This document shows positions 1 to 64,000 of a stretch of DNA of 64,000 bases, in pieces. Both the position numbers and the translations under genes were made by a program. The DNA is taken from NCBI GenBank assembly GCA_030065615.1, contig JASJDR010000020.1, positions 1 to 64,000 on the forward strand, read 5' to 3'. Source of the stretch: Xenococcus sp. MO_188.B8 (GTDB taxonomy: Bacteria > Cyanobacteriota > Cyanobacteriia > Cyanobacteriales > Xenococcaceae). Each line of letters starts with the position of its first letter. Positions within the stretch are counted from its first letter, which is position 1. The notes beneath the pieces are model-generated. The model was not told the origin of the DNA and searched no databases. It was given only the letters and a program-made list of their open reading frames with translations.

Positions 1-268
1 CCCAAGATGCCACGATAGGATTTTCTACCAAAGTATCTGTAGTGATCACGTAAATCTTTTTCGTTCTCTTTTCTTGTGGTAAGGTCGCAATAGCATTCCA
101 AATAAGTTGCAATACGGCGGTAGAATCTTTCCCTCCTGAATATCCAACTACCCAAGGTACGGCATCAAGGCAATACAATTGTTGGATTTCTTGGATTAAT
201 TGATCGATATGGGTAATCAACTCGGAGACATTACGCGAGGCTGACAAAGTAGTTTGTGCCTGTGTCAT
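1..268 (-). CDS. dndC: DNA phosphorothioation sulfurtransferase DndC, N-terminal part
   Basis: The reading frame starts at the ATG complementary to 266-268 and runs off the left edge, so only the first 89 codons are visible. It contains the PP-loop signature SGGKDST near residue 44 followed by VITTDTLVENPIV, which is characteristic of the DndC/PAPS-reductase-like ATP pyrophosphatase family. DndC works with DndA/IscS, DndD and DndE to replace a non-bridging phosphate oxygen of DNA by sulfur, which marks self DNA for Dnd-type restriction. The rest of the locus, if intact, must lie to the left of the window. A second, broken copy of the same promoter and 5' end lies at 1678-1939. Family assignment is firm; intactness of the gene cannot be judged. 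Confidence 0.85.
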   Translation of the reverse strand, partial: MTQAQTTLSASRNVSELITHIDQLIQEIQQLYCLDAVPWVVGYSGGKDSTAVLQLIWNAIATLPQEKRTKKIYVITTDTLVENPIVASW

Positions 269-355
269 GTTATCTTTCTTGGTGTTTATAGTCTAGATTA
301 TTAAACAACTAGCTTTGACAATAACAGGAAAATGGTCGATTTATCTTAACAAACT
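93..355. repeat. Direct repeat copy A: dndC promoter and 5' coding region
   Basis: About 260 bp covering the upstream region and first ~57 codons of dndC is repeated in the same orientation at 1678-1939 with roughly a dozen substitutions and single-base indels. This is the copy attached to the open dndC frame. The two copies bracket the Uma2-hicB-hicA block. Confidence 0.9.
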
Positions 356-450
356 AGGCAAATTTAATAATTTAACGGCGTGAAACCAACCTTAGAAATA
401 GTTAATAATTTAGAATGCATTCTAATAGACTATAGATATCGGCAAAACTC

Positions 451-681
451 TCAATCATAAAAATACTTGGACAACTCTGAAAGTGAAATATATTGGCTGG
501 CTGGCCTTAAAATAGCTCGACAAGTTCCAGTATCTAGTTGCTTGTGATTGGGAATAGTCAGAGTTTTTTTGCCAGTTTCAGTGACACGACGCATTTTGAT
601 ATGACTACCACGCTGACTATGTATCTGAAAGCCGAATTTCTCAAGTATTTTGATAACTTCTGAGCCAGATAATCGCTTGAA
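451..681 (-). pseudogene. hicA: HicA-family mRNA interferase toxin lacking a start codon
   Basis: The frame ending at TGA 451-453 reads KRLSGSEVIKILEKFGF, then GSHIKMRR and LTIPNHKQLDTGTCRAILR, which is the HicA (YcfA-like) double-stranded-RNA-binding-like fold with its catalytic His in GSH. The usual initial Met before KRLSG is replaced by Phe (codon at 679-681), and no ATG, GTG or TTG lies between it and the in-frame upstream stop. The upstream bases are a dispersed-repeat fragment (about 684-700) followed by a heptamer array, so the 5' end looks overwritten. The cognate-type HicB lies just upstream at 790-1026. An ATT or other rare start cannot be excluded, but an inactive toxin is the simpler reading. 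Confidence 0.7.
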
Positions 682-701
682 TCTAGTGCCGCTGCGCGGA
701 A

Positions 702-731
702 GTCAAAAGTCAAAAGTCAAAAGTCAAAAGT
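702..731. repeat. Heptanucleotide tandem repeat (GTCAAAA)n
   Basis: Four head-to-tail units of GTCAAAA plus a partial fifth. Short tandem heptamers of this kind are common in filamentous and large unicellular cyanobacteria. This one lies exactly between the hicB stop and the damaged 5' end of hicA. Confidence 0.9.
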
Positions 732-789
732 TTTTTAGAGCAAAGGTTTCAAGCTTTGTGAATGGGTGTTGTATTTAAGCCCACATCCA

Positions 790-1026
790 CTAGGCATATT
801 CTGGCTGAAGTTCAAAGGTTACAGAAAGAGACGGTTTTGCCACTAGACCAAATTCAGTGGGGTCTTCGCCTTCAAGATGGAGGCTAACAGCTTCCATAAG
901 ATTTCTTGAAGTTTCATCTAGTGTCATGCCTTGAGTAACAACGGAGATTTCTATACATTCAGCGATATAACCCTTATCATCCCCTGGTCGAATTATGGCA
1001 TGTATGTTTTGCTGTAGACGGCTCAC
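790..1026 (-). CDS. hicB: HicB-family antitoxin
   Basis: A 78-residue protein that fits the short HicB antitoxin fold: a beta strand with IHAIIRPGDDKGYIAECIE followed by VVTQGMTLDETSRNLMEAV. It would bind and neutralise HicA, whose remnant is the next frame downstream at 451-681. It overlaps the end of the Uma2 gene by four bases (ATGA), so the two are probably translationally coupled. Short HicB forms lack the C-terminal DNA-binding domain, and none is visible here. With the toxin damaged, this antitoxin may be a relic or may act on HicA proteins encoded elsewhere. Confidence 0.75.
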   Translation of the reverse strand: MSRLQQNIHAIIRPGDDKGYIAECIEISVVTQGMTLDETSRNLMEAVSLHLEGEDPTEFGLVAKPSLSVTFELQPEYA

Positions 1027-1601
1027 TCTAGATTTGCTCCAATTTCACGTAACTTTAACCAATTAAAAACTTCTTCTGACGTAAGTTGTAAGTTAATATC
1101 TTTGAGTACTTGAAGTTGTTGACTATCTCGACATATTTGTATTTCTTGTTGAGGAGTTAAGATTAGTATGGAATAATCATCTGGATCAATTAACCATCCT
1201 AATTGGCTGCCATGATGCAGACAATGTAAAAGATTATCAATTACCCGATTTGTATTCTGATCTGGAGAAAGAATTTCAATAGACCAATCGGGAGCTTGGG
1301 TAAAATTATCTTCTGGTTCCCCAAATTCATTGAGTTGAATCTTATCCCAAGACACGACAACAATATCGAGAACAATTGAACGACCGCCAAAAGTACAGCG
1401 CAATTCAGGTAAAGCAAGATAGTTACTCTTTGGACTATCTAATTTAGCTAATAGTCGTTTCTGTAAAATGGAATGTCGAACTTTAGGCATTGGTTTCTGA
1501 ATCGCATTCCCGCCTACATATTCCCAAGCCGGAGATTCTTCGAGGTTAGGCAACTTGAGAAATTCTTCCAGCGTTAGTTTTTGAGTGAGTACAGTAGCCA
1601 T
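1023..1601 (-). CDS. Uma2 family (DUF820) endonuclease-like protein
   Basis: The 192-residue protein begins MATVLTQKLTLEEFLKLP and carries the DUF820/Uma2 core: EYVGGNAIQKPMPKVRHS, then LDIVVV and APDWSIEILSPDQ. The family belongs to the PD-(D/E)XK nuclease-like superfamily and is greatly expanded in cyanobacteria; its biological role is not established. Here the usual catalytic Asp is in the LDIVVV strand and the Glu in WSIEILSP. It overlaps hicB by four bases and lies about 80 bp downstream of the duplicated dndC promoter at 1853-1939, which could drive it. Confidence 0.8.
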   Translation of the reverse strand: MATVLTQKLTLEEFLKLPNLEESPAWEYVGGNAIQKPMPKVRHSILQKRLLAKLDSPKSNYLALPELRCTFGGRSIVLDIVVVSWDKIQLNEFGEPEDNFTQAPDWSIEILSPDQNTNRVIDNLLHCLHHGSQLGWLIDPDDYSILILTPQQEIQICRDSQQLQVLKDINLQLTSEEVFNWLKLREIGANLE

Positions 1602-1677
1602 ATTCTAGTTGAAGGATTCTAGATTTAAACCTAGTATATTTTATCTGGCTAAACTGCAATATTGCAGAAGTGTGATC

Positions 1678-1939
1678 GCATTTCAGATAAGTTGCAATAA
1701 GGCGGTCGAATCTTTCCCTCCTGAATATCCAACTACCCAAGGTACTGCATCAAGACAATACAATTGCTGGATTTCTTGGGTTAATTTATCGATATGGGAA
1801 TCAACTCGGAGACATTACGCGAGGCTGACAAAGTAGTTTGTGCCTGTGTCATCTTATCTTTCTTGGTGTTTATAGTTAGATTATTAAACAACTAGATTTG
1901 ACAATAACAGGAAAATGGTCGATTTGTTTTAACCAACTA
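1678..1939. repeat. Direct repeat copy B: dndC promoter and 5' coding region
   Basis: Second copy of the segment at 93-355, same orientation. Similarity begins abruptly at about 1678 and ends at about 1939. It retains the sequence upstream of the start codon almost unchanged. Confidence 0.9.
1684..1852 (-). pseudogene. dndC: Truncated, frameshifted dndC 5' fragment
   Basis: From the ATG complementary to 1850-1852 the translation matches intact dndC (MTQAQTTLSASRNVSELI) for 18 codons. A one-base deletion then changes the frame: ATTACCC in copy A is ATTCCC here, and a TAA follows within a few codons. Homology continues in another frame up to the start of the PP-loop region and stops before the SGGKDST motif is complete in a useful product. 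It cannot encode a functional DndC. Confidence 0.85.
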
Positions 1940-2086
1940 TTATTTATTCAGTTACTGATTATACTATTGCACTCTCCCCAGCTCATGCAGAAGCTTCTCT
2001 CTAAAAGCCTTACATGCTGCATATTATGAGAATTTTATGAGAATTTTATACATCGTCGCAAAAAAGATACACATAAATTTATTGGT

Positions 2087-2500
2087 TTATTTAAGATTTT
2101 TTAAATACTGAGGAAAATATTTATCCCAATCTAGAAAATTTATTTGCTCTTCTGCAAAAGGGTTAGGTAGATATACAATATTATCTTTAATTCTTGCAAT
2201 GACACCCGTCAAATTATTGGAAATGCTAGAATTTGTAATCAAAATACCTGGCTCGCGGATATAAGAATCTGATTTAGGCTTAAACCCCATATTCATCAGA
2301 AAATTATTCCATCCATTCTTCTTGGCTTTAATGACGGAAGAAGTTTCAGCATAATTTTGTAGACCAGTCTTACTGGAATGAATCAACCCTGTATAGCATT
2401 TTGAGCCAAAAAGTAATGTAATCAAATGTTCTTCAAAAAAGCATCTCTGTCTAATATCTAGAGCAACTATATATGGTACTTTTTTTTTTCTTCTTTCCAT
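2087..2500 (-). CDS. C-terminal part of a split hypothetical protein (in -1 frame)
   Basis: A 137-residue frame whose apparent start (MERRKKK) lies inside an A-rich tract that is shared, in another frame, with the end of the upstream gene. The sequence VPYIVALDIRQRCFFEEHL followed by LLFG reads as the direct continuation of the ELERKANKRMKW helix of the upstream frame, because proteins of this sort usually have a Lys-rich helix before a hydrophobic strand. It has no independent ribosome binding site that I can see. I therefore interpret it as the second half of one gene, joined either by slippage at the A10 tract (2480-2489) or by an indel or sequencing error. The function is not recognised. 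Confidence 0.6.
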   Translation of the reverse strand: MERRKKKVPYIVALDIRQRCFFEEHLITLLFGSKCYTGLIHSSKTGLQNYAETSSVIKAKKNGWNNFLMNMGFKPKSDSYIREPGILITNSSISNNLTGVIARIKDNIVYLPNPFAEEQINFLDWDKYFPQYLKNLK

Positions 2501-3294
2501 TTCATTCTCTTGTTTGCTTTTCTTTCAAGCTCAAACTGAATTCGAGGCTTGATTAAATCGGCAGGATTAGTTAGAACTTCTGTTGAACAACATGCGTAAT
2601 AACCATGATTCAAAAGTGATTGAGTAAATTCTACCTTACAGCCTAAAATATCGATATCATGCGGAAGTGTATCAACTTCTGTAATAACTTGTTTAAATTT
2701 TGCTACAAAATCATGTATTAGTTTTTCTCTATTTTCTCTTTCTTCATAAGAGGTAACAGGATAAGAAAAATCTTGACAATATTGAATATTAACTCGAAAC
2801 TTTGTTTTTCTAATTATAGGAATAATCAAGTTAGCTATATTATCTGTTGTATCGTCATCTTTGATTTTAGCAACCTCAATTAAAAATTTAATATTATCCT
2901 TCTCCGCACATAAATCTGGGCTTGGTAGAGTTTGATTATTTTCTTGCCATTCTAAACTCGAATCTGATATAAAAGAAACGTCAAAATTCAAATTTTTCAA
3001 TTCATTAGCAAAATATAATTCTGATTCTAATGATAGGAATTTATACCAATTCGTAGCTTCAGAAAATTTTTCTTGAATACCAGTATTATTCTTGAAATTT
3101 TGATCATGGCGTAGTTTTTCAGCTATTGCTAGTATTTGCAAAAACTTCGATAAATTACTTTCTTGCTCATCAAATATTTCGGTAACATTATAAAAGTTTT
3201 CGGGATTATTCTGATAAGCAAAATTAACAATTTCAGGTAAGTCGCTTAGCATAGAAGCATAGATATTAGAATTCATAATAAAATCGGTAAACAC
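2467..3294 (-). CDS. Hypothetical protein, possible PD-(D/E)XK-like nuclease, N-terminal part
   Basis: The 275-residue frame is mainly helical to about residue 85, then has ESELYFANELKNLNFDV and, around residues 124-143, LPSPDLCAEKDN followed by KFLIEVAKI. A Pro-Asp turn followed about a dozen residues later by a hydrophobic strand ending in Glu and a nearby Lys resembles the PD-(D/E)XK nuclease core, although the spacing to Lys (E-x-x-K) is one longer than canonical. The frame ends KKKYHI just after an A10 tract, where the -1 frame continues as the 2087-2500 reading frame. It lies in the accessory area beside dndC and toxin-like genes. The nuclease reading is a weak inference. Confidence 0.55.
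   Translation of the reverse strand: MFTDFIMNSNIYASMLSDLPEIVNFAYQNNPENFYNVTEIFDEQESNLSKFLQILAIAEKLRHDQNFKNNTGIQEKFSEATNWYKFLSLESELYFANELKNLNFDVSFISDSSLEWQENNQTLPSPDLCAEKDNIKFLIEVAKIKDDDTTDNIANLIIPIIRKTKFRVNIQYCQDFSYPVTSYEERENREKLIHDFVAKFKQVITEVDTLPHDIDILGCKVEFTQSLLNHGYYACCSTEVLTNPADLIKPRIQFELERKANKRMKWKEEKKKYHI
2480..2489 (-). other. A10 tract with A_AAA_AAG slippery heptamer
   Basis: On the minus strand ten consecutive A residues are followed by G. In the upstream frame the codons are AAA AAA AAG, the classic dnaX-type -1 slip site. A -1 shift here moves the ribosome from the 2467-3294 frame into the 2087-2500 frame without a stop. Transcriptional slippage on A10 would give the same product. 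Confidence 0.6.
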
Positions 3295-3465
3295 TTTCCA
3301 TTACTATGTTTTGCTATTTTAGCTCATATTTTTTGATTTTACAGTTTTATTGTAAGATAATAATTTGATTGAATTGTAATTTCATAATTGAAATTGCTCT
3401 CAACTCTAAGAAATAACTCTCTTTGCGCCTTTGCGTCTTTGCGCGAGAAAAGAGAGATTGTTTGG

Positions 3466-3948
3466 CTAATAATACTTAACTTCAAACTTAAGATTGATCG
3501 CGTGAATAATCTCTCTAGGATCTTTAGTATAAGTCAAAGCAAGTAATTCATTACTAACAGTCATTAATTGTTCAAAATCAACTAACTTTTCTAACTCTTG
3601 ATAATCTATCCCTTCAAATATTTCTTTAGCTGCACCCAATATCGCTTCAAACTGACAATTCAATATATGTTCATCCCATTCACCTTGTTTAATATAATGA
3701 GATTTCTTGCCTAATTTGTTACGCTTTTGAATTGCCAGGAGGCTATTACTAATAGCAAGCTTACAACTTTTAGTAACTCTTTTTTTGACTTGAATTTTAA
3801 TTAGATGAATCAGCAAAATCACCAAGAAAGATTCTAAATTATTAATCTTATCTTGTCTTTCCATCGCTTCTAAATCTTCTACTATGGCAAATGCGCGATC
3901 ATATTCTTGGTGGAGTAAACATTGCTTTAACTCTAGTATTTCTTCCAT
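3466..3948 (-). CDS. DUF29-like family protein
   Basis: A 160-residue helical protein beginning MEEILELKQCLLHQEYDRAF. The middle part has NNLESFLVILLIHLIKIQ, which corresponds to the conserved helix of DUF29 proteins (normally L-E-S-x-L-x-x-L-L-x-H-L-L-K). DUF29 is a helical-bundle family of unknown function, abundant in cyanobacteria and often near mobile or toxin-antitoxin genes. The spacing to neighbours (171 bp downstream, 175 bp upstream) suggests an independent transcription unit. The C-terminal half is diverged from the family consensus, so I give only moderate confidence. Confidence 0.55.
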   Translation of the reverse strand: MEEILELKQCLLHQEYDRAFAIVEDLEAMERQDKINNLESFLVILLIHLIKIQVKKRVTKSCKLAISNSLLAIQKRNKLGKKSHYIKQGEWDEHILNCQFEAILGAAKEIFEGIDYQELEKLVDFEQLMTVSNELLALTYTKDPREIIHAINLKFEVKYY

Positions 3949-4123
3949 AGATAACTCTTGCTCTAGTAGCTTAATTCAAAATGCATGAAGCCAATAATTT
4001 CTGCTGATGCATTACTTTAGTTAATTGCACTTTATTCCTATGATAGTGACTATGATACACAAGAATGCTTATAAAACGCGATCGCTGATTAAGAAAAATC
4101 AAATAGACTCTGAAACAATTTTT

Positions 4124-4378
4124 TCAAACTATTAGATTACGATAAGCTTCCTCATCAGCTTCAGATGACCGTTCGCTAAGAGTATCAGAGACTGATTCTA
4201 AATATTCCCAATCTATGGGAGATAGTTTTTTTATCAGCACTCCTTCTTCTTGAATTTCAAAAGTAACATGATCGCCTTTTTCAATTCCTAGTTTTTTTCT
4301 TACTGCTTGAGGAATAGTGGCTTGGTATTTTTGAGTAACCTTGGAAGTTAATTTAGTTTTCGAGATTGCCATAACCAA
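4124..4378 (-). CDS. AbrB/SpoVT-type (PrlF-like) antitoxin, apparently orphan
   Basis: The 84-residue protein contains the swapped-hairpin AbrB DNA-binding signature, TSKVTQKYQATIPQAVRKKL followed by GIEKGDHVTFEI, at residues 11-45, and an acidic C-terminal tail (SEADEEAYRNL) of the kind that occludes a toxin. Proteins of this type are antitoxins that also repress their own promoter. The usual partner would be a PemK/MazF- or YhaV-like toxin immediately downstream, but the 175 bp to the next gene holds none. The start could be Met1 or Met3 (MVMAIS), which does not affect the domain. Confidence 0.75.
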   Translation of the reverse strand: MVMAISKTKLTSKVTQKYQATIPQAVRKKLGIEKGDHVTFEIQEEGVLIKKLSPIDWEYLESVSDTLSERSSEADEEAYRNLIV

Positions 4379-4649
4379 TATTGACTAACTAAGCATCTAC
4401 TCTAGTTATACCGTAATACCGTATTACTAAAAGAGTTAAACTATATTAAAAGAAAATTGCTCCTAAACTCAACAAATAACTATAAAAATAAATTCTCTTC
4501 GACAACGGCAAATCCCATATAATTTAAGACTGTGCTGTATATTCAAAAACGCAGTCAAACCGCACTAAACCATAAAGGTTACATAAATTCTGGTTGTTTA
4601 ACCGAAAATCTATTGTTTTAACTGATTTTTACAGAGAGAAAACTCTATT

Positions 4650-5936
4650 ATGATTCACGATATATTTATGCCTGCCCTTAGTTCCACTATGACTGAAGGC
4701 AAAATTGTGGAATGGGTAAAATCTCCAGGAGATAAAGTAGAGAAAGGAGAAACCGTAGTAGTAGTAGAATCCGATAAAGCGGATATGGATGTTGAATCCT
4801 TCAATGCTGGCTACTTAGCAGTTATTTTAGTTGAAGCTGGACAGGAAGCTCCAGTAGGTAATGCTATTGCTTATGTAGCAGAAACTGAAGCAGAAATCGA
4901 GGAAGCTAAAAAACGGGCTGCATCAGGTAAAGGAAGCACTGCGGCACCTCCCTCGGCACCGAAACCCGCGGCTGCTGCTACTCCCGTTGCGGCAACAGCT
5001 ACCACCACCACAACTAGTAATGGCAATGGCAGAACTGTCGCTTCTCCCAGAGCTAAAAAACTTGCTAAAGAATTTGGTGTTGATCTCAAAACTTTACAAG
5101 GATCTGGTCCCTATGGAAGGATTGTAGCGATAGATGTCGAACAAGCTGCGGGTAAATCTTCTACTAAGAAGGTAGCAACTCCCATAGCGACAACTATTGC
5201 TCCTCCTGCTCCTGCTCCTGTCGCTGCACCAGCACCAGTACCAGCACCTGTTAGCGTTACTCCAGGAGAAACTGTACCACTAAATACTTTACAAAAAGCA
5301 GTGGTACAAAACATGGTAGCAAGCTTACAAGTGCCTACATATCATGTCGGCTATACCATTGCTACAGATGAACTAGATAAGCTCTACAAACAAATCAAAC
5401 CTAAAGGGGTAACGATGACAGCTCTCTTGGCTAAGGCAGTAGCTGTTACCTTGCAGAAACATCCTGTGGTTAATGCCAGTTATGTACCCGATGCCATCAA
5501 ATATAGTTCCCAGATTAATATTGCTTTAGCAGTAGCAATGCCAGATGGGGGCTTGATTACTCCAGTGTTGCGCAATGCTGATCAGATGGATATCTATTCT
5601 CTATCTCGTAGTTGGAAAGATTTGGTCAACCGTGCTAGAGCTAAACAGTTACAACCTGAGGAATATAGTACAGGAACATTCACTCTTTCTAATTTAGGAA
5701 TGTTTGGCGTAGATAACTTCGATGCTATCTTACCACCAGGACAAGGTTCCATTCTCGCGATTAGTGCCGCCTCTCCTCAAGTAGTTGCTAATGATGCGGG
5801 TATGATGGGTGTTCGCCGTCTAATGAAGGTGAATATCACCTGCGATCATCGGATTATTTATGGGGCACAAGCTGCGGCTTTCCTTCAAGATTTAGCAAAT
5901 TTAATTGAAACTGATGCTCAATCTTTGACTCTATAG
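4650..5936 (+). CDS. Pyruvate dehydrogenase E2, dihydrolipoamide acetyltransferase
   Basis: This 428-residue protein transfers the acetyl group from lipoate to CoA in the pyruvate dehydrogenase complex. The order of domains is a lipoyl domain (residues 1-78, lipoylated Lys43 in ESDKADMDVES), an Ala/Pro/Thr-rich swinging linker, an E3-binding domain (about 130-165, SPRAKKLAKEFGVDL then GSGPYGRI), a second Ala/Pro linker, and the catalytic acetyltransferase domain (about 205-428). The active-site motif reads DHRIIYG at 399-405, with Tyr in place of the usual Asp-x before Gly; this is the normal cyanobacterial/plastid version. The ATG is preceded by AGAGAG at suitable spacing. It stands alone, which is usual because cyanobacterial pdh genes are scattered. 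Confidence 0.93.
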   Translation: MIHDIFMPALSSTMTEGKIVEWVKSPGDKVEKGETVVVVESDKADMDVESFNAGYLAVILVEAGQEAPVGNAIAYVAETEAEIEEAKKRAASGKGSTAAPPSAPKPAAAATPVAATATTTTTSNGNGRTVASPRAKKLAKEFGVDLKTLQGSGPYGRIVAIDVEQAAGKSSTKKVATPIATTIAPPAPAPVAAPAPVPAPVSVTPGETVPLNTLQKAVVQNMVASLQVPTYHVGYTIATDELDKLYKQIKPKGVTMTALLAKAVAVTLQKHPVVNASYVPDAIKYSSQINIALAVAMPDGGLITPVLRNADQMDIYSLSRSWKDLVNRARAKQLQPEEYSTGTFTLSNLGMFGVDNFDAILPPGQGSILAISAASPQVVANDAGMMGVRRLMKVNITCDHRIIYGAQAAAFLQDLANLIETDAQSLTL

Positions 5937-5948
5937 TATAAAGATATC

Positions 5949-5977
5949 GTAAGGGTTTAGTAATGCTAAATCCTTAC
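5949..5977 (+). terminator. Hairpin downstream of the E2 gene
   Basis: GTAAGGGTTTAG and CTAAATCCTTAC pair with one mismatch around a short loop, 12 bp after the E2 stop. No long T run follows, so it may be an mRNA 3' stabilising hairpin or a weak terminator that also separates the convergent glycosyltransferase gene. Confidence 0.5.
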
Positions 5978-6069
5978 ATCAATTCTAGATCACATGTCTT
6001 GTTTTTAACTCTAACTATATATTAAATAGTGATTCTAAAAACCATTACTATCTAGATATATTTGAAATG

Positions 6070-6984
6070 TTACTTGAGTTTACTTAAAAATATATTACGT
6101 AGCCACTGGTTAGTTTTTAAAGGTAAAAGTAAGGCTAGAACTTTCAGGTTAGGATATTGTAAACAACTTTTGATAATCCAAGGCATTGCTGACAGTAAGC
6201 TCTGATAACGTAATGATTTACCAATATAAAAAATCTTGGCTGCATATATTTTACGAGTATTAATATATCCTTGATTTGCAATTTCAGACTGATATTTTTT
6301 TAAAATAATCTTGACGGCTGCTATTTGGCGCTCAGATTTTCCAGTAATTTGATGATGAGGTTTTTCAGCAATGGTATATCTCAAATTATAAGAATTATCA
6401 TGTCCAATTAAAGTTTTCTGACAACATCTTATCCAAAGGTCATAATCTTGTAGTGCAGGCATTTTTTCATCAAAACCTCCTACTTGATGAAAAAGTTTTT
6501 TCTTGAGTGCTACAGAAGAAGTTGAGCCGATTAAATTATCATATAAAATCTGTGGATAGAGATTACCTTTTGCTTTTGGTGTGACTTGATATAGTATTGT
6601 GGTTCGTGCTGTTTCGTTGACAATTAATTTGCCAGAATAAACTAATCCAATCTGGGAATTATTATCAAAGATATTTAATTGATCACTGATTTTTTTAGGC
6701 TCCCAGGTATCATCATCATCGAGAAACATGATAATATCTCCAATCGCGATCGCGGTACCTTGATTTCTCGCTTTACAAGCACCTTGAGAAGTTTTAAATC
6801 TCTTAATGATTGTTATGGTTTTATTCTCTCTTTTATATTTTAAATTATCTGCAACAATATTGTCTGAAGCGTCATCTATAATGATAATTTCTTCGGGAAT
6901 CCGAGTTTGATTACAGACACTATCATAAGCTCGCTGTAGTTGTAATGGTCGATTGTGAGTTGTGATGATAACTGATACTTTCAT
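6070..6984 (-). CDS. Family 2 glycosyltransferase
   Basis: A 304-residue GT-A fold enzyme. The N-terminus MKVSVIITTHNRP and IIIIDDASDN bind the nucleotide sugar, and FLDDDDTWEP (Asp cluster 89-92) is the metal-binding DxD region. The QDYDLWIRC segment near residue 175 corresponds to the acceptor-side catalytic region of family 2 enzymes. No membrane segment is obvious apart from a hydrophobic C-terminal stretch near LKVLALLLPL. It is the last of three consecutive minus-strand glycosyltransferases (9078 to 6070, gaps of about 40 bp), probably one operon making a surface polysaccharide or glycan. The sugar specificity cannot be predicted. Confidence 0.85.
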   Translation of the reverse strand: MKVSVIITTHNRPLQLQRAYDSVCNQTRIPEEIIIIDDASDNIVADNLKYKRENKTITIIKRFKTSQGACKARNQGTAIAIGDIIMFLDDDDTWEPKKISDQLNIFDNNSQIGLVYSGKLIVNETARTTILYQVTPKAKGNLYPQILYDNLIGSTSSVALKKKLFHQVGGFDEKMPALQDYDLWIRCCQKTLIGHDNSYNLRYTIAEKPHHQITGKSERQIAAVKIILKKYQSEIANQGYINTRKIYAAKIFYIGKSLRYQSLLSAMPWIIKSCLQYPNLKVLALLLPLKTNQWLRNIFLSKLK

Positions 6985-7023
6985 TTATTAAAAGCTGATA
7001 AGTAACATAATTTTGTAAGGTAA

Positions 7024-7875
7024 TTATTTCCGATGCCGTAATTTATAGTAAAAAGACATTAGAGAATCACTAAATATTGTTTTAATAGTAAATTTAGTTA
7101 CTGTAATTAAGTACCAAGAACAACAAATCCATAAATTATGTAACACTGGTAGACTATTCTTTCTAATCTGAAAATGTTCTTGACATCTAACCCATATACT
7201 CGAAAATTGCTCAGAAATGCCTCCTAATTTCATATTAGCGATTTCTTCTTCAGTAAAAATAAACTTAACTAAAGAATTATGATAGAACCTAAAAATTAAT
7301 TCATAATCGCCACAAATACGATACTTAGTATTAAATAAGCCTAATTTGTCGTAGGTATTTGTAGCAATAAAAGTTGCAGGATGATTTATCGGCATGCCGC
7401 GATTGATCTTGGCATCTAGTAACTTCTGGTTTTTCCCGATTCTGAATTGATAATTTTTATCTAGATCAAATTTATACATTGCTCCAGTAATCACTAGCAA
7501 AGGATAATCTTGAACATGTTGATTATATATATTTACTATTTCTGAGATAGCATTTTGAAGATAAGTATCCCCGCAATTTATTAACCCAATTATTTCTCCT
7601 TTAGCTACTCTAATACCTTTATTCATAGCATCATAAATACCTTCATCTGGCTCACTACACCAGTAATTGATCGCAGATTCATAGTTACCAATAATCTCTA
7701 AAGTTCTATCACGAGAACCACCATCAATTATTATATATTCAATATTATTGTAGGACTGTTCAATAACTGATTGAATTGTGGTTTCTAATTCTAATTCCCC
7801 ATTAAAAACTACAGTGACTATCGAAACCAATGGTAATTCAGTACTATTTTTTTTTAAGATATCTTTGTCTCCCAT
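7024..7875 (-). CDS. Family 2 glycosyltransferase
   Basis: A 283-residue GT-A protein with VSIVTVVFNGE at its N-terminus, IIIDGGSRDRT at about 48-58 and the motif SEPDEGIYDAMNKGI at 74-88, which is typical of WcaA-like bacterial family 2 transferases. The DxD site is represented by NCGDTY at 100-105. The conserved MPINHPATF stretch lies near residue 155, as in related colanic-acid-type enzymes. It sits 39 bp upstream of the next glycosyltransferase and 42 bp downstream of the previous one, so co-transcription is likely. The substrate is unknown. Confidence 0.87.
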   Translation of the reverse strand: MGDKDILKKNSTELPLVSIVTVVFNGELELETTIQSVIEQSYNNIEYIIIDGGSRDRTLEIIGNYESAINYWCSEPDEGIYDAMNKGIRVAKGEIIGLINCGDTYLQNAISEIVNIYNQHVQDYPLLVITGAMYKFDLDKNYQFRIGKNQKLLDAKINRGMPINHPATFIATNTYDKLGLFNTKYRICGDYELIFRFYHNSLVKFIFTEEEIANMKLGGISEQFSSIWVRCQEHFQIRKNSLPVLHNLWICCSWYLITVTKFTIKTIFSDSLMSFYYKLRHRK

Positions 7876-7917
7876 TAATCCTATATTATCTTAATTAATT
7901 TTAGGCATTATGAATTA

Positions 7918-9078
7918 TCAAAAAATGTTGAGTTTTTCTCTTAAACTGTGCCAAGCTAAGGCTGCATATCTTTTAATTCCAGCATATTGATGTAAATTGA
8001 CATATTGGGCTAATTTTTTTCTTGGCGCGATCGCTCGACAATCTGTTACTTTAGTGAAATTGAAAAATTCTCCTGTTAAATCAAAGACAACATTTAGTTC
8101 TGAGGGAATTAATTCTAGGGGATAGGACTTTATCGGGTTGGAAGAATCTCGGATTGTCATGAGATATTCTGATTTGATTTTAGTTAAATTTTTGGTACCA
8201 TAAAAATCAAATTCTAGAGCATATTCTGCTAACCAAGGAAGGTATTGATAAAGCGATCGCGGTTCTAATTCATAATAAGCATCATAGATAGCCTGGGAAG
8301 AGTTGAATTCACTAAAATTAAAATTTTTACTTCGCAATAAAAGATAAGCATGATAGTTGTCATGTTTGCTTATAATATGTGCTCCTGGCTCACTGCAATT
8401 AGTAGTTAAAGAAATACGGGGAATTACAAAATATTTTTTGGTCTCAATCATGTATTTGATGAAATATTTTTTCCAAGAACGATCTGACCAACTAGCTACT
8501 TTATTAGGTATTTGATCTTGTTTATTAATAGTAATTCTCTGATTTATTTTGTACCAATTTTTAAATTCCTGCCATTGTTTTTTTGTCCAGGCTTGTCCCC
8601 AGGAAGTGGCACTTTGTAAAAAGTAATTATCAAATCCATCATCAAGCGGCATAAATCTTATTTGAGCATATTCATTATAAAAATAAGAGTATAAAGAAAT
8701 ACCACTAATATTAGCGTGATCTTGATAATAGTTGAGAGCTTGACAACAGTAGTTATAAAAAGCAGGAGCCACAACCAAATCATCTTCTAAAATAATTACA
8801 GACTGATATTGTTCTGTGAAATCTCCACAAAAAATAATATGTTTTTTTAATCCTAAATTTTCCGAATGTTTAATAATTTCTTTATGACCAAATTTCCAAG
8901 TAAAATTTTTGGCAACGGAGATTACTTCTGAAGAATTACTATGGTCAATACTGATAATTAAAGTAATATAATCATATCCAGTATAATCTGCCTGAGCTAG
9001 AGAGTTTAACAATCTTTGTAGAGAATTAGGTCTATTATAAGCAACAACTATGATTACTGGTTTAATTGTCATACTCAA
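7918..9078 (-). CDS. Glycosyltransferase family 2-like protein (GNT-I-like)
   Basis: A 386-residue enzyme starting MSMTIKPVIIVVAYNRPNSL. The nucleotide-binding strand is followed by ISIDHSNSSEV, and VIILEDDLVVAPAF places the EDD metal-binding triad at 98-100; the ILEDDL form and the later SATSWGQAWTKKQW motif are typical of bacterial proteins related to N-acetylglucosaminyltransferase I. It is the first gene of the three-gene glycosyltransferase group. It is longer than its two neighbours and has a C-terminal region of about 150 residues that I do not recognise. Confidence 0.75.
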   Translation of the reverse strand: MSMTIKPVIIVVAYNRPNSLQRLLNSLAQADYTGYDYITLIISIDHSNSSEVISVAKNFTWKFGHKEIIKHSENLGLKKHIIFCGDFTEQYQSVIILEDDLVVAPAFYNYCCQALNYYQDHANISGISLYSYFYNEYAQIRFMPLDDGFDNYFLQSATSWGQAWTKKQWQEFKNWYKINQRITINKQDQIPNKVASWSDRSWKKYFIKYMIETKKYFVIPRISLTTNCSEPGAHIISKHDNYHAYLLLRSKNFNFSEFNSSQAIYDAYYELEPRSLYQYLPWLAEYALEFDFYGTKNLTKIKSEYLMTIRDSSNPIKSYPLELIPSELNVVFDLTGEFFNFTKVTDCRAIAPRKKLAQYVNLHQYAGIKRYAALAWHSLREKLNIF

Positions 9079-9316
9079 GATGTCTAAGGTTATTCTGATT
9101 GATCCTTGTAGACTAATACTAATTTGTGTTCAGATACAGAACTCATTCCTGATTTAAAACTTATTCCTGATTTAACAGGTAGGGAGTAGGGGACAAGGCT
9201 CTCAAAACTGAAAATCTTAAAACATACACGTAGGAGCATTTCCGCCTAAGGAGAGTTTAGGGATTTAGGGAGATGAGATAATATCAAAAGTCACTTGTTC
9301 TCGACAGATTATTATC

Positions 9317-9568
9317 ATGCAACAACCTTCTTCTATGCAATTTCTTTCGACCGAGGAATCAGCGGATGTTGACGCGGCATTGCTAGACTCTTCGGAAAAG
9401 TTTCTTACTCGACTGACTATTTCTTCCCTAAGACTATTAAACATAATTGCTGAGGATTTAGGGACACCTGTAACGGAATTAACCCATAAACAAATTATTG
9501 CTTGGTTTGAAAAAGACGGTAAAATTCGCCGTGAACAGGGAAAAGATGCTGCAACACTTCAATGGTAA
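9317..9568 (+). CDS. Small hypothetical protein
   Basis: An 83-residue soluble protein (MQQPSSMQFLSTEESADVDA) with an acidic N-terminus and a predicted helical core LTRLTISSLRLLNIIAEDL followed by THKQIIAWFEKDGKIRREQG. The composition and codon use look genuinely coding and the gene has its own intergenic region on both sides. I do not recognise a domain. The length and helical content would suit a small regulatory or scaffold protein, but no function can be assigned. Confidence 0.6.
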   Translation: MQQPSSMQFLSTEESADVDAALLDSSEKFLTRLTISSLRLLNIIAEDLGTPVTELTHKQIIAWFEKDGKIRREQGKDAATLQW

Positions 9569-10251
9569 TTATCGAAGTTAGAGAAAGACCCGTCGTTCTG
9601 TCTCCCCATTCGTCCCACCCCTCTATAATCTCCCCACCCCTTCCAACCTTCCCCTATAGGGGAAGACCATATGTTCGGGAAGACCATATGTTCTCTCTCC
9701 TTGCAGGAGAGAGGTAGAGAGAGGTCGGAGCTACAATTGTCTCCCTCCTTTCAGGAGGGATTAAGGGAGGTTGGATAATAAGGGCAAGCACGCACCAAGA
9801 GAAACAGTAGGGTCTGTCTGACTACTTTTTGCCACAATAGAAAAGTAAGGAATGAGAAAGCTGCTAAATTTATCCTAATCGTGAGTTTTCTCATTCCTTG
9901 TAACTCAACTCAACTATTGCTTTTTACGAGATCGCTCTTTATAATTGTTACCGTGTTATTACTGTGTAAGTTATGGACGATGTTCAGTAGTTAGAATCCA
10001 ACAAAGGGTAGGAGACATTAGGATGCTAAAAATAGTTACCATGCCAATTACCCAAAAAATATCACTATTCGCTAAATACATAATTAATCAACCTCTGATT
10101 CGCTTAGTGGTAACGTATTTTGAGGTGCGTTCCTTCAGGGCGATGCCTTACTTCCGTCTCTAGGAAATGAGATGAACGAAGTCACATATTTTTCTACATA
10201 CATATCATAGCACACAAACAAGTAGTTAATTATACAAAAAATTACAGTTTT
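9569..10251. other. Intergenic region rich in short repeats and hairpins
   Basis: About 680 bp with no convincing gene. It begins with a C/T-rich stretch, then GGAAGACCATATGTTC occurs twice in tandem (9660-9691), then two short purine/pyrimidine hairpins near 9692-9775. A perfect inverted repeat follows at 9847-9899. The 72-codon open frame at 9945-10163 has no family resemblance and is probably chance. Confidence 0.6.
9847..9899. repeat. 13-bp perfect inverted repeat, MITE- or IS-end-like
   Basis: AAGGAATGAGAAA at 9847-9859 is exactly complementary to TTTCTCATTCCTT at 9887-9899, with a 27-base loop. No T run follows, so a terminator is less likely than a remnant mobile-element hairpin. Confidence 0.6.
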
Positions 10252-12081
10252 TTAAATTTTAATAGGATTAATAGGAAGCTTAATAGTGAAGGTTGTAATA
10301 TTGTCTTGACTTTCCAATTGAATTTCTGCGGCTAGAAGTTCGACCAGTTTTTTAACTAGAGCAAGTCCAATCCCTGAGCCGCCAAATTGCCACGGATCAT
10401 GAGAGGGAATACGATAAAATTTATCAAAGATCAATTCTTGTTGTGATGGTGAAATCTCAACTCCAGAATTGCTGACACTTAAAAAGACTTTTCCTTCTTT
10501 GGTCCGAGTAATGACCGAAATTTGTCCTTGAGCGGGAGTGTATTTACAAGCATTGGTCAGAAGTTCATTGATAACTCTTTCTAAAAGTGAAACATCTGAA
10601 TGAACTAAAGGTATTGCTGAAGGAAAAGAAATAATCAACTGTTGTTGTTGATTCAGAGCTTGATCCCTAAATGGTTCTACTAACTTAGGAATCAATGAGG
10701 TTAGGTCGATCCATTCCCTAATTAAAGTGGCACTCTCAGCATCAATGTAGCATAGAGTGATTAAATCATTAACTAATTTATTTTGTTTGTTACAAGAATT
10801 TTTAAAAATCTGAAATACTCGCTGAAAATTTTGAGATTTAAGTCCTTTTATGCCTTGGGTTATGATCAGTTTCTCTAAGGTTTGAGCTGCTAGTAAAATA
10901 CTGCTCATAGGAGTACGAAGTTCGTGGGAAATAGTTTTCAGAAAATTATCTTTGAGATTATTGAGTTTCCCGAGTTCTTCCACCTGAGATTGGGCATTTT
11001 CATAAAGTCGAGCCTGACGAATCGCAATGGCACATTGATTAGCTACCTGCTCTACTAAACGAACCTCTAATTCATCAAACATTTCTTCTGGTGGTCTTAG
11101 TAACCATAAATTCCCTAAAACTCCCCTATTATCAAAAATCGGACAAACCAGTCTCGTACAGTGAAGTTTTTTCGGACTTAATTCGGGAATTTTTTCGACA
11201 AATTGTAGAGACTGTTTTTGCAATAGTTGTTGATAAAGTTCTGGAAAATCGGCTACTCGTCTAGTTGTTCCCTGACAAGCTACTGAATTTACACTGCATT
11301 CATAGACGATTGTGGCGATTGTTTGTTGATTATCATAGAGTTCGATTTTACATCGCTCAATTTTTAAAACCTCCCTCACTTCTTGGGTTACTGTCTCTAG
11401 GATTTGAGTTTCATCTAAGGTATCTCTTATTTTTTCAGTAATGCTTCTGATTAAGGACTCAAATTTAAAAGAGCGTTCCAATTTAGCAGTCCGTTTTTGA
11501 ACCTTAAGTTCAAGATAATCATTAAGACTTTGCACTTTTTGATAAAGCTCTGCTTGTTGAACAGCAATGCCGACTTGAGTAGTTAGTTGCTTGAGTAGTT
11601 CAACTTCTGATAAATTCCATTTGCGAGGAGATTGACAATGCTGAGCTATTAATAGTCCCCAAAGTTTATGTTCAGCTATGATCGGCACCACAAGATTCGC
11701 TTTAACCTCGAAACTAGCAAGCATCTCGATATGACAAGGAGTTAAACTACTATTGAAAATATCTGCTACTACTTGTACTCTTCCCTGTTTATATTTTTGA
11801 ATGTGACTTGGGGTGAAACAAGGATCGTGAATTCTTGAGCCAAGAACTGTTTTCCAGGAATTGCCTACTGATTCTACAACAATTAGTCCACTCCAATCTG
11901 GCTCAAAACGATAGACTAGAACCCGATCTGTTTCGAGAAATTTTCTTACTTCTTTGACTGTTTGCTTAAGGATTAGATCTAACTCTAAAGACTGACGGAT
12001 GCGTAAAGCAATCGCAGCTACCAGTTTGTCTCCTTTTGCTTGCCAGGAATGATTTTTGATTGATGAATCAGATTTTGACAA
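10252..12081 (-). CDS. Cyanobacteriochrome-type (DXCF) GAF sensor histidine kinase
   Basis: This 609-residue soluble kinase has a GAF domain at about 22-178, a second GAF at about 218-360, a HisKA dimerisation domain with phospho-acceptor His386 (ISHELRTP) and an HATPase domain with N box NELLTNACKY (505-514) and G box GGSGIGLAL (567-575). GAF1 carries DPCF with Cys88 and LTPCHIEML with Cys116; the 28-residue spacing matches the second and canonical chromophore-binding cysteines of DXCF cyanobacteriochromes, which sense blue/green light with a covalently bound bilin. GAF2 lacks such a cysteine pair. No response regulator is adjacent, so it is an orphan kinase. Kinase assignment is firm; photoreceptor function is inferred from the motif pair. 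Confidence 0.85.
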   Translation of the reverse strand: MSKSDSSIKNHSWQAKGDKLVAAIALRIRQSLELDLILKQTVKEVRKFLETDRVLVYRFEPDWSGLIVVESVGNSWKTVLGSRIHDPCFTPSHIQKYKQGRVQVVADIFNSSLTPCHIEMLASFEVKANLVVPIIAEHKLWGLLIAQHCQSPRKWNLSEVELLKQLTTQVGIAVQQAELYQKVQSLNDYLELKVQKRTAKLERSFKFESLIRSITEKIRDTLDETQILETVTQEVREVLKIERCKIELYDNQQTIATIVYECSVNSVACQGTTRRVADFPELYQQLLQKQSLQFVEKIPELSPKKLHCTRLVCPIFDNRGVLGNLWLLRPPEEMFDELEVRLVEQVANQCAIAIRQARLYENAQSQVEELGKLNNLKDNFLKTISHELRTPMSSILLAAQTLEKLIITQGIKGLKSQNFQRVFQIFKNSCNKQNKLVNDLITLCYIDAESATLIREWIDLTSLIPKLVEPFRDQALNQQQQLIISFPSAIPLVHSDVSLLERVINELLTNACKYTPAQGQISVITRTKEGKVFLSVSNSGVEISPSQQELIFDKFYRIPSHDPWQFGGSGIGLALVKKLVELLAAEIQLESQDNITTFTIKLPINPIKI

Positions 12082-12314
12082 GAGATTATCTTGGTTGAAA
12101 AAACTAGACTCGCTTTAAATAATTTAATATTTTTTTAAGTTTTTGTTGGTTTATTTTTACAAAATTTTAAATTAATTAACTTTTGTTTTAATTTTGAGCT
12201 TCGCCAAAAATAAATAAAAGATTAACTAAGTATTTGTACCCAATATCTTCTGTTACATTTGTTAAGCAATGTTAAGTACAGTTGGTTATTGGGAGGTTAG
12301 CCATAGCTAGAGGT

Positions 12315-12875
12315 ATGAAGAAGGAGAAGTTACTGAGACAATATGCTAAAGGGCAAAGAGACTTCAAGCTGGCTAATCTTCCGCAAATAGAGTTACAAAC
12401 TGTCAATTTATCAGAAGTAGATTTCAGCCAAGCGAATTTGACTGAAGTTAACTTTACAGGGGCAAATTTAACCAAAGCAGTTTTTTATCGAGCTGCTATT
12501 GAATTAGGAAATTTTAGCGAAGCAGATTTACGGGAAACTAACTTTAGAGAAGCGAATCTGAGCCAATCACTTTTTTATAAAGCTTCTTTGTTCAAATCTC
12601 AACTGCAGAAAGCTAATCTCACGCAAGCTATTGTCACCAGAGCTTTTTTACAAGATGCAAAATTAAATCAAGCTGTTTTAAGAGCGGCTAATCTACAACA
12701 AGCCAATTTAACTAATGCCGATTTGAGGGGGGCAGACTTAAGGGATGCCAACTTGGAAGCAGCATTTTTGGTAGGAGCGAATTTGTTTGAAGCTGCTTTA
12801 GAAGGCGCGAATTTAGATAAAGCTATTCTAACCAGTGCAATTATGCCTGATGGAACTATTTTTCAACCGGAGTGA
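12315..12875 (+). CDS. Pentapeptide repeat protein
   Basis: From ATG 12315 the protein (MKKEKLLRQYAKG) has about 186 residues, nearly all of them pentapeptide repeats of the A(D/N)Lxx type (for example NLSEVDFSQANLTEVNF, later ANLQQANLTNADLRGADL). Such repeats form a right-handed quadrilateral beta helix. A frame extension to a TTG at 12282 exists, but it lacks a ribosome binding site, while the ATG follows AGAGGT and a GGGAGG further upstream. The family is abundant in cyanobacteria with mostly unknown roles. It is divergent from the histidine kinase, separated by a 200-bp spacer. No signal peptide is present, so a cytoplasmic location is likely. Confidence 0.85.
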   Translation: MKKEKLLRQYAKGQRDFKLANLPQIELQTVNLSEVDFSQANLTEVNFTGANLTKAVFYRAAIELGNFSEADLRETNFREANLSQSLFYKASLFKSQLQKANLTQAIVTRAFLQDAKLNQAVLRAANLQQANLTNADLRGADLRDANLEAAFLVGANLFEAALEGANLDKAILTSAIMPDGTIFQPE

Positions 12876-12926
12876 AGCCCTCAGTGATATTTTGAATAGT
12901 CTAGTATCTAGGAATTGTCTCAAATA

Positions 12927-13025
12927 AAAAGACCCGAAGTCCACGCCTGTCTCAAGCATCCCGTATTGCTGCTACCGTCAGGTCCTGACAAGGTTTGGGC
13001 GTTAAAACTGCGTGGGTCCGAGTCC
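12927..13025 (-). ncRNA. ffs: Small signal recognition particle RNA (4.5S-type)
   Basis: Read on the minus strand, the segment contains the SRP RNA domain IV core, GTCAGGACCTGACGGTAGCA followed by GCAATACGGGAT, flanked by complementary arms GGACCCACGC and GCGTGGACTTCGGGTC that close a long hairpin. A run of T follows the hairpin at about 12926-12930 and serves as terminator. The length of about 95 nt is that of the small bacterial form without an Alu domain. It binds Ffh for co-translational membrane targeting. The ends are approximate. Confidence 0.88.
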
Positions 13026-13068
13026 TCTAATAGGATAACATCATTGGGGTGCTTGTTACACAATTTGA

Positions 13069-13887
13069 TTAATTCTCGTTAAGAGTTAAAAACTTTTCCA
13101 AAGCTGCAACCATTTCTGGGGGCCAACGACGAATAGTGGCAACCCATTCTAGATTTTGATAGCGGGGATCTAAACCAACTGCTGCAACCCAATTACTTTC
13201 GGCTTCTCCTTGTTGACCTTCGACCCAGAGAATCGCAGTCAGAGCAGCACGAACGTCGGCAAAGGTAGGATATTTCCGCACTAAATTTTTGAGCTGGCGT
13301 AATGCTTCTTGATGATCGCCGATTTGATAAGTAACTAGGGCGCTATTTGCCAGAGCCACGGCAAAGTTTGCAGAGATCGCAGAAGCCTGTTGATAATCGG
13401 CTAAGGCCGCGCGCCATTGATGTTGTCCAGCCTGGGCATTTCCACGATTATTATAAGCTACCGGATCTTGAGGATTAATTGCTAATACTTGATTGTAATC
13501 GGCGATCGCATGTTGCCAGTCTTGTTTTAATTCGTAGGCAATGCCGCGATTGAGATAGGGATCGGGATATTGATCCGTAATTGCGATCGCATGGTCAAAA
13601 TCAGCGATCGCTGCATCTATTTTTTCTTGAATCACCCGGACATTGCCTCGATTGCTCCACACTGCAGGGTTCAGGGGAAATTCCTCGATTAATTCTGTCC
13701 AATAGAGTTCTGCTTGGGCAAAATCACCTTGATTGGCAGCTTCAAAGGCTTTTTGAGCGATCGCTTCTCCCTGTTCTAGTTGTTGTTGGCTAATCTGAAC
13801 CTTGTCTGTTTGAGCCAACACCGTAGCATCTATTCCCCACAGTGAGAACAAACCGATTAACAAAATACATATTAACCAACGGCGCAT
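13069..13887 (-). CDS. Secreted or lipid-anchored TPR repeat protein
   Basis: Start chosen at the ATG of MRRWLICILLIGLFSLWG, because GGGAG lies 8 bp upstream; the TTG fifteen bases further upstream overlaps that ribosome binding site. The first about 25 residues form a signal peptide ending near TVLAQ. The rest (272 residues in total) is a string of tetratricopeptide repeats, for example NPAVWSNRGNVRVIQEKIDA, YPDPYLNRGIAYELKQDW and DPVAYNNRGNAQAGQHQW. TPR proteins mediate protein-protein contacts; this one would act outside the cytoplasm, in the periplasm or thylakoid lumen. The spacing to msrB (upstream) is short, so co-transcription is possible. Confidence 0.85.
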   Translation of the reverse strand: MRRWLICILLIGLFSLWGIDATVLAQTDKVQISQQQLEQGEAIAQKAFEAANQGDFAQAELYWTELIEEFPLNPAVWSNRGNVRVIQEKIDAAIADFDHAIAITDQYPDPYLNRGIAYELKQDWQHAIADYNQVLAINPQDPVAYNNRGNAQAGQHQWRAALADYQQASAISANFAVALANSALVTYQIGDHQEALRQLKNLVRKYPTFADVRAALTAILWVEGQQGEAESNWVAAVGLDPRYQNLEWVATIRRWPPEMVAALEKFLTLNEN

Positions 13888-13926
13888 TAGACTATCTCCC
13901 AAAGTACAAATACTTATTAGTGTATG

Positions 13927-14346
13927 CTATTGGTCGGAATTTTTCGGCACAAAATTGAGAGATACGCCATTAATACAATAACGTTGACCTGTAGGAGCCG
14001 GGCCATCGTTAAAGACATGTCCTAGATGTCCGCCACAACGACTACAATGAACTTCGGTTCTGACCATGAATAGAGAACGATCTACAGTAGTCTCGATCGC
14101 ATTTTCTACGGGTTGATAGAAACTAGGCCATCCTGTGCCACTATTGAATTTAGTTTCTGAGGTAAATAATACTTGTCCACAACCAGAACATTCATATTGA
14201 CCTTCATCATAGAGTTTATCTAAAGGACTAGTCCCTGCTCTTTCGGTACCATGTTTGCGTAGGATACGGAATTGTTCTGGAGAGAGGGTTTGTTTCCATT
14301 CCTGCTCAGTTTTTTGAACTTCGTATTCGTTAGAAGAGATTGCCAT
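13927..14346 (-). CDS. msrB: Peptide-methionine (R)-S-oxide reductase MsrB
   Basis: This 139-residue enzyme reduces methionine-R-sulfoxide in proteins. Zinc ligands are the pairs Cys53/Cys56 (CSGCG) and Cys101/Cys104 (CSRCG). The catalytic Cys124 lies in [11 protein letters not shown], and [10 protein letters not shown] and [10 protein letters not shown] complete the active site. The length is typical of a stand-alone SelR domain. It uses thioredoxin for recycling. The N-terminus is cytoplasmic without a signal peptide. It precedes the TPR gene by about 40 bp on the same strand. Confidence 0.95.
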
Positions 14347-14544
14347 TAGAAAATATAAAGATTTTTTAAATTTGCATTACCTTTAAATTATGACAAGATC
14401 CTGAAAAATTAATCAACCGAGTAAGGAGAGAAAAAAAGGTTAAGAGTTAGAGGCCAAAGGAAAGTAGCAGGAACTCTCGCCTACTCTACTTACTCCACCA
14501 AAAATGCACCATTAGCGCTACCTGAGTTGTTGTTGGCTGGTTAA

Positions 14545-15327
14545 TTACAACATCAACTGTAATAACAAAGAGCCGACTCCCCCAAGGAACTTACCAACAT
14601 TAGCTGCTCCTCGTTCTCTTTCTCTGATATCTATTTCTAATTGGTGAGCTAACTGTATATTATCTAGGAATTTTTGGGAACTTTCCTGTCCTAATTCGTT
14701 TTCTTGCTCTTCAAATAGTTTTACGGCGATTTCTGTATTTTTAACAGCTTTAGTATGATCATCATTTTTATAGTAAACAACTCCTAATCCCAAATAAGCA
14801 GGAGCAAATTCAGGATCGATATTAATAGCGCGATAATAATGAGCGATCGCTGCTGGATAATTACCGCGATTGCCTTCTCTGACGCCCCAACGATGAAATT
14901 GTGCTGGGGTTGCCGCTTGTTGAGAAATACCTTTGACTCCATCCAGAAGAGCCGTATCTAGATCGACTCCGTCTAACTGCGTATTTAACAAATAAGCATT
15001 TCTTAAATCGGTTCCTGTTAAAATGGCATCTGTTAAAATCGCTCCACTGAGATTGGCACCATATAAAGACGCTCCAGTAAGATTGGCTCCAGTAAGATTG
15101 GCTCCAGTAAGATTAGCCTGGGAGAGATTGGCGTTTACTAAATTAGCACCAGTTAAATTTGCACCAACCAAATCCGCCATTACTAAGCCAGAACCTCTGA
15201 GGTCACATTTATTACATTGTTTACTTAGTAATAATTTATTGAGATGGCTGAGATTTTCTGCTTGCAGAGGAAGGGAGATCGCGATGGCACTAATTAAGGT
15301 AAAAATTCCAACTATAGTAGGTTTCAT
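14545..15327 (-). CDS. Exported pentapeptide/TPR repeat protein
   Basis: The 260-residue protein starts with a signal peptide (MKPTIVGIFTLISAIAISLP, cleavage near LQAEN). Residues about 40-130 are pentapeptide repeats (ANLTGANLVNANLSQANL and similar), preceded by a CNKCDLRGSGL segment frequent in this cyanobacterial group. Residues 145-220 contain TPR units (NYPAAIAHYYRAINIDPEF, APAYLGLGVVYYKNDDHT). The C-terminal GKFLGGVGSLLLQLML is hydrophobic and may anchor the protein. The combination is recurrent in cyanobacteria, with no known function. It is transcribed alone. Confidence 0.85.
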   Translation of the reverse strand: MKPTIVGIFTLISAIAISLPLQAENLSHLNKLLLSKQCNKCDLRGSGLVMADLVGANLTGANLVNANLSQANLTGANLTGANLTGASLYGANLSGAILTDAILTGTDLRNAYLLNTQLDGVDLDTALLDGVKGISQQAATPAQFHRWGVREGNRGNYPAAIAHYYRAINIDPEFAPAYLGLGVVYYKNDDHTKAVKNTEIAVKLFEEQENELGQESSQKFLDNIQLAHQLEIDIRERERGAANVGKFLGGVGSLLLQLML

Positions 15328-15615
15328 AGGGCTTAATCTAGTCTAGGGGAAGATGTCGCTATTCTAGCTTTGGTCTAGATGAAAGTCACGACTTGCGCTT
15401 TGCTCAAGGGAAATTACGTAGTTAACGGCTAATAGCTTATAGTTTTAAAGATTGAAATCGGGTAAAACAAACTGGGGATCAGGGAAAACTACAACTATCA
15501 AGGATGCGATGGCAATCTCGGATGGATAAACCTTAACCTCCCGATTACTATTTATTTACTTTCGTCAAATACACTAGTACTCGAGTCATTCCATGTTGAA
15601 TCAATATTTATAATT

Positions 15616-16218
15616 ATGTTGTTGACTGATAGGCTAACACCGAGTATTTATCCAGAAAAAGAATCGGAGCTATTATTAGAATTTTATGAAAAAGGAGCAG
15701 AAATCTCGCTATTAAATACTGGTATCTGGCAAGTTTATCGGGGTGTAGTGCAATTAAGTAAGATTGATGTTTCAGGCAAAGAAATAATATTTGGTTGGGC
15801 AACCCCTAATCATGCTTTTGATAACAGTATTGATAATTCTGTTATTTATCGTGCCCAAGCTTTATCTGATGTTTATATCAGATGTTTGACTCCTCAGTAC
15901 CTTAAAATATATCCTCAGGTTATTACAGAACTCATTGCTAAATTAAGTTACCACTTACTCAAAACTGAACAACTTTTAACCATTACTGCTATCAAGCGAG
16001 TTGAAGAACGGTTGTGGGAATTATTAGTAATGCTGAAAGAAGAAATGGGAGATCCTGTAGTTGAAGGTACTCGCCTGACAGTACGTTTTACCCATCAAAA
16101 TTTAGCTAATGTTATTGGCGCTACTAGGGTAACTGTAACTAGAATTTTGGGGGAATTTCAAACTAAAAAATGGATTGAATTTGATAGCGATCGCCATATT
16201 ATAATTAAGAAGCAATAG
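15616..16218 (+). CDS. Crp/Fnr-family transcriptional regulator
   Basis: A 200-residue regulator with a cupin-like effector domain (residues 15-120, LNTGIWQVYRGVVQLS and GKEIIFGWATPN) and a C-terminal winged helix-turn-helix: TRLTVRFTHQNLANVIGATR then VTVTRILGEF is the recognition helix pattern of the NtcA/Crp group. The cyclic-nucleotide pocket motif (GE and RTA) is absent, so cAMP binding is doubtful. It is somewhat shorter than NtcA (about 223 residues) and lacks its conserved effector residues as far as I can see, so I do not call it ntcA. Its 3' end overlaps the convergent SpoIIM-like gene by 14 bp. Confidence 0.85.
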   Translation: MLLTDRLTPSIYPEKESELLLEFYEKGAEISLLNTGIWQVYRGVVQLSKIDVSGKEIIFGWATPNHAFDNSIDNSVIYRAQALSDVYIRCLTPQYLKIYPQVITELIAKLSYHLLKTEQLLTITAIKRVEERLWELLVMLKEEMGDPVVEGTRLTVRFTHQNLANVIGATRVTVTRILGEFQTKKWIEFDSDRHIIIKKQ

Positions 16219-17173
16219 TTGAATTCTTGCTCAATTTTAAATAGGCTATTAATAAGCCAAAAATACCTATTCCAGTAAAATATTTCATAGCATCAGGAAT
16301 TGCTGGATTAGGAGAAAAAAACCCCTCAATAATCCCTGCAATAATTAGCATCGGTACAATCCCAAATAGTAATTTTGCGGCTTGGGTAGCATTCTTTTTA
16401 ACTGCATCCGGGCGACGATAGTTACCAGGAAAAACCATCGCTTTACCGATAAGTAAACCCGCACCGCCAGCTAAATAAATTGCCGGTAATTCTAGCGCGC
16501 CGTGGGGAAAAACAAACGCCCAAAAGGGATAACCTAAATTATTTTGAGTTACCAAAGCTCCTATTGAACCCAAGAATAGACCATTAAATGCCATGATAAA
16601 TATGGTATAAATTCCTGCGGTAGCTCCACCACAGATTGCTTTAAAGGCAACCGATAAATTATTAGTCATAATGCTACTAGAAGCTAAAGGCTCATGGCCA
16701 ACAATGGAACCCATCCATAATTCTCCCCGATCTCTAACGGCTTCGATGATAGATTCTGGTACAGTCAAATCTATAAAGACAGGATCTTGCCAAGCGTACC
16801 ACCAAGCGATCAAAGCGGGAAGAAAAAAAATTCCAGTCGCGAGTGCAATATAGACAGCACTATCCCTAACTACTTGAGGAAAACCCCAAAGATAAAATTC
16901 TTTAACCCCTTGCCATTCGTGACGGCGCGAACCTTGATAAACTTGATTGTATCCCCGAGCGGTCAGTCTTTGTAAATCGCCAATGAGAGTTGACCCTAGT
17001 TCTTTGGTTTGGGCTCGAGCTAGATCGGCTGAAATCGAACGATACAGACTAGCCAATTGCTTTATTTGCTCAGCCGATAGAGATTTCAAACCTTTAGTTT
17101 CTGCTTGTCGCAGCAAATTGTCTAGGGTTTTCCAATTAATTTCTCTGCGAGCAATCCAACGTTGAATATTCAT
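16205..17173 (-). CDS. Stage II sporulation protein M-like membrane protein
   Basis: The 322-residue protein starts MNIQRWIARREINWKTLDNL, followed by a helical cytoplasmic segment and then about six hydrophobic segments (for example VYIALATGIFFLPALIAWW and AFNGLFLGSIGALV). The motif PHGALELPAIYLAGGAGL is the SpoIIM-family signature; in non-sporulating bacteria these proteins are often found with RDD or DUF58/MoxR clusters. Two membrane genes follow divergently at 17320. The molecular role is unknown; the name is inherited from sporulation. The start fits a small intergenic region with no competing ATG. Confidence 0.85.
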   Translation of the reverse strand: MNIQRWIARREINWKTLDNLLRQAETKGLKSLSAEQIKQLASLYRSISADLARAQTKELGSTLIGDLQRLTARGYNQVYQGSRRHEWQGVKEFYLWGFPQVVRDSAVYIALATGIFFLPALIAWWYAWQDPVFIDLTVPESIIEAVRDRGELWMGSIVGHEPLASSSIMTNNLSVAFKAICGGATAGIYTIFIMAFNGLFLGSIGALVTQNNLGYPFWAFVFPHGALELPAIYLAGGAGLLIGKAMVFPGNYRRPDAVKKNATQAAKLLFGIVPMLIIAGIIEGFFSPNPAIPDAMKYFTGIGIFGLLIAYLKLSKNSTIAS

Positions 17174-17319
17174 AAAAATTTGTAGATCTTGCTATCGGTT
17201 ATTTCTAGAATAATAGCGTTCGAGAACAATAGTAATTTACACAACTATCTAGGGAAATCTAGAATCAATGTACAACTATTGGTAGTTAATTAGTTTAACT
17301 AGAGAGGAATTTCCAAATA

Positions 17320-18240
17320 ATGAAACCTTTAACGGTAGGAAATGTCGTCAGTGCAGGTTTACGTATTTATCGCGATCGCTTTTTCGATTATTTTAAGCTA
17401 GCATTTATTGGGTATTTATGGATCTTAGTTCCTTTTCTTGGCTTAGCAGGTTTAATTTATCTGTTAAACCTTGGATTTGGTTATTTTAAGCTAATCTTGT
17501 TGGGCTTTTTATGGTTTTTAATCCTTATTTATTGTCTGGCAAAATATTCTGCCATCTTAGGTTTAATTTCCCGTTTAACCTTTGGGGAAGTAACAGAAAA
17601 ACCAGAGTCAATCAGAGATGCCCAACGTTATGTAAAACCGAGGATGTGGAAATTCCTTACTGCAGGAATTCTCGTAAATTTAATAATCTTTGTTTCCTCA
17701 ATTGTTTTTATGATTACTTTGTCGATTGCGATCGGAATATTGAGTGTCGTGTTAGGGCTTAATACTACTGCAGGACAAGATCTCAACCCAGCAACTATCC
17801 TGATCACTATTTTATTATCGTTAGCAGGCATAGTCCTTTTTCTGTTTTTCTTCACCTGGTTAATTTCTCGTCTACTAATAGTTGAAGTCCCCTTAGCAAT
17901 AGAAGAAAATGTCAATGCTACCGATGCTATTAGTCGTGGTTGGCAATTAACAAAAGGCTCGATTTTTCGTTTGCAGTTAATTATTTTGGTGGCTTTTATA
18001 ATTAGTTTTCCTATTACAATTGCTATCCAAATAGCTAGTAGTATTATCCAGCAAATATTAGGGACAATTTTAGCTGCTAGTCCTGAATTATTTAGGCCAT
18101 TATTTTTTTTATTAACTTTATTAATAGGTCTTGCTGGAGGAGCTTTGTTTATTCCTTTCTGGCAATCCATTAAAGCTGTAATTTATTATGATTTACGAGT
18201 GCGCAGGGAAGGTTTAGGCTTGAATTTAGAAAAAAATTAA
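17320..18240 (+). CDS. Multi-pass membrane protein (GDPD membrane-domain-like)
   Basis: A 306-residue integral membrane protein starting MKPLTVGNVVSAGLRIYRDR. It has about six hydrophobic segments and the motif VEVPLAIEENVNATDAISRG, followed by WQLTKGSIFRL, which is typical of proteins carrying the glycerophosphoryl diester phosphodiesterase membrane domain or DUF975-like families. No enzymatic domain is attached. An AGAGAGGAA ribosome binding site precedes the ATG. It is divergent from the SpoIIM-like gene, a frequent neighbour type. A shortened and scrambled copy lies directly downstream. Confidence 0.75.
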   Translation: MKPLTVGNVVSAGLRIYRDRFFDYFKLAFIGYLWILVPFLGLAGLIYLLNLGFGYFKLILLGFLWFLILIYCLAKYSAILGLISRLTFGEVTEKPESIRDAQRYVKPRMWKFLTAGILVNLIIFVSSIVFMITLSIAIGILSVVLGLNTTAGQDLNPATILITILLSLAGIVLFLFFFTWLISRLLIVEVPLAIEENVNATDAISRGWQLTKGSIFRLQLIILVAFIISFPITIAIQIASSIIQQILGTILAASPELFRPLFFLLTLLIGLAGGALFIPFWQSIKAVIYYDLRVRREGLGLNLEKN

Positions 18241-18282
18241 GACAATCATCTCTATTTTAATTGGTAAAAAGATCAAAAAAGC

Positions 18283-18852
18283 ATGAAGCCTTTAAGTATA
18301 GGAATTATTATGAGTTCTGGTTATTGCATCGATCCAGATCTCAAGGAGATCCACTTCACAGCGCAAGTAATGCCTTGTCTTCAGCAAGATCACTTAAAAA
18401 AAACTTACTATCTCACTTTTTTGGTAGCTCTCTGGTTCTGGCTTCCTATCTATGGTTGGACTAAATATTCTTCTATTCGAACAATAATTTCTAGTTTATC
18501 CTTAACTAACCTCACAGCAAGTTCCGAGTTGTCGGAAGAAATGCCAGCATATACTAAAGCGCTTACTGAAGCGCCGACCTGGCGTTTTGTTGGGGCGGGA
18601 TTTTGCTTTAATGTAGAAATCTTGACTGCTGTATTGATGATCGGCTTAGCAATTGTACCAGGGGCTACAATCATAGCAAAACTTAGCCCAGCTGCTGGCC
18701 AAGATCTTAGCTTAGTCTTAATCTTACTTCTTAATTTACTAAATATAGCAACAACAATACTATTTTTACTTCTCTTAAAATGGTTAATATTTCGTCTTTT
18801 TATAACTAAATTTCCTTTAGCCATAGAGGAAAATAAATATCTGTTAAAGTAG
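18283..18852 (+). pseudogene. Degenerate tandem copy of the 17320-18240 membrane protein
   Basis: The frame begins MKPLSIGIIMSSG like its upstream neighbour (MKPLTVGNVVSAG) and later matches it in AAGQDLSLVLILLLNLL and in FPLAIEEN. Between these points residues 16-45 resemble no part of the parent, an internal membrane segment is missing, and the gene ends right after IEEN, dropping the last ~110 residues. Gene 2 therefore looks like a decayed duplicate: 189 residues against 306. It is still an open frame, so a short membrane product remains possible. Confidence 0.65.
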
Positions 18853-18891
18853 GATCGTTATCAGTACTTGTACAAAATTAATTCACGCTTG

Positions 18892-18926
18892 CGCTTGCGC
18901 TTGCGAAGCTCTACTACCCGCAGGGT
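18892..18926. repeat. Dispersed repeat fragment (CTTGCGAAGCTCTAC/CCCGCAGGG)
   Basis: GCGCTTGCGCTTGCGAAGC followed by CTACTACCCGCAGGG is the reverse complement, with small changes, of part of the element at 56747-56978. It lies just after the Nudix gene stop. Confidence 0.7.
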
Positions 18927-18943
18927 CTCGGTTATTAATCGTT

Positions 18944-19921
18944 TTACCAATAATTTTGCACTAAATATTCTAAGCCAAAACGAGAGGAATACATCAAGGA
19001 GCGGGGTTCTGACTCTTGAGGTAACAGACCTTGTTCCAGCAGAGCCTCAGCTTCACTTTTATTGCCAATGCGAACTAATCGCTCATGTTCTTCCCATTGT
19101 CCCGACTGGAAATAGTGATCGCTCATTGCCGTCTGTACTACAAAGACCAAATCAACTTCTCCGGTCACGGGATTTCCTGAGATGCCGATAAATTTAGTAT
19201 TATTCTCATCTAAGGTCATAGTAATACCAACCTCCTCAGACAGTTCTCGTTGCGCATCCTGATAGAAATTAATCTCAGCAATATTAGGTGACAAGGTCGC
19301 CCAACCAGCAACAAAATTGAGAATTCCTGGGGAATCTACCTGAGCTGAGCGCTCTCCAATATAGACAGTACCCTCGGTCGTCAGAGGCACAACTGCGACT
19401 CCAATTCCCCTGGCGAAATAAGCATAGGGGTCTTGGTAATTTTCCAGTCCTCGACCCATCAGTTTCAACGCTTCCAAAGGACTACGAGCTAAATCTAAAC
19501 GATAGCGAAGGTGGCTCGTAACTCCGACGTCTAGTGTTAAAATATCTTGATTGCGAGACCAAAACCCCGCAACTCCTGTTCCAGACCAGCGTACTTTGCG
19601 ATCATCAAAGTCTCCAGGACAGCTGCCATCGGTGATAATACCAGAGCGAATTTGGTGCTTAATTACCGTTTCTAGGTAAGTGTGAAAATAAGTGTTAATC
19701 TCATCATCATCTAGACTTTTGGGTCCATGCCCTTCCCGAACTTGAATCTCTTTGATCCCTGCTACTTCATGGGGATAAACTAAATGCAGAAAGTCACGAC
19801 CCGCAATGAGTGCCTCAGCCAGGTCTTTACCCTGAGGCAAATCGGCAAGAACTGCAACCAGTTGCTCTCGATACTCATGATATTCAGCTCTGTGAAATTT
19901 AGAAACTTGAGACCCAGACAT
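18944..19921 (-). CDS. Nudix hydrolase with a large N-terminal extension
   Basis: A 325-residue protein. The Nudix box is in the C-terminal half: VAGWATLSPNIAEIN, then RELSEEVGI at 225-233, which fits the REUxEExGU core; the spacing from the first Glu to Arg is one residue longer than canonical. The N-terminal about 170 residues (for example GHGPKSLDDDEINTYFHTYL and DGSCPGDFDDRKVRW) match nothing I recognise. Nudix enzymes hydrolyse nucleoside diphosphates linked to another group. The gene overlaps the end of the DegT-like aminotransferase by 23 bp, so the two are almost certainly expressed together; a role in processing a nucleotide-linked metabolite is an inference. Confidence 0.75.
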   Translation of the reverse strand: MSGSQVSKFHRAEYHEYREQLVAVLADLPQGKDLAEALIAGRDFLHLVYPHEVAGIKEIQVREGHGPKSLDDDEINTYFHTYLETVIKHQIRSGIITDGSCPGDFDDRKVRWSGTGVAGFWSRNQDILTLDVGVTSHLRYRLDLARSPLEALKLMGRGLENYQDPYAYFARGIGVAVVPLTTEGTVYIGERSAQVDSPGILNFVAGWATLSPNIAEINFYQDAQRELSEEVGITMTLDENNTKFIGISGNPVTGEVDLVFVVQTAMSDHYFQSGQWEEHERLVRIGNKSEAEALLEQGLLPQESEPRSLMYSSRFGLEYLVQNYW

Positions 19922-21047
19922 TTTCCCTTGATCTTTCTTGAAGAACTATTAATTGGCTGAGCTGTCTGATGACATAATCCTGTTGCTCATTACTAAGAGA
20001 AGGATATAGCGGAAGTGTTATTGTCGAAGCACCTAGTCTTTCGGCTACGGGAAAGTCACCTTTTTGGAAACCAAATTTTTCACGATAAAAAGGCTCTAAA
20101 TGAATAGGCTCGTAGTGAATAGACGTCTGGATTCCTTGGGCAAAAAGCATTTTGCGAATGAAGTCTCGTCGCACAGGATCAACCCAGACGACAATCATAT
20201 GATAAGCATGTCTAGAGTTAGGAGCAACCTGATTGAAGGCAATACCTAATTCGCTAAAAGCCTGGGCATAGCGATTATAAAGCTCTTGGCGACGTTGCCA
20301 CATTTGATCAATTCGTTCTAGTTGACTGCGTAACATCGCTGCCTGAAAATCAGTCGCCAGATATTTATTACCTAATGCTAGCATCCGACGGGTATCACCA
20401 ATATTCTTAACTCCATCACGCCGTAAGATCTTGGCCCGTTCAGCAACCGTTGAATCATTGATTGCTAATGCACCGCCGGTGCCAGCTGTAATATTTTTGG
20501 CAACGTGAAAACTAAAACAGGCACTAAAACCTAATGCGGCTGGCTGGATACCGTCTCTTGCAGCTTCGATTGCATGAGCAGCATCTTCTATGATGATTAA
20601 ATTATGTTTGGCGGCTAATTTCTGAAAGCTTTTCATATCAGCCATTTGACCATAGAGATGGACAAGAATGATGGCTTTAGTCCGATCTGTAATTGCTGAT
20701 TCAACTTGATTAATATCGAGTAGACCCGTCTCTAGTTCAACATCAACAAAGACTGGTTTAGCACCGCAGTGAAGAATGGGGTTAGCGCTCGAAACATAGG
20801 AAAGGGGAGTTGTAATAACTTCATCTTCTGGGGAAATTCCGGCAACCATCAGTGATAAATGCAGCGAGTTGGTACAGCTATTAGTAAGAACTGCATGCTT
20901 AGCACCTAGATATTTAGCAAAGGCTGTTTCAAATTTTTCGGTTTCTTGCTGAAGGACTAACCAACCTGAACGCATTACCCGAAGGGCAGCTTGACAATCC
21001 TCTTCATTGATAGAAGGATTAAGAAATTGAATTTCTGTTAACACCAA
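19899..21047 (-). CDS. DegT/DnrJ/EryC1/StrS-family PLP aminotransferase
   Basis: A 382-residue fold-type I aminotransferase. The PLP-binding Lys is Lys184 in FHVAKNITAGTGGALA, the PLP-nitrogen-binding Asp is in EDAAHAIEA (about 155), and NSCTNSLHLSL at 56-66 binds the phosphate. The family transfers amino groups to keto-sugars bound to nucleotides, or to related cyclitols. The start is a TTG preceded by GAGAGG at 7 bp (TTG GTG TTA), so the initial residues are MVLTEIQFLNPSI. It heads a two-gene unit with the Nudix protein and is divergent from a DMT exporter at 21452. Confidence 0.88.
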   Translation of the reverse strand: MVLTEIQFLNPSINEEDCQAALRVMRSGWLVLQQETEKFETAFAKYLGAKHAVLTNSCTNSLHLSLMVAGISPEDEVITTPLSYVSSANPILHCGAKPVFVDVELETGLLDINQVESAITDRTKAIILVHLYGQMADMKSFQKLAAKHNLIIIEDAAHAIEAARDGIQPAALGFSACFSFHVAKNITAGTGGALAINDSTVAERAKILRRDGVKNIGDTRRMLALGNKYLATDFQAAMLRSQLERIDQMWQRRQELYNRYAQAFSELGIAFNQVAPNSRHAYHMIVVWVDPVRRDFIRKMLFAQGIQTSIHYEPIHLEPFYREKFGFQKGDFPVAERLGASTITLPLYPSLSNEQQDYVIRQLSQLIVLQERSRENVWVSSF

Positions 21048-21451
21048 TATTTAACCTCTCTCAAAAGGAAACTAACAAGATAGATACTGACAAGATCAAG
21101 ATGGAAGCTTTGTCCTGCGCGACTTTAACCTTGATTCCCTGCTAGGTTTCGTCTGCCTATTGAGATATTTGGGCGCAAGGATCAAGCTAAACTTTGCCAC
21201 CTGGGTTACCGAACAATCCTCACAAAAGATTTATTTTAATTTCAATCTAGATTAAGACTAGATTACCTAATACTTATGTTAAAGTTAAGCTTATGATGGG
21301 ATTATTATATATACAGAGACAAATGCTTCCTTTAAACTCTTCACAAATATTTAAAGACTAGTAGGGTGATACATTCTACCGACTCATCCCTATTCCTGAT
21401 GCAGTAAACAGTTATAATTTGGCGTATTGCTCTTGTTTTTAGCTCCCAGAA
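21048..21451. promoter_or_regulatory. Divergent promoter region between aminotransferase and exporter
   Basis: About 400 bp with no gene, separating the minus-strand DegT gene and the plus-strand EamA exporter. It must hold both promoters. I compared it by eye with common riboswitch signatures and saw none. No clear regulator palindrome was found. Confidence 0.4.
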
Positions 21452-22522
21452 ATGATCAAAATTAATACGCGGGCCAATTCCACAAGTGATTCTCAAGACT
21501 CAAGAGGCCAAGCTGTTGCTTCGGAGACCTCAATTTTTATTGGCTCATCTAAGTCATTTTTGGCTTCTATGGTACCCTTTGTGCTCCTAATCCTCGGAAT
21601 AGTTGCAATATCTTCGACTGCTATTTTCATTAAGCTTGCTGTTCGTGAACTCAGTGTCGAAGCAATACTTTTTGATCGTTTATTGATTGCAACAATCGTA
21701 TTTGCTAGTTGGAATTGGGGTTGGCAGTATTGGCGATCGCGAATGGTCACAAATAATGAGGCGATTGCATCGGAAAAAGCGGTAACAACAACTGCTAACC
21801 AAGCCGATCAGCAAATTTGGATGATCATGGTTTTGATGCTATCTCTGGTAATCCTTCATCTAACAGGACGAGCCTTGTTTATGTGGTCGATGACCCAAAC
21901 AACTGCGGTGAATGGGATGATGTTATCTAACATGACACCTATTTTCACTGCCCTGGGTGCTTGGCTGTTTTTAGGCCAGCGGTTTGATCTGCGTTTTTTG
22001 ACCGGATTAACGATCGCCGTTGGTGGAGCCATGGTACTGACATTAGGAGACTGGCTACATCCAGAAGAACAATTGTTTGGAACCATGGCAATTGTGGGAG
22101 ATGGGGCAGCGCTATTATGTTCGATATTCTATGCTGTCGTAATTCTACTGATAGAAAAGCTGCGACAACACTTATCCACTATCAATTTTTTGGTCTGGCG
22201 TAGTGCTATTGGTTTAGTTCTGATCGCTCCCTTGGTGTGGCTGCTGGATGATTCGATTTGGCCTTTCAGTGCCACAGGATGGCTGGCAATCATCGGTTTG
22301 GGATTGATTTGTGGGGTAATCGGTCATAGTCTCGTTGTCTATAGTTACAAGCATTTTTCCTCTCCGTTTTTGGCGATCGTTTTCTTGTTAGAACCGGTCC
22401 CAACTGCGATCATTGCTTGGCTTTTCTTAGGTGAATTTCTCTCGACCTTCAACATCATGGGATTTCTGCTGATTTCTGGAGGTATTTATCTAGCTAAAAA
22501 AGGGGAAGACGCCAAAAAATAA
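21452..22522 (+). CDS. EamA-family DMT transporter
   Basis: A 356-residue membrane protein with an N-terminal soluble tail of about 40 residues and ten hydrophobic helices arranged as two EamA repeats (IFIKLAVRELSVEAILFDRL in the first, IEKLRQHLSTINFLVWRSA in the second). The end motif LEPVPTAIIAWLFLGE is typical of the second repeat. DMT exporters move small metabolites such as amino acids, sugars or nucleosides out of the cell. The location, divergent from an aminotransferase/Nudix pair and upstream of a nucleoside hydrolase, suggests an export role for a related metabolite; this is inference. Confidence 0.88.
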   Translation: MIKINTRANSTSDSQDSRGQAVASETSIFIGSSKSFLASMVPFVLLILGIVAISSTAIFIKLAVRELSVEAILFDRLLIATIVFASWNWGWQYWRSRMVTNNEAIASEKAVTTTANQADQQIWMIMVLMLSLVILHLTGRALFMWSMTQTTAVNGMMLSNMTPIFTALGAWLFLGQRFDLRFLTGLTIAVGGAMVLTLGDWLHPEEQLFGTMAIVGDGAALLCSIFYAVVILLIEKLRQHLSTINFLVWRSAIGLVLIAPLVWLLDDSIWPFSATGWLAIIGLGLICGVIGHSLVVYSYKHFSSPFLAIVFLLEPVPTAIIAWLFLGEFLSTFNIMGFLLISGGIYLAKKGEDAKK

Positions 22523-22617
22523 ACCAGAAGAATTACCAGATAGATTACAAAACGAGCCAAAAAAAAGCATGATGAGTAAAGTTGAAGAAGTCAAACAGCA
22601 AGAATTGAATAAGAAAA

Positions 22618-23661
22618 ATGAGAAATATCTTTAATAGACGCAATTTCATCAAAATTTCGGGAGCAACTGGGGCTACCTTGCTGTTTAATGCTCGCAAAAT
22701 CGAAACGAAAGAAAATCCTTTAAATAATACATCACAAACTTCGGAATTAAGCCAGAATAAGGCTTCAAAAATCCCAATTATTTTAGATACAGATATCGGT
22801 GGTGATATTGATGACGCTTGGGCTTTGGCATTAACACTCAAATCACCTGAGTTTGATTTAAAGATGGTTGTTACAGACAGTGGAAATCCTATTTATCGCG
22901 GAGCAATAATTGGTAAATATCTAGAGGCTGCTAATCAAACAGATATTCCCATAGGTTTGGGATTTGAGGAAAAAAATGTAACTCATCCCTCTGGTCCCCA
23001 GGAAGCTTGGCTAGGCGATTATCAATTATCAGATTATCCAGGTCCAATATACGAAGATGGCATTGGGGTGATGATTGATATGATTATGAATTCCCCAGAA
23101 CCCATAACATTAATCTGCACTGGCCCAGTACCTAACATCCGAGCAGCACTTGAACGGGAACCTAGCATCGTAAACAACACGAAAATAGTTGGGATGTTTG
23201 GTAGTTTAAGATATGGATACGACGGAAGCGAAGTAATAGTTAATGAAACAAATGTCCGCCTCGATCCAGATGCTTGCCGACAGATGTTCAGTCAATTTCC
23301 TAATATTACGATAACCCCCCTCGATACTTGTGGGATTGTTCACCTTACAGGAAAAAATTATAAAAAAGTACATGACTCCAAAGATCCTTTGATAAAAACC
23401 CTGATTGAAAGTTACTATAGCTGGGCTGAATATGTTGAATGGACGCAACCATACCCTAAAGTAGAGAGTTCAACGCTGTTTGACACCGTGGCTGTTTATC
23501 TCGCTTTATCAGAAGAATATCTAGAAATCGAAAACTTAGGAATTCGAGTTACAGATGAAGGGTATACGCTAATTGACAATAATGAAAAAGCAATCCGCTG
23601 CGCAACAAAATGGAAAGATTTACCTGCCTTTGAAGAATGGCTTGTTAATCGATTGACTTAA
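22618..23661 (+). CDS. Nucleoside hydrolase with Tat-type signal
   Basis: A 347-residue protein of the inosine-uridine nucleoside N-ribohydrolase family. The calcium-binding N-terminal motif is ILDTDIGGDIDDAWAL at 55-70, corresponding to the DTDxGxDDA signature. The N-terminus MRNIFNRRNFIKISGATGA is a twin-arginine signal (Arg7-Arg8), followed by a low-complexity linker, so the enzyme is likely exported folded to the periplasm. It hydrolyses the N-glycosidic bond of (deoxy)ribonucleosides or similar molecules. It lies 95 bp downstream of the DMT exporter on the same strand. Confidence 0.88.
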   Translation: MRNIFNRRNFIKISGATGATLLFNARKIETKENPLNNTSQTSELSQNKASKIPIILDTDIGGDIDDAWALALTLKSPEFDLKMVVTDSGNPIYRGAIIGKYLEAANQTDIPIGLGFEEKNVTHPSGPQEAWLGDYQLSDYPGPIYEDGIGVMIDMIMNSPEPITLICTGPVPNIRAALEREPSIVNNTKIVGMFGSLRYGYDGSEVIVNETNVRLDPDACRQMFSQFPNITITPLDTCGIVHLTGKNYKKVHDSKDPLIKTLIESYYSWAEYVEWTQPYPKVESSTLFDTVAVYLALSEEYLEIENLGIRVTDEGYTLIDNNEKAIRCATKWKDLPAFEEWLVNRLT

Positions 23662-23686
23662 TACTTAGCTAAATTGGATTCTGATT

Positions 23687-23866
23687 TTAAATTGGTATCA
23701 TATGGAGTAACCGTCCCATTTCGACATCAGTGCGCTTGCTGGTTATTCCATGCCCGTGTAGAACAATTGTCATAGCTCCATAGGTGCTATTATTGCCTCC
23801 AGGGAGAGCGTTCATAACAGACCATAAAAAATCATCTCCCCTAGATATGGTAAGCTTTCTGTTCAT
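23687..23866 (-). other. Short open frame of uncertain status in a gap
   Basis: The ~400 bp between the nucleoside hydrolase and the lipase fusion holds a minus-strand frame of 59 codons (MNRKLTISRGDDFLWSVMNA to MGRLLHMIPI). Its amino acid composition looks protein-like, with a possible helix at LWSVMNAL, but no ribosome binding site or family is visible. It may be a fragment of a larger lost gene. The rest of the gap is AT-rich and featureless. Confidence 0.3.
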
Positions 23867-24062
23867 AGCGATCGCCTTTAGAGTGAGAAAAACGGGTAAT
23901 ATTTATTGCTACGCTCAGATTAAAATATTAATTTTTTATAAGCTAAAGATCTTAGTACTTAAATAAATACTATAGTTTAGATATACTTTTATTTTGTAAC
24001 TAGGCAAAATAAAAGAAAATTTAATACACCTCATAGATACAATAATTTAAGGAGCCATTTTA

Positions 24063-25841
24063 ATGCCTCAAATTAAACAATGGCAAGCACCTCGTTATCA
24101 AACCCTTTTTAATAATAATGCTATTAGACCAGGATGTGAGCCAAAAATCATAGATCACGGTAGCAAAAAAAATAACGTAATTGTCTTAATTCATGGCTTG
24201 ACGGACTCGCCTTACTTTATGGAAGCAATTGGCGAAAGATTTGCTCTTATGGGATTTAATGTTCTAATACCCTTATTGCCTGGACATGGACTAAAAGAGC
24301 CTCAAGGAATGAAGGGAGTAACGTTAGAACAATGGCAACAAGAGATTGATCTAACGGTTGAAGATGCCAAGCAATTAGGAAACAAAATTTCCATTGGCGG
24401 ATTATCAACTGGAGGGACTTTAAGTGTTTGGAAAGCACAGAAATCTCCCCAGGAAATAAATGGAGGGATATTCTTATTTTCTGCTGCTTTAGATATAGCA
24501 GGTAAACAAGGTGACTTTAAAGAAAAACTATTAAGAACAAATTTTATTCGACCTTTAATAGCTACATTTGAAGATAAGAATCAACAGCCCCTAGTGGGAA
24601 ATGATCCTGATGATAATCCTTATCGATATTCTCGGATGGATATTGATGGTGCTGCTCAGTTGTCTGAAGCAATAAAATTGGTTGACAATGCAATACTCTC
24701 TCAGCCTCTGTTTGTGGCTCACTCAGAAGATGATAGTGCAGCAGATATTGAAGGAGTTGAAGAACTAATTCGACTTCATAAGTCTAACCCGACAAAAACT
24801 GACTTTTTTAGAATTGGCAAAAACTATCACGTTCCACATGCAAGTGTTGTATTGGCAGAAGATGTTATGTCTGCTAATCAATCTCCTCTAGAACCCAAAA
24901 ATCCTTTTTTCGATTTAATGATGAATCGAATTCAGAAGTTTTTAGAAAAATTTAAATACTTTGATTCCATTCCAGAATCTCATCTAGGAAACATTCCTTT
25001 TAAACCAAATACTAGTAATTATAAGCCTGAAAATGCTTACTGGATGGCGTATTTTTCTTCTTTAGCCTATAAAAAACAATCCAAAACAGATCCAACACCA
25101 GATACCAACAAAATATTAGCAGAATTAAAGTCTAAAGACCAAAATTTTTTAACAGTTGAGGGCTTTAATAGAGAAAGTTCTCAAGCTATCATAATTCAAC
25201 ATGAAGACTATGTTGTGGCTGCTTTTCGGGGAACTGATGAGCTAGTGGATTGGATTGATAACATTAAAGCTTTTCCCACCCAAGGACCTCTCGGAAAAGT
25301 CCATTCTGGTTTTTACAATGCTTTCTTGGATGTCTGGAAACTTGAAAAAATGTGGGAAAAAATTAAACAATTACAAAATCGTGGTCAAGGTAAAATCAAG
25401 CGACCATTATGGATTACAGGACATAGTTTGGGTGGTGCCATAGCAACAATAGCAGCTGCTTGGTTGGCAGAACAAAAAATTACTTTGTATGGAGTTTATA
25501 CTTACGGTCAACCACGTTGTGGTGACGAAAGTTTTCAAATCGCATTTGATTCTAAACTTGGCAAAAAGTTTTTTCGATTTCAAAATAATAACGATATCGT
25601 AACTAGAGTGCCATCACGCTTAATGGGTTACGAACATGTTGGTAAGTTTATTTACATTACACAAGAAAAAGAATTAAAAACAGATGTTTCTTTTTGGTAT
25701 CAGTTTGTAGATCGAGTTGAAGGTGTCGTAGAAAATATCTTCGATCAAGAAATTAAACTCGATCAGATTAATGATCATAAATTAATTGAGGGATATATTG
25801 CTGGAATAGAAGCCTGGGGCACAAAACTACCTGAAAATTAA
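24063..25841 (+). CDS. Fusion of a carboxylesterase/monoglyceride-lipase-like and a class 3 lipase domain
   Basis: The 592-residue protein holds two complete alpha/beta-hydrolase domains. Domain 1 (about 15-295) has VIVLIHGLTDSPYFM at 39-53, the nucleophile elbow GGLSTGG (Ser115), an acid near HSEDDSAAD (about 223) and His259 in NYHVPHASV, as in monoacylglycerol lipase/carboxylesterase families. Domain 2 (about 320-565) is a fungal-type class 3 lipase: VVAAFRGTDELVDWIDN, the elbow ITGHSLGGAI (Ser455), NNNDIVTRVP (Asp511) and YEHVG (His525). No signal peptide is seen. An AAGGAG ribosome binding site precedes ATG 24063. Both catalytic triads look intact. The substrate of each is unknown. Confidence 0.88.
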   Translation: MPQIKQWQAPRYQTLFNNNAIRPGCEPKIIDHGSKKNNVIVLIHGLTDSPYFMEAIGERFALMGFNVLIPLLPGHGLKEPQGMKGVTLEQWQQEIDLTVEDAKQLGNKISIGGLSTGGTLSVWKAQKSPQEINGGIFLFSAALDIAGKQGDFKEKLLRTNFIRPLIATFEDKNQQPLVGNDPDDNPYRYSRMDIDGAAQLSEAIKLVDNAILSQPLFVAHSEDDSAADIEGVEELIRLHKSNPTKTDFFRIGKNYHVPHASVVLAEDVMSANQSPLEPKNPFFDLMMNRIQKFLEKFKYFDSIPESHLGNIPFKPNTSNYKPENAYWMAYFSSLAYKKQSKTDPTPDTNKILAELKSKDQNFLTVEGFNRESSQAIIIQHEDYVVAAFRGTDELVDWIDNIKAFPTQGPLGKVHSGFYNAFLDVWKLEKMWEKIKQLQNRGQGKIKRPLWITGHSLGGAIATIAAAWLAEQKITLYGVYTYGQPRCGDESFQIAFDSKLGKKFFRFQNNNDIVTRVPSRLMGYEHVGKFIYITQEKELKTDVSFWYQFVDRVEGVVENIFDQEIKLDQINDHKLIEGYIAGIEAWGTKLPEN

Positions 25842-25977
25842 TCCAATTCTAGTTTCGTCTTATATAGTATACTCATAACTATTCATTAGATTTCACCTAA
25901 AACCCAAGAAATATTAGAAGTAAGCAATGGGAAAAAAATTCTCAAGAATCTCGGGGAGTTAGTGGGAGAGTTTAAAA

Positions 25978-27609
25978 TTGATACCTAATAAATTAGCTAA
26001 AAGGTGGCAACTTCCCCCCAAGCCATGGCGATTTTTACTCATTATTGTATTGGTTATTGGCATTTTTTTTCGCTTTGCTAATCTTGATCAAAAAGTCTAT
26101 TGGTATGATGAAGTTTCTACTTCACTTACTGTTGTTGGTTATACGGAAGCAGAAATCGTTCAATCTCTCAACGAAACTGATCCCATTGAACCCAAAGTCC
26201 TACAACAATATCAACAAATTAATCCTGAAAAAAGTGCAGTTGATACTGTTAGACGCTTAGTAGAAGAAAATCCTCATCATCCACCACTTTACTATCTAAT
26301 AAATAGAATATGGGGAAAAATTTTTGGGACTTCTATTGTAGCAATGAGAAGTTTGCCAGCTATTATTAGTCTCTTAGCTTTTCCTTGTATTTATTGGCTA
26401 TGTCTAGAATTATTTGAGTCGTCAATAACTGGATGGATAGCAGTTGCTCTGATAGCCGTTTCTCCATTTCATCTGGTATACGCACAAGAAGCACGTCAGT
26501 ATAGTTTGTTGGTAGTGATAATTCTACTTTCAAGTGCAGCAGTTCTTCGGGCAGTTACAGTAAAGACTCTATTTAGTTGGGTTATTTATGGAATAACTAT
26601 AGCATTAGGTCTTTACACCCAATTGTTTTTCGGGTTAGTTCCCATTGGACATGGAATATACCTTTTGGTAAATAACGGCTTTCGATTCAGCAAGACAGTT
26701 AAGTCTTATCTAGTTACCTTTCTGACATCGCTTGTGGTATTTATCCCCTGGATTGTTATATTAGTTAATCAATATTCTCAGGCTCAGAGACTTACAGATT
26801 GGGTTCGAATTTATGACAAAACTAATGAAGAACTAGTCAAAAAATGGATTCATAATCTTAGTCTTGCTTTCTTTGATATTGGACAGTCTGACTATAGTGA
26901 TAAATTTTTATTACTCTATGTACTCATTATCATTTTGGTAGGATATTCAATATTTTTTCTTTGTCGCAATACATCTAAAAAAGTATGGCTATTTATCTTG
27001 GTTTTAATGGGAGCAACTGCATTCCCTTTAGTTGCACCGGATTTGTTTTTGGAAGGTCAGCGCACAATTACACCTCGGTATTTAATTCCTTGCTATTTAG
27101 GTATTCAACTAACTGTTGCTTATTTAATTAGTAGTAAGATCAACGCTATTTTTGTCAAATCTTGGGTAAAGAGATTTTGGCAGTTGCTTACAATAATCGT
27201 GATTTCCTTAGGTATTTTTTCTTCTACTATTTATTTTCAATCAGAAAGTTGGTGGAATAAATTTCTTAATACAGAAAATATTGCATTAAGTCAAATTATA
27301 AATCAGACTACAAAACCTCTATTAATCAGTAATGTACCAACAAACTTTATAATCTCTTTGAGCTATATGCTTGACCCAAAAGTAGAGCTCCAAATTGTTC
27401 CTATATGTGGTAATTGTACCCTTAATCTAGAAGAAAGAGAACAGCTGAAAATCCCCAAGATAGGTAAAGATTTTAGTGATATTTTTTTATTTAAAAGTTA
27501 TCCTTCTGACTCATGGAAAAAAGAACTGGAAACTCAACAGGATTATAAGGTGGAGCTTATGTTCAAAGGAGATGTACTTTGGCTCTGGAGACTAGAAAAA
27601 AGTTTCTAA
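25978..27609 (+). CDS. GT39-like membrane glycosyltransferase
   Basis: A 543-residue polytopic membrane protein of the dolichyl-phosphate-mannose/undecaprenyl-linked glycosyltransferase (GT-C, family 39/PMT_2) type. Residues 25-60 contain FRFANLDQKVYWYDEVST, where the acidic YDE after the first helix is the catalytic-loop signature; HPPLYYLINRIWGKIFG and YAQEARQYSL are further conserved segments. About ten helices follow, then a C-terminal soluble domain. Translation starts at a TTG with GGGAGAG seven bases upstream; the ATA after it makes an ATG start impossible nearby. The second, broken copy follows at 27845. Confidence 0.85.
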   Translation: MIPNKLAKRWQLPPKPWRFLLIIVLVIGIFFRFANLDQKVYWYDEVSTSLTVVGYTEAEIVQSLNETDPIEPKVLQQYQQINPEKSAVDTVRRLVEENPHHPPLYYLINRIWGKIFGTSIVAMRSLPAIISLLAFPCIYWLCLELFESSITGWIAVALIAVSPFHLVYAQEARQYSLLVVIILLSSAAVLRAVTVKTLFSWVIYGITIALGLYTQLFFGLVPIGHGIYLLVNNGFRFSKTVKSYLVTFLTSLVVFIPWIVILVNQYSQAQRLTDWVRIYDKTNEELVKKWIHNLSLAFFDIGQSDYSDKFLLLYVLIIILVGYSIFFLCRNTSKKVWLFILVLMGATAFPLVAPDLFLEGQRTITPRYLIPCYLGIQLTVAYLISSKINAIFVKSWVKRFWQLLTIIVISLGIFSSTIYFQSESWWNKFLNTENIALSQIINQTTKPLLISNVPTNFIISLSYMLDPKVELQIVPICGNCTLNLEEREQLKIPKIGKDFSDIFLFKSYPSDSWKKELETQQDYKVELMFKGDVLWLWRLEKSF

Positions 27610-27844
27610 ATCAGCTTTATTTTTTGTGCGAATAGTGATACACAACCTTTATTGTAAACAGAATTAACTCTATTAAATGCAGAAGGCAGATGCTAGATAG
27701 ACCCCATGAATCCGAGAAACGTCGCTTTTATAGTATGTTAGTAATTAATTAGTTGCATTTCACCTGAAAACAAATAAAGATTAGAAGTAGGCAATGGAAA
27801 AAAAATTCGCAAGAATCTCTGGGGGTTATTGGGGGAGTTTAAAA

Positions 27845-29341
27845 TTGATGCCTAATAAATTAGTTTATAGTTGGCAACTTCCTCTAAAACCATGGCGATT
27901 TTTGCTCATTATTGTATTGTTCATTGGCATCTTTTTTCGCTTTGCCAATCTTGACTAAAAAGTCTTCTGGTTCGATGAAACTGCAACTATATTTAAGATT
28001 TCAGGTTACACATCAGAAGAATGGAAGAACAGATTCCCTAATGATCAATTAATTAGGGTTGAAAATTTACCGAAGTATTATCTTCCTAATCCTGAATCCA
28101 ACGCGATTGACACCATCGGATTATTAGCAAAAGAAGATGCTAAACACGCGCCTTTGTACTTTGTATTATTGCGGTTGTGGGTGGATTGGCTCGGTAATTC
28201 AGTAGCTGTGATGAGAAGTTTGTCGGTTGTATTTAGCCTGCTAGCATTTCCCTGCATCTACTGGTTGTGCTTAGAATTATTTCAACAACCTTTAGTAGGA
28301 TGGATGAGTGTAGCACTGATAGCCGTATCGCCCTTTGATATCTTATATGCGCAGGAAGCACGTATGTATAGTTTGCAGATGCTAATGATTCTAGTATCAA
28401 GTGCTGTTTTACTAAGAGCTATCCGCATCAAAAGCAAGTTAAGTTGGGGGCTTTATGCATTGAGTTTGTCACTCTCAATCTATACCCATACTCTGTCTTT
28501 ATTTGTTGCCGTAGCTCATGGGATATATGTAGTTGCAAATTATGGTATTCGAAGGAGTACAGAAGCAATTTCTCTGTCTTCTATGATAAGACATTGGGCG
28601 ATTAACCTAAGCCGTATTTTTCTCGATTTTAATCCTAGCTATAGTCTTAATGATTTTAGTAGCTTTAATAATTTCTTATCAATTTCCTCAATTACGCTTC
28701 TATTAATTTTAGTAGGATACTCAATTTATTTTCTTTGTCGTAATGCTCCTAGAAAAACTTGGATATTCATCTTGACTTTAATAATTATTCCACTTCTAGT
28801 TCTAGTATTACCTGACTTATTGTTTGGTGGGATTCGCTCACAAAATAATCGGTACTTAGTGGCATCATATTTAGGGATTCATCTAGCTGTTGCTTATCTA
28901 CTTGCCACTAAAATGATCTTATCTGCTCGAATTTGGCAACAGAAGTTTTGGCAAATTATCACATTAGTGGTGATCGGATGTGGAATCACCTCATGTACGA
29001 TCATTTTTCCAGCAGAAATATGGTGGAATAAATATTATTCTAAGGAGAGTTTCCCTGTCGCTAAAATAGTAAATCAAGCTAATAATCCACTTTTACTTAT
29101 TGAAAATTATTGGTGGTCTGAGGGAAATTTATATTCAATTAGTCAATTTTTAGACCCAAAAGTTCAAATCCAATTATTACCCGAAGAAAAGATGGTTAAT
29201 AAAATTCCTGATAGTTTTAGCAATGTGTTTTTATTGAATCCATCTGCAACGTTACAAGAAGAACTAGAAAACAGCCAAAGTCATAAGATCCAAGTAGTTG
29301 ATAATATTAAACGTTTCTCACTTTGGAAATTAGAAAAATAA
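27845..29341 (+). pseudogene. Tandem copy of the GT39-like gene, nonsense and deletion damaged
   Basis: After a TTG-ATG start context identical to that of the upstream gene, 36 codons read MPNKLVYSWQLPLKPWRF and so on, then codon CAA of the parent (FANLDQKV) is TAA at 27956-27958. Beyond the stop the same frame stays open to 29341 and aligns with the parent (KVFWFDETATIFKISGYT, HAPLYFVLLRLWVDWLG, YAQEARMYSL), but a segment of several tens of residues after NYGIRRS is missing relative to LVTFLTSLVVFIPWIVIL of copy 1. About 100 bp of the upstream region is also duplicated (25885-25980 and 27748-27850). No good start codon follows the stop, so I call it a pseudogene. Confidence 0.85.
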
Positions 29342-29724
29342 TCTCTAATGTAACAATTTAAAATCGCCAAGGCTTGGGAGGCATGTGCCAGCTCCAACCT
29401 TTAGCTAAAGGTTTCTCCGAACTTTTTATTTGACTAACCATCGTGTGATAAGTTTTAAGTAAGCTTTTCTAAAATCTTCATAGATCAAAAATTTATTATA
29501 CATTTAGGTGATATATCAACATCAAAAAAGAATATCACAAAATAATGCATACATGAATTAATAGCTAATTTAGATTATAAATGAGTTAAAAGACTATCTT
29601 ATTTATTAGAATGTTAGATCCTAAATAGTATCAGACTATGAATTATATTAATAAAGTAGTACTTTTAGTATTGAGCATTATTGAAGGGTAAATAATATTA
29701 TCCAACAGTAAGAAGCTCTACTTT
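29342..29724. other. AT-rich intergenic region
   Basis: About 380 bp without a gene. Near 29395-29415 the palindrome AACCTTTAGCTAAAGGTT could form a hairpin after the pseudogene; the remainder is strongly AT-rich and probably contains the promoter of the FG-GAP gene. Confidence 0.5.
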
Positions 29725-29748
29725 GTGTGGCTCAATCAACTAGGGAAA

Positions 29749-32046
29749 ATGAAAAGGATCGCTCAACTCATTCTGCTAGGAACTTTGGTTTTTGTAGCGG
29801 TACTATTAAGCCAGTGTCAACCAGCAACCCATAGCAATAACAATATAGCCAGTAATTCTTTAGTCTTCGATCGCAAAGTTATTGACCCATCTCCACCCTC
29901 AGATTCAAATTGTTGTTTGGACGTACTCTCTATCGGAGATATAGATGGAGATGACAAGCCAGATATTATGGTCGGTTCAGAAAATTCTCTGGGTGCGGTT
30001 TGGTACCATTACCCAGAATGGAAACGTTACCTGATCGGCAGTGGAGATTTTACAACTGATGGTGAAATTGCTGATGTTGACGGAGACAAAGATGGAGATG
30101 TGGTCATCAGTTCCATCTCACGCGATGCCATTGAATGGTGGGAAAATACAGGGAATCCCTTTGAAGAATCAGGTTGGATACGACATGAAATTGGGACTAA
30201 ATTTGCCCATGATTTAGCAGTTGGAGATATCAACAGTGACGGTAATCTTGATGTTGCTATGTATAGAAAAGATGATCCTAGACAAATAACTTGGTTTGAA
30301 GCCCCAGATAATCCTCAAGAAAAATGGATTCGCCACGAAATTGATACCCCTGCCGGGGAAGGCTTAGATTTAGGAGATATTGATGGAGATGGGGACTTAG
30401 ATCTTGCTGGTAGTTCCAACTGGTACGAGAATCAAGATAGTCAAGGACTCAATTGGCAGAAGCATCAAGTAACTTCTAATTGGGGAGCAGATACCCGCGA
30501 TATTATTGCAGATATGAATGGAGATGGCAAAAAAGATATTATTCTGAGTCATTCTGAAGGAGAAGGGAGAATTTCTTGGTTTGAGAATCCAAATTGGACA
30601 GAACATCCCATTGAACCCAAAATCATGAAGGGGGTTCATAGTCTAGAGGTCGGTGATTTTAATCATGATGGTTATCCTGATGTGTTCGCAGGGGAAATGA
30701 ACACCGTAGGTAGTCAAGTCATAGTGTATGAAAACCAAGGAGGAGATGGGAATACCTGGAATCCCATGATTCTTTCTACCCAAGGTACCCACAATGCTCG
30801 TATTGGGGATATCGGTGCTGATGGGGATTTGGATATTGTAGGGAAAAATTACACTGGTGAAAAAGTAGTAGAACTCTGGTTAAACCAAACATCTAAACCA
30901 GAACTTACCTTAGGGGATTGGACTTATATCGAGGTAGATAATAGCAGAGAATCCTATAACGAATGGGTGCAATATTTTGGGTTAGCAATGGGGGATTTGA
31001 CTGGTGATGGTTACGGAGATATTGTCTCTGGACGCTATTTTTACCGCAATCCAGGGGGAGATATGACGGGAACTTGGGAGCGTGTTACTTTTCCGATTAA
31101 TGTAGATGCTGTGCTCATTGTAGATGTCGATGGTGATGCCATGGCTGATATTATTGGTGAAGCTTTGCCAGATATCTATTGGTTAGAAGCGCAAGATGCT
31201 CAAGGAAATTCTTGGCAAACAACCAAAATTGGCACCATCCCTCAAACATCCCATAACAATGGACAGGGTTATAATCTGGCTCAAATTATACCTGGAGGAA
31301 AGCCGGAAATTATTCTTGCTGGGGGAGAAGGCGACAGAGACATCTATTATTTTGAAATTCCTGACAAACCTAGTGAGGGAAATTGGCCGCGCACTTTAAT
31401 TACCAATGAAGCTACTGATGAAGGGATTGGGATTGGTGATATCGATCGGGATGGGGATCTTGATATTGCTGCGGGGGATATGTTTACTGGGGGCAAGAAA
31501 GTTGGCTGGTGGGAAAATCCTGGTAATGGTCAAGCCAATTGGACAAAGCATAACATTGGTAATGTCGCTCATTGGCCAGATCGTGTGGCAATTGCTGATC
31601 TGAATCAAGATCGACGCCTTGATATTATTGTGAGTGAGGAAAATGAAGGGAAAAAGCCTAATGCTAATGTATATTGGTTTGAGCAGCCAGAAAATCCCCA
31701 AGATTCTGATTGGCAACGTCATTTATTAACCACTCAGTACACTACGAATAGTATGGATATCGCTGATCTGGATCGAGATGGCGCAATTGATATTATTACG
31801 GGGGAACATCGAGGCACCAAAAAAGTTAAAGTTTGGAAAAATGTCGAAAATGGTTCTCGCTGGTTAGAGTATTTAGTTGACCAAGACAAAGAAAGTCATC
31901 TTGGTACCAGAGTGATGGATTTGGACGGAGATGGCGATTTAGAAATTGTTAGTATTGCTTGGGATGAATATCCCTATCTGCATCTTTGGCGCAATGATGC
32001 TAAGAAACTCTCTGAAAACTTCTCAAAGAGCGAAAATGATTCTTGA
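29749..32046 (+). CDS. FG-GAP/VCBS repeat beta-propeller lipoprotein
   Basis: Starting at ATG 29749 (MKRIAQLILLGTLVFVAVLL), the protein has a lipoprotein signal with lipobox LLSQC, so the Cys would be lipid-modified. The remaining about 730 residues are FG-GAP/VCBS-type repeats with calcium loops, for example IGDIDGDDKPDIMVG, DVDGDKDGDVVIS, LGDIDGDGDLDLAG and VGDFNHDGYPDVFAG; these occur about a dozen times at roughly 45-60 residue intervals and would form one or two propellers. Such proteins bind calcium and often act in adhesion or as polysaccharide-binding surface proteins. A longer GTG start at 29725 exists, but would add eight residues before a good signal. Confidence 0.85.
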   Translation: MKRIAQLILLGTLVFVAVLLSQCQPATHSNNNIASNSLVFDRKVIDPSPPSDSNCCLDVLSIGDIDGDDKPDIMVGSENSLGAVWYHYPEWKRYLIGSGDFTTDGEIADVDGDKDGDVVISSISRDAIEWWENTGNPFEESGWIRHEIGTKFAHDLAVGDINSDGNLDVAMYRKDDPRQITWFEAPDNPQEKWIRHEIDTPAGEGLDLGDIDGDGDLDLAGSSNWYENQDSQGLNWQKHQVTSNWGADTRDIIADMNGDGKKDIILSHSEGEGRISWFENPNWTEHPIEPKIMKGVHSLEVGDFNHDGYPDVFAGEMNTVGSQVIVYENQGGDGNTWNPMILSTQGTHNARIGDIGADGDLDIVGKNYTGEKVVELWLNQTSKPELTLGDWTYIEVDNSRESYNEWVQYFGLAMGDLTGDGYGDIVSGRYFYRNPGGDMTGTWERVTFPINVDAVLIVDVDGDAMADIIGEALPDIYWLEAQDAQGNSWQTTKIGTIPQTSHNNGQGYNLAQIIPGGKPEIILAGGEGDRDIYYFEIPDKPSEGNWPRTLITNEATDEGIGIGDIDRDGDLDIAAGDMFTGGKKVGWWENPGNGQANWTKHNIGNVAHWPDRVAIADLNQDRRLDIIVSEENEGKKPNANVYWFEQPENPQDSDWQRHLLTTQYTTNSMDIADLDRDGAIDIITGEHRGTKKVKVWKNVENGSRWLEYLVDQDKESHLGTRVMDLDGDGDLEIVSIAWDEYPYLHLWRNDAKKLSENFSKSENDS

Positions 32047-32127
32047 ACAAAGTTTTTACAATCGGTAGTTCTAAAAATTTTCATCAGAAATTGCCATAGA
32101 AATCAACATCAACATCAAAAATTAGAG

Positions 32128-33513
32128 TCAAGTACAATTTGGTTTCAGAAGATGATTGAGTATTACCTGAAAGACTTCTGTGGCTTCAATTGTGTCACTG
32201 ATTAATAAATCTTGCTGTTGAGTAATTAATATTGGCGATCGCTCTACGGAATTAGTAAGATGACCGTGAGAACCTTTAACTAAATTGGCTTCTAAAGGAA
32301 TTACCTCCATTAAATAACGAAAACCTAGTTTCTTTTTCAGTAAAGTTAAGGCTATTTTGGCGAGGGGCAATTTTAACTGAGGATCGATAAAAAGTTCTAC
32401 CGGATCGTAACCAGGTTTGCGGTGAATATCGACAGTACGAGCAAAATCGGGGGCGCGATTATCATCTAACCAATAGTAGTAAGTAAACCAGGCATCAGAA
32501 TTCGCGATCGCGACTAATTCTCCTGAACGAGGATGATTGAGGTGGTATTTTTCTTTTCCTGCTTCATCTAAAACTAAATTGATTCCGGTGGTATTTTCCA
32601 AGATATTTTGTACCTGAGAAAAACAACTTGAATCATTGACATAAACATGGGCAATTTGATGATCGGCAACAGCAAAAGCTTTACTCGCACCAGGAATCAG
32701 AATTTCTCTCCCGAGTTCTTCTCTGACAGTAATTAAACCTGCTTGTCTGAAGATGCGGTTGAGATGGATTGGTTGGGAAACTTCTGTAATGCCATATTCC
32801 GAGAGCACAATAACTTTTGCCCCTCTAGCTTCGTAAAATTCAATTAAATCCTGACATATTTGGTCTATTTCCTGTAAATCTTGGGCAATATTTTGCGGAT
32901 TAGTCCCAATTTTCTGTAAGCAATAATCCAAATGGGGTAAGTAAACCAAAGTTAAAGTTGGGCTGTATTTTAATTCAACTTTTTTAGCTGCATCAGCAAT
33001 CCATTGGCTAGATTTGACAGAAGTATTCGGCCCCCAAAAATTAAATAGAGGAAACTCCCCTAACTCAGATTGTAACCAAGGACGTAATTCCATCGGTTCA
33101 GTATAGATATCGGGAAGTTTTCTGCCGTCTGCGGGATACATGGGACGAGGCGTCACCGCGTAATCTACAGTTGAGTACATATTGTACCAACCAAAAAGAT
33201 TAGCACAGGTAAAATCAGGATCGAGCGATCGCGCTTTGTCCCAGATTTTAGGAGCTTGCACTAGTTTATTTGACTGTCGCCATAGCTTGACTTCACATTC
33301 ATCGCGGAAATACCAGCCATTAGCCACAATGCCATGTTCGTTAGGATTGACTCCAGTATAGTAGGTTGCTTGGGCGGTGCAAGTTACAGCTGGTAAGACT
33401 GGTTTAATCGAGGTCGTTTTGCCTTTTTTCTGCCAACTAGTTAGAAATGGAGTATGCTCACCAATTAATTTGGGAGTCAAACCTACTACGTTGAGAACGA
33501 TTGTTTTATCCAT
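32128..33513 (-). CDS. eboF: EboF, alkaline-phosphatase/nucleotide-pyrophosphatase family protein
   Basis: The 461-residue protein belongs to the alkaline phosphatase/type I phosphodiesterase superfamily. The nucleophile region is LPAVTCTAQATYYTG (residues about 40-55), followed by HGIVANGWYF; other metal-site regions are VYLPHLDYCLQ, VLSEYGI and HRKPGYDPVELF. Several metal ligands differ from classical nucleotide pyrophosphatases (SEYG in place of SDHG), so activity cannot be assumed. In ebo clusters this is the terminal gene. Here it is separated from eboE by an unrelated gene, but the orientation and order are kept. In Nostoc punctiforme the cluster is needed to export the scytonemin precursor to the periplasm. 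Confidence 0.82.
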   Translation of the reverse strand: MDKTIVLNVVGLTPKLIGEHTPFLTSWQKKGKTTSIKPVLPAVTCTAQATYYTGVNPNEHGIVANGWYFRDECEVKLWRQSNKLVQAPKIWDKARSLDPDFTCANLFGWYNMYSTVDYAVTPRPMYPADGRKLPDIYTEPMELRPWLQSELGEFPLFNFWGPNTSVKSSQWIADAAKKVELKYSPTLTLVYLPHLDYCLQKIGTNPQNIAQDLQEIDQICQDLIEFYEARGAKVIVLSEYGITEVSQPIHLNRIFRQAGLITVREELGREILIPGASKAFAVADHQIAHVYVNDSSCFSQVQNILENTTGINLVLDEAGKEKYHLNHPRSGELVAIANSDAWFTYYYWLDDNRAPDFARTVDIHRKPGYDPVELFIDPQLKLPLAKIALTLLKKKLGFRYLMEVIPLEANLVKGSHGHLTNSVERSPILITQQQDLLISDTIEATEVFQVILNHLLKPNCT

Positions 33514-33895
33514 TTTGATTACTGATTACTGGGTAAACTGCCTGATCTTTGGTAGTTGAGTGCAATTGTAGCTTTAATTTCTCAAAAGCAATTAATCCGA
33601 GCAACGTGAGTTCGATGGACTTAATAAAGAATCAAGTTGGGTTTGGTCAAAGGGAAAAGGAGAGTGAATCAAAGTATTCTTTAATTTAATTCTGTAGCGA
33701 CTTGATTTAACTCCTCTTGATCCTTTTCTTTTTTAACTAAACAACTGTGATCGCTCTTCCAAACTATTAATTAAAAAAGCGATCGCAATAAAGCAAAAAT
33801 CACCCTAAAACTTAGTACGGAACTATAGAAGGAATAATTCTTAGTGCTGCTGCACGGAAATCCCCTCAAGCAGGATAAATACAAGATCATAGTTT
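33514..33895. other. Gap between inserted gene and eboF
   Basis: About 380 bp. It holds GCGATCGC at about 33779 and, near 33846-33862, a fragment TAGTGCTGCTGCACGGAAAT that resembles the repeat piece next to hicA (684-700). No gene or terminator is evident. Confidence 0.4.
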
Positions 33896-34390
33896 TTAAA
33901 AGGTTTCAGCTTGAACTTCAAACTCAAATGGAGGTTGAAATAAACTTGTGACATCATTACCATGAGCATCAATGGCAGAGGTCACAACTAGATCAAAATC
34001 TCGTATTCCATCATTATTCAGCCCAACAGCTTTGAGAACAACATTATCTCGCTCCAAGACTGTGTTTGGGGGTTGCCCATGATCTATAGCAGTGAAAGTA
34101 ACTTTTTGCGTGCTCAGACCAGTGATGGGGTCTACTACTGGATCGAATAAGGTAATATCAAAAACTTTATCATCTATTACGTTAACCTCCTGCAACTCCA
34201 GTTCCTTGGTATCTATGTTGACCTCAAATTCCAAAAAGGTCAAAGGAGCCGTCAGACTAGTAGTATCAATCTGGGAGATCAAGGAAAGTTTATCTCCTTC
34301 ATGAAGAGCAATCTCATTAATGGGATCGTCATCCAACTGTGTTCCACCAGGATTAGTACTAAAACTAGGAAAATCGTTAGTATTTGTCAT
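33896..34390 (-). CDS. Hypothetical beta-rich protein inserted in the ebo cluster
   Basis: A 164-residue acidic protein beginning MTNTNDFPSFSTNPGGTQ, with a disordered Ser/Asn/Asp-rich N-terminus and then a regular beta pattern (KLSLISQIDTTSL, LEFEVNIDTKELELQEVNV, KVTFTAIDHGQPP, VVLKAVGLNNDGIRDFDLVV). The pattern is reminiscent of cohesin-like or Ig-like beta-sandwich modules of cyanobacterial secreted proteins. There is no N-terminal signal peptide; an acidic, Gly/Asp-rich protein with a hydrophobic C-terminus (FEFEVQAETF) could use a type 1 system, which is a guess. It lies on the same strand as the ebo genes between eboE and eboF, with large spacers on both sides. Confidence 0.6.
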   Translation of the reverse strand: MTNTNDFPSFSTNPGGTQLDDDPINEIALHEGDKLSLISQIDTTSLTAPLTFLEFEVNIDTKELELQEVNVIDDKVFDITLFDPVVDPITGLSTQKVTFTAIDHGQPPNTVLERDNVVLKAVGLNNDGIRDFDLVVTSAIDAHGNDVTSLFQPPFEFEVQAETF

Positions 34391-34521
34391 GAGAACTATA
34401 AACCTTATTTATTTATTTAGATTACCCGCCTTTATGAGTATGTCGCAATACTTTGCCAAACAAATTTTAGGCTTTCTACGAGAAATTACTTAGTCCTGAT
34501 TTACAAAAACTTACAAAGAGA

Positions 34522-34629
34522 TATAGCGCTACGCGCAAGTCCTAAAGGATACCGCTGCGCATATCAAAAGTTTACGAATCATAGGCTTGGGCGTTTACCA
34601 ATGTCCTAACCAAATTACGTAGTGCTATA
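34522..34629. mobile_element. MITE-like element, TATAGCGCTACG ends
   Basis: The 108-bp segment starts TATAGCGCTACG and ends CGTAGTGCTATA, which are imperfect terminal inverted repeats. The interior (AAGTCCTAAAGGATACCGCT, CATAGGCTTGGGCGTTTACC) recurs almost unchanged in the longer element at 56747-56978. It has no coding capacity. Confidence 0.75.
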
Positions 34630-34783
34630 CCTAAGCCCTAAGGACTCAACGAAGCAAATGTGATCGCCTGAATCAGAAAAGCGATCGCCTTAAAAGTTGA
34701 CTAAATTAGTTGTATTTGGCGATCGCTTACTTGATTGAACGGCAAAAGGCGATCGCCAAGCAAATTCAACATCAGGTATACAA

Positions 34784-36010
34784 TTATAACTGGTCGTTGA
34801 GCAAGGACAAAACCCATTGATATTCCCGTTCAATAGAAGTCAAGATATCTAATTTCATTTCTGGTGGCAAAACTTCCCAGGTATAGGTTTCAATTTCTAA
34901 ATGATGACTAAGGTCATTGTTGGGTAACAACTGCAACAGCTTGGCAATATGTTCTTGAGTAGATTCCAATAACTGATAGTCACGAATAAAAATCGGGACA
35001 TGAAAGTGGGTACGCCATTCTTGAGCGCCTGTCGTTAATAGATGAGGTAAGGCTGTTGCTAAATCGGGATAATGCTGCAAAGTGCGATCGCTATTTCGAG
35101 CAATTACTTGATGTAAATAAGTAGATTCAGCAAAAGGTGAGAGTTTTTCTGAGATTAACTTCCGCTGGGCTAGTTCTGTGGGGATATCAATTGCGATCGC
35201 CGAACTAAGTTGGATTTTGCCAATTTTAATTCCGGCATTTCCTAAACCTTGAATAATATATTGAGGTTCTTCATACTCAACGGCAAAATGACAAGTATCA
35301 TAACAAACTCGGATATGCTCAAAAATCCAAGATTCAGCTACTGCTTGACTAATTCCTAACTCTTTCTGTAGCCATTTACCTGCTACGGGCAATAACCAAT
35401 TTTGAAAGAAATCAATTACCTCAGCAGTATTTTCTAATATGCCATCAGGTTCAGGTTCAAGATCGAGGTGCAGTAATTTACCTGTATTTTGGTAAATCTG
35501 AGCCATTGCTGCGACTACTTTCCCTAAATTAAGACTACTTTGCTGGAAAATTTTATTTTTCTGATCGCGATTCTGCCACCAGGGTTTATAGGATAGGGGT
35601 AAAGTAGAAATTCCGCCATCCAGGTTTTCTGGTAACAGAGTCGCCAAGATTGTCATTAGGTTTAAGCTATAGTCTAAGCGTTCTGATTTCGACCAGTCGG
35701 GGGCATATACTTTATCTTTGACTACTTGATGATGAAACCCACCGTAGGGAAAACCGTTGAGGGTAAAGACATATAAATCTTCTTCTTGTAACCAGGTTTG
35801 GAATTGAAAGAGATTATCTTCTTTTAGTAATTCTTGGGTTGCGACATCTGCTAAACGCAAACCAATACCAAAGGGTTGATTGGGAGCTAAGCGAGTTTTT
35901 AGTTGGGGAAGATATTTTTTAAGGTTGTTTGCTACTTCTGTCCAGGTTTCCCCTGGATGAATATTGGTGCAGTAAGTCAGATGTAAATTGTTTTTAGTTG
36001 CTAGTTTCAC
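34784..36010 (-). CDS. eboE: EboE, TIM-barrel metabolite traffic protein
   Basis: A 408-residue protein of the xylose-isomerase-like TIM-barrel superfamily. Typical features are the N-terminal LTYCTNIHPGETW, then FTLNGFPYGGFHHQVVKD, LHLDLEPEPDGIL with candidate metal-binding acids, VCYDTCHFAVEYE (Asp and His) and EWRTHFHVPIF. This sequence is diagnostic for the EboE family. Its biochemical activity is not established; in the ebo operon it is essential for trafficking of a metabolite to the periplasm in at least one cyanobacterium. It follows eboD by 76 bp, which contains a perfect hairpin element at 36031-36081. Confidence 0.88.
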   Translation of the reverse strand: MKLATKNNLHLTYCTNIHPGETWTEVANNLKKYLPQLKTRLAPNQPFGIGLRLADVATQELLKEDNLFQFQTWLQEEDLYVFTLNGFPYGGFHHQVVKDKVYAPDWSKSERLDYSLNLMTILATLLPENLDGGISTLPLSYKPWWQNRDQKNKIFQQSSLNLGKVVAAMAQIYQNTGKLLHLDLEPEPDGILENTAEVIDFFQNWLLPVAGKWLQKELGISQAVAESWIFEHIRVCYDTCHFAVEYEEPQYIIQGLGNAGIKIGKIQLSSAIAIDIPTELAQRKLISEKLSPFAESTYLHQVIARNSDRTLQHYPDLATALPHLLTTGAQEWRTHFHVPIFIRDYQLLESTQEHIAKLLQLLPNNDLSHHLEIETYTWEVLPPEMKLDILTSIEREYQWVLSLLNDQL

Positions 36011-36030
36011 AATAGTTTCTGGTTCCTTAT

Positions 36031-36081
36031 GTAGGGACGTAGCATGGACGCGAAGCTAATCCTTTAGGGCTACGTCCCTAC
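36031..36081. repeat. 13-bp perfect inverted repeat (GTAGGGACGTAGC) between eboD and eboE
   Basis: GTAGGGACGTAGC at 36031-36043 and its exact complement at 36069-36081 flank a 25-base loop containing ATGGACGCGAAGCT, a sequence shared in reverse orientation with the element at 45547-45623. It is a compact non-autonomous hairpin element. Confidence 0.8.
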
Positions 36082-36086
36082 GTGAA

Positions 36087-37283
36087 TTAATAAATGTCAA
36101 TTTCTTGTAACATCAAGATTGCCTTTTTATACTCAGAAATATTAACTTGGTTGACCTCTATTCCTTTGCCTATTCCCTGGAGTAACATCACGGCTAAATC
36201 TCCTCCTAAATGTTCGCGAAATTCTACTAATCCACGAAAAATAGATTGTTCAGACTTTATTTCTGCTACATTACTTGCTAATTCAGGAACATATATTGCA
36301 AATCCTAACTGTTTTAAAGTTTTGATAATTTGTTGCCAATCTGCTTTACTCAATAGTCCAGTTAAATAGGAATAGGTACAGTCTAAAGCCATACCAATGG
36401 CGACCGCTTCCCCATGTCTGAGACGATAATTAGTTAAATGTTCTAGTTTATGAGCCGCCCAATGCCCAAAATCCAGAGGACGAGAAGAACCCATTTCAAA
36501 AGGATCTCCATAGTTGGCGATATGATTAAGATGCAATTGACAACAGCGATAAATCAGCCGTTCCATCGCCTCGGAATCCCTTGCCGCTAAGGCATCTGCC
36601 CGATCGCAAATAAATTCAAAGAATTCTCGATCTTTTATTAAGGCTACCTTGACTGCTTCGGCAATCCCAGCTCGCCAATCGCGATCGCCTAAAGTAGACA
36701 AAAAGTCAAAATCGTTGATTACGGCAACAGGAGGCGCAAAGGTACCTAAAAAATTCTTTTTGCCAAAGGCGTTAATGCCGTTTTTAACTCCTACTCCCGA
36801 ATCATTTTGAGCTAAAACAGTTGTAGGAATACGAATCAGCCGAATGCCTCGATGGGCTGTAGCCGCAGCATAACCTGCCATATCGATAACAGCCCCGCCG
36901 CCCATTGCTAGGACATAGGAGTGGCGGCATAATCCGACTTGCTCGATGATGCGATGAATTTTGTCCACTAAACTGGGGTCATTTTTGGCTGCTTCTCCCC
37001 CAGGAATGATGATTGGTTCAGTAGCTAATTTAATTTTATCGGCGAAATGATGAGCATAGTCATTAATTTTAGTTATTAACTGGGGATGATAAGCTAATAA
37101 TCCCGAATCAACTACAACTATGCTCGATTTTACTCCATTATTATTTTTGCCTATGACATCGGATAGCAATGGATTATTCGTTTCCCATAAACCCCTGGTA
37201 AAATGAACGTCGTAGTTAAATCTAACCGCAATATTCTGATTGAGAGACTCGATTTTAGAGAATTTATTTTCTCGGACTAACAT
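36087..37283 (-). CDS. eboD: EboD, 3-dehydroquinate-synthase-like sugar phosphate cyclase
   Basis: A 398-residue protein of the dehydroquinate synthase/sugar-phosphate cyclase superfamily. Conserved parts are PGGEAAKNDP and YVLAMGGGAVIDMAGYAAAT (NAD binding), RIPTTVLAQNDSGVGVKNGI, then the metal ligands Glu in GIAEAVKVALI, His in DFGHWAAHKLEHL and His in LRHGEAVAIGM. The enzyme class cyclises sugar phosphates; the actual EboD substrate is unknown, and it clusters separately from AroB. It is the fourth gene of the cluster and the first of its eboD-eboE pair. Confidence 0.87.
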   Translation of the reverse strand: MLVRENKFSKIESLNQNIAVRFNYDVHFTRGLWETNNPLLSDVIGKNNNGVKSSIVVVDSGLLAYHPQLITKINDYAHHFADKIKLATEPIIIPGGEAAKNDPSLVDKIHRIIEQVGLCRHSYVLAMGGGAVIDMAGYAAATAHRGIRLIRIPTTVLAQNDSGVGVKNGINAFGKKNFLGTFAPPVAVINDFDFLSTLGDRDWRAGIAEAVKVALIKDREFFEFICDRADALAARDSEAMERLIYRCCQLHLNHIANYGDPFEMGSSRPLDFGHWAAHKLEHLTNYRLRHGEAVAIGMALDCTYSYLTGLLSKADWQQIIKTLKQLGFAIYVPELASNVAEIKSEQSIFRGLVEFREHLGGDLAVMLLQGIGKGIEVNQVNISEYKKAILMLQEIDIY

Positions 37284-37369
37284 ATGGATTAATAGGCTTT
37301 TATTAATAAATTTTCGATTTTTGTGGTTTTAACCAGCTTCACCCACCGAAGGAGAAGGTTGAAGTAAAA

Positions 37370-37434
37370 GTAAAGTGAGCTAACTTTAGTTTCAACTTAA
37401 TAAAGTATTTGTAAATTAATTTTGTCCATCTTAC
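37370..37434. repeat. Diverged inverted-repeat element between eboD and eboC
   Basis: GTAAAGTGAGC and its counterpart TTTGTCCATCTTAC correspond to the arms of the better preserved element at 38451-38514 (GTAGGGTGGGC / TTTGCCCACCTTAC), and the AAATTAATTTTG segment before the right arm also matches. It appears to be an older copy. Confidence 0.5.
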
Positions 37435-37460
37435 AGGATATAAAATTTCTTATACATCAT

Positions 37461-38351
37461 TTAAGTGACAGCAAAGATACGGGCTAAGAGGCGAGATAGG
37501 GGCAGTAATGCCAGTAGCAACAATCCGTAAAGCCAATTGGTAAAACCAGCCGCGATAGTTGCATCTAGCACAATTAAAGATAAAATTCCCGCTTTTACTG
37601 CCATTTGAATTAATTGGGGACTAGGATTGATAGCAGCTTTGATAAAAGGGGGTAAAACTAAAGCTATAAATAAGGTCAAAAAAGGCAAAGTAATTAATAG
37701 GGTATATTCGGGCAATAGTCCTAAACCGAGAATACTACTGACAACTATACCAATAAAAGCGATCGCCATAATTCCTGTGATTTTGTTACCTCCTTGGACT
37801 TCTCCTTGGGAAATAGCAGTAATCGCGGCAATGTAGACAATAGGAATTAAGGCTAGATACCAGCGATCGCTTACTGCTGAGGGAATCGCACTTACCCCCA
37901 GTAACAGATTTCCCCCGCGACAAGCACCCATATTTAAAGGACCTAAAAAGGTTTGATGTTTGCCCCATTTATCGTATACAAGGGCTGTTATAGCTACAAT
38001 TGCTGCTAACAAGGCGCTCAGGTTAGAGACCATTGCGGCGGCGACAATGCCCAGAATTAATAAGATAATTCCTAAGGCAATCGCACCTACTAAAGATGCT
38101 CTCCCACTGGGCAGGGGACGTTCTGGGCGTTCAACAGCATCTAATTCGGCATCACAAACATCGTTAAACACAACTCCCCCACCATAGAGTCCTGTGGTAG
38201 CTAAAATTAACCAGCCTAAAGCCAGAAAATCGAGATTGTTAATTCCCTCAGTAAGCACACCAGCAGCAGCATAACCTAGAAGAATATCTGCCCAAGCAGT
38301 GATAATATTAGCGGGGCGCATTAGTTGTAAGTAAGCAATAAGACGAGTCAT
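37461..38351 (-). CDS. eboC: EboC, UbiA-like prenyltransferase family protein
   Basis: A 296-residue membrane protein with about nine helices. The first Asp-rich motif of UbiA enzymes appears as NDVCDAELDAVERPERPLPS at about 63-82, and the region ALVYDKWGKH near 125 corresponds to a UbiA loop. UbiA proteins transfer prenyl groups to acceptors in the membrane; for EboC the substrate is unknown. It is located 109 bp or more from neighbours on both sides, with a heptamer array just upstream of its start. All six ebo genes are in the canonical order here. Confidence 0.87.
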   Translation of the reverse strand: MTRLIAYLQLMRPANIITAWADILLGYAAAGVLTEGINNLDFLALGWLILATTGLYGGGVVFNDVCDAELDAVERPERPLPSGRASLVGAIALGIILLILGIVAAAMVSNLSALLAAIVAITALVYDKWGKHQTFLGPLNMGACRGGNLLLGVSAIPSAVSDRWYLALIPIVYIAAITAISQGEVQGGNKITGIMAIAFIGIVVSSILGLGLLPEYTLLITLPFLTLFIALVLPPFIKAAINPSPQLIQMAVKAGILSLIVLDATIAAGFTNWLYGLLLLALLPLSRLLARIFAVT

Positions 38352-38352
38352 G

Positions 38353-38390
38353 AGTAATAAGTAATAAGTAATAAGTAATAGGTAATAAGT
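38353..38390. repeat. Heptanucleotide tandem repeat (GTAATAA)n
   Basis: About five units of GTAATAA with one variant lie immediately upstream of the eboC start codon, in what should be its leader. A related array is at 44365-44397. Confidence 0.9.
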
Positions 38391-38450
38391 GATATATCTT
38401 GAATTTTTCTATTGCCTATTAATTATCTCCTGATTCCTTGAAGAAAATAA

Positions 38451-38514
38451 GTAGGGTGGGCAAATACTATTAACTCAATTGACTTAGCTTAAAATTTAAT
38501 TTTGCCCACCTTAC
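38451..38514. mobile_element. MITE-like element GTAGGGTGGGC between eboC and eboB
   Basis: GTAGGGTGGGCAAA (38451-38464) and TTTGCCCACCTTAC (38501-38514) form 14-bp terminal inverted repeats with one mismatch around a 36-base AT-rich interior. Elements with these ends are widely scattered in cyanobacterial genomes. Confidence 0.75.
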
Positions 38515-38539
38515 AAGCTACCTAGAACCTTTCAATTTC

Positions 38540-39469
38540 CTAAACAATGACAACCGATTTTGATTCGGAATTTGATTCAATCAAAGGTTTTTGTCCTCTG
38601 AGTACGGAATTTCCACTGTATAGTTGACGTTGATCTATAGGAGAAGCATTTAACCAATCACTTTCCTTGATCTGACCACTTTGACTATAAGCAGTTAGGG
38701 CATTTTGATAGCAAACAGCTTTAATATGGTCTTCGGGAATACCTCTTTCTGCCATTAATTGAGCAGTTTTAGGCACCGCCAAAGGATCGCTAACACCCCA
38801 ATCTGCGCTACTATCGACAATAATGCGATCGCAACCATAATAACGCACTACTTCGACCATCCTTTCATTACCCATTTTGGTGTGAGGATAAATGGTAAAG
38901 GCAGCCCAAAATCCCCGATCTAATACTTCTTGAACGGTTTCTTCATTGTTGTGATCGACAATCACTTGAGATGCTTTTAAACCATGTTCCAAACAAACAT
39001 CCATACTGCGAGATGTCCCCGACTTTTTATTCCGATGAGGAGTATGAATCATGACGGGTAAATCTAATTCCTTAGCTAATTCTAATTGGAGACGGAAATA
39101 CTTATCTTCAGCGGTAGTCATGTCATCATAACCGATTTCCCCAATAGCTACTACTCCTTCTTTACAGGCATATAGAGGTAATATTTCCATTACCGCCTCT
39201 GCTAGTGCCTCGTTATTAGCTTCTTTGGAATTTAACCCGATAGTGCAGTAATGCTTAATGCCAAACTGACTGGCGCGAAATCTTTCCCAACCAACTAGAG
39301 AACTAAGATAATCTTTATAAGACTCGGCACTAGTCCGGGGTTGCCCTAACCAAAAAGCTGGTTCAATTACCGCTACTATGCCAGCTTTTGCCATTGCTTG
39401 ATAGTCATCGGTAGTTCTAGAACTCATGTGAATGTGGGGATCGAGAAACATCATTTTGCTATTTTGCAT
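38540..39469 (-). CDS. eboB: EboB, TatD-like metal-dependent hydrolase
   Basis: A 309-residue amidohydrolase-fold protein. The metal-binding HxH of the first strand is in LDPHIHMSSRT (about residues 9-19). GEIGYDD (about 140), MIHTPHRN (about 167-174), VIVDHNNEE and IIVDSSADWGVSD mark the remaining strands with expected metal ligands. TatD-family proteins are usually DNases or deoxyribonuclease-like, but EboB is a distinct subfamily whose substrate is not known. It lies between eboA and eboC on the minus strand, separated by 160 bp from eboA. Confidence 0.87.
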   Translation of the reverse strand: MQNSKMMFLDPHIHMSSRTTDDYQAMAKAGIVAVIEPAFWLGQPRTSAESYKDYLSSLVGWERFRASQFGIKHYCTIGLNSKEANNEALAEAVMEILPLYACKEGVVAIGEIGYDDMTTAEDKYFRLQLELAKELDLPVMIHTPHRNKKSGTSRSMDVCLEHGLKASQVIVDHNNEETVQEVLDRGFWAAFTIYPHTKMGNERMVEVVRYYGCDRIIVDSSADWGVSDPLAVPKTAQLMAERGIPEDHIKAVCYQNALTAYSQSGQIKESDWLNASPIDQRQLYSGNSVLRGQKPLIESNSESKSVVIV

Positions 39470-39629
39470 TGTTTTATATGGTTATTTTTTAGGATAATTG
39501 AATTTGTAAGTATTTTCACCGACGTAGGCTCTAAGGGCTATGTAGAACTCGTTACAATAAGCAAATAATCTTTCATTCGAGTAATTAGAGCTAAACAAAT
39601 CATTTCGGTACGGTGTTATTCGTCACAGT

Positions 39630-40379
39630 TTAACTGCAAACTCTGTTAAATGCTGTTTTGAGTTCGGCAACAGCTTGGGAGTTAAAGGGTGCGACTAATT
39701 GCCATAATTCAGGATTAACTGTTCTTTTCGCTGCTAATCTTTCGCGGGCATAGTCAATCAACATTTGTGATAACTGCTTGTTGTTGCGAGTTTCTAGACC
39801 GTAAATTGGCTTTAGCGGGCTATCAATAAATAAAGCTTTGAGAACCATCTGGTTCCAGGCTAAATCATCTAAATACTTGGCAGGATAGGGATTGTACAAA
39901 GCTACGGCATTAAAAACCAAGCTCATGTTACTACGAATTCCTTCTGCAGCCCGTAGTTGGAATTTTTCAGGATGAGGCAGCAAGGGTAAACTTTGATACA
40001 AGGCAATTAGTTCTCCTACATCCGCTGCCGCAAAAATTTTATCTAAGGTTGCTACATAATTATCCTTATCCTCATGGGGAAAAGATAAAATCAGCAAGGT
40101 TCGTCCAACTTGGTCTACAGTCCAATTAAGAGGATGCCATCCTGGGATTAACTCTTGAGCTGCTTGTAACTCTTCAGTTGATAATTCTAGTTTTTGCTTT
40201 CCTAGATAACGAGGTACGCTACTAAAAGAAGTAAATAGATTTCTTTCGGCAGCATTTTGGCTAATTTCTTCTTTTTTCCGGTTTAACCAGGCTAAATCTT
40301 CAGTAGAAGTTCGTGTTGCTAACCAGCTATCAAGTAGTGCAACAATTTTATTTGTTGGAATAAAAGTCTCAGGTGACAT
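39630..40379 (-). CDS. eboA: EboA domain protein
   Basis: A 249-residue protein of mainly helical prediction, beginning MSPETFIPTNKIVALLDSWL. Conserved EboA parts include the WHPLNWTVDQVGRTLLILS segment and FNAVALYNPYPAKYLDDLAW, then LKALFIDSPLKPIYGLE. It lacks any known catalytic motif. It is the first gene of the cluster and is preceded by a gap of over 1 kb, so its promoter is presumably there. The function of EboA is unknown beyond the genetic requirement of the cluster for metabolite export. Confidence 0.85.
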   Translation of the reverse strand: MSPETFIPTNKIVALLDSWLATRTSTEDLAWLNRKKEEISQNAAERNLFTSFSSVPRYLGKQKLELSTEELQAAQELIPGWHPLNWTVDQVGRTLLILSFPHEDKDNYVATLDKIFAAADVGELIALYQSLPLLPHPEKFQLRAAEGIRSNMSLVFNAVALYNPYPAKYLDDLAWNQMVLKALFIDSPLKPIYGLETRNNKQLSQMLIDYARERLAAKRTVNPELWQLVAPFNSQAVAELKTAFNRVCS

Positions 40380-41348
40380 GATTTAAGTAATAATATTGAT
40401 ATTATTTAACTTATAATCATATTTAGTGCTAAATGTTGTAAAGCTTCGAGGAAGTCCTAGAACGATAGGTTTTCGAGAACCAATGTGATACTCTATCTTG
40501 GTTTGGGAAATATTAGTCGTTTAAGCCAAAATTACCATATTGATCATCTAAAGCACGCAACTATACTTTATACCGACACAATAAATGTTATGTTAAGCGA
40601 TCTAACCTGGATTGCTTAGAATCAGCTATCCAATTAATTTTGAAGTTTCAAACAGGCTTTTTTAGTTTGAATTAGATTAACATTTCCATAGCTAAAAATA
40701 AACTCGCTGTAATCAGCTATATCATCTAAGCCTATTAGATTGAGTATTATTTCTAACACCAACCAAAACATCAATTTGAAGAATAACTTCTGCCACTGGT
40801 GAGATTTCATCTTCTTCGATAGAACTTGTCTTCATGAGTTACATCAGTTTAGAGACGAAAAGAATATGCAAGGCGATATTTCTAACTTTTATTAGAAACA
40901 CAGAAATATATTTTGTCTATGGAAAAAATCAACATTTAAAAAGATTTAGGCGTTTTTTGAGAAAACTGATTTTCCATTTTTGTTCCCGAAAAGCTTAAAT
41001 CTACTTATGGAGAAGCGAATCAGGACAAACAATCTATATTTATTTGCTAAAAAAGTTCACTTTTCAGTCGTAATACTTATTTTTTTCCTCAAAGTTCTTA
41101 GCTTTTTGGCGATTATTCCTCCATTTTAAAATTCAACTATGACAAAAGCGTTTTATATAATTGAATATAGCCCAAAAACTAATTATCGCGTCGCTAAATC
41201 TTGAACTAAAATAAAAGTAAAATCAATTAAAGTTGGCAAAGCTTTTCAATCTCAAAAGAGGGCAAGCCTACCTCAACTATTAAAAATCAGTGTGGAGTGA
41301 GAGTGGTAAATCGTTAAGCTTTCATTGTTGCGCTATTTTTTTAAAGTT
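40380..41348. other. Long intergenic region upstream of eboA
   Basis: Nearly 1 kb of AT-rich sequence with no recognisable family. A 45-codon minus-strand frame (40634-40771, starting MFWLVLEIILNLIGLDDI) overlaps a second short frame, MKTSSIEEDEISPVAEV, in another register; together they could be a decayed small gene but support is weak. The eboA promoter should lie in the first few hundred bases. Confidence 0.4.
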
Positions 41349-41456
41349 ATGTTGAAAATTGTCATTTTTTTAGGGTTCATTATCTTGTTCATTCTATTGT
41401 GGCGTTGGATTTTATCAACTGACAGAGATTATTCTCCCCCACCTGGTCGAATCTAA
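41349..41456 (+). CDS. 35-residue single-helix membrane microprotein
   Basis: The frame encodes MLKIVIFLGFIILFILLWRW followed by a polar tail ILSTDRDYSPPPGRI and a TAA at 41454-41456. One strongly hydrophobic helix, a Trp-Arg-Trp interface and a proline-rich cytosolic or lumenal tail resemble the architecture of small cyanobacterial membrane subunits, although it matches none of the known photosystem or cytochrome small subunits that I remember. A weak ribosome binding site (AAAG) precedes the ATG. It faces the convergent aldo/keto reductase stop 18 bp away. Confidence 0.55.
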   Translation: MLKIVIFLGFIILFILLWRWILSTDRDYSPPPGRI

Positions 41457-41474
41457 AAGTTATGGTTGAATATT

Positions 41475-42425
41475 CTAGTTTAGACTGAGTAAACTAAGTT
41501 GTCTCACATCTTCTGCACTTAGTTGCCAACCCATAGCTCCTGCATTTTCTGCTGCTTGTTGAGCATTTTTGGCTCCGGGAATCGGAATAACATTTTCCTG
41601 CATTATCAGCCAATTAAGAGCTACCTGAACAGTTGTTTTTTGGTATTTTTCCCCAAGCTGTTTTAAATGAGTAATCAAAGGTTCAATTTTACTTAATCCT
41701 TGAGCCGAAAATTTGGGATCGATTTTTCTTGCTCCCGTAACTCGCTCTTGTTGATCTGGAGTATATTTTCCAGTCAGCAATCCCTGAGCTAGAGGACTGT
41801 ATGCCAGGATTGTAATTCCTAACTTACGAGCTAGTTCTAAAATACCGTTTTGTTCGATCTTCCGCGTTAGCAAAGAATAACGAACTTGATTGACAGCTAG
41901 GGGAACATCGTACTGTGCCAAGAGATCGTGAGCCTGTTGCATTTGGGCTGCTGAGTAATTACTAACTCCAACAGTTAAGATTCGTCCTCGTTTGACCTCC
42001 TCAGCTAAAGCCTCCATCAATGTTGGCTGACCCATAAAAAAGTCAAAGGGCATATGAACTTGATACAGAGCAATCTGTTCGACTTCAAGTCTCTTGAGGC
42101 TAGCTGTTAAAGCATCCGTTACCGCTTGTTTACCAAATCTCCAAGGCAAAGGAAAGTACTTGGTAGCTATCTGTACTGGTTGAGGAGTTTGCTTTAAAAA
42201 TCTTCCCAGAAGCCGTTCTGATTCCCCGAAACCATAAACTTCGGCAGTATCAAAAAATGATGCACCACTGGCTATGGCTGCATCAAAAGCATTTTGCACT
42301 TCTGTTTCACCATAGTCAGAGCCATAACCCCAAAACAAACTATCACCCCAAGCCCAAGTACCAATTCCTAAGGATGGGAGAGTAATATTTTTGAGAGATA
42401 GTTTAGTTGCTTCCATGAGCGTCAT
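41475..42425 (-). CDS. Aldo/keto reductase
   Basis: A 316-residue TIM-barrel NADPH-dependent reductase. The catalytic tetrad is visible: Asp59 and Tyr64 in FFDTAEVYGFGESE, Lys89 in QIATKYFPLP, and His124 in LYQVHMPFD. The C-terminal NVIPIPGAKNAQQAAENAGA binds the cofactor phosphate. It is the last gene of the arsenic-related minus-strand run, 134 bp after the TVP38 gene. The substrate is unknown; related cyanobacterial enzymes reduce small aldehydes. Whether it participates in arsenosugar metabolism is a guess from position only. Confidence 0.92.
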   Translation of the reverse strand: MTLMEATKLSLKNITLPSLGIGTWAWGDSLFWGYGSDYGETEVQNAFDAAIASGASFFDTAEVYGFGESERLLGRFLKQTPQPVQIATKYFPLPWRFGKQAVTDALTASLKRLEVEQIALYQVHMPFDFFMGQPTLMEALAEEVKRGRILTVGVSNYSAAQMQQAHDLLAQYDVPLAVNQVRYSLLTRKIEQNGILELARKLGITILAYSPLAQGLLTGKYTPDQQERVTGARKIDPKFSAQGLSKIEPLITHLKQLGEKYQKTTVQVALNWLIMQENVIPIPGAKNAQQAAENAGAMGWQLSAEDVRQLSLLSLN

Positions 42426-42559
42426 GTAATAATTTTGGGGTCGCTTTACATTACTTTACAACACTCTTTTTACTTTCTGCTTAAAACCAAAAATATTTAC
42501 AGTTGTATTTCAAAGAGTGGGAGGTATTTTTTGGCTTTTGAGCTATTAAGTCCAATTAT

Positions 42560-43285
42560 TTACACCTGAAAATTTTTCCTAGTAATTAGAGGAATAATGG
42601 AAAGTAAGGTCAATAAACCTAACGCGAGCCAAAAAGTGATGGGATCTTCTCCAGCTAAGGCTGATTTGCCGCTAGTGCCTAACCAAGTATAGGCTAGAGT
42701 TCCAGGAATAATACCGATAAAAGTTGTCATTGTATAGGTAACCCAATGAAGAGGGGTTAAGCCAAATAAGAAGTTAACTATGTTAAAAGGAGAAATCGGG
42801 GCAAAGCGAATTGCTAAAACAAAAGCGATGGGTTTATCAATTACAGCTTGGTTAAATATCTTCAATCCTTTATGCTGCGCAAACTTATACTTAATATAAT
42901 CTCTTAATAAATAGCGAGCTGTCCAAAATGCGCCTAATGCTCCTAGCGTAGCGCCGATTGCTGACCATAAAGTTCCCCACCATAGACCAAAAACCAGACC
43001 TCCCACTACGGTTAAGATCGTTCCAGGAATGCCCAGAATAGTTAAGAGAATATAGCAACCAATAAAAGTTAGGATTACACAACTAGAACAGGAATTACTA
43101 TTAAAATAGTCTACAAGAAATTCTTGATTAAATAGAGGTTTAGCCGGACCAATAGTACATAATAAGAGTAAAACAATAAACGCGATCGCAACTCCCATAC
43201 GAGGATTGAACAAGATGGTTAATTTTCTTTTCCTAGTATGTTTATAATTAGGTTTTTTCTTTAAATATAATTTTTTTGTTTTCAC
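42560..43285 (-). CDS. TVP38/TMEM64 family membrane protein
   Basis: A 241-residue protein with a basic N-terminus (MKTKKLYLKKKPNYKHTRKR) and about five membrane helices. The VTT-domain pattern is seen in GIPGTILTVVGGLVFGLWWG, TLGALGAFWTARYLLRDYI and AIRFAPISPFNIVNFLFG. The VTT/DedA superfamily includes proposed lipid scramblases and transporters. In cyanobacteria, genes of this family are frequently placed beside arsenosugar or mercuric genes; here it is 28 bp downstream of arsS, so the two are probably co-transcribed. Its role is unproven. Confidence 0.88.
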   Translation of the reverse strand: MKTKKLYLKKKPNYKHTRKRKLTILFNPRMGVAIAFIVLLLLCTIGPAKPLFNQEFLVDYFNSNSCSSCVILTFIGCYILLTILGIPGTILTVVGGLVFGLWWGTLWSAIGATLGALGAFWTARYLLRDYIKYKFAQHKGLKIFNQAVIDKPIAFVLAIRFAPISPFNIVNFLFGLTPLHWVTYTMTTFIGIIPGTLAYTWLGTSGKSALAGEDPITFWLALGLLTLLSIIPLITRKNFQV

Positions 43286-43313
43286 AGCATCGACCTAATT
43301 GCATTAATATAAT

Positions 43314-44324
43314 TTAAACTAATGCTCCACCACAACTAGAACCACTTCCCGCAGTACAACCATAGCAATAGTCTGCAGTTTTGACTTCATTAATAATATC
43401 AAGATTATTAGTAGATAAAATTTTTGCTAAAGTTAATTTTTCTCCCGTGGAATTGATAGCAGCAAGATTTTCCATCTGATTAAAATCACAATCATAAATA
43501 TTGCCAAGATAGTCAATGGAGAGTTCGTTACGACACATGAGGTTACCTAAAGTTACTGCATTAAAATTTTCTTCTAAAAATTTTAAGTAGTCATCATGCA
43601 ATTTATATCTTTGTAGATATTGTTTGGTTCTGCCAATAGGAATATTAGTAATAGTAAATAAGTGATTAAATTTAATTTCAAAATGTTCAAACAAATATTT
43701 CTTATAATCTTTTTCTAATCGTTGCTGATTGGGAGTTAAAGAGAAATTGGTGTCTTTAGGTAAGCTAGGATTGTAAACTAAATCGATTATTAAATCAGGA
43801 TTAGTAGCGTAACCTAATTGATTAAGTTTTTGAATGGCTAAGATCGATTTGTTATATACTCCAGCACCTCTTTGTTGATCGACATTAGATTCCAAGTAGC
43901 AAGGTAATGATGCGGTAACTCTTAACTTGTTTTGGGCAAAATATTCAGGTAAATCTTTATATCCAGGTTCAAAGAATATGGTTAAGTTGGAGCGAACGAT
44001 AACTTCTTTGCCCTTATTTCTAGCAGCATTAACGATTTGCCTAAATCCGTAGTTCATTTCTGGTGCACCACCAGTTAAGTCTACTGTCTCTATTTGAGGG
44101 AAACGGTTAATAATTTCAATTATTTGCTGACAAACTTCGGTCGATAGTTCTTCTGTTCTTTTAGGACTTGCTTCTACATGACAATGAGTACAAGCAAGAT
44201 TACATTTACGACCTAAATTAATTTGCAGAACAGTGATTTTGTTTTTAGTTAATGGCGTTTTTATTTTGTCACAAAATCGAGTTAAAGATGGTATTTTTGC
44301 TTTATTATTAATAATATTTTGCAT
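43314..44324 (-). CDS. arsS: Arsenosugar biosynthesis radical SAM protein ArsS
   Basis: A 336-residue radical SAM enzyme of the ArsS group. The [4Fe-4S] cysteines are Cys41, Cys45 and Cys48 in GRKCNLACTHCHVEASPKR. VDLTGGAPEM is the glycine-rich SAM site. The C-terminal domain (DUF3641-type) ends with the Cys-rich YCYGCTAGSGSSCGGALV. ArsS forms the 5'-deoxyadenosyl-arsenic bond of arsenosugars from dimethylarsinous acid and SAM-derived adenosyl radical. It lies in a run with arsM and a PiT transporter, and the ATG is 79 bp downstream of the transporter stop. Confidence 0.93.
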   Translation of the reverse strand: MQNIINNKAKIPSLTRFCDKIKTPLTKNKITVLQINLGRKCNLACTHCHVEASPKRTEELSTEVCQQIIEIINRFPQIETVDLTGGAPEMNYGFRQIVNAARNKGKEVIVRSNLTIFFEPGYKDLPEYFAQNKLRVTASLPCYLESNVDQQRGAGVYNKSILAIQKLNQLGYATNPDLIIDLVYNPSLPKDTNFSLTPNQQRLEKDYKKYLFEHFEIKFNHLFTITNIPIGRTKQYLQRYKLHDDYLKFLEENFNAVTLGNLMCRNELSIDYLGNIYDCDFNQMENLAAINSTGEKLTLAKILSTNNLDIINEVKTADYCYGCTAGSGSSCGGALV

Positions 44325-44364
44325 AATTTATTACTTCCTATTTTATTCATAAAATATAATTTTT

Positions 44365-44400
44365 TTACTCATTACTCATTACTTATTACTTAATTACTTT
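44365..44400. repeat. Heptanucleotide tandem repeat, TTACTCA/TTACTTA units
   Basis: TTACTCATTACTCATTACTT followed by ATTACTTAATTAC makes about four units. Read on the other strand they are AGTAATG/AGTAATA, the same heptamer family as at 38353-38390. Confidence 0.85.
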
Positions 44401-44403
44401 CCT

Positions 44404-45519
44404 TTATTGAAGTAAAAAGTATGTAATGCCACTTACTACAGCTGCAATTGGTAAAGTCAAAAACCATGAGCCAAGTACTTGTGAGAAAACATTAATATGG
44501 GCAGACTGAGAAATTACACCTACGCCAAAAATAGAACCTACAGAAACATGAGTTGTCGAAACAGGTACCCCTAAACGACTAGCAAAAATAACTAAAAATC
44601 CTGTTACCAAATTGGCAGATAATCCTTTACCTGCATTAAGAGTAGTAATTTTTTTACTAACTGTATTAGCAACTTTTTTTGCATTTAATAAACCTCCAAT
44701 TGCCATACCCAAACCCACTGCTAACATGCCGCCTTTAATTGAGAAAGCAGACACAGTTAAGAGCAAAGCTACAATTTTAGGAGTATCATTCAGACCTCTG
44801 GCAAAGCTAACAATTCCAGCGCTGATAAAGTGACAAGTATCTACTATTTTTTGACTATCAATTCCTAAAAAATTTCCCACATATTTTTGTTGACATTTTT
44901 CGGTGGTATCAATAGCAATATCAGGAGTCACAACAGCTTGGAGAATACTACTATTAGCTGTAACTGCAACTGGTACTAATTCTTGTTTATTTCCGGCACA
45001 AATACACCAAGCTTTATTAATGCCAAATAGCAATCTCAGATAGCGAAAAGTACTATAGACAATTGCTCCTAAAATTATGGCAATTAAAGGACTAACTAAT
45101 AAGGGAATAAAAAAAGATTTACCTAAAGCAGCAAAATTTAACTCTTTGCCAATTGCCATTAATCCCGCTCCAGTTAAGGCTCCGGTGAGACTATGAGTTG
45201 TGGAGATGGGAAAACCAGTTACAGTAGCCAAAATTACTGTTAATCCCGCGCCGAAAGCAACCGCAATGTGAAACTGATCTGCATTAGCAATAGCTGTGGG
45301 AACTAATCCTTTACCCGAAAAGTTTTTTAATAAAGCATCAGCCAAGGCGATTGAGGCAATTGAACCAGCAAAAGTTGTCAAAGTTGCCCACCAAATTGCT
45401 ATTTTGTAGTTAATAGTTTCGCTACCAAATAAAGTTGCTACTCCTTTAAAATTATCATTAGCCCCATTAGCATAAGCCAAAAAAAATGTTGTCAAAAAAA
45501 TTGCAATTGCCCAGATCAT
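44404..45519 (-). CDS. PiT-family inorganic phosphate transporter
   Basis: A 371-residue membrane protein with two PiT repeats. Repeat 1 has ANGANDNFKGVATLFGS and TGFPISTTHSLTGALTGAG; repeat 2 has FARGLNDTPKIVALLL and LGVPVSTTHVSVGSIFGVG. The central loop contains KAWCICAGNK, usual for the cyanobacterial members. PiT proteins import phosphate, and arsenate as analogue, driven by ion gradients. Its position between arsM and arsS is notable because the substrates of the pathway derive from arsenate. The start codon is preceded by a MITE-like hairpin at 45547-45623, which lies in the arsM-pit spacer. Confidence 0.9.
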   Translation of the reverse strand: MIWAIAIFLTTFFLAYANGANDNFKGVATLFGSETINYKIAIWWATLTTFAGSIASIALADALLKNFSGKGLVPTAIANADQFHIAVAFGAGLTVILATVTGFPISTTHSLTGALTGAGLMAIGKELNFAALGKSFFIPLLVSPLIAIILGAIVYSTFRYLRLLFGINKAWCICAGNKQELVPVAVTANSSILQAVVTPDIAIDTTEKCQQKYVGNFLGIDSQKIVDTCHFISAGIVSFARGLNDTPKIVALLLTVSAFSIKGGMLAVGLGMAIGGLLNAKKVANTVSKKITTLNAGKGLSANLVTGFLVIFASRLGVPVSTTHVSVGSIFGVGVISQSAHINVFSQVLGSWFLTLPIAAVVSGITYFLLQ

Positions 45520-45546
45520 AAGTCATTTTTTCAAAATAGATTACCT

Positions 45547-45623
45547 AGTAGAGGCGTAGCCCTAAAGGATTTCCTAAAGGATACCGCTTTGCATAAGCTT
45601 CGCGTCCATGCTACGCCTCTACT
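45547..45623. mobile_element. MITE-like hairpin, AGTAGAGGCGTAGC ends
   Basis: AGTAGAGGCGTAGC (45547-45560) is perfectly complementary to GCTACGCCTCTACT (45610-45623). The interior has CCTAAAGGATACCGCTTTGC and AAGCTTCGCGTCCATGC, linking it to the elements at 34522, 36031 and 56747. It separates arsM from the PiT gene. Confidence 0.85.
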
Positions 45624-45644
45624 GTTACGTTACATCCCTATTTT

Positions 45645-46853
45645 TTAACAGCATTCTCCTGGAGAACAACAATCTGTATTACTGTTAGTATCTGTCAAAT
45701 TATATTCCGATCCTTTAGATTCTCTAGCATGACGAATGGCTTTATTTTTACAAGCATAAGGTTCTGCTTCCTCTAAAGGAATATTTTCGTAAGGTTCAAT
45801 GGGAATGATTTCGTTTTTATAGGGACTATTAGGATTAGTTAAAATTTGATAAGTCTTATCGCATACTGCCATTCTTTCCCCACGACAATAGGTATGACCA
45901 TCATCATCTTGTACTTGTTTCCAAGGTCCCTTATAAACAACTGCTTGCTTACGTTCCCAACATTCTCCTTCCTTTCCTTTATAAGCCCGAACTGTCATAG
46001 AACGAAACTCAACACCATCAATAACTTGCCAGGGATTTTCTTCTCTTTTTAAAATTTCAATACCATAAAATCCCGCATCTTCAAACATTTTAAGAAACAG
46101 ATCTTCGCGAAATGCTCCTGCAATACAACCACTCCAAAGTTCAGGGTTATTTAAAATTTCTGTTGTCGGATCTTCATCGCAAACAATATCAGAAATTACT
46201 ACTCTACCACCACGCTTTAGTACCCGAAAAATTTCAGCAAATAACTGTTGTTTATCTTCGGGACGAACTAAGTTAAGAACGCAGTTAGAAATAACAATAT
46301 CAACGCTATTATCAGCAATTAAAACTTCTTCTTTTCTCAAGCGATCGCATTCTGCTTCGTATTTACTGATTCCTTCTATTGAAGAAATATTATTATTTTG
46401 CAACCAATTTTGTACAGGCTCTAAAGGCAACTTAAGATCTTGTATTTTTCCTTTAACAAATTCGGTATTATGATATCCTAGCTTACCTGCTATTTCCTGT
46501 TGATACTTCCTTGCTAGAGATAGCATCTCGTCATTAAAGTCTACGCCAATGATCTTGCCATGAGCACCAACTTTTTGTGCGAGGATATAACAATTCTTAC
46601 CTGCGCCAGAACCTAAATCTACAACGGTTTCCCCTGGGTTCACATAGCGGGTAGGATCACCACAGCCATAATCTTTAGCAATAATTTCTTCTGGTAAAAT
46701 TTCTAAATAATTGCCTTCATATTCTGTGGGACAACAAAGACTAGGCTGTTGTTGTCTTGCTCCTTCTTGATATCTTTCGAGTACTTCAGATTCAATGTTA
46801 TAGGCGATGGAAGTAGAATTTGATTCTTGTTGAGAAATAACAGTTTCAGTCAC
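45645..46853 (-). CDS. arsM: Arsenite methyltransferase ArsM
   Basis: A 402-residue SAM-dependent methyltransferase. The SAM motif VVDLGSGAGKN is at 78-88. Arsenic-binding cysteines expected in ArsM are represented by Cys40/41 (SLCCP), Cys64 (YGCGDP), Cys191 (SNCVLNL) and Cys243 (SGCIAGA). The protein is longer than many bacterial ArsM and ends in a Cys-rich tail (CCSPGECC) like those of cyanobacterial and algal forms. It methylates arsenite stepwise to mono-, di- and trimethyl species, the dimethyl form feeding ArsS. No arsR-like repressor lies next to it, so control is not evident. Confidence 0.92.
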   Translation of the reverse strand: MTETVISQQESNSTSIAYNIESEVLERYQEGARQQQPSLCCPTEYEGNYLEILPEEIIAKDYGCGDPTRYVNPGETVVDLGSGAGKNCYILAQKVGAHGKIIGVDFNDEMLSLARKYQQEIAGKLGYHNTEFVKGKIQDLKLPLEPVQNWLQNNNISSIEGISKYEAECDRLRKEEVLIADNSVDIVISNCVLNLVRPEDKQQLFAEIFRVLKRGGRVVISDIVCDEDPTTEILNNPELWSGCIAGAFREDLFLKMFEDAGFYGIEILKREENPWQVIDGVEFRSMTVRAYKGKEGECWERKQAVVYKGPWKQVQDDDGHTYCRGERMAVCDKTYQILTNPNSPYKNEIIPIEPYENIPLEEAEPYACKNKAIRHARESKGSEYNLTDTNSNTDCCSPGECC

Positions 46854-47198
46854 AGATACTCAATCCTTGTCTTAAATTTGGACTACAGTTAATGGTTCGG
46901 CAATTATAGCCACCGAACAAGAGGTTAGGTAAGTAATATTAAACGTTTTAAACATGGGGGCAAATGGTTATTCGCCCTGAGGTAGTTTATACATCCTAAC
47001 CTTGGCTTCGACTACTAAATAAAGCAGATTTTGAGAAAAAAATACAGATTTTCTCCTGATATTTTAAGTTTTGGGGTTTTTGCTCTGAGATATCTCTATT
47101 TAAAGCAATAGAAATGAAATTTTCCTGAGATTTAGTTTAACTTCTTCTGGGTTAGCTGTTTTGTTATAAAAAAATCTAGCCGATATTGAATCGACGCC
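46854..47198. other. Intergenic region upstream of arsM
   Basis: About 345 bp without a gene, between arsM and the GGDEF gene. It must contain the arsM promoter. I saw no ArsR-type inverted repeat and no hairpin with a T run. Confidence 0.4.
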
Positions 47199-48593
47199 CT
47201 AGGCAAGTGGCAGTTCTAAAGCCTTATACTTGACCCGATTACGTCCTAAAGCTTTGGCTTCATACAAAGCACGATCAGCAGCAGCAATTAGAGATTCAGG
47301 AGAAGAGTCGGGACTGGGAATAATACTCGAAACTCCCAAACTTAAGGTTACGTAATTACTTACTTGGGATAAATCATGGGGAATTTGTAATTTGAGAATC
47401 CGTTCTCGAACATCTTCAGCAACGGTCAAGGCTCCTTCTCCTTGAGTAAAAGGTAAGATCATGGCAAATTCTTCTCCCCCATAACGAAATACCACATCAG
47501 CAGGACGTTTAATTGCCAGACTCATTCCTTGAGCTACCTTGTGTAAACATTCATCTCCTGCTTGATGCCCATAAGCGTCGTTATAAAATTTGAAAAAATC
47601 TACATCACATAAGATTAAAGCAAGAGTTTGTTTTTCCCGAGCACATCTTGACCATTCTTGATTCAAATATTCATCGAAACGGCGGCGATTGGCAACTTGA
47701 GTTAGACTATCGATATTGGCTTGACGTTTTAGTTCTAAATTAGCTTCTTTGAGCTCAATTTCCATTTGTTTGCGATCAGTAATGTCCCGAAAATTCATGG
47801 CAAATCCGTCACCCAATTTAACAGCAACAATATGAAACCAATTTTGATCGCGATTGTAGTAATGCTCTTTGTCTAAGACAATGCAGTTTTCCACTACTTG
47901 AACAAATAAATCAAACAAACCTTCAAATAAGTGACCTGACAAGTTTTCTAGTAACAGTTTACCTCTCAAGCTATCTCCCGTTTCCCCTACTGTCATAGCT
48001 GCTACTGGATTAACTACTAACCAACGAAAATTAACAATTATGCCCCAGCGATCGCGAATTGCCTCAAAGGCGGCTACCCCATCAAGAGAACTATTTAATA
48101 CTCCCGCTAAAAGCGCCCGTGATTGATTAAGATCGTGGGCGACAGTTTTTCTTTCTTGAGCTGATTGATAAAGAAGTTTTTTAAAATTTTCTTTTTCTCG
48201 ATAAATTTTTAATTGATTTTCTACCCGCAGCACTAATTCTCTGAGAAAAAAAGGTTTGGTGATATAGTCTGAACAACCTAATTTAAAAGCTTGTACTTTG
48301 TCACTTTCTGAGTCCAGGGCACTAATAAAGATTATGGGAATCTCACGGGTTTTCTCATTAGTCTGGAGAATCTGGCATAGTTTATAGCCGCTGATCGCTG
48401 GAAGAACGACATCTAGTAGTATTAAGTCAGGAAACTCTCCTCTAATTGCGTGGAGAGCCATTTCTCCATCAGCAACGCAATGAACTCGATAACCTTGCTT
48501 CATTAAAACAGACGACAAAAGGCGTAGATTATCTAAAGAATCATCTACTATGAGAATATTGCCTTTAATCGGTGCATCGTATTCTTTGCCCAT
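47199..48593 (-). CDS. Response regulator-GGDEF diguanylate cyclase
   Basis: A 464-residue signalling protein. A receiver domain occupies about 10-130 with phospho-acceptor Asp61 (LILLDVVLP) and Lys113 (YITKPF). A PAS-like segment lies at about 165-275, ending in MNFRDITDRKQME, which matches the PAC connector. The GGDEF domain covers about 292-455 with the active-site GGEEF at 372-376 and the c-di-GMP inhibitory site RPAD at 363-366. It should make c-di-GMP on phosphorylation and be feedback inhibited. No kinase gene is adjacent. Start is ATG at 48593, just after a run of AT-rich sequence. Confidence 0.9.
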   Translation of the reverse strand: MGKEYDAPIKGNILIVDDSLDNLRLLSSVLMKQGYRVHCVADGEMALHAIRGEFPDLILLDVVLPAISGYKLCQILQTNEKTREIPIIFISALDSESDKVQAFKLGCSDYITKPFFLRELVLRVENQLKIYREKENFKKLLYQSAQERKTVAHDLNQSRALLAGVLNSSLDGVAAFEAIRDRWGIIVNFRWLVVNPVAAMTVGETGDSLRGKLLLENLSGHLFEGLFDLFVQVVENCIVLDKEHYYNRDQNWFHIVAVKLGDGFAMNFRDITDRKQMEIELKEANLELKRQANIDSLTQVANRRRFDEYLNQEWSRCAREKQTLALILCDVDFFKFYNDAYGHQAGDECLHKVAQGMSLAIKRPADVVFRYGGEEFAMILPFTQGEGALTVAEDVRERILKLQIPHDLSQVSNYVTLSLGVSSIIPSPDSSPESLIAAADRALYEAKALGRNRVKYKALELPLA

Positions 48594-48992
48594 TCACCGT
48601 TACTTGGTCATGAATAATCATTGTTATGTAGGATTTGTTTAAACCTTGAATTAAGGTTTATATTGGGGATAATAATATCCAATTTAAATATTTGCTAATG
48701 AGCTATTAAGTACTAATCTAATTTTAAATCTGAATCTTAGCTATTGCCAGTCTTACAAGGTAATTGAAATTGCTTGAGTTGATGTTGATTTGCTCAAACT
48801 TAAGGATAAATACTTGTTTACTCTCCCAACTATATTTCTGTTGGCTTCAAGACAAATACTGATAATTTATTATTCATCGATATTGAGAAGAATATTTATA
48901 GGTAACAACAATTAGATATTAACCCCCAGTCAAATTACCCAAACAATTTTAATCACTGATCTAGGTTCAAAAAATATTAATTAAAACTTTAT
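48594..48992. other. AT-rich intergenic region
   Basis: About 400 bp between the GGDEF gene and a small hypothetical gene. Nothing beyond AT-rich sequence and a few short direct repeats is visible; no gene or RNA was recognised. Confidence 0.4.
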
Positions 48993-49202
48993 TCAATGCC
49001 CAACTTTTTCTAGTGACTGACGGGAAACTAATTTTTCAACGTTAGCTTGAGTATCCTGTAACATTTTTTCTCTACTAGTAGTTACATCTGTAAGACTGGG
49101 AAGAAAATTACGAGCTTGTAATGCCATATGGAGTTGTAGCTGAGCTACATATTCACTAATATCTTCGCGAAACTGTTCTTGATGAGTTAATTGAAAATTC
49201 AC
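48993..49202 (-). CDS. Small hypothetical protein
   Basis: I prefer a GTG start complementary to 49200-49202, because GAGGAG lies ten bases upstream; the longer reading from 49244 begins inside that leader. The product has 69 residues (VNFQLTHQEQFREDISEYVA, later TSREKMLQDTQANVEKLVSR), highly charged and helical, without membrane segment. It may form a coiled coil. No family is recognised. Confidence 0.5.
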   Translation of the reverse strand: MNFQLTHQEQFREDISEYVAQLQLHMALQARNFLPSLTDVTTSREKMLQDTQANVEKLVSRQSLEKVGH

Positions 49203-49636
49203 GTTGTCCGATCTCCTCGAAAAAATGTATTTTTGTAATATCAAATTTGGACCCTTGCCCTTATTATCCCATGTAGATAGGATGTTACCCTCGCTTATCC
49301 TTATGATCCCGTTTGACAGAGCCCATAGGGGGCGAGCGAAAAAATGCTTGGGGATTTAAGGGCTTGGGGGCTTGGGGAATCAATTGTCCCCCTATCTTCC
49401 CACACCTCCCACACTCCCCACCCTTCCCACACTCTTCACATCTCTATCTTCCTACTTCCCGATCTCCCTGTTTACCACAGTAAATTTTGCTCACCCGCCC
49501 ATAGGGGAATGAAAAAACCTTAGCAGGGTTACTCGTCAATATAAACTAACATGATAGTTAGATTTTTTAAACCTACTTTAGGGGATTCTCAATATTTCGC
49601 AATACTATTTGTTAATAAAATTAATTTTTGGTGAAT
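49203..49636. other. Intergenic region with pyrimidine-rich tract
   Basis: About 430 bp without a gene. Near-identical GCCCATAGGGG(G) motifs at 49321 and 49497 bracket a low-complexity C/T-rich segment of about 90 bp (49384-49470). The bases before the cobI stop are AT-rich. Confidence 0.5.
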
Positions 49637-50389
49637 TTAAGTTGTGTGAGACTGAATTATTAAGATCGAAAAATAAGACAATTGCAACTTAGGATAATCT
49701 TTGAGGTTGGTATATATTTTGCGATCGCGAAAAGTTGCTTTTTCTACTACACTACTCACTTCAAGTAATCCCCGCTGTTGCAGAATTTGCCACACTTGCT
49801 GATAAACTGAACTGACTTTCATCAAAACCACGACATCAGATGAGTCTAGAACTGGTTCTAAATCTTCCCAGGAATAGATAGCAGGTAGAATTGTCAAACG
49901 CTGCTTGCCCATAGCTAAAGGCATTTGCAAATCAGAAGCGGCTGCGGTGGGAGCACAGATTCCTGGCACGGTGATAATTGACACTGGGTCAAAATATTGC
50001 TGTATCGTTTGAGCTAGATACGTAAAAGTGCTGTAAAAACTGACATCTCCTTCACAGGCGAAAGCGACATCAATGCCTTGATTCAGATATGACCAAACTT
50101 TTGCTGCGGCTTGCTGCCATGCTTTTTGTAAAATCGCTTCATCTTTTGTATAGGGAAAATCTAAGGCAATGGTTATTTGTTCTGGTTTTAACCATTGAGC
50201 AATTATCTGTTCGGCAATACCAGGTTTTTGATTAATTCCTGCGGGGAAAGCTACTATTTTTGCCTCTTGTAGCAACCGCAAGCCTTTAACTGTTAATAAT
50301 TCAGGATCTCCTGTACCAACGCTAATACCATAAAGAGTTCCCAGTTTAGATTTAGGGGTAGATGAAGCGAATTTTTCTGGTTTACTCAA
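49637..50389 (-). CDS. cobI: Precorrin-2 C(20)-methyltransferase
   Basis: A 250-residue tetrapyrrole methylase of the CobI/CbiL type. GTLYGISVGTGDPELLTVKG at the N-terminus is the family SAM-binding signature, and CEGDVSFYSTF (about 112-122) and TVPGICAPTAAAS contain further conserved parts. The enzyme adds a methyl group at C20 of precorrin-2 (or cobalt-factor II), an early step of corrin ring synthesis for cobalamin or pseudocobalamin. I saw no cobalamin riboswitch upstream. Other cob/cbi genes are not in the window. A small membrane gene lies 11 bp upstream. Confidence 0.9.
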   Translation of the reverse strand: MSKPEKFASSTPKSKLGTLYGISVGTGDPELLTVKGLRLLQEAKIVAFPAGINQKPGIAEQIIAQWLKPEQITIALDFPYTKDEAILQKAWQQAAAKVWSYLNQGIDVAFACEGDVSFYSTFTYLAQTIQQYFDPVSIITVPGICAPTAAASDLQMPLAMGKQRLTILPAIYSWEDLEPVLDSSDVVVLMKVSSVYQQVWQILQQRGLLEVSSVVEKATFRDRKIYTNLKDYPKLQLSYFSILIIQSHTT

Positions 50390-50400
50390 TTTACTAATTA

Positions 50401-50694
50401 TTAAGAGTCTCGTAAACTTTGATAGCGATAGAAGTTAAAGATATCAAAAAGAATTCCCGCCATAGTACTAGTCAAGCCGAGAGTAATTATGCCCATAATG
50501 GGTTTTCCATTACCAAAAACTACTAGAAACTCTAACAAAGCATTTTTTACACTGTCTCCTAAAACCATCAAACTAGGTAAAAAGCTCATCAAAAACGAGC
50601 ATCCCAGCAGGAATAAAATTATAGTCACCGGAAGCACAAAGCTAATTGTAGCAGTGAGAAACAGCGATCGCATTAAACTAGGCGTCACTTTCAT
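50401..50694 (-). CDS. Small hypothetical membrane protein
   Basis: A 97-residue protein with two hydrophobic segments (LFLTATISFVLPVTIILFLLG and MGIITLGLTSTMAGILFDIF) and short polar ends. The topology suggests two helices joined by a loop with NGKP. It is 11 bp upstream of cobI on the same strand, so the two are probably co-transcribed. I do not recognise a family; a link with cobalamin metabolism is only positional. Confidence 0.65.
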   Translation of the reverse strand: MKVTPSLMRSLFLTATISFVLPVTIILFLLGCSFLMSFLPSLMVLGDSVKNALLEFLVVFGNGKPIMGIITLGLTSTMAGILFDIFNFYRYQSLRDS

Positions 50695-50867
50695 ATCATT
50701 GCCTCTGATAAAGAATATTGGACAAGAATTTTTGCCTATCTATACCAAGATACGCGTAATTTTTGGGTTTGGAGATTATATTTAAAAATCTTAAATTTTT
50801 ATAAAATTACTTGGTGAACATTAGTTAACTACAAATGATATTTGTTTACAATCAAACTTCAGTTGTT

Positions 50868-51725
50868 CTAGGATTTAACTAATATTTCAGCTTGTTGCAA
50901 AAAATTTCTAATGCCCTCTAAGTAAGAATTACTATCTTCTAGCATGGGGAAATGACCTGTATTAGATATTTCTAAATACTCTAGCTTATCGTTAAGTCTA
51001 GCTGCCTGCTTTGCCATTTCTGCAGGGATGATTTGGTCTTTTTCTCCTGATACCAAGAGAGTTGGCACTTCTATACCAGCAAATTCTTGGGGCATAATTT
51101 CCACTGCTTCTTTACTCACAGAAGTATAAATTGTGCCTAATGCCGATTCATAGTCCGCTAGGAGGAAATCTTCTAAGAAAGCGTAGCGATCGCTTTTCTT
51201 AATCGGTCGAGACAAAAATCTGGCCATAAACATTCTGTCCGCTAGGGGAATTTTGAGAAACCATTTGTAACGAAATTTGACGACGTAAGCCCCAAACTTG
51301 TGAAAAGCCTTGAAAGCTTGCTCATCATATTCAAAAACCCCATTACAGGTTAAGATTGCCTGTTTTACGCGATCGCGATAACGATTAATAAAAAAGGTCG
51401 CAACCGATGCTCCCATCGAATGAGCCTGAATCGATATTTTGGGGATTCCCAATTCATCTAATAAGATTGCTAAATCGTCGGCATAATCTGACATTTCGTA
51501 ACTGAGATTGACAGGAGTCGGGGGTAATTTGGAACGTCCGAAACCCCGCATATCATACAGTAGACAGTCAAAGTCTCCTGACAAGGCGTAGGCTGTGCTT
51601 TCCCAGTAGCGCGCAGAACCAGCCCAGCCGTGAATAAATACCATTACTGGTTTTTGAGCTTGATTGTTTGAGTGACGAATCCATTGATAGTAATGATCAA
51701 CACCACGGACATTAATTAACGGCAT
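50868..51725 (-). CDS. Alpha/beta hydrolase
   Basis: A 285-residue hydrolase. The oxyanion strand is VMVFIHGWAGSARYW at 27-41, the nucleophile elbow is QAHSMGASV with Ser103, the acid is in VSGEKDQIIP and the His in NTGHFPMLED. The CAP region between residues 130 and 200 is large and helical. It could be an esterase, haloperoxidase-like or epoxide-type enzyme; the substrate is unknown. It is 40 bp downstream of the arsenosugar glycosyltransferase gene on the same strand, so an operon is likely. Confidence 0.88.
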   Translation of the reverse strand: MPLINVRGVDHYYQWIRHSNNQAQKPVMVFIHGWAGSARYWESTAYALSGDFDCLLYDMRGFGRSKLPPTPVNLSYEMSDYADDLAILLDELGIPKISIQAHSMGASVATFFINRYRDRVKQAILTCNGVFEYDEQAFKAFHKFGAYVVKFRYKWFLKIPLADRMFMARFLSRPIKKSDRYAFLEDFLLADYESALGTIYTSVSKEAVEIMPQEFAGIEVPTLLVSGEKDQIIPAEMAKQAARLNDKLEYLEISNTGHFPMLEDSNSYLEGIRNFLQQAEILVKS

Positions 51726-51765
51726 AGTTACTATAAAATAATCGCAATTATTTTGTCATATCAGA

Positions 51766-52410
51766 TTAATCCCCCTTTGAGGTTTTTTTTCGGCAAAATT
51801 TTAGATTGTGTCGCTTAGCTATTGCGAGATCCTCAGGACGATCGACATCGGGAAGAACGGGCAAATAGTCAATCGATAAAGCTAATTGTTGGGCAATCTT
51901 CTGAGTTATGGTAAACACGGAATCACTGCCCCAGTTAATATTGAGAAATAATTCAGGAACTAATTTACTTAAACCAATGAGATAATAACCGCCGTCTTCA
52001 GCGCCACCTAAAACTAAGTCGTGGTTCTTTAGAGCCTCAAAAGCCTGGTTCAAAATTAGAGGATTAATATCAGGACAGTCTATGCCAATGGTAACAATTC
52101 TTTGTTTTCCTCGTTCAAAAGCATCATGAAAAGCTGAGTTCATTTTGACCCCCAGATCTCCTGAAACCTGGGGATAATAACTGTGATTATTGCCTAGCCA
52201 GGATAACATTAAATTGCGATCGCCTCCAGCAAAATGAATTGCGATCTCTATGGGACGAGATTGTTGTAATGTTTGGGCGGTATCAATTGTATGTTCGCTT
52301 AGTTGACGTTGTAAGTCTGCCGCACCTGCTGCGCCTAAGGCTGGAATCATACGGGTTTTAGTCTTTCCAGGTTCAGGATAGCGGGTAAAGATAATTAAAC
52401 TTTCATTCAT
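51766..52410 (-). CDS. Arsenosugar-associated glycosyltransferase (TIGR04282/DUF2064 family)
   Basis: A 214-residue GT-A-like protein. The start MNESLIIFTRYPEPGKTKTR is the family signature; GIDCPDINPLIL and VLGGAEDGGYYLIGL are further DUF2064 blocks, and LPDVDRPEDL closes the sequence. The family is defined by co-occurrence with ArsS and is thought to act on the deoxyadenosyl-arsenic intermediate to form glycosylated arsenosugars; direct biochemical proof is limited. It is 24 bp downstream of the membrane protein gene at 52435, and roughly 5 kb from arsM. Split placement of the pathway genes is unusual enough to note. Confidence 0.88.
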   Translation of the reverse strand: MNESLIIFTRYPEPGKTKTRMIPALGAAGAADLQRQLSEHTIDTAQTLQQSRPIEIAIHFAGGDRNLMLSWLGNNHSYYPQVSGDLGVKMNSAFHDAFERGKQRIVTIGIDCPDINPLILNQAFEALKNHDLVLGGAEDGGYYLIGLSKLVPELFLNINWGSDSVFTITQKIAQQLALSIDYLPVLPDVDRPEDLAIAKRHNLKFCRKKTSKGD

Positions 52411-52434
52411 AACCTTGTCGGGCGTCCATAACTA

Positions 52435-54183
52435 TTAATTATCTAAAATACATTTAGCCGCCATTACCGTATATCTGCCGTCGGCAAAAACAGTGCAACG
52501 ATCTTTATAGGCTATCAAAGCAGGAATCTTACCCTGTCGCAAACTAGCAATTGCTGCTTGGGCAAATGGTTGATGTTGTCTGATCCAATTATTGTCGTGG
52601 ACATAGTCGGGAAGAAAAATCGCTTCATTTAATAACCAAAAAGTGATATCGTACTGGCGAATAAATTCTTTGACTACTTCTATATTGTCACTGTACTGAG
52701 CCGTAATTAAGTCGATCCCCCGTTGACGAAAAGGACGATAATAGCCCATATGATAGGGAATAGCGTATTCGCGACTGACCAGAACCGAGCGCTGGGCAAA
52801 AGTTGGCAGGTTATCGGCTTCTAGAACCAAAGAAGCAATCATAATATCTTTAGGTTGTTGCCGAAAAAATTCATATAAAGCCGTTGCTTCCCCAATTCTG
52901 TATTCAGTAGAGGGAAAATTGTCTTCCCAACTAGGATAAAACAAAAGGGAAATCGCGATCGCTAATCCTAAGCAACCAGCAAGTATTTTTGGCCCTATTT
53001 TCCTAATATTGAGACGCTTTTGAGGTGATCTTGGCTGTAATTGTCGCCAGAGGGCATCTAAAATTGAGGTCAGAACGATCCCTGCCGCGACAGCAATTAT
53101 GATGCGAAAACTATATCCAGTGTAGCGACTGGGAAGGTGTAACTGGAAAAGTACTGCATGGGCTAAGGCAAACATCCCGACAGAAACTACAATTAAATGC
53201 AGTAATAACCATATTCTCTCGGTAATTTGTTTAACTAAAGGAAATCTGGCCTTAAAATTGCCAATAATCGGCAACAACAACCCAAATCTGAGGGTTTCTG
53301 GCGAGTATAACCCATCGGGGAACAAGCCACTTCGCCCACCACCAAAAATATAGTCCCAAAAATTATGTTTAAAAAATTTGGCTCGCCCTTTGTTAGAAAA
53401 ATCTGGTAACTGTAACGCTTCAGCACGGGTAATTGTCGGCGCAAATTCCGAGACATTAAGTGCATAGGGCAGCATCACCACAAAAGCTACTGCCAAACCG
53501 ATAACAGCAAAGTAATAGTCATTGCGATTGCGAGACGGCGTCGGGCGCATTCCTTGCCAGGTAAACAATTGTAAAATGAGCATTCCCGATGCCAAAAAGA
53601 CGCACTGGGGATAAAACATCCCTAAAAGTGCGATCGCGATCGCGCAGGGAACCAAAGAGCGTTTAGCCAAGTAATAGAGAAATGCCAGCAATAAAGGATA
53701 GACAAAAGCTCTGGGAGTACCAGAAATCATATCATCCTTCATCCAGAGGGTTTGATTGAGTAACAGACTAGTGATAAAACAACCCAGGGGAACCGGAAAT
53801 ATTTGTTTGCAGAGTAAAAAACCGTACCAAGTAGCAATCAACCCAATGATTGGGGGGAGCAATTTATTGAATATCAGAGGACTAATTCCTGCTGCTGCTG
53901 CCAATTTGTAGAGAGTAGTGTAACCGACTGGAGCCACGGATTGAAAATAATCAGCAATCAGATCGTTAGGAAATAATTGCGGATCTAGATAACGTAACAT
54001 CCAAAAGACATGTTGCCGCGCATCGTCCTGAACTATCCATTCGCCACTAAAACCTTCTTTGAGAGCTAACCAACTACAAACAACTGCAAAACCTAGACTG
54101 AGACTCAACCAAAAATTCCACAGGCGACCATTATTGGAGAATGAGGTTGAGATAAAAAGTTTCTGAAGACGAACAATAGTCAT
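52435..54183 (-). CDS. Polytopic membrane protein (GT-C-like)
   Basis: A 582-residue integral membrane protein with about ten to eleven hydrophobic helices. After the first helix comes FSGEWIVQDDARQHVFWM; an acidic pair in the first extracytoplasmic loop is the arrangement of GT-C glycosyltransferases. The C-terminal 170 residues (from SWEDNFPSTEYRIGEA) form a soluble domain. I cannot assign a specific family. It is the first gene of a three-gene run with the arsenosugar-type glycosyltransferase and an alpha/beta hydrolase. Whether it handles a lipid-linked sugar is unknown. Confidence 0.75.
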   Translation of the reverse strand: MTIVRLQKLFISTSFSNNGRLWNFWLSLSLGFAVVCSWLALKEGFSGEWIVQDDARQHVFWMLRYLDPQLFPNDLIADYFQSVAPVGYTTLYKLAAAAGISPLIFNKLLPPIIGLIATWYGFLLCKQIFPVPLGCFITSLLLNQTLWMKDDMISGTPRAFVYPLLLAFLYYLAKRSLVPCAIAIALLGMFYPQCVFLASGMLILQLFTWQGMRPTPSRNRNDYYFAVIGLAVAFVVMLPYALNVSEFAPTITRAEALQLPDFSNKGRAKFFKHNFWDYIFGGGRSGLFPDGLYSPETLRFGLLLPIIGNFKARFPLVKQITERIWLLLHLIVVSVGMFALAHAVLFQLHLPSRYTGYSFRIIIAVAAGIVLTSILDALWRQLQPRSPQKRLNIRKIGPKILAGCLGLAIAISLLFYPSWEDNFPSTEYRIGEATALYEFFRQQPKDIMIASLVLEADNLPTFAQRSVLVSREYAIPYHMGYYRPFRQRGIDLITAQYSDNIEVVKEFIRQYDITFWLLNEAIFLPDYVHDNNWIRQHQPFAQAAIASLRQGKIPALIAYKDRCTVFADGRYTVMAAKCILDN

Positions 54184-54358
54184 AAATTAGAAATCACCTT
54201 AGGGTTGGATCAAAATTTCTTATTGCTTTAACAGTAAATAATAAAGTTTTCCTGAGCTATTGAATAGTTATTCGCGATCGCATATTTAAACGATTTGGAT
54301 TTGATTATGGGTTATTTTAATTTATATTTAATATGTATAATTTATATGGCAAAATTAT

Positions 54359-54689
54359 ATGAGTTTCACCTTCGAGTGGGATAGTCAGCGGTACTCCGCC
54401 GTAAAACGACGGAGCCTGCGCTGACCGCATTCCGCGGTCAAAGAGAAGCGGAAAACAAAGCCAAGCATGGTCTGGACTTTGAGACAGCTCAATATGCATT
54501 TTTTGTAAATGCCGTTTAATTGTTCATGATGCTAAACACAGTGATCTAGAAGAACGTTGGTTTTGCATTGGTAAGGTAAAAGACCGTGTCTTAACAGTCC
54601 GTTTTACTTATCGAGGCGATGTAATTCGTATCTTTGGAGCAACTGAATGGCGTAAATGGAGGAAATTTGATGAAGAACACAACACCTGA
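54359..54689 (+). pseudogene. brnT: BrnT-family ribonuclease toxin, interrupted
   Basis: The start codon and MSFTFEWD match BrnT. Then a 68-bp palindromic insertion (54383-54450) brings a stop, after which ENKAKHGLDFETAQYAF resumes the toxin. A second shift at the T6 run near 54502 is needed to continue into IVHDAKHSDLEERWFCIGKV and TYRGDVIRIFGATEWRKWRK, ending at 54689. BrnT is a RelE-fold ribonuclease toxin. With the insertion and the frameshift it cannot be made. The 3' end overlaps the brnA start, as in intact brnTA operons. Confidence 0.85.
54383..54450. repeat. 68-bp palindromic insertion in brnT
   Basis: The inserted stretch has nested inverted repeats: TCAGCG pairs with CGCTGA, CTCCGCCGT with ACGACGGAG (one mismatch), and CCGC with GCGG. 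It is GC-rich against AT-rich surroundings, like a REP/BIME or MITE-type element. It has interrupted the toxin between FEWD and ENKAKHG. Confidence 0.7.
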
Positions 54690-54903
54690 TCCAGCAGAAC
54701 CGATTGGTAATGTTACGATTGTCGAAGATTTTCTACCACCACCAGAACAATTGGTGCCAAAGAAAAAAACTGTAAAAGTAACAATGGAATTCACCAAGGA
54801 GAGTATTGAGTATTTCAAATGCGAGGCTCAACGTTACAATGCTCCTTATCAAGCCATGATTCGTAATTTAGTCGATATCTACGTTAAAAAGCAGCAACAA
54901 TAA
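54670..54903 (+). CDS. brnA: BrnA-family antitoxin
   Basis: I choose ATG 54670, because GGAGG lies at 54659-54663 with 6 bp spacing; a longer frame from 54634 lies inside the toxin. The 77-residue product (MKNTTPDPAEPIGNVTIVED) ends with a ribbon-helix-helix region, KKTVKVTMEFTKESIEYFKC, then ALRNL-like AMIRNLVDIYVKK, as expected for BrnA. BrnA neutralises BrnT and represses the operon. Since the toxin is broken, this antitoxin is an orphan that may still bind DNA. Confidence 0.8.
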   Translation: MKNTTPDPAEPIGNVTIVEDFLPPPEQLVPKKKTVKVTMEFTKESIEYFKCEAQRYNAPYQAMIRNLVDIYVKKQQQ

Positions 54904-54933
54904 TTTTGCTTGCTCTAAAAAATAGCGAAAAGG

Positions 54934-55143
54934 TTAGATCTTGATTAATTCTTTACTTTTTTCTTCCAAAGCAGATAAAGCAGCCTGAATTTTATCAACA
55001 GTTTCTGATTCAAAGTAGGGTTCTCCACATTGAGAACAAACATAAGCTTCAATTGCATCCCAATGAATATGATATCCTTGACGACTAATTGAAAAAGGAG
55101 CCGTTGATTTCTTCATTTCTCCTTGACAATACATACATTTCAT
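54934..55143 (-). CDS. YgiT-type zinc finger protein
   Basis: A 69-residue protein with two zinc-binding pairs: CMYCQGEMKKS at the N-terminus and YVCSQCGEPYFE in the middle. This is the YgiT/MqsA N-terminal domain without the helix-turn-helix. The C-terminal helix is charged (IQAALSALEEKSKELIKI). It overlaps the DUF4258 gene by four bases (ATGA). The pair is a recurrent cyanobacterial two-gene module with the look of a toxin-antitoxin system; the zinc finger would be the antitoxin. Confidence 0.8.
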   Translation of the reverse strand: MKCMYCQGEMKKSTAPFSISRQGYHIHWDAIEAYVCSQCGEPYFESETVDKIQAALSALEEKSKELIKI

Positions 55144-55466
55144 CGGTTTAATCTCCTTTTAAAATCTGATGACCATTGATTTTCATTAGGTAAATAAGCT
55201 GTAATAATTGCTAAATAATCCTCCTTTGGAGAACAAACAACATGAATCACTCTATCTTCGATTCCATAACCTAATAATAAACAACTGTGACCTCTAACAT
55301 CATCTGGATAATCCTCAATTAGCTCTCCCGTCGCAACAACTATTGCCACTTCTTTTGTGGTAATCATCCTTTCAGGACGCGACATTTGTTGAATTGTATG
55401 AGGTAGAAATAAAATTCTTTTTTGTGCTGAACATTTTACTTGTTCAACAATATCATCAGACATCAA
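55140..55466 (-). CDS. DUF4258 family protein, likely toxin partner
   Basis: A 108-residue protein with the DUF4258 layout: FLPHTIQQMSRPERMITTKE, then IEDYPDDVRGHSCLLLGYG and VIHVVCSPKEDYLAIITAYL. DUF4258 has a RelE-like predicted fold, and the His after LP and the conserved Arg/His residues are plausible catalytic positions. The next gene (YgiT-type zinc finger) overlaps its end. The start may be Met1 or Met2. Function as an RNA-cleaving toxin is inferred, not proven. Confidence 0.72.
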   Translation of the reverse strand: MMSDDIVEQVKCSAQKRILFLPHTIQQMSRPERMITTKEVAIVVATGELIEDYPDDVRGHSCLLLGYGIEDRVIHVVCSPKEDYLAIITAYLPNENQWSSDFKRRLNR

Positions 55467-55473
55467 ATATCCA

Positions 55474-56634
55474 TTATTCTTTCAACAATAAATAATAAAG
55501 TTTTCCTGAGCCATTCAATAACCCTGCGCGATCGCCTGCTAAATCCCCACTACCCAGGAAAATATCAACCCTTCCCGCTCCTTTAATCGCACTTCCCGTA
55601 TCCTGATCTAAAACATAGCGGGTTACGGTATGAGTTTCTAACTCTCCTGTAGCGCTAACTTGAGGAATCGGTGCTTGAATTAGAGCCAAGGCTCCAGGAG
55701 GCATAATTGACTTATCTGTGGCAATAGAGCGCTCTGCTGTAACGGGAACACTTAAGCTACCATTGGGCGGTTTATCCTCAGTTTCATAAAAGAAAATAAA
55801 GCGATTATTGCGGGGAATATATTTATCTAATGCTTTAGGATGAGCCTCGAAATATTCCAGTAATTTAGGTAAAGTCAATTCTTCTTTGGGGACAATGCCA
55901 TCTTTGACCAATTCTCCGCCAATGCTAGTGTAACGATAATTGGTACTGCCCCCATAGGTAATACTCATCTGAGTGCCATCAGTGAGTTGTAATTTTGCCG
56001 AACCCTGGACTTGCACTAAAAATGCCTCCATGCGATCGCGTAACCAGACCAATTCATGACCCGCCAAAACAGTTTTATTTCCCTGTAAACCATCTTTGCC
56101 TTCTAGTTGAACTCTTGTAGGATGAGGTTTCCGCCAATTATCAAAGTTTTTCGGTTTGCGATAGAGAGGATAGCGATATTCGGCATTGGGAACTCGACTT
56201 GCTTGATAAGTAGGGACAAAGTAGCCAGTAAACTCTACGGTACCTTGATGATCTTTGCCTACTGACTGATAGAAGGCAAACTCTGACTCTACTGCTTGTT
56301 GTAACTCCTGAGGAGAATTAGCAGTTACTAGTAATTGACGAAAACGAATCAAAGAGCGACGTACTCGATCTAAGCTAAATTCAGTTCCCGAATAGCGACG
56401 GTAATCTCTGGCTGCTTTGGGAGTTGCTAAATATTTAAGACTTTGATCGACAGCGTTAACTAAAGATTGTAAATCTCCAGAATTATTGAGATTTCCCCAT
56501 AATTGTTCATCAAGACCAAAATCATCTTCCTGGCGGTCGTTTACTTGCCCCAAAGGGAAAGCTGTCACAATTTGATGTTCTATGCCTATAACCAACCCTA
56601 ATCCTAAAACTAAACCTGCGATCGCTTTTTTCAT
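55474..56634 (-). CDS. mltA: Murein transglycosylase A (MltA)
   Basis: The start is placed at the ATG giving MKKAIAGLVLGLGLVIGIEH, a signal peptide; a TTG eight codons upstream is weaker. The mature protein has the MltA domain (about 130-290, GYFVPTYQASRVPN and YRYPLYRKP, VQGSAKLQLTDG) followed by the 3D domain with catalytic Asp in VLDQDTGSAIKGAGRVDIFL. It cleaves peptidoglycan glycan strands forming 1,6-anhydro ends. The length is normal. It ends 8 bp after the DUF4258 start region on the same strand, with no obvious coupling. Confidence 0.9.
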   Translation of the reverse strand: MKKAIAGLVLGLGLVIGIEHQIVTAFPLGQVNDRQEDDFGLDEQLWGNLNNSGDLQSLVNAVDQSLKYLATPKAARDYRRYSGTEFSLDRVRRSLIRFRQLLVTANSPQELQQAVESEFAFYQSVGKDHQGTVEFTGYFVPTYQASRVPNAEYRYPLYRKPKNFDNWRKPHPTRVQLEGKDGLQGNKTVLAGHELVWLRDRMEAFLVQVQGSAKLQLTDGTQMSITYGGSTNYRYTSIGGELVKDGIVPKEELTLPKLLEYFEAHPKALDKYIPRNNRFIFFYETEDKPPNGSLSVPVTAERSIATDKSIMPPGALALIQAPIPQVSATGELETHTVTRYVLDQDTGSAIKGAGRVDIFLGSGDLAGDRAGLLNGSGKLYYLLLKE

Positions 56635-56746
56635 CGGAAGTAAATAAAATACAAACAAAAATATTACTGAGTGGTATATTTTCTTGATTCTATTTTGTTC
56701 TAGAAATTTTTAATTGGCGATCAAATTTAAGTATATTATCAGCAAG

Positions 56747-56978
56747 TATAGCGCTACGCCCAAGTCCTAAAGGATACCGCTGCCCCTGCGGGTAGAGCTT
56801 CGCAAGCGCATATCAAAAGTCACCCACCCCTAACCCAACCCACCCCTAACCCAACCCACCCCCAACCCCTCCGAGGAGGGGAGCCGGAGGGGAACCAAAC
56901 CAGGAGGGGAAGTCAAAAGTTTACTAATCATAGGCTTGGGCGTTTACCAATGTCCTAACCAAATTACGTAGTGCTGTA
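56747..56978. mobile_element. MITE-like element with nested tandem repeats
   Basis: It begins TATAGCGCTACG and ends CGTAGTGCTGTA, the terminal repeats of the 34522-34629 element. Relative to that copy it has two insertions: CCCCTGCGGGTAGAGCTTCG (and following) at about 56773-56797, and a tandem of the unit ACCCACCCCTAACCCA plus a GGAGGGG hairpin at about 56822-56910. The spacer continues AT-rich to the mfd stop. Confidence 0.75.
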
Positions 56979-57105
56979 TTTTGTTGAGAATCGGATTTAG
57001 TACCACTCTGAAAGAGCATCAATTAGATTGGGTTAGTCTGCTCAAAAAGAACTGTAAGGCGCGAAGTTAACAGCTTTGTGCTTCCTAATCCTCATCCTTT
57101 ATCCC

Positions 57106-60100
57106 TCATCCCTTACTTATAATTCCTAACCATTCGATGAGATTATCTAATTGTCGTTGAGGTTTAACAATTCCCAAACCACGAACAATTACTTTTTTAG
57201 GAGCATACATAAAACGCGATCGCAGATGTTTGGGTAACTTTTCTGCTAAACTGTTCCAAGCCGGTTCAGCCATCGGAGTTTCTAAGACAATATGTTGTTT
57301 CCCTTCGGGTTTGATGCGAGAAAATCCTAAAGGTTTAGCTATTTGTTTAAGTTCCATTACTTGAATTAATTGGTTTACCGGCGTAGGTAATTCTCCATAG
57401 CGATCGCACCAGTCCGTAGCAATTTGAGTTAGTTCTTGTTTAGAAGATACGGTAGCAACTGCCCGATAAGCATCCATTTTTTGCTCCATATCTGATATAT
57501 AATCGGCGGGAATGAAGGCTGTAACTTTTAAATCTACTTGGGTATCTTCCACTTTGGGAATTTCTTGTCCTTGAATTTCTTGGATGGCTTCTTGTAACAT
57601 TTCCATGTAAAGATCGAAGCCAATAGAGACAATTTGTCCTGATTGTTCGGCCCCTAAAAGATTACCAACCCCGCGAATTTCCATGTCTCTAGTTGCTAAT
57701 TGATAACCTGATCCGAGTTGGCTAAATTCTTGTAAAGCCCGTAAACGTTTGAGAGCCGTCTCTGTTAAACTCTGTTTGTTGGGATATAGTAACCAGGCAT
57801 GGGCTTGAATTCCCGATCGCCCGACTCTACCCCGTAACTGATATAGTTGGGATAAGCCGAATCTTTGCGCATCTTCGATAATAATGGTGTTAACCCGAGG
57901 AATATCTAAGCCTGACTCGATAATCGTCGTACAGATGAGAATATCTGCTTCCCCGTTACTAAAAGTCAGCATGGTCGCTTCTAATTCTGATTCTGGCATT
58001 TGTCCATGAGCGATCGCAATTCGGGCACTGGGAATCATTTCCCGTAGTTGTCCGCCTAATTCTTCAATTCCCTCAACTCTGGGGACCACATAAAAGATTT
58101 GTCCGCCCCGATCTAATTCGTTGCGGATCGCGTTGCGTACTACTTCAGGGTTATAGGAAGAAAGATGGGTTTTAATCGGACGACGGGATGGGGGAGGAGT
58201 GGTAATCAGACTCATTTCCCGAATTCCTGACAGCGACATATAGAGAGTACGGGGAATTGGAGTTGCCGAAAGGGTAAGGACATCTACCTGACTTTTATAA
58301 GCTTTGATTTTCTCTTTTTGATTAACCCCAAATCTTTGTTCTTCATCAACCACCAACATCCCTAAGTCTTTAAATTTGACATCTTTACCAAGTAACTGAT
58401 GAGTGCCAACTACAATATCAAGCTCTCCTGTAGCCAGACGTTGCATAATTTCTTTCTTTTCAGCATTAGTTCGGAAGCGATTTAATAGACCAACATTTAT
58501 TGGATAGGGCGCAAATCTTTCTTTGATCGTATGATAATGTTGCTGGGTTAAAATTGTGGTCGGTGCAAGAAAAGCGACTTGTTTATGGCCAGTAGTAATA
58601 ACTTTAAAAATAGAACGGATTGCTACTTCAGTTTTCCCAAAACCCACATCCCCACAAACTAAACGATCCATTGGGCGATCGCTTTCTAAATCTAGTTTGA
58701 CATCTTGGACAGCTTTGAGTTGATCTGGGGTTGGTTGATAGGGGAAAGAATCTTCTAGTTCTTTTTGCCAAGGATTATCTTGAGGATAGGCAAAACCAGA
58801 CCGCTTCGATCTTTTAGCATATAGTTTGACTAAATCAACAGCTAGCTTCTTAATATTTTTCTGAACTTTAATCTTAGTTTTTGACCAAGACTTATCAGAC
58901 ATTTTATTTAATACCGGTTTGCTCTTACTTGTACGACGATAACGTGAAATTGTATCTAAAGAATCGGCAGGAACTCGCAGTAAACCATCAGCATATTTGA
59001 TCGCTAGATATTCCCGATTGTAAAGAGTTTCTAATTTAATAAATCTGCCGATGCCATGGGTTCGATGAACTACATAATCTCCAGGACGTAGTTTGTTTAA
59101 ATCTACTTTTTTAGAAGCAGCTCTTCGGCGTTTGCGAATGTAGCCACCTGAAGCGAGACTATGTTGTCCAAAAAATTCTTTATCGGTAACAAAAACTAAA
59201 CGATAGGGTGGTAACACAAAACCTTCTAATTCTGCTAACCCTGAATATTTAACTGCTACCACAATATCCTGGACATGATTCTTTTCAATAGCGTTAAAGT
59301 CCTGAGGATTAGGAATAAATTGTACGGGACAGTCATGTTCTTGTAATAAAGATGCCGAGCGAGTTGGTTGAGCAGAAAAGACCCAGGTTTTATAGCTTTC
59401 GAGGTTAATACTGTTATAAATTTCTTTTTTTCCGCGCAAAACTGCTGCGAGTTTGCCAAATTGATGGGGTGAAGTTGGCAGGGGTTTACTATAAAGATTA
59501 TAGATTGGAATATTTTCGTTGTTAGCGATTGGTAATCGAGGTTTTTCTTCTGCTATTTCTGATAAATAAATAAAGTTAAATTCTTGGTCAGTAAATAGTG
59601 AATCTTCAAAAACAGTATAGATTTTCGGTAAGCTGGGTTTAATATGTTTCCATTGTTCATCAGCATTAGCGACCCAGCGATCGCATCTTATTTGGCATTG
59701 TTCAGTTTCATCGATCGCGATTAAACTATTTTCGGGTAAATAATCTAATAAAGAAGCGGGATTGTCAAAAGCCAAGCCCAAAAAGCGGCGCATTCCTTCA
59801 GGAAGATTTCCCTCTTTTACCCCTTCTAGTTCTTCCTCAGATAAATGCTCTGCTATACTCTGACCTTTTTCTAAAATAGTATTAGCAATAATCGTCGAAA
59901 AACTCGTAGGAGTTAGTAATAAATCATTGATACAATCTAAAGATCTTTGGGTTGCGGGGTCGAACTCTTTGAGCTGTTCCAACTCATCCCCAAACCATTC
60001 AAGTCTGACAGGTAATTCCGCAGCAACGGGAAAAATATCGACAATATCCCCTCTTCTACTCCATTGTCCCTCCATTTCTACCAAAGAGACGCGATCATAA

Positions 60101-60606
60101 CCCAATTTAGCTAGAGAATTATCCAACTCCTTCGAGTCCAAACTCATTCCCTGAGTTAAAGATAAACAATAGGAAGCAAAAACTTCTGGTGGTGGCAAGT
60201 GAGGTTGCAGCGCTCTCTCTGTCGTGACAACTGCTATGGGCGCTTTGCCTCCACTGTTAACTGTTAACTCTTCACTGATAACGGATAAGGCTTGCATTTG
60301 TCCCCAAATAGTTTCTGATTCAGAGTCAAACGGATCATAAGGCGATGCTTCGGAGGTTGGATAAAAGCTGACACTCTGCCAGCCCATCGCCTCGATTTGG
60401 CTTGCCCAGAGTCCTGCTTCTTCTAAATTCGGACAGACTACTACCAGATTTTGAGCTGCTGTTTTTGCTAAACCTGATGCCACGATACCTTTAGGTAGTC
60501 GAGCAATACCACTTAGCAGTAGTGAGCCATTTTTCTTGAGCTTGGTAACTAATTCTTTCGTCAGAGGTGATTTTTCAACAGCGCGAACAACAGATGCAAA
60601 TGCCAT
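57106..60606 (-). CDS. mfd: Transcription-repair coupling factor Mfd
   Basis: A 1166-residue protein, close to the typical length. N-terminal UvrB-like domains lie to about residue 350. The CarD-like RNA polymerase interaction domain spans 502-557 ([20 protein letters not shown]). The translocase motor has Walker A GDVGFGKT (652-659) and DEEQ (754-757), then helicase motifs such as [16 protein letters not shown] and [10 protein letters not shown]. The C-terminal TRCF domain starts at [20 protein letters not shown]. Mfd displaces stalled RNA polymerase at DNA lesions and recruits UvrA. No neighbour suggests special control. Confidence 0.96.
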
Positions 60607-60873
60607 ATCGAATTAAGAAACGAGAAACGAGCAATAAGGAATAAGGAAGCGGTGTATAAAACTATGCGATATAAACGAATTAGTGAAGTTTCCTCAACGA
60701 TGGACGTTCTCATGTTGAACGGGGCTTACAAGGGGGCGAGGCAACCTCGCCCCACAGCCCCTGGGAAACCTCGACGGGCTGCCACCGCAAAATACAGCCC
60801 TTTACCAAGAGACGAGGAACGAGAAAAACTCCCAGTCCCTAACCCTCAATTATCAATTATCAATCACCAATTA
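60607..60873. repeat. Spacer with hairpin and short tandem repeats
   Basis: GGGCGAGGCAACCTCGCCCC at about 60734-60753 is a compact palindrome of a common cyanobacterial dispersed repeat. Nearby are ACGAG/AATAAGG direct repeats just after the mfd start, and (ATCAATT)n-like units at about 60848-60885. No gene is supported; the frame at 60652-60888 is made of repeat sequence. Confidence 0.6.
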
Positions 60874-61716
60874 TCAATTACTGATTAAGTTAGTAAGTTG
60901 CGAAGTAGGAGAATTTGGCATTTGCTTGAGTTGCTTTAACGCCCATTTAGCAGTTTTTTGTACTTGTTGATCAGAATCATTGATAATTTTAGATAGTCTT
61001 TTAGTGACTTGTGACATTAACTCATACAGTTTGGTTAGATCTCTAATAGCATCCTGTTGAGATTGAAAGTGTTCATCTCCTAGAGACAGTATTGGGACTT
61101 GATTGAGAGGTTGAAGGGTAAGACTAGTAATTTGTGTCATCGCTTCTAGGATCAGACTTCTCTCTTGGAAATCGGCTTCTATCATTAACTCTACCAGCGG
61201 TGTCATGGCTCTTGGGTCACCCTTTTGAGCTAATTCACCAATCTTTTTATGACGGACATTGCGATCTTCAACTTGTAAATCAACAATTAATTCAGGAACT
61301 AAATCTGGTTGGTACAGACTAGTATCAGATGATGACAGAGGCGCTTCCAAAATAGTGCCAGTATCTAGAAGATCTAGACTCTCATCTTCGAGATAATTTA
61401 AATCTAGTACTTCTCCATCAATAACAATGTCCACTTTTTTATATAAAAACGACAGTAAAGTAAAGGTGATAATGGCAGTTCCAGCGATCGCAAATGGAAA
61501 TAGCTCTGTATTTAACTCTGTAGTTTCTGACTCACTTGGTGATTCTGATTTAGCGACACTAAAATCTTGCGATGACTCGACTGTTGAAGTGACTTTTGTA
61601 ACTATTGGAGACTGATGAGAAGTTTGAGAGTTCTTAGACTCTAGGGATAAGTTACCGTTGGGAGAATTCAGAGTTGTTATCCCAATAGCTAGTAGGAGAG
61701 AAAGATGATAATGCAT
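60874..61716 (-). CDS. Membrane-anchored HEAT-repeat-like protein
   Basis: A 280-residue protein. An N-terminal hydrophobic segment (HYHLSLLLAIGITTL) may be a signal, then comes a Ser/Thr/Glu-rich linker, then a single membrane helix FPFAIAGTAIITFTLLSFLY (about 73-92). The following segment has DLNYLEDESLDLLDTG, and the C-terminal half has HEAT-like repeats: VRHKKIGELAQKGDPRAMTP, LVELMIEADFQERSLILEAM and VQKTAKWALKQLKQM. HEAT repeats mediate protein-protein interaction. Function is unknown. The stop overlaps the repeat-rich spacer at 60848-60885. Confidence 0.7.
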   Translation of the reverse strand: MHYHLSLLLAIGITTLNSPNGNLSLESKNSQTSHQSPIVTKVTSTVESSQDFSVAKSESPSESETTELNTELFPFAIAGTAIITFTLLSFLYKKVDIVIDGEVLDLNYLEDESLDLLDTGTILEAPLSSSDTSLYQPDLVPELIVDLQVEDRNVRHKKIGELAQKGDPRAMTPLVELMIEADFQERSLILEAMTQITSLTLQPLNQVPILSLGDEHFQSQQDAIRDLTKLYELMSQVTKRLSKIINDSDQQVQKTAKWALKQLKQMPNSPTSQLTNLISN

Positions 61717-61882
61717 AAAGAATAAGACAAATCGGCTACTAAATCCACCTAAGTAATATTAAAATCCTACCATTGCTATTTGGTGAATATTGATCATGGC
61801 AGTAAAGATTTTGTATCGAAACTGTATATAAAATTATATTCTCAAGGGTATGATGTAATTAATTGTAGTTAGGAGTGAAACA

Positions 61883-62818
61883 TTAAATAGATGCAATTTT
61901 GGCAATTATAGTACGGTGGCGAGGGCTATTGCAGGTAATTGTGGGGGTGCTAAATCCTAATTTGACAAGGGTTTTTTCTATATCTAAGCCAAAATATTGA
62001 TCTAGATAGGGTTCAGTACTTTTAAGAAGAGTCAAAATATAGGAAGGCATTTTCAGGAATTGTTCTGATTGAGGGTTCATGTCCATAATTGCCAAATGAC
62101 CACCAGGACGCAAGATTCGACGAGCTTCAAGGATAATATTTTGAGCTGCAGTTGCGGGTAATTCATGAAATACCAAACAAGCTGAAACCAGATCACAAGA
62201 ATTATCGGGTAAACCTGTAGCTTCGGCAGCAACATTGAGCCAATTAATATTTTGAGCCTTAGTTGAAGCTTGAGAAGCTCGATAACTGGCTACTGCTAGA
62301 AAATAAGGAGAAAGATCAATTCCTGTAATTTGAGCTTGAGGATAAATATCTTGAAGCGTTAAGGTACTCATCCCCACACCGCACCCAAGATCGACAATTG
62401 TTGCTGGTTTAGAGGTTAACTGTTCTTGTAATACTTGGTGATAGCTTTGTCTGAGTTTAGCATCGCCTTTGATACCTGCTTCTTGCCAGATTTTGGCATG
62501 AACTGCATAAGCAGCAGATTCTACTTCCCAGGCTGCTTTCCAGCTAAGATTTCCTTCTGGGTAAGCATGAAAGGAAGTTACATAATATTCTGGATATTGC
62601 AGTTGCCTATTTACTACGGCATCCCATTCGCGCTCCCAGTTACGTTCACTAAGTTGTTCAAGATTTTTCCGCCAGGGTACACCTAAAGCTTCTGCTCGGT
62701 TGATCATCATATTTCTGGCTCGTGTCTTCGCAAAATTTGCTAGGGGTTTAATTGCTAGAATGCCGTTTACTAAACGAGAAGACAATCCTAAGGATGTTTT
62801 GGTTGGGATAACAGTCAT
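61883..62818 (-). CDS. Class I SAM-dependent methyltransferase
   Basis: A 311-residue protein. SAM motif I is TIVDLGCGVGMSTLTL, motif II contains QITGIDLSPYFLAVA, and the later VFHELPATAAQNIILEARRI with LRPGGHLAIMDMNP is typical of UbiE/menG-like enzymes. The N-terminal ~100 residues (NFAKTRARNMMINRAEALGV and others) are helical and conserved in cyanobacterial homologues. The substrate is unknown. Tandem TTTTTATCAC repeats lie directly upstream of its start. It is a single-gene unit. Confidence 0.88.
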   Translation of the reverse strand: MTVIPTKTSLGLSSRLVNGILAIKPLANFAKTRARNMMINRAEALGVPWRKNLEQLSERNWEREWDAVVNRQLQYPEYYVTSFHAYPEGNLSWKAAWEVESAAYAVHAKIWQEAGIKGDAKLRQSYHQVLQEQLTSKPATIVDLGCGVGMSTLTLQDIYPQAQITGIDLSPYFLAVASYRASQASTKAQNINWLNVAAEATGLPDNSCDLVSACLVFHELPATAAQNIILEARRILRPGGHLAIMDMNPQSEQFLKMPSYILTLLKSTEPYLDQYFGLDIEKTLVKLGFSTPTITCNSPRHRTIIAKIASI

Positions 62819-63132
62819 TTTTTTATCACTTTTTTATCACTCGGTAACCCGAAACCCTCATCTGAATTATGCTCAGAATATAAGTGCGCGGTGTTTTCTG
62901 TAGTGAAGAAGAGGTGTATTGTTTACTTGAAATATAATATCAAACAAGATTCGAGATAGGAACGCGGTTTAAGTGGGTTTCCAGGCAAAATACCTAGAGT
63001 GACTGCTCTTGAGGATTGAGCATCGGCGATGGTCTTGAAGATCAAGTCTTATTCTGAAATAAGGCGATCGCTCAATCTAGACAAATTCTTCAGGCAAGGG
63101 AAGTTAACTTTAGAGTTTAAGCTGTAATTACA
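62819..63132. other. Intergenic region
   Basis: About 310 bp separating the methyltransferase and the MoxR gene. It starts with two copies of TTTTTATCAC and contains a GCGATCGC at about 63063. No gene or structured RNA is recognised. Confidence 0.4.
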
Positions 63133-64000
63133 TTATCTAGGAACAGCAACTTGTTTTAAGATAGACGCGATCGCATTTTCAATTTCTATCCCATCTAATT
63201 GAGCTTCAGGTTTTAGTATCAAACGATGACGCAATAGGGGAAAGGCTACATTTTTGACATCATCAGGAGTTACATAATTATTACCTAACAACCAAGCATT
63301 AGCCTTAGCTGCTTGTAGCCAAGCTACCGCTGAGCGAGGTGAAGCCCCTAAACTCAGATCCCGATGTTGGCGACTGCGTTCTACTAATGCGAGTAAATAA
63401 TCCAGAATATTTTCTGCTACCTGTACTTTTTGCACCTCTTGTCGCATAGCTAAGATATCTTTTACTGTAGCTATAGGTTGTAATTTTTCTAGATCGACTC
63501 TTTTGGCTTTAAATCCAGCTTGAGAATTGAGCAACATCTGTTTCTCGGCTTCTTTTTCTGGATAATCTATCAAAAGTTTGAATAAAAAGCGATCGAGTTG
63601 TGCTTCAGGAAGTGGATAAGTACCTTCAAATTCTAAAGAGTTTTGAGTTGCAACGACCCAGAATAAAGCAGGTAAAGCAATGGTATCTCCATCCAAGGTT
63701 ACCTGTTGTTCTTCCATGGCTTCTAATAATGCAGATTGAGTTTTGGGAGGAGTGCGGTTAATTTCGTCTGCGAGTAAAATTTCGGTAAAGATTGGACCTT
63801 TTTTTAAAGTAAAACTGCGACTATTGAGATCAAAAATATTAGTGCCCAAAATATCTGAAGGGAGAATATCGGGGGTTAGTTGAACTCTGCGGAAATCCCC
63901 AGAAATCAATCTGGATAACACTTTAACCAGTAAAGTTTTGCCTGTTCCCGGAACTCCTTCGACAATGACATGACCACCACTAAGTAAAGCAACTAAGAGT
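63133..64000 (-). CDS. MoxR-type AAA ATPase, C-terminal part
   Basis: The frame continues past the right window edge; the visible upstream bases encode GGHVIVEGVPGTGKTLLVKV, so the Walker A (GVPGTGKT) is just inside the window. Further parts are LADEINRTPPKTQSALLEAM (Walker B Asp-Glu plus sensor region), VATQNSLEFEGTYPLPEAQL with the arginine-finger region LDRF, and a C-terminal AAA lid, LGASPRSAVAWLQAAKANAW. MoxR ATPases are chaperone-like and often operate with DUF58/von Willebrand proteins, which would lie outside this window. A reading start at 63921 is not the true N-terminus. Confidence 0.9.
   Translation of the reverse strand, partial: LLVALLSGGHVIVEGVPGTGKTLLVKVLSRLISGDFRRVQLTPDILPSDILGTNIFDLNSRSFTLKKGPIFTEILLADEINRTPPKTQSALLEAMEEQQVTLDGDTIALPALFWVVATQNSLEFEGTYPLPEAQLDRFLFKLLIDYPEKEAEKQMLLNSQAGFKAKRVDLEKLQPIATVKDILAMRQEVQKVQVAENILDYLLALVERSRQHRDLSLGASPRSAVAWLQAAKANAWLLGNNYVTPDDVKNVAFPLLRHRLILKPEAQLDGIEIENAIASILKQVAVPR

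Follow-up and report, generated by a model that had tools for sequence, protein, structure and literature searches.

In the 64-kb window from Xenococcus sp. MO_188.B8, which is the whole stretch of DNA analyzed here, the gene for a divergent PiT-family transporter is placed between arsM and arsS, and these three form a recurring unit with the gene for a TVP38-like membrane protein as a frequent neighbor. The link between PiT and the arsenosugar genes is not due to chance, and as the same pairing is found in distant bacteria, PiT probably belongs to the arsenosugar pathway as a genuine, though optional, partner. We give an even chance to the reading that arsM-PiT-arsS is an arsenosugar unit in which the optional PiT acts as a low-affinity, cation-coupled phosphate importer that also accepts arsenate.

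Marine food chains commonly contain arsenosugars. A link to PiT would connect arsenosugar synthesis, in place of the usual arsR/arsC/acr3 resistance operon, with the handling of phosphate and arsenate, and a transporter gene that repeatedly joins arsM and arsS, with either family of ArsM, is a direct and easily tested candidate for transport. No description of the pairing was found in the literature searched, which included few subscription papers, and the same limited literature offered nothing decisive on the passage of arsenic substrates or products through the membrane of organisms that make arsenosugars.

The gene cluster and the PiT protein

The ORF list confirms the layout given in the preliminary description, with five consecutive reading frames on the minus strand at matching coordinates, in the order arsM, PiT, arsS, TVP38 and aldo/keto reductase (AKR; Table 1). 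The successive gaps measure 125, 79, 28 and 134 bp, and 345 bp separate arsM from its upstream neighbor.

Table 1. Features of the arsM-PiT-arsS region, in window positions.
Feature	Position	Strand	Evidence
arsM-like arsenite S-adenosylmethyltransferase, 402 aa, GTG start	45645..46853	-	NF040538 316 bits (cut-off 500), PRK11873 198 bits (263), NF038099 123 bits (400), all below cut-off; Methyltransf_31
PiT (PHO4) family transporter, 371 aa, NDNFK and NDTPK signatures	44404..45519	-	PF01384 204.6 bits (cut-off 33.7), full length (model 1-350 of 350)
arsS, arsenosugar radical SAM enzyme, 336 aa	43314..44324	-	TIGR04167 421.9 bits (cut-off 300); DUF3641 and Radical_SAM
TVP38/VTT-domain membrane protein, 241 aa, GTG start	42560..43285	-	PF09335 88.9 bits (cut-off 33.9)
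Aldo/keto reductase (AKR), 316 aa	41475..42425	-	PF00248 210.1 bits (cut-off 24)
arsM-PiT gap with long hairpin	45520..45644	-	11-base arms 45610-45620 / 45550-45560 match, both-strand 11-mers
Conserved box TCTCAGGAAAATTTCAT, 260 bp upstream of arsM	47114..47130	-	17 of 201 fetched loci

As ArsM models are the best matches of the window ArsM, yet every listed cut-off is missed, the protein is ArsM-like by homology; it shares 91% identity with its counterpart in Xenococcus sp. PCC 7305 (locus L122). The methylation of arsenite by ArsM enzymes gives dimethylarsenic species, and a 5'-deoxyadenosyl group is added by ArsS. In common with the known arsenosugar genes (TIGR04167, NF038099, TIGR04282, TIGR04283), the window has an ArsS that passes TIGR04167 and an ArsM homolog encoded two genes earlier, with a TIGR04283 enzyme elsewhere in the genome, but it differs in having PiT between arsM and arsS and an ArsM outside the NF038099 family. 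A single one of the 36 TIGR04283 matches in the Xenococcus genome exceeds the cut-off (274 bits vs. 182), and the gene for this glycosyltransferase is located on contig C315, outside the cluster.

The canonical GANDxxN signature is missing from both repeats of the window PiT, with NDNFK and NDTPK in its place. K25 is found in 91 of 91 members of the subfamily and K248 in every one of the 78 long members and 11 of the 13 short ones; the invariance of K25 in part reflects the search itself, as NDNFKGVA stood in one of the retrieval patterns, while K248 was part of no pattern. All six canonical cyanobacterial PiTs compared have Asn at the signature positions. A profile of relatives of the window PiT matched the phosphate transporter structure 6l85 (E 5.5e-38), a protein of the same family with two repeats and a P-[IV]-S-T-T-H motif in both, which differs in carrying Asn/Asn in the signatures where the window subfamily has Lys/Lys. 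E. coli PitA, likewise a PiT-family protein of two repeats, combines Asn in the first signature with Lys in the second, and because of this second Lys the Lys signatures mark a subfamily, not an exclusion from the PiT family. The window PiT reaches 48 bits with the NCBIfam PitA model (cut-off 800) and 60 bits with NF053884 (cut-off 400), the model for the related CysP-type sulfate permeases. It is under purifying selection, with a dN/dS of 0.056 against the L102 copy, similar to the value of 0.058 for arsM. Another PHO4 match was present in 10 of the 12 named genomes searched, in one case as two pieces and in one only as a fragment at a contig end, and the subfamily PiT is therefore usually not the sole copy. 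An AlphaFold model of PiT based on 18 sequences had a mean pLDDT of 55.5, too poor for use.

Recurrence and loss of the pairing

Among 386 sampled cyanobacterial genomes, 20 carry the PiT subfamily. The gene lies within 3 kb of arsS in 14 of them and adjoins arsM or remnants of arsM and arsS in three more, 17 of 20 in all. G226, whose PiT is divided between two contigs with a stop in the first piece and may be interrupted, was counted as adjacent to arsS. In G077 and G312 PiT is megabases away from arsS, and for G214 the arsS position was not given. Some of the G loci belong to the same genomes as named loci (for example, G001 is L122), and the family names of G genomes were inferred from named neighbors in the tree. 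In loci of the Nostocaceae type (f18) the same PiT clade comes after a different ArsM family, so that two ArsM families are found upstream of one cyanobacterial PiT clade; here the ArsM-PiT gap is 15-18 bp in 8 of the 12 loci with both genes, and the other four show overlap or 68-205 bp.

Pathway and transporter are each dispensable to the other. At the thresholds used, the subfamily PiT is missing from 156 of the 174 sampled cyanobacterial genomes that bear arsS and from 99 of 104 such genomes in the Bacteroidota sample, and because this holds for most arsS genomes, PiT is not required for the arsenosugar pathway. Of 24 relatives from the same family as the Xenococcus, 13 have no such PiT and three have a broken one next to arsM/arsS: its middle ~370 bp are gone in L115 (G011), only the final ~210 bp are retained in L116 (G019), and in G023 it is split over two frames with a stop, with an error in the draft assembly possible for each. 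A search for PiT remnants in 12 arsM-arsS gaps of 10 genomes returned L115 and L116 and none in the other eight genomes. In the opposite direction, L088, L095 and L084 have an open PiT frame with neighboring arsM/arsS decayed or gone. The genes adjoining PiT in L088 are decayed, and no arsS was found in that genome at E up to 1e-60.

Beyond the cyanobacteria, PiT is located within a full arsenosugar operon in Altibacter (L190), and the order is arsM-PiT-arsS in a Spartobacteria MAG (L171) and arsS-PiT-arsM in a Burkholderiales MAG (L201). Marker sets similar to that of L190 are present in L183, L189, L191, L194 and L199. In three of the five Bacteroidota carriers PiT is not within 10 kb of arsS. 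The 80 PiT relatives ranked nearest are the best of 575 that were confirmed, and 36 of them had less than 5 kb on one side. No arsenosugar gene was seen in the flanks read of 46 of the 80, nor in those of 21 of the 44 for which both sides reached 5 kb, and those relatives retain the Lys pair.

In a PiT tree calculated with a quick method the cyanobacterial rows group in a single clade, where 25 of the 28 have an arsenosugar context. The context label changes 13 times, at least eight of them on well-supported branches, versus 21 in shuffles, with 22 rows that had short flanks and no arsenosugar gene left unlabelled. Genome-level tests of PiT/arsS co-occurrence gave p values of 2.4e-5 and 0.013, uncorrected for kinship, and the chance adjacency is about 0.001 per genome. 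From the five-gene arrangement emphasized in the preliminary description, arsM, PiT and arsS thus recur elsewhere, often with TVP38, but AKR stands beside arsM/arsS in no relative read. As PiT does recur beside arsM/arsS, one half of the objection anticipated there, a lack of co-occurrence in other genomes, fails.

Proposed cargo and role of the transporter

Our best guess is that PiT is a low-affinity phosphate-type symporter expressed along with arsenosugar synthesis; its substrate, direction and coupling ion we infer, as we do co-transcription in Xenococcus sp. MO_188.B8. An arsenosugar-synthesis unit would have taken in the divergent PiT as an optional transport component. ArsM would methylate arsenite, ArsS would then add the 5'-deoxyadenosyl group and the TIGR04283 enzyme encoded on the other contig would finish the sugar, while PiT, expressed with the pathway, would keep phosphate entering the arsenic-carrying cells and unavoidably accept arsenate as well. 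Coupled arsenate uptake or phosphate sparing by PiT, as proposed in the preliminary description, may be at work. According to the accessible part of a review, Pit is an entry route for arsenate in E. coli (PMC12607644). The occurrence of broken PiTs beside arsM/arsS and of decayed arsM/arsS around an open PiT favors a general cargo, phosphate or arsenate, over a product of ArsM or ArsS, and the motifs shared with 6l85 and the Lys in the second signature of PitA count for one of the phosphate type.

The Lys substitutions could also mean an altered cargo, and it is possible, if doubtful, that PiT serves the pathway as a dedicated transporter of arsenicals, importing arsenate as feedstock or exporting the phosphate-like anion DMA(V) or another methylated arsenate. 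Its embedding in full arsenosugar operons would fit this role, as would the exchange of Asn for Lys at both symmetric signature positions and a rhodanese-domain protein encoded in the Altibacter operon, the fold of which includes some arsenate reductases. However, PiT has stayed open in the three loci with decayed or lost arsM/arsS, two of whose genomes hold arsS elsewhere, more than half of its nearest relatives (best 80 of 575) keep the Lys pair with no arsenosugar gene in their flanks, and one of the two Lys residues is present in E. coli PitA. We consider it unlikely that the Lys/Lys subfamily as a whole is a dedicated arsenic-oxyanion transporter with altered ion coupling that provides the missing transport step of the pathway across many phyla; if true, this step would be arsenate in, or methylated arsenate out.

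That PiT is an unrelated passenger, placed here by coincidence or by shared ancestry of the genome region, is improbable. The absent or broken PiTs in the same family, the distant locations in G077 and G312 and the 46 of 80 relatives (best of 575) with no arsenosugar gene nearby would be expected of a passenger, but PiT recurs in several phyla and beside either of two ArsM families, its context changes less often on the tree than in shuffles, and the chance adjacency is low. Slightly less probable still is a supply of phosphate for a later step, be it phosphorolysis of dimethylarsinoyl-adenosine by the purine nucleoside phosphorylase of the Bacteroidota operons or the making of phosphorylated arsenosugars or arsenosugar phospholipids. 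In its favor, such a phosphorylase shares the Altibacter operon with PiT (PRK08202 343 bits, cut-off 218; TIGR01700 300.6 bits, cut-off 293), and members of its cluster turn up in 6 of 80 loci (best of 575 confirmed). Against it, the cluster is missing from the cyanobacterial loci compared and from the annotated window genes, PiT is absent from most arsS genomes sampled, and cytoplasmic phosphate is normally not limiting for a phosphorylase.

Expression signals and flanking genes

As the preliminary description had noted, no arsR adjoins the cluster: the contig of the window has no match to PF01022 (ArsR type), and all seven in the genome are on other contigs. Control by phosphate, which it had put forward instead, is not supported and is at most a weak possibility, with no convincing Pho box at 46854-47198 and a published Nostoc arsM that is constitutive. 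Scanning this region with the cyanobacterial Pho-box consensus yielded 13 and 14 of 24 positions on the two strands for three repeats, equaled by 28 of 60 shuffles, and 12 of 16 on the opposite strand for two repeats, equaled by 2 of 60. Over 15 upstream regions, 5 of 30 tests had at most 3 of 60 shuffles equal, where about two were expected, and these five (window, L106, L109, L116, L121) differ in place and strand. The putative Pho-box signal upstream of arsM is weak. The response regulator preceding arsM in Nostocaceae is nearest to the NblR, RppA and PhoB models but below every listed cut-off, and no claim is made for a phosphate link through it.

In the accessible part of PMC5258700, arsM of Nostoc PCC 7120 (NsArsM, alr3095) is reported to be constitutive and to have no arsR beside it, and no mention of PiT was found there. 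NsArsM resembles the window gene in this lack of an adjacent arsR, but may belong to the other ArsM family, as suggested by a weak link through one qPCR primer from that part of the paper; the primer matches arsM of Nostoc sp. KVJ20 (L188) with two mismatches, is exact in no fetched locus, and in L085 has its sole match (three mismatches) outside arsM. For Synechocystis arsM, the available parts of PMC4010505 and PMC4284471 describe a gene uninduced in one study and outside ArsR control, with a review also mentioning reported induction after two weeks.

The hairpin in the arsM-PiT gap folds with -41.7 kcal/mol (z -4.8), a strength that renders even co-transcription uncertain in Xenococcus sp. 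MO_188.B8. A terminator-like hairpin (47195-47179) follows the gene upstream of arsM; in the stretch scanned one terminator-like site was found versus 4.6 expected, not above chance, and the promoter scan remained at chance level (20 vs. 21.9 expected). An Rfam search of 38000-49500 at gathering thresholds gave no match.

Of 16 loci from the same family that bear arsS and were read with wide flanks, 8 have TVP38 adjoining arsS. By its type TVP38 is likened to the Slr0305-type Tvp38/DedA membrane proteins of Synechocystis (PMC3836016, the text of which contains neither 'arsenic' nor 'slr0303'), and differs in that its gene comes after arsS. AKR is probably a neighbor and not a member of the unit: nothing reached 50 bits in the DNA read for 40 and 80 related loci, with flanks of varying length and the 80 being the best of 575, and both AKR and TVP38 are absent beside arsS in the closest relative (L102/L122). 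A role of AKR as arsenosugar reductase was dropped because no related locus read holds the gene. The 17 loci with the box TCTCAGGAAAATTTCAT represent seven relatives, and the Xenococcus genome contains a single exact match to it and 16 more with two mismatches, versus one for a reversed control pattern.

The cluster and its upstream region

Open reading frames and family searches bear out the preliminary description of five genes in a row on one strand, separated by 125 bp (arsM-PiT), 79 bp (PiT-arsS), 28 bp (arsS-TVP38/VTT) and 134 bp (TVP38/VTT-reductase), with a strong hairpin between arsM and the PiT gene. The EboA-family and TatD-like genes downstream are perhaps an ebo-type metabolite cluster.

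Features of the arsenosugar region in the window
Feature	Position	Strand	Remark
Response-regulator/GGDEF gene	48593-47199		Upstream of arsM
Box TCTCAGGRAAATTTCAT	47130-47114	minus	Other loci: L063-L067, L073, L102-L106, L115, L121-L125
arsM	46853-45645	minus	ArsM models are the top matches in the family search, all below cut-off
PiT transporter	45519-44404	minus	PF01384, 204.6 bits (cut-off 33.7)
arsS	44324-43314	minus	TIGR04167 (arsenosugar model), 421.9 bits (cut-off 300)
TVP38/VTT membrane protein	43285-42560	minus	Passes PF09335
Aldo/keto reductase	42425-41475	minus	Passes PF00248
EboA-family gene and TatD-like hydrolase gene	38540-40379	minus	Downstream of cluster; EboA: NF035937, 365.7 bits

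Control by phosphate through Pho boxes at 46854-47198, as proposed earlier, is not supported. In scans with the cyanobacterial Pho box consensus, 28 of 60 shuffles were equally good for three repeats upstream of the window arsM, and 2 of 60 for two repeats on the opposite strand. When the scan covered the upstream regions of 15 loci, 3 of 60 shuffles or fewer did as well in 5 of the 30 tests, where about 2 are expected; these matches had no position in common, and no convincing box emerged. A 17-base box, TCTCAGGRAAATTTCAT, lies 260 bp upstream of arsM in the window and is common to seven relatives; in those measured it stands 130-210 bp ahead of arsM, with upstream ORFs that vary in length and strand at the four loci inspected. 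The box is also found at L121, a locus where arsM and arsS have no PiT gene between them. It is a possible operator. The genome of this strain contains no second exact copy, but at two mismatches it has 16 more matches versus 1 for a reversed control pattern, so the box may not be confined to arsM. Many Nostocaceae-type loci (L085:3122-3796, L092:3058-3732 and neighbours) carry an OmpR-type response regulator gene ahead of arsM, nearest to the NblR, RppA and PhoB models and below every listed cut-off. That no arsR is evident at the cluster holds for the whole contig, on which no ArsR-type match was found. The arsM of Nostoc PCC 7120 is described as constitutive, with no arsR beside it (PMC5258700); for Synechocystis, arsM was uninduced in one study and outside ArsR control, with induction after two weeks reported elsewhere (PMC4010505, PMC4284471).

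Recurrence of the PiT gene with arsM and arsS

Among 386 sampled cyanobacterial genomes the PiT transporter (E <= 1e-40) was found in 20 and ArsS (E <= 1e-60) in 174, with ArsS present in 18 of the 20 PiT carriers versus 156 of the 366 others (Fisher p 2.4e-5, kinship ignored). The preliminary description had called for a check of co-occurrence elsewhere in cyanobacteria, and in 14 of the 20 carriers PiT lies within 3 kb of arsS, counting one genome (G226) whose PiT is split across two contigs; by chance, such adjacency would arise at roughly 0.001 per genome. PiT is beside an arsM in G055 and G214, is flanked by short arsM and arsS remnants in G197, is 2-3 Mb from arsS in G077 and G312, and stands at a contig end in G085.

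At the Nostocaceae-type loci ArsM belongs to a different family (NF038099; 570.6 bits at L085, cut-off 400), about 26% identical to the window ArsM, and PiT is about 320 aa long, without the central loop. Of the 12 such loci with both genes, 8 have 15-18 bp between arsM and PiT; in the remainder the two genes overlap or are 68-205 bp apart. The distance from PiT to arsS varies between 24 bp and about 580 bp. One further locus (L110) combines the long PiT form with the NF038099-type ArsM, its arsS being on another contig. A single PiT clade is thus found with either of two ArsM families, a pattern that chance does not readily account for.

Of 24 further genomes examined from the family (G001-G024), 22 contain arsS and eight contain a PiT that is intact as far as the contig shows. 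Six of these have the order arsM-PiT-arsS (G001, G004, G014, G015, G016, G022); G018 has arsM-PiT with arsS on a separate contig, and in G024 the PiT locus is cut at a contig end. In three genomes (G011, G019, G023) PiT is broken between arsM and arsS, both of which are kept, and in 13 no PiT of this subfamily was found. TVP38 adjoins arsS in 8 of the 16 family arsS loci read with wide flanks. The aldo/keto reductase, previously listed in one row with the arsenosugar genes, was seen at 0 of 40 and 0 of 80 related loci (two locus sets, flanking DNA of each) and should be dropped from the unit.

A pattern scan with one genome per species confirmed 575 loci, and among the best 80 of these Xenococcus sp. 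PCC 7305 comes closest of the named relatives. An arsenosugar gene, meaning a homologue of arsM, arsS, TIGR04169, TIGR04282 or TIGR04283, occurs in the flanking DNA of 34 of these 80; both flanks reach 5 kb or more at 44 loci, and 23 of those have such a gene. The taxa concerned, again among the best 80, include Flavobacteriaceae (Altibacter, Aquimarina, Aequorivita), Pontibacter, Methylococcales, Brocadia, Spartobacteria, Omnitrophota and a Burkholderiales record, many of the loci outside cyanobacteria coming from MAGs. In Altibacter the operon reads TIGR04169, ArsS, rhodanese, TIGR04282, purine nucleoside phosphorylase, NF038099 ArsM, PiT, fatty acid hydroxylase, a DUF547-grouped protein and TIGR04283. 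In 247 sampled Bacteroidota genomes ArsS was found in 104 and PiT (E <= 1e-70) in five, all five with ArsS (p 0.013, kinship ignored); the two genes are within 10 kb of each other in two of the five and not in the other three. In a PiT tree built by a quick method, the cyanobacterial rows form one clade (n=28, SH-aLRT 99) with arsenosugar context in 25 of 28. On the tree as a whole, the arsenosugar context label requires 13 changes, at least 8 of them on well-supported branches, versus 21 in shuffles, so the pairing is both clustered and recurrent. An Omnitrophota MAG encodes a 684-aa ArsS-ArsM fusion (L173:10450-12504; ArsS residues 17-319 by TIGR04167, ArsM from about 336), clustered with genes for PiT, a TVP38-like protein, and TIGR04282 and TIGR04283 homologues.

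The transporter, its dispensability and its cargo

The PiT family profile matches the phosphate transporter structure 6l85 with E 5.5e-38, and the long forms retain the P-[IV]-S-T-T-H motifs. The lysine of the first signature repeat (K25, NDNFK) is found in 91 of 91 subfamily members, in part a product of the search pattern, and that of the second (K248, NDTPK) in all 78 long members and in 11 of the 13 short ones. Six canonical cyanobacterial PiTs, in contrast, have asparagine at both positions, whereas E. coli PitA has asparagine in repeat 1 and shares the lysine of repeat 2. Since PitA is a metal phosphate:H(+) symporter in its RefSeq record, lysine in repeat 2 is compatible with phosphate; the double lysine might possibly reflect altered ion coupling or cargo. 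In six short Nostocaceae-type PiTs (L082, L084, L092, L093, L095, L096) the second-repeat motifs drift, with SMTQ in place of STTH and FYDTPR in place of LNDTPK as examples, and the first-repeat NDNFKGVATLFGS is unaltered.

An additional PHO4 match was found in 10 of the 12 named genomes searched, one in two pieces and one a contig-end fragment. The genome of Xenococcus sp. MO_188.B8 (8.26 Mb) has two PHO4 genes including the window PiT, the second adjoining ORFs that, judged by eye, look like part of a polyphosphate kinase 2 and a protein of DUF47 type. On its contig C163 (L217) a PstS-family phosphate-binding protein gene (300-1325; TIGR02136, 287.7 bits, cut-off 206.6) lies 121 bp ahead of the only ACR3 arsenite exporter gene found in the genome (1447-2601, 427 bits), a second phosphate-arsenic pairing in this strain.

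PiT is optional in both directions with respect to arsM and arsS. At the thresholds used it is missing from 156 of the 174 arsS genomes in the cyanobacterial sample and from 99 of the 104 in the Bacteroidota sample, and an open PiT is kept at three loci where the neighbouring arsM and arsS are decayed or gone (L088, L095, L084). ArsS is present elsewhere in the genomes of L095 and L084 (G312, G077) and was not found anywhere in that of L088 (G197; E <= 1e-60). A transporter required only for an ArsM/ArsS product should not survive the loss of both enzymes; a general PiT cargo is the better fit. The earlier proposal of coupled phosphate/arsenate transport gains comparative support from the recurrence with arsM and arsS; cargo and direction stay putative. 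Where compared, PiT is under purifying selection, with dN/dS between the window and its relative L102 of 0.056 (arsM 0.058, arsS 0.098). For three pairs of Nostocaceae-type PiT copies the ratio is 0.17-0.20, and two of these pairs contain a copy that lacks adjoining arsM/arsS. Between the loci L104 and L105 the synonymous divergence of PiT (0.134) is below that of the flanking arsM (0.489) and arsS (0.305), a hint that the PiT gene was exchanged separately.
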